Positions 1 to 6,166 of a DNA stretch of 6,166 nt are shown in pieces (the stretch's first letter is position 1; every line of letters starts with the position of its first letter). The translations under genes were made by a program, and so were the position numbers. This DNA is from Opitutia bacterium. Its GTDB lineage: Bacteria > Verrucomicrobiota > Verrucomicrobiae > Opitutales > UBA953. The notes below the pieces were generated by a model. It did no database searches and was not told the DNA's origin. It saw nothing but the letters and a program-made list of their open reading frames with translations. The stretch lies in the NCBI GenBank assembly GCA_947488485.1, contig CANKZO010000140.1:1-6166 (forward strand). Reading direction: 5' to 3'.

Positions 1-679
1 TCTTGCCTTCGCCGACCGCGAGGCCGCCGATGGCGAAACCGTCGAAGGGCAGCTGGGTCAGGCCGTCGGCGCTGATCTTACGGAGGTCGGGGTAGAGGGC
101 GCCCTGGACGATCGCGAACATGGACTGCGGCGAATCACCACGGGCCTTGAGACTGCGAATGGCCCAGCGATGGGTGATTTCAAGCGCTTCCTTGGCGGTG
201 GCGCGGTCGGCGGTCGAAGGGATGCACTGGTCGAGCACCATCATGATATCGCTACCGATGGCGACCTGGGTGCCGATGCTGGTCTCGGGGCTGAGCAGGT
301 GGATGGCGCCGTCCACATAGCTGCGGAACTCGGCGCCTTCTTCCTTCATATTGCGGGCGTGCGGGAGCGAGAAAATCTGGAAGCCGCCGGAATCGGTGAG
401 GAAGGATTTCTCCCAGCCGGTGAACTGATGGATGCCGCCGAAGCTCTTGAAGACGTCGGGACCCGGACGCAGGAGCAGGTGGTAGGTGTTCGCCAGCAGG
501 ATCTGGGAGCCGGATTCGAGCAGGGTATCGAACGTCTGGGCCTTGACCGTCGCCTGGGTGCCCACGGGCATGAACAGCGGCGTCTTCACCTCGTTATGCA
601 GCGTGCGGAATGTGCCCGCCCGGGCCCGCGAACCGGTAGCCGTCGCCTCGAGTTTAAAATTCAGCCGGCTGGTGGACAT
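1..679 (-). CDS. tgt: Queuine tRNA-ribosyltransferase (tRNA-guanine transglycosylase), N-terminal part
   Basis: Tgt exchanges guanine-34 for preQ1 in the anticodon wobble position of tRNA Asp, Asn, His and Tyr, the committed step that puts the queuosine precursor into tRNA; it is cytosolic. The minus strand from ATG at 679 reads 226 residues without a stop and runs off the window at base 1, so the C-terminal part is missing (the family is about 370-400 aa). Visible family motifs are FMPVGTQATVK (36-46), LLANTYHLLLRPG (61-73), LTDSGGFQIFSLP (94-106, with the substrate-binding/acid-base Asp 96), SDIMMVLDQC (143-152, Asp 150), IVQG (190-193) and IGGLAVGE (217-224). The nucleophilic Asp and the zinc site lie beyond the edge. 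The start gives the usual N-terminus ending in FKLEAT...RAGTF; no strong Shine-Dalgarno is seen. An 8-bp-phased repeat array sits directly upstream. Confidence 0.97.
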   Translation of the reverse strand, partial: MSTSRLNFKLEATATGSRARAGTFRTLHNEVKTPLFMPVGTQATVKAQTFDTLLESGSQILLANTYHLLLRPGPDVFKSFGGIHQFTGWEKSFLTDSGGFQIFSLPHARNMKEEGAEFRSYVDGAIHLLSPETSIGTQVAIGSDIMMVLDQCIPSTADRATAKEALEITHRWAIRSLKARGDSPQSMFAIVQGALYPDLRKISADGLTQLPFDGFAIGGLAVGEGK

Positions 680-692
680 CGCGGCCCATCTC

Positions 693-776
693 GGGGGAAA
701 GGGCCAAAAGTGTAAAGGGGCAAAGCACGAGGGCCCGAGGCCATGAGGCCATGAGGGCAGGAGGGCCCGAGATCCC
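693..776. repeat. Octamer-phased word array upstream of tgt
   Basis: Two runs of contiguous 8-bp words lie just 5' of tgt. Read on the minus strand, 724-693 is TTTGCCCC, TTTACACT, TTTGGCCC, TTTCCCCC. After a 4-bp gap, 729-776 on the plus strand is GAGGGCCC, GAGGCCAT, GAGGCCAT, GAGGGCAG, GAGGGCCC, GAGATCCC. The period is 8 throughout with no slippage. TTTGCCCC resembles the TTTGCACC words at 2808-2851 and 5754-5794. The array lies within 15-100 bp of the tgt start, so it must be in or near the promoter and leader. Function unknown. Confidence 0.75.
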
Positions 777-795
777 GATTCGATAGATTCCTTTT

Positions 796-825
796 GGGTA
801 GGGTCGGGACCGCGTCACGACATAG
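796..825. repeat. REP-like hairpin repeat, type A, copy 1
   Basis: A GGGTAGG head leads into the hairpin core GTCGGGACCGCGTCACGAC and ends in ATAG. The core pairs GTCG with CGAC and GAC with GTC around a CGC loop, with one G.A mismatch. The same 29-30 bp recurs without change at 1991-2019, 3356-3385 and 4553-4582. It resembles repetitive extragenic palindromes, which in other bacteria are moved by RAYT (TnpA-REP) proteins; no such gene is in the window. Confidence 0.85.
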
Positions 826-841
826 TTGTATCAAATTCATT

Positions 842-985
842 CTCAGGTCCCAGGTCTCGGCCGTCAGGTGTCTGGTTCAGGTGTTCAGGTTCAGGTACAG
901 GTTCAGGACCCGTACCCGTGCCCGCACCTGAAGAACCCGCACCTGATACCTGGTCAACTGAGACCCGAGACCCGAAGATGTCTGC
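842..985. repeat. Large imperfect palindrome of CAGGT/ACCTG words, copy 1
   Basis: The left half consists of CAGGT-type words (CAGGTCCCAGGTCTCGG, then TTCAGGTGTTCAGG, then TTCAGGTACAGG). The right half holds the complementary words (CCCGCACCTGAAG, ACCTGATACCTGG, then GAGACCCGAGACC). The halves meet near 907, so the block could fold into a long, interrupted hairpin. It follows REP copy 1 after a short spacer (TCATTCTCAGG), and the same junction occurs at copy 2 (3386-3408). No reading frame shows protein-like character. Confidence 0.65.
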
Positions 986-1036
986 CCCCTTTGAGTTCTG
1001 CTTCTCCGGTTTCCGGTCTCCCCTTTAGTTCTGCCT
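986..1036. repeat. Pyrimidine-rich repeat block (CCGGTTTCCGGTCTCCC), copy 1
   Basis: The block carries GCCCCCTTTGAGTTCTGC and TCTCCGGTTTCCGGTCTCCC followed by TTTAGTTCTGCC. Nearly the same string is at 3540-3623 (CCCCCTTTGAATTCTGCC, TCTCCGGTTTCCGGTCTCCC). At both sites it follows the large CAGGT/ACCTG palindrome. No coding content is evident. Confidence 0.65.
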
Positions 1037-1040
1037 CCCT

Positions 1041-1116
1041 TGTCAACGTGTCAACTTGCCAGCGTGCCCCCTCGCGCTAGCGCGTGTCCCCATGTCCCCG
1101 TGTCAACGTGCCCCCT
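1041..1116. repeat. TGTCAACN octamer array with central palindrome
   Basis: Eight 8-bp words, each starting with TG, surround a 12-bp palindrome. 1041-1072 reads TGTCAACG, TGTCAACT, TGCCAGCG, TGCCCCCT; 1073-1084 is CGCGCTAGCGCG; 1085-1116 reads TGTCCCCA, TGTCCCCG, TGTCAACG, TGCCCCCT. The same words occur at 3015-3046 and 5812-5843. The array ends about 50 bp before the ATPase start codon, so it may lie in that gene's promoter or leader. Function unknown. Confidence 0.75.
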
Positions 1117-1166
1117 CCATTTACCGCTCTTGCTTCGCAGCCGTTCACCATGCCAGCATGCCCCCT

Positions 1167-1952
1167 ATGAATTTAGGAGTCTGGACCCCTCATCACACCC
1201 AACGGGTGATCGAGGGTGGGCATGTGCTCATCTCGGGCGCTCCGGGTTCAGGTAAATCCCATCTCCTGCGCGAGGCTATCGTCCCGGGACTCGTCGCTGC
1301 CGGCGCCCAGGTTCTCGTCATCGACTATGCCGACGTCATCGGCGCCAAGATCAAAGGCCTCCGTCGCGAGGTCTATGGCGAAGAGACCTTTGGTATCTCC
1401 AGTCCCAACGCCGCCTCGCCGGCCCCGGATCTCCTCGGTTCGTCCGCCATCGCCACGCTCGCCTGCGAGCGTGCCGGACGTGATGCCATGGCCGATCTCC
1501 TCATGCGCTCGTTGTACGTCGAGCTCATCAAGAACCCGCCTAGCCGTGCCGCCCGACGTTTCCTCGTCGTCGACATCTCGCACCAGTCCTCGGCGCTCTC
1601 CACCTTCGGTCCGCTCCTGCGCGAAGCCGTCAAGAACGGCTTCACCCTCATCGTCACCTGCCAGTCGCCCAGCGCGCTCGACGACGATCTCTTCGCGCTG
1701 TTCAGCACCCACGTGTGCTTTTACCACTTCTTCAAACGTTGCCTCAAGATCATGTCGCAAGCGCTGCTCTCGACTGATCCGTCGCGTCAGATCTCCGGCG
1801 ACCGACCCATGCCGCTCAATCATTTCGGCCAGCCCCTCGCCACGCCCGCCAGCCAGCTCGGCACTGATCTCAGCCGCCTCAAAGTCGGCGAATGCCTCCT
1901 CGGTCTGCCCGGAGCCCAGCTCGAAAAATTGAAGCTGAATCCTTGGGGCTGA
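1167..1952 (+). CDS. Small orphan P-loop ATPase (HerA/VirB4/FtsK-like fold, inferred)
   Basis: A 261-residue protein built almost only of a P-loop NTPase core. Walker A is GAPGSGKS (24-31), directly after strand HVLIS. A second strand is QVLVIDYAD (48-56). Walker B is RRFLVVD (130-136) followed by ISHQ, so the catalytic Glu usually next to the Walker B Asp is absent. FTLIVTCQSPS (159-169) looks like the sensor strand with Gln found in VirB4/HerA-type ATPases ('TQ' motif). The C-terminus has GQPLATPASQLG and KVGECLLGLPG. It lacks the large N-terminal domain of conjugative ATPases and has no partner genes here, so its task is unknown. ATG at 1167 was chosen because the upstream ATGs (1150, 1158) lie in repeat-derived sequence; 1158 is in frame and adds three residues. 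No Shine-Dalgarno is visible. A hairpin repeat starts on the base after the stop. Other ASCE ATPase families remain possible. Confidence 0.82.
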   Translation: MNLGVWTPHHTQRVIEGGHVLISGAPGSGKSHLLREAIVPGLVAAGAQVLVIDYADVIGAKIKGLRREVYGEETFGISSPNAASPAPDLLGSSAIATLACERAGRDAMADLLMRSLYVELIKNPPSRAARRFLVVDISHQSSALSTFGPLLREAVKNGFTLIVTCQSPSALDDDLFALFSTHVCFYHFFKRCLKIMSQALLSTDPSRQISGDRPMPLNHFGQPLATPASQLGTDLSRLKVGECLLGLPGAQLEKLKLNPWG

Positions 1953-1981
1953 GGTAGGGGCAGCACCGCGTGATGCCCTAG
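1953..1981. repeat. REP-like hairpin repeat, type B, copy 1
   Basis: A GGTAGGG head leads into GCAGCACCGCGTGATGCCC and ends in TAG. The stem is GCAGCAC/GTGATGC around a CGC loop, with one mismatch. Head, loop and TAG tail match type A, but the stem sequence differs. It starts immediately after the ATPase stop codon, so it may act as a transcription end or 3' stabiliser, although no T-run follows. The other copy is at 4461-4489. Confidence 0.8.
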
Positions 1982-1990
1982 TTGTCTCGA

Positions 1991-2019
1991 GGTAGGGTCG
2001 GGACCGCGTCACGACATAG
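1991..2019. repeat. REP-like hairpin repeat, type A, copy 2
   Basis: Same 29 bp as copy 1 (GGTAGG, core GTCGGGACCGCGTCACGAC, ATAG). It lies 9 bp after the type B hairpin in the same orientation, making a B-A pair. The B and A repeats at 4461-4582 repeat this order with a longer gap. The stretch 2020-2106 up to the ORF6N stop codon shows nothing further that I recognise, apart from GGTGGCGGGTGGCAG-type repeats at 2039-2065. Confidence 0.85.
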
Positions 2020-2106
2020 CTGATGCTGAGCCGCTTCAGGTGGCGGGTGGCAGCCCCGGGTGGCAGGAATTGCAACGAGTAAGGGCGTGCTCCATTTCCG
2101 AAGTGA

Positions 2107-2619
2107 CTATTTGAAACCTATTTTTCGGCGCCTACGTTTTCCGTCTGCTGCGCTGAGTGATTTCAGTGTGCCGACGACGGCGTCGATGACTTGATCGTGG
2201 TTATCTAGCCTGGCGTGGGCTTCGCGCACGCTATCTTCGATGTTGGGTAGGCTGAGTTTCAGGCCGCTTATCGCGACGAATACTCTGACGACCATGATTC
2301 CCATCCTGATGGCAAGATCGCTGTTGAGGACATTCGCTGCCTGGATGACACCATGTTCCGTGAACGCCCAAGGGAGGTATCGGTCACCTCCGCGTCCATT
2401 TGAGGTCGCAATTTGCGACCTCAAAGAATTCAGCTCTCCCAATGTTAAACGAAAGGCGAAGTCCTCCGGAAATCTGTCAAGATTTCGCTTAATCTGTTCG
2501 TTGAGGCGCTTGGTGCTTACTCCGTAGAGGCGGGCGAGTTCCGAGGCCAAGATGACCCTGCGCCCCCTTAATTCAATAATCAGGGATGCAACTTTCTCAG
2601 CGGAAGAAGGGGTCGTCAT
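2107..2619 (-). CDS. ORF6N-domain DNA-binding-type protein
   Basis: A 170-residue protein. Residues about 15-117 form an ORF6N domain: a helix-turn-helix-like N-terminal part (LRGRRVILASELARLYGVS, then TKRLNEQIKRN), the family signature RFPEDFAFRLT, then RYLPWAFTEHGVIQAANVLNS and a helix with RMGIMVVRVFV. The rest is a predicted helix (HARLDNHDQVIDAVVGTLKSL) and a basic tail, RRRRKIGFK, typical of chromosomal ORF6N proteins. The domain was first described in phage proteins and is thought to bind DNA; no target is known here. The length is normal for the family, so the gene looks intact. The start is ATG at 2619 with a weak TCAGG just upstream. It has no convincing operon partners and its spacer is AT-rich. 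It could be a phage-derived or defence-associated regulator, but nothing in the window shows that. Confidence 0.9.
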   Translation of the reverse strand: MTTPSSAEKVASLIIELRGRRVILASELARLYGVSTKRLNEQIKRNLDRFPEDFAFRLTLGELNSLRSQIATSNGRGGDRYLPWAFTEHGVIQAANVLNSDLAIRMGIMVVRVFVAISGLKLSLPNIEDSVREAHARLDNHDQVIDAVVGTLKSLSAADGKRRRRKIGFK

Positions 2620-2731
2620 GCCTGATTTGATGTCATGCTTCGAAACGGCTCAAGTACCGCCGGTGCCATAGATTACTTGGTTTTGATTAGTTGTTTTTAA
2701 CTAGTTTCGGATGATTTCCGACATTCCCGCC
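2620..2731. other. AT-rich spacer upstream of the ORF6N gene
   Basis: The part around 2665-2710 is much richer in A and T than the rest of the window and contains a short inverted repeat (TAGTT, GTTTTT spacer, AACTA; about 2687-2702). It is a likely place for the ORF6N promoter on the minus strand, but I cannot assign convincing -35 and -10 boxes. The base composition may instead reflect transfer together with the ORF6N gene. Confidence 0.3.
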
Positions 2732-2851
2732 AGCCGCCACCCGAAGCTATGCCTCTCCATCGACTAACTAGCCCGCCCTGGCCCTATCCCTAGCTCTGCC
2801 TCCCACTTTTGCACCTTTGCACGCGGCACCGCCGTATTTGCACCTTTGCAC
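2732..2851. repeat. Composite repeat (CCACCCG / CATCGACTAACTAGCCC / TTTGCACC hairpin), copy 1
   Basis: The order is GCCGCCACCCGAAG, then TCTCCATCGACTAACTAGCC, then CCTAGCTCTGCCTCCCAC, then TTTGCACC and TTTGCACG (2808-2823), the hairpin CGGC-ACC-GCCG (2824-2834), then TTTGCACC and TTTGCAC (2837-2851). The same series is at 5661-5794, where the central hairpin is GGAGC-ACC-GCTCC. The loop and flanking octamers are kept while the stem is rewritten. Function unknown. Confidence 0.75.
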
Positions 2852-2940
2852 TTCAGGACCCGTACCCGCACCCGTACCTGACAACCCGTACCTGACAACC
2901 CGTACCCGATACCCGATCAGCCGAGACCTGAGACCCGAAA
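2852..2940. repeat. Half copy of the large CAGGT/ACCTG palindrome
   Basis: This contains only right-arm words: TTCAGGACCCGTACCCGCAC, repeated GTACCTGACAACCC, then GATCAGCCGAGACC and GAGACCCGAAA. The left arm present at 842-907 and 3403-3460 is missing and the composite repeat ends where it should begin, so this is a truncated or recombined copy. It is followed by period-8 GGGCCTCC words (about 2966-2981) and the hairpin GCGGC-TCC-GCCGC (2991-3003). Confidence 0.6.
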
Positions 2941-3014
2941 GTGTGTTCTGTTCAACCAATCCTCTGGGCCTCCGGGCCTCTATTGCTTTCGCGGCTCCGC
3001 CGCTTTGCCTCCCT

Positions 3015-3046
3015 TGTCAACGTGTCAACTTGTCAACCTGCCAGCT
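3015..3046. repeat. TGTCAACN octamer array
   Basis: Four contiguous octamers: TGTCAACG, TGTCAACT, TGTCAACC, TGCCAGCT. Related words (TGATCAAC, CGATCAAC) follow at about 3073-3088, just past the 3' end of the small membrane-protein gene. It is preceded by TTTGCCTCCCT, as at 5801-5811. The remainder of 3047-3083 shows no other feature. Confidence 0.75.
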
Positions 3047-3083
3047 AGTTGTTGTCCGGCCAACTGGCCCACTGATCAACCGA

Positions 3084-3332
3084 TCAACTCTGCATCGCTC
3101 TGCGTTTAAACAACCTCCCCCACTTCACCCTACAAATCCGCAACAACCTCAACCCTTTCGGATGCCAGGAAAAGCCGAAGGCCAGGCCCACGATAATCAG
3201 CGGCAGCCCCGGCGTCACGGGCAGGGGTATAGCAATCAAGCCCACGATAATCAGGATTGATCCCGTGACCACCCTGGCCGCTTGGACTAAGCTGATCATA
3301 CTTTCAAGGTAACCAATTCCCCCACCAAGCAA
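3084..3332 (-). CDS. Small inner-membrane protein, PGPGW-like
   Basis: An 82-residue protein with two hydrophobic helices: ARVVTGSILIIVGLIAIPL (about 19-37) and GLPLIIVGLAFGF (about 42-54), joined by a turn PLPVTPGLP that resembles the PGPG turn of the PGPGW family. A strongly basic C-terminus (KGLRLLRICRVKWGRLFKRR) suggests it stays in the cytoplasm. No function is established for the family. Start choice: TTG at 3332 has GGAGG six bases upstream, the best Shine-Dalgarno in the window; ATG at 3299 (71 aa, MISLVQ) has none but leaves both helices intact. I favour TTG with modest confidence. A type A REP hairpin lies 23 bp upstream. It is transcribed alone on the minus strand. A DUF454-like helical hairpin is an alternative family. 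Confidence 0.7.
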   Translation of the reverse strand: MLGGGIGYLESMISLVQAARVVTGSILIIVGLIAIPLPVTPGLPLIIVGLAFGFSWHPKGLRLLRICRVKWGRLFKRRAMQS

Positions 3333-3355
3333 GCCACCCCTCCGCTTTCTGCCTC

Positions 3356-3385
3356 GGGTAGGGTCGGGACCGCGTCACGACATAG
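3356..3385. repeat. REP-like hairpin repeat, type A, copy 3
   Basis: Same 30 bp as copy 1, including the GGG start and CATAG end. Like copy 1 it is followed after a short spacer (TAACTCATTCTCAGG) by the large CAGGT/ACCTG palindrome, so hairpin and palindrome behave as one composite unit. Confidence 0.85.
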
Positions 3386-3402
3386 CTGTAGCTAACTCAT
3401 TC

Positions 3403-3526
3403 TCAGGTCCCAGGTCTCGGCCGTCAGGTCCCGGGTTCAGGTACAGGTATCAGGTTCAGGACCCGTACCCGCACCCGAACCTGACAACCCGTACCTGATC
3501 CCCGACTGCCGAGACCCGGGACCTGA
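3403..3526. repeat. Large imperfect palindrome of CAGGT/ACCTG words, copy 2
   Basis: This is the best preserved copy. The left end TCAGGTCCCAGGTCTCGGC (from 3403) pairs with the right end GCCGAGACCCGGGACCTGA (to 3526) with one mismatch. The inner words pair too: GGTTCAGGTACAGG on the left, and CCCGAACCTGACAACCC and GTACCTGATCC on the right. Many mismatches are T/C changes that would be G.U pairs in RNA. The centre is near 3460. The whole could form a hairpin with arms of about 55-60 bp. Its modular relatives are at 842-985 and 2852-2940. Confidence 0.7.
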
Positions 3527-3539
3527 AAATGTACGCCCC

Positions 3540-3623
3540 AGCCAACTCTCCGGTTTCCCTATGCTGCCCCCTTTGAATTCTGCCTCTCCGGTTTCCGGTC
3601 TCCCTATGAGTTCGGCCTCTCCC
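3540..3623. repeat. Pyrimidine-rich repeat block (CCGGTTTCCGGTCTCCC), copy 2
   Basis: Contains TCTCCGGTTTCCCTATGC, then CCCCCTTTGAATTCTGCC, TCTCCGGTTTCCGGTCTCCC, and TATGAGTTCGGCCTCTCCC. It matches 986-1036 in content and in position after the large palindrome. No gene is evident. Confidence 0.65.
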
Positions 3624-3624
3624 T

Positions 3625-3659
3625 ATACTCAATACTCAATACTCCATACTCGATACTCT
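3625..3659. repeat. Heptamer tandem repeat ATACTCN x5
   Basis: Five perfect-phase 7-bp units: ATACTCA, ATACTCA, ATACTCC, ATACTCG, ATACTCT. Only the seventh base varies. It ends one base before the hairpin at the 3' end of the adjacent minus-strand gene. Confidence 0.85.
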
Positions 3660-3693
3660 CGTTTTAGCGCCGCCTTCGCCGGCTGCTAAAACG
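3660..3693 (-). terminator. Hairpin overlapping the stop codon of the unknown-family gene
   Basis: CGTTTTAGC (3660-3668) pairs perfectly with GCTAAAACG (3685-3693). Inside, GCCG (3669-3672) pairs with CGGC (3680-3683), giving 13 bp with one bulged base and a 7-nt loop. The minus-strand stop codon TAG (3686-3688) lies within the stem. No T-run follows, so factor-independent termination is uncertain; 3'-end protection of the mRNA is equally possible. The paralogous gene has a similar hairpin at its stop (5848-5876). Confidence 0.5.
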
Positions 3694-4447
3694 CCCTCTC
3701 CTCCACCCACCCCACCACCACCTTGAACCCCGTCAACTTAGCGAAATGCAGGGTCAGGATGAAGTCATGCTTCACGGAGATCGCCACCATCCGATGGGGC
3801 AGGGCGAGTTTCTTACCCTGGTACAGGCAGATCTTAGGGCAGGCATACAGCTGATTGGCCTCCTTGTAGGCTTTCTGGACGCGGACATCTAGGTTGCTGT
3901 GCAAGGCGCCGAGCCGGGGGACCATGCCGAGGAACTCCAGCTTACTGCGGGCTTCCCGATAATCGTCAAAGTTCAGGTCATGCGCTTCCTCGATGACCGC
4001 GTCGGTGATAATCACGTGGTTCCTGACGAGGGACGCGCCCCGGATCGTCTCAAAGAAGTAGGCCATCCCGTGAGGGCGCTTTTTACCCTTGATCATGCGC
4101 GGGGGCTTGGGCGTCAGGTCCTTTCCGTAGGCCGCCTCGATCTCCTTGGCCAGGAGCTCATCGCCCGCCCGGTGCTCGACCGTCAGCTCATGCTTGCCGC
4201 GCAGCACCGTGCGGTGGCGGACGATGATATCCCCGTATTGGTTTAGCCCACCGATCCGGGAGCCGATGTCGAATTCCCCGTTGATCCAGGACTCATTGAA
4301 GGCCGGGGAGGTCTCCACCAGCTTCAGCAGCGCCCGCTTCACCTTCTGGGCGGTCAATTTACAATCATAGGCGCGAATCTGGAGCTTCGTCGGAGGATTT
4401 GAGGTCGGCGGTTGCATCATTGCCCGCCGATTTGCCCACCATCCCAT
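3686..4447 (-). CDS. Protein of unrecognised family (paralogue of the gene at 5870)
   Basis: I do not recognise this family. The protein (253 aa from ATG 4447) is basic and soluble-looking, with no membrane helix or signal peptide. The N-terminal half has KLQIRAYDCKLTAQKVKRAL, an acidic GEFDIGSRIGG, and a basic KPPRMIKGKKRPHG; the second half has HDLNFDDYREARSKLEFLG, PKICLYQGKKLALP and VVVGWVEERAF at the very end. The last 98 residues align without gaps to the partial gene at 5870-6166 with 39 identities by hand count; the best conserved parts are HDL.F.DYRE, PK.CLY.GKKL and V.VG.VEE..F. Start: ATG 4447 and ATG 4420 (MMQPPTSNPP, 244 aa) are both plausible and neither has a clear Shine-Dalgarno; an open frame up to 4588 crosses two REP hairpins and is unlikely. 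It lies just 5' (plus coordinates) of the DUF3800 cassette on the same strand. DNA or RNA binding would suit the basic segments but is only a guess. Confidence 0.8.
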   Translation of the reverse strand: MGWWANRRAMMQPPTSNPPTKLQIRAYDCKLTAQKVKRALLKLVETSPAFNESWINGEFDIGSRIGGLNQYGDIIVRHRTVLRGKHELTVEHRAGDELLAKEIEAAYGKDLTPKPPRMIKGKKRPHGMAYFFETIRGASLVRNHVIITDAVIEEAHDLNFDDYREARSKLEFLGMVPRLGALHSNLDVRVQKAYKEANQLYACPKICLYQGKKLALPHRMVAISVKHDFILTLHFAKLTGFKVVVGWVEERAF

Positions 4448-4460
4448 GTTTGTCAAATGA

Positions 4461-4489
4461 GGTAGGGGCAGCACTGCGTGCTGCCCTAG
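4461..4489. repeat. REP-like hairpin repeat, type B, copy 2
   Basis: GGTAGGG head, GCAGCACTGCGTGCTGCCC, TAG tail. The stem is GCAGCAC/GTGCTGC around TGC, fully paired, whereas copy 1 has one mismatch. Both B copies are preceded by TGA and followed by TGTCTC within 3 bases, so the conserved unit is slightly longer than the hairpin. It lies 14 bp upstream of the start of the unknown-family gene. Confidence 0.8.
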
Positions 4490-4508
4490 CTGTCTCTCTG
4501 TGTTCCCA

Positions 4509-4550
4509 ACCGCTAACCGCCAACCGCTACCACCTCGCGGCTCCGTCGCG
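4509..4550. repeat. Heptamer repeat ACCGCYA x3 and GC hairpin
   Basis: ACCGCTA, ACCGCCA, ACCGCTA stand in tandem at 4509-4529. At 4536-4550, CGCGGC-TCC-GTCGCG forms a 6-bp hairpin with one G.T pair. A hairpin with the same TCC loop (GCGGC-TCC-GCCGC) is at 2991-3003. The block separates the B and A repeats. Confidence 0.6.
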
Positions 4551-4552
4551 CA

Positions 4553-4582
4553 GGGTAGGGTCGGGACCGCGTCACGACATAG
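4553..4582. repeat. REP-like hairpin repeat, type A, copy 4
   Basis: Same 30 bp as the other type A copies. The bases after its end (minus strand CGATGCACCTATGTC) partly match 5640-5653 (CGATACAGCTATGTC), the far edge of the other structured element, so the DUF3800 cassette seems to end in a REP or REP remnant on both sides. Confidence 0.85.
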
Positions 4583-4599
4583 GTGCATCGAGTTGCTCG

Positions 4600-4738
4600 G
4601 CCTGAGTACTTTCCTGGCTTGCCCACGTGCCTGCTGCTTGCTTTACTTTCTTTGTGGGTCGAAAGGCCTGCGGAAAAGGTTCCGCCCCGGTGACAAGTGA
4701 CCAAGGGTCTCTTCCGTCAGGATAGCCGGGGCGGTCAT
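4600..4738 (-). ncRNA. Candidate structured RNA flanking DUF3800, left copy
   Basis: Read on the minus strand, this begins 4 bases after the DUF3800 stop codon. The core (4734-4682) is CCGCCCCGG, bulge CTATCC, TGAC, bulge GG, AAGAGACC, loop CTT, GGTCACTT, GTCA, CCGGGGCGG: one long hairpin with two 5'-side bulges and a single A.A mismatch. Downstream, AACCTTTTCC, GGCCTTTCGACC and CAAGCC...AAAGT also match the right copy at similar spacing, so the element is about 140 nt. The stems differ from the right copy but still pair, while the bulges are identical. The strand is inferred from this bulge orientation. It would be in the 3' part of the DUF3800 transcript. I recall published structured RNA motifs named for DUF3800 but cannot say which class, if any, this is. 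Confidence 0.68.
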
Positions 4739-4742
4739 TTTC

Positions 4743-5357
4743 TCACATCTGTAAATCAACTGCGCGTCCGAGGATATCCATGGCCTGATGGTCGCCTTTG
4801 GTCAGTGACCGCCAGATTGCCCAACAGCAGTAATCAGCGATTTGCAGATCGAAGTTCGATTTGGAAGAGTGGTGGAGGAATGTGTGGGTGTCGCGTCCTA
4901 TCGAGCGCGCTGCTAACTCAGCGGCGATAGCCTTCTCTAGGCCGTGACGTTTCTTGTTGAGAGGAAGGGTATCACTGAAGACCCAGACTCTCTCGTTGCT
5001 CTGGCCAACGTGTCGTTCGACTAACGGGCCGACGAAGGCCGGATAGAAACGTTCGGGCGTCCTCAGTCGCTCATCGATATCTATTTTCAGAAGGGCGCGG
5101 GCCTTGACCGAGGCCGGGGAAAGCCAAGGCACGATTGTTTCCAGGAATCTTTTTCTCACTCGGCGATTGTCTTCGCTCGCATGAAAGTACTCCAAACCGA
5201 TGCCTTCCGCCAGTAGCTCATGTCTGAGTTGTGCCAGGTGAGCTATCCGCTGGTTGTCCCAAGGAATCTTAACGCAGGTCAGCACGAGCCATCGTGTGCC
5301 ATTCTGTCCGAAATCAAAGTTGCCTGCCTCGTCTAGGTAAAGGTGGGTGGATTCCAT
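4743..5357 (-). CDS. DUF3800 family protein
   Basis: A 204-residue protein with the DUF3800 signatures: LYLDEAGNF at the N-terminus (Asp 9, Glu 10), GLEYFHASED (54-63), VWVFSDT (124-130) and HHSSKSNFDLQIADY (162-176, with Ser 165, Lys 166, Asp 170, Gln 172, Asp 175). The spaced acidic residues fit an RNase H-like, metal-dependent fold, which I infer; no activity is established in what I know. The length is normal and all motifs are present, so the gene looks intact. Start: ATG 5357 puts LYLDEAG at the N-terminus as in most members; ATG 5384 (213 aa) is in frame and possible. A perfect TATAAT lies upstream (5411-5416). The gene stands alone between two inverted structured elements, the left one directly after the stop codon. 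Members of this family often occur in mobile or defence-rich regions (general knowledge); none of those partners is seen here. Confidence 0.9.
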   Translation of the reverse strand: MESTHLYLDEAGNFDFGQNGTRWLVLTCVKIPWDNQRIAHLAQLRHELLAEGIGLEYFHASEDNRRVRKRFLETIVPWLSPASVKARALLKIDIDERLRTPERFYPAFVGPLVERHVGQSNERVWVFSDTLPLNKKRHGLEKAIAAELAARSIGRDTHTFLHHSSKSNFDLQIADYCCWAIWRSLTKGDHQAMDILGRAVDLQM

Positions 5358-5410
5358 CCTGCCTATCCCAGTTCCCGCACGCATCTCTGCGCAATCCCTG
5401 GGGTCTAGGC

Positions 5411-5439
5411 ATTATAGCTAGGGTATATCCGCTTCTTCA
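5411..5439 (-). promoter_or_regulatory. Likely promoter of the DUF3800 gene
   Basis: On the minus strand, a perfect -10 box TATAAT (5416-5411) is preceded after 17 bp by TGAAGA (5439-5434), a weak -35 (3 of 6). Transcription would start near 5404, about 20 nt before ATG 5384 or about 47 nt before ATG 5357. The -35 overlaps the left edge of the hairpin at 5437-5466. Confidence 0.5.
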
Positions 5440-5466
5440 CCGCAAGGCGGCGCCACCTTGCGGTGA
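5437..5466. other. Perfect 11-bp inverted repeat between DUF3800 promoter and right RNA element
   Basis: TCACCGCAAGG (5437-5447) and CCTTGCGGTGA (5456-5466) pair perfectly around CGGCGCCA. It lies between the minus-strand promoter and the plus-strand structured element. It could be a transcript hairpin, an operator, or a further stem of the right RNA. There is no counterpart at the left copy, where the gene itself abuts the element. Confidence 0.6.
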
Positions 5467-5475
5467 TCGGCGAAA

Positions 5476-5625
5476 GTTGACCTCCTCGGCTATCCTGACG
5501 GAAGAGCTCCCGAGAGCTCTTGTCACCGAGGAGGGACCTTTCTCATCGGCCTCTCGACCGATGACTAAAGAGTGTCCGATATCCGCTTACACTCAAGCCG
5601 TAAAAGTCCCTAGGACAGCACGTGG
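5476..5625 (+). ncRNA. Candidate structured RNA flanking DUF3800, right copy
   Basis: Core 5481-5534 on the plus strand: CCTCCTCGG, bulge CTATCC, TGAC, bulge GG, AAGAGCTC, loop CCGA, GAGCTCTT, GTCA, CCGAGGAGG. All 21 base pairs are Watson-Crick. It is followed by GGACCTTTCTC, a second hairpin ATCGG-CCTCTCGA-CCGAT (5545-5562) whose loop is conserved in the left copy, a third possible stem AGTGT/ACACT, and CAAGCC...AAAGT (5594-5606). Relative to the left copy the outer stem changes CCGCCCCGG to CCTCCTCGG with matching changes on the other strand, and the upper stem is rewritten with pairing kept. It is oriented away from the DUF3800 gene. The far end (5640-5653) resembles half of a type A REP. 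No promoter is clear. It may be one of the DUF3800-associated RNA motifs. Confidence 0.68.
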
Positions 5626-5660
5626 TACTGTCGCTACCTCGATACAGCTATGTCTCCCCC

Positions 5661-5794
5661 GCCACCCGCCACCCGCCACCCGAAACGAAACATCTCCATC
5701 GACTAACTAGCCCGAGCCCCGGCCCTAGCCCTAGCTCTGCCTCCCACTTTTGCACCTTTGCACAGGAGCACCGCTCCGATTTGCACCTTTGCAC
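5661..5794. repeat. Composite repeat (CCACCCG / CATCGACTAACTAGCCC / TTTGCACC hairpin), copy 2
   Basis: Starts with three tandem GCCACCC units (5661-5681), then CATCTCCATCGACTAACTAG, CCTAGCTCTGCCTCCCAC, TTTGCACC, TTTGCAC, the hairpin GGAGC-ACC-GCTCC (5765-5777), and again TTTGCACC, TTTGCAC. It matches 2732-2851 apart from the extra heptamers and the rewritten hairpin stem. No coding content. Confidence 0.75.
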
Positions 5795-5811
5795 GGTTTC
5801 TTTGCCTCCCT

Positions 5812-5843
5812 TGCCCACGTGTCAACTTGTCAACCGGTCAACT
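5812..5843. repeat. TGTCAACN octamer array
   Basis: Four contiguous octamers: TGCCCACG, TGTCAACT, TGTCAACC, GGTCAACT. It follows TTTGCCTCCCT as at 3004-3014. Here the large palindrome and pyrimidine block that lie between composite repeat and octamers at the second mosaic are absent. Confidence 0.75.
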
Positions 5844-5847
5844 AGTG

Positions 5848-5876
5848 GTTCTTCGGCGCTTCCAGCGCCTCAGAAC
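5848..5876 (-). terminator. Hairpin overlapping the stop codon of the paralogue
   Basis: GTTCT (5848-5852) pairs with AGAAC (5872-5876), and GGCGC (5855-5859) pairs with GCGCC (5865-5869), with a TC/TC internal loop and a TTCCA loop. The minus-strand stop TGA (5872-5870) lies in the structure, as at 3660-3693. No T-run follows, so this is only a possible terminator. Confidence 0.4.
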
Positions 5877-6166
5877 GGCGTCTCCTCCACAAACCCCACC
5901 AAGATCTTCCCCTTCGGCAGGCGGGTGAAGTGCATCATCAGATGCGGGCCGTCCATATCCGGCTTCACCACGATCTGATTCCGCAGGAAGAGCTTCTTGC
6001 CCTCGTACAGGCAGACCTTCGGGTCTGGGTGCTTGATGTTCGCCAGGTGATACTGCGTCTGGGTGTGCCTGTCTTGATCATCGTAGGTGCGCTTGATCGT
6101 CCGGAGCTTGGCCAGGAAATCCAGCGCCTTGCGGACTTCGCGGTAATCCTCGAAGCGCAGGTCATG
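5870..6166 (-). CDS. C-terminal part of an unrecognised-family protein (paralogue of the gene at 3686)
   Basis: The minus strand from the window edge reads 98 residues to TGA at 5870-5872; the start lies beyond 6166. It opens with HDLRFEDYREVRKALDFLAK and contains PKVCLYEGKKLFLR, HLMMHFTRLPKG and the terminal KILVGFVEETPF. These match, at equal length and without gaps, the last 98 residues of the gene at 3686-4447 (39 identities by hand). No start codon is needed in the window because the gene is cut, which makes it easy to miss. Divergence is protein-like: the hydrophobic pattern and the motif PK.CLY.GKKL are kept while charged positions vary. Function unknown. Together with its paralogue it brackets the DUF3800 cassette, all three genes on the minus strand. 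Confidence 0.85.
   Translation of the reverse strand, partial: HDLRFEDYREVRKALDFLAKLRTIKRTYDDQDRHTQTQYHLANIKHPDPKVCLYEGKKLFLRNQIVVKPDMDGPHLMMHFTRLPKGKILVGFVEETPF

Follow-up and report, generated by a model that had tools for sequence, protein, structure and literature searches.

DUF3800 RNA motifs were reportedly discovered by comparative genomics, and we know of no function for them. The papers that mention DUF3800 or its Rfam RNAs assign these RNAs no function in their accessible parts, and no title in the DUF3800 literature concerns the RNA family described here (most subscription papers lay outside the search). Type III toxin-antitoxin systems such as ToxIN would be alike in action if the present RNA inhibits a nuclease. 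Phage PhiTE is reported to neutralise ToxIN by RNA repeats that mimic ToxI (PMC3475682). In type III systems the RNA is a tandem repeat that precedes the toxin in a shared operon, whereas the present RNA is mostly single-copy and lies downstream of its gene, convergent with the gene's 3′-end, in 38 of 41 loci. The best fold matches of the modelled DUF3800 protein are RNase HII and PIWI, a list that still leaves room for a ToxN-type endoribonuclease fold. AbiF is a toxic Abi protein reported to be neutralised in cis and in trans by the structured RNA RCd22 (PMC12373285). It is an Abi_2 family protein with a different RNA, and an abiF-type RNA adjoins a DUF3800-type RNA in the phage contig L108. 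The DUF3800 proteins of retrons and CRISPR loci belong to the same Pfam family as the gene studied here, and an RNase H fold is predicted for a CRISPR-linked DUF3800 (PMC10910872). Neither a reverse transcriptase nor a Cas gene was found among the seven frames scanned in the window, by which we mean the whole 6,166-nucleotide stretch of the Opitutia contig analysed.

The Rfam family RF02968 (DUF3800-IX) resembles the present RNA in strand, outer stem, the order of the two inner hairpins, the UAG before the closing stem and sRNA type, whereas the AAAGGU leader, the YRAYA junction and the AAG-based second stem are missing from its consensus. A preliminary description of the window had suggested that the RNA class may be known and had proposed a search with the Rfam DUF3800 models. 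Among the matches listed, the search brought out a same-strand similarity of the right copy to DUF3800-IX, the sole DUF3800 model there, at a score below the gathering cut-off (21.0 bits against 36.8). DUF3800-IX was not among the Rfam matches of the left copy at E up to 5. The best DUF3800-IX scores among ten loci were 31.9 and 30.9 bits (L007 and L045). No DUF3800 Rfam family reached gathering level in 39 loci. The matches listed for the phage loci, and for 9 more loci at E up to 1, likewise included none. All scores lie below the Rfam cut-off, so the RNA is of the DUF3800 type yet outside DUF3800-IX by Rfam's rule. In its general kind it belongs with the DUF3800 RNAs of Rfam. Further matches to Rfam models within the window, mir-607 and mraW among them, were below cut-off and did not overlap the elements.

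Fold, strand and ends of the RNA

A total of 48 related DUF3800 loci were gathered, and a regular expression of the AAAGGU type picked 27. The alignment comprised both window copies and 25 elements directly downstream of DUF3800 genes; the near-duplicates L001 and L020 were excluded. The RNA folds as a three-way junction with a P1 of 9 bp, a P2 of 7 bp and a P3 of 3 to 5 bp. The conserved bases are YRAYA and UAG at the junction and an AAG stem base. Standard pairs occupied 98.9% of the 536 pair cells in the 27 aligned elements, and 15 of the 21 pairs showed two-sided changes, which bears out the earlier proposal that a DUF3800 gene here has a structured, covarying RNA as its neighbour. The covariation score was 0.437, against at most 0.101 when the partners were slid, a control that leans toward the proposed structure because the structure was drawn from the same sequences. 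RNAalifold, unaided, returned P1, P2, three P3 pairs and one extra U-G pair that extends P1 at its end. The structural claim implied that more homologues with compensatory changes exist, and such homologues were found in loci assigned to many phyla by their record titles and in three phyla searched RNA-first. No variable guide-like stretch was present in the alignment outside the hairpin loops, and a guide RNA was rejected for this reason.

Several details of the first fold had to be revised. The TGAC/GTCA helix with its GG bulge had 56.5% of its cells paired, hardly more than the 54.2% of shuffled alignments, and the CC...GG bases pair as the third helix instead (TCC-TGAC-GGA). The RNA lies on the strand opposite to the one first written, namely minus for the right element and plus for the left. 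The sequence described as a fixed CCTYTCGA loop is really complementary to the RNA, where it belongs to a distinct 5′ hairpin with a GNRA cap that the Opitutae copies have.

The predicted length of the RNA is about 65 nt; in Opitutae the 5′ hairpin brings it to about 90 nt. In the three exceptions to the convergent arrangement (L022, L036 and L037, none in training) the RNA is encoded upstream and reads in the same direction as the gene. A −35/−10 scan covered 33 of 34 elements, one being excluded for too little flank. The mean best promoter score was 5.35 on the RNA strand, compared with 0.91 on the opposite strand and likewise 0.91 in shuffles, none of the 200 shuffles equalling the real value. 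The promoter-like signals are strong as a set and individually clear (p < 0.05) in 16 of the 33 elements. The Opitutae copies, including the two of the window, scored at background within the scanned range; their extra 5′ hairpin would shift the start outward, past that range. Within 12 nt after the last stem, the 34 elements had on average 5.97 T on the RNA strand versus 4.29 on the other (the tails of L002 and L084 were a few bases short). The RNA terminates in its own stem, often followed by a U-run, and some gene-linked copies have few T.

The DUF3800 gene and the two RNA copies of the window

The DUF3800 gene (PF12686, Pfam E 4.4e-11) of the present unit lies at 4743..5384 on the minus strand. 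The inner ATG at about 5357 (MESTHLYLDEAGNFDF) is the more likely start, and the DUF3800 homologue of L002 begins at that inner Met. The AlphaFold2 model of the protein reached a pLDDT of 90.9, and from its fold matches the protein is predicted to have an RNase HII-like nuclease fold. D18, E19 and D184 were invariant in an alignment of 67 DUF3800 sequences; an aspartate near residue 137 is missing in several members, such as L022, L025, L028, L036, L039 and L044, so the set of catalytic acids is a putative one. A sequence search against solved structures gave 2 matches (E 0.12 and 0.68), both with unrelated names, and no NCBIfam model matched the gene. PADLOC DUF3800_VII, which we take to be tied to type VII retrons, matched it with E 1.6e-5. 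The window was 98.5% identical across 1170 nt to L001, a MAG contig labelled uncultured Opitutae.

Both elements that had been described as sharing a hairpin are present, mutually inverted, one past the stop codon of the DUF3800 gene and the other upstream of the gene. They scored 85.7 (left) and 79.6 bits (right) with the family model R1, far above chance, both copies being in its training set. The left RNA (4675..4742, plus; 4675-4745 in the model) is the partner of the present gene. It consists of the AAAGGU leader, P1, P2, P3, the UAG junction and a U-run that stops just short of the gene's stop codon. A local fold gives a GNRA-capped 5′ hairpin, GUGGGUC GAAA GGCCUGC, at 4654..4671 (plus), and a promoter-like TTGCCC-N17-TTTACT was seen by eye at 4619..4647 (plus), outside the scored range; L002 has like boxes with identical spacing. 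The RNA of L002 is the nearest to the left RNA, and its protein is likewise the nearest to the window DUF3800. The right RNA (5470..5541, minus) also folds with a GNRA-capped 5′ hairpin (CAUCGGUC GAGA GGCCGAUG; 5544..5563, minus), and the stems of the two hairpins differ by base changes on both sides. The 9-bp outer stems, P1, are exactly as first claimed, with arms at 4682-4690/4726-4734 (plus) in the left RNA and 5526-5534/5481-5489 (minus) in the right. The upper stems are also there, the left one with a single U-U mismatch.

The two copies had been regarded as equal partners of one gene, a view that their relationships do not support. The right RNA is at a distance of 0.03-0.06 from the RNAs of L018-L021, versus 0.25 from the left RNA. 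L018-L021 encode a protein, DUF3800′, about 32% identical to the window DUF3800. L021 and the window have common flanks on both sides (window 3668-4437 and 5810-6166), and DUF3800′ of L021 is on the plus strand. Homology to L021 begins at window 5454, and 5454..5480 (plus) holds the last 8 codons (HLAVIGES) and the stop of a lost DUF3800′ gene, which ends with HLAVIGEG and the stop in L021. The simplest reading of these sequences is that one DUF3800-plus-RNA unit was swapped for another in opposite orientation and the old RNA remained. The right RNA, a leftover of the lost DUF3800′ unit, would then have outlived its own gene. The right RNA belongs to another subfamily and lies with its own gene's tail, so the inverted symmetry appears to be an accident of the replacement.

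Near the replacement junction, the window has a 15-bp near-perfect palindrome at 5437-5466. By eye, the palindrome of the 98.5%-identical L001 is imperfect, as though a quasi-palindrome templated change had used one arm to rewrite the other. The DUF3800 unit is flanked by two related genes (3686-4588 and 5870-6166, minus), which show 75-78% DNA identity in blocks, have no Pfam match and fall within the flanks common to the window and L021. L021 also carries a GOLLD RNA (179.8 bits) followed by a tRNA (862-1586), about 2.4-2.7 kb from DUF3800′. Elsewhere in the window, an ORF6N-domain protein (2107-2619, minus) matched the PADLOC candidate defence family PDC-S05 (E 2.8e-44), and a P-loop ATPase frame (1164-1949, plus) matched PADLOC mad8 (E 9.4e-15). 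Six copies of a 42-nt interspersed repeat (GGGTAGGGTCGGGACCGCGTCACGACATAG), 62-100% alike, are found outside the main genes (796-837, 1952-2031, 3356-3397, 4460-4501 and 4553-4594). The window also has other long quasi-palindromic repeats of ACCCG/CAGGT units.

Distribution of the RNA with and without the gene

An R1 match adjoins the gene in all 41 loci with a stop-free DUF3800 frame (25 of the 41 in training), the weakest being that of L027 (17.8 bits, E 0.032). Among the 48 loci, no R1 match was found in L029 and L041, which have broken genes, or in L032 and L043, where the contig ends. Three further R1-positive loci stand outside the 41: L001 is a near-twin of the window, L047 is a duplicate of L044, and L048 has a stop in frame. 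The 40 locus genomes carried one R1 match in 31 cases, two or three in 6 and none at threshold in 3. Second copies were seen in tandem, downstream, in L003 (4902-4982) and L034 (4821-4874), and beside a second, shorter DUF3800 frame in L033 (1978-2054).

The RNA-first search of 387 Verrucomicrobiota genomes revealed 8 with the RNA, and a protein search of the same genomes gave 15 matches at E 1e-10 or better. All six close protein relatives (E < 1e-70; G362 with internal stops) have the RNA. With the previously known G001 and G008 left aside, the RNA accompanied 4 of 4 proteins and the protein 4 of 6 RNAs. R1 had no match in the stretch examined of ten more distantly related DUF3800 loci (L095-L104, one of them in G008; protein E 4.9e-12 to 7.7e-21), so the RNA is tied, as far as seen, to one DUF3800 subfamily. 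When 398 genomes of Pseudomonadota and 396 of Actinomycetota were searched RNA-first, 10 and 5 genomes were added, respectively (we infer the three phylum names from the record titles of L001, L003 and L015).

The three phyla yielded 18 new strong matches (>60 bits), and a DUF3800 gene of the subfamily lies beside 14 of them. The gene is stop-free at 11 (L079, L080, L083 up to the contig end, L118, L120, L122, L124-L126, L134 and L136) and broken at three, with stops in L084 and without the N-terminal part including the DE motif in L119 and L123. L082 has a DUF3800 gene of a different subfamily on the opposite side (Pfam E 1.1e-7). No DUF3800 gene was found beside L081, L121 and L135, although in L135 the contig stops 218 nt beyond the RNA on the side where the gene would be expected. 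By eye, the gene-less RNA of L081 lies between OLD-type ATPase-nuclease-like and HsdR-like frames (1-3071). No DUF3800 gene was found at the weak matches L127, L137 and L138 (32-37 bits).

Outside the training set, the RNA was present at the 3′-end of DUF3800 in the Phaeobacter conjugative plasmid pP14_b (70.9 bits), the Ruegeria TM1040 megaplasmid (61.2 bits) and the Gordonia phage Kenna (64.2 bits). The RNA of L023 was unmatched in the E. coli genomes searched. RNA and protein distances were correlated, with r values of 0.56 (42 pairs) and 0.68 (30 full-length), each against 0 of 5000 permutations, and shared ancestry contributes to this correlation. The comparison of sequences supports the RNA gene, its strand, its structure and its coupling to the present DUF3800 subfamily, as well as the history of replacement in the window.

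The neighbour scan covered 110 of 255 frames in 44 loci, with 25 families shown per batch. Type I restriction subunits were the commonest recognisable neighbours among the matches listed, with HsdR located downstream in 6 loci of the 44; in two others an HsdS relative precedes the gene. L003, L005, L042 and L046 are closely related, so the restriction loci are not independent. The DUF3800 gene comes after the immunity repressor in phage Kenna and after an S24-type protein in Sphingomonas Leaf10 (L044). Among the scanned frames, many loci showed no defence neighbours, and ordinary metabolic genes occurred.

The RNA also occurs in phages that appear to lack the gene. In viral contigs a pattern scan picked out 12 stretches, all R1-positive, two of which are known DUF3800 contigs. 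PF12686 had no match in the searched contigs of the remaining ten, which are fragments and may therefore miss the gene. L114, with the same RNA as L111, and L110, cut by the contig end, were dropped from the copy counts. The sequence search revealed one copy in Mycobacterium phage Nebkiss (56.0 bits) and two in Corynebacterium phage phi16 (63.5 and 52.6 bits), and PF12686 was absent from the whole records of both. The RNA of L005 was unmatched in the phages searched. The Nebkiss RNA is 91.8% identical to that of Kenna. By name, the Kenna protein has relatives in species of Mycobacterium, Mycolicibacterium and Corynebacterium, the host genera of Nebkiss and phi16. C. glutamicum was among three control genomes matching PF12686, two of the three over the cut-off.

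In phi16 the RNA copies alternate with tRNAs, and P1 of each copy stops 5 nt short of a tRNA gene, an arrangement in which RNase P might generate the 3′-end. Nebkiss has two tRNAs 3′ of its RNA. Other copies lie in the terminase-portal gap (L105), amid head genes (L108), before the portal gene (L115) and beside the terminase (L107). The junction UAG, GA.A and AAGA bases were kept in all 11 phage copies counted. The phage copies had 3.6 T in the 12 nt after P1, compared with 5.9 in 32 gene-linked copies (p 0.003). This contrast is not uniform, however: the tails of L106 and L112, which may be bacterial, are T-rich, the phi16 copies have 5 T, and three gene-linked copies from named records are equally poor in T, namely those of Kenna (4), pP14_b (4) and TM1040 (3).

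The abiF-type RNA of L108 (6793-6829, minus) is in a phage head-gene region, 80 nt upstream of the DUF3800-type RNA and on the same strand. Its score was 35.9 bits against a cut-off of 37 (E 0.007), and the abiF core pattern was found in none of the other 137 loci. L105 (5680-5840) and L115 (3900-4030) have, by eye, a common conserved non-coding stretch (TATCAACCGCC ... GCAGAGTTTAAC) 5′ of the orphan RNA; this stretch may be another structured RNA.

Possible function of the pair and of the phage copies

We lean towards a two-part unit of a DUF3800 nuclease-fold protein and a small RNA that holds the nuclease in check, serving as a phage-defence or prophage-exclusion module. DUF3800 would recognise the RNA by its conserved bases, YRAYA and UAG in the junction and AAG at the stem base, and the bound RNA would keep the nuclease restrained, like an RNA antitoxin. 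The unit may act in phage defence or prophage exclusion, the nuclease being released upon infection. The RNA is kept beside broken genes and every stop-free subfamily gene examined has the RNA, so restraint fits somewhat better than activation. An RNA next to a broken gene could also be plain decay in progress, and an identical coupling of RNA and gene would be expected were the RNA an activating cofactor. Such a cofactor or scaffold, with DUF3800 working only as an RNA-protein complex like TnpB, Cas12 or Argonaute-like nucleases, possibly on an RNA-chosen target, seems unlikely to us. The RNA has defined ends and a variable guide stretch is absent outside the hairpin loops; it persists near broken genes in bacteria, and phages keep the RNA alone, which would be of doubtful use if it activates a host nuclease.

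The RNA might instead be an antisense or 3′-end regulator of the DUF3800 message or a mere shared transcription terminator, since it is convergent at the gene end, overlaps the stop codon in several loci and has an outer stem that can serve as a terminator. We consider this improbable, because three loci have an upstream co-directional RNA, the conserved junction bases are unneeded by a terminator, and phage copies are found in genomes without the gene. Still less credible is a mobile element whose hairpins are inverted-repeat ends recognised by a DUF3800 recombinase. The window gene is flanked by two inverted copies and the unit replaced another at the site, but L002 and most relatives have a single copy, 31 of 40 genomes have one match, and the right copy comes from a different subfamily with its own gene's tail. 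An inverted-repeat transposon was rejected on account of the different subfamilies and the single copy in most relatives.

For the phage copies, we tentatively propose that several kinds of phage encode the RNA as decoys restraining host DUF3800; the pair would then be a new RNA-restrained defence and the mimicry a counter-defence. The copies, most without a T-rich tail, are sited among late genes or tRNAs, where processing could free the RNA, and some decoys may be combined with RNAs that mimic those of other defences, abiF for example. The phage copies are most readily understood if the protein is rendered harmless by the RNA. It is conceivable, if somewhat doubtful, that they are RNAs serving the phage itself, for instance in tRNA-cluster processing or packaging, or leftovers of lost DUF3800 units. 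A role of this kind suits their positions, which in phi16 and Nebkiss are within tRNA arrays and in other phages next to terminase, portal and head genes, but the junction bases are kept in 11 of 11 copies despite differing genome positions across phages, one phage has two copies, and another has an abiF-type RNA alongside. In the literature on phage RNA decoys and anti-defense, no title or opening of an abstract concerned the present RNA.

One DUF3800 RNA family now has a strand, ends, a fold and a nuclease-fold partner, all of them predicted. At some loci the same family occurs in the context of restriction genes or a prophage, and it has unexpected stand-alone copies in isolated, culturable phages. 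If the phage copies are decoys, orphan structured RNAs in phage tRNA clusters would be a route to defence systems under RNA control, since every decoy would indicate what it acts on.
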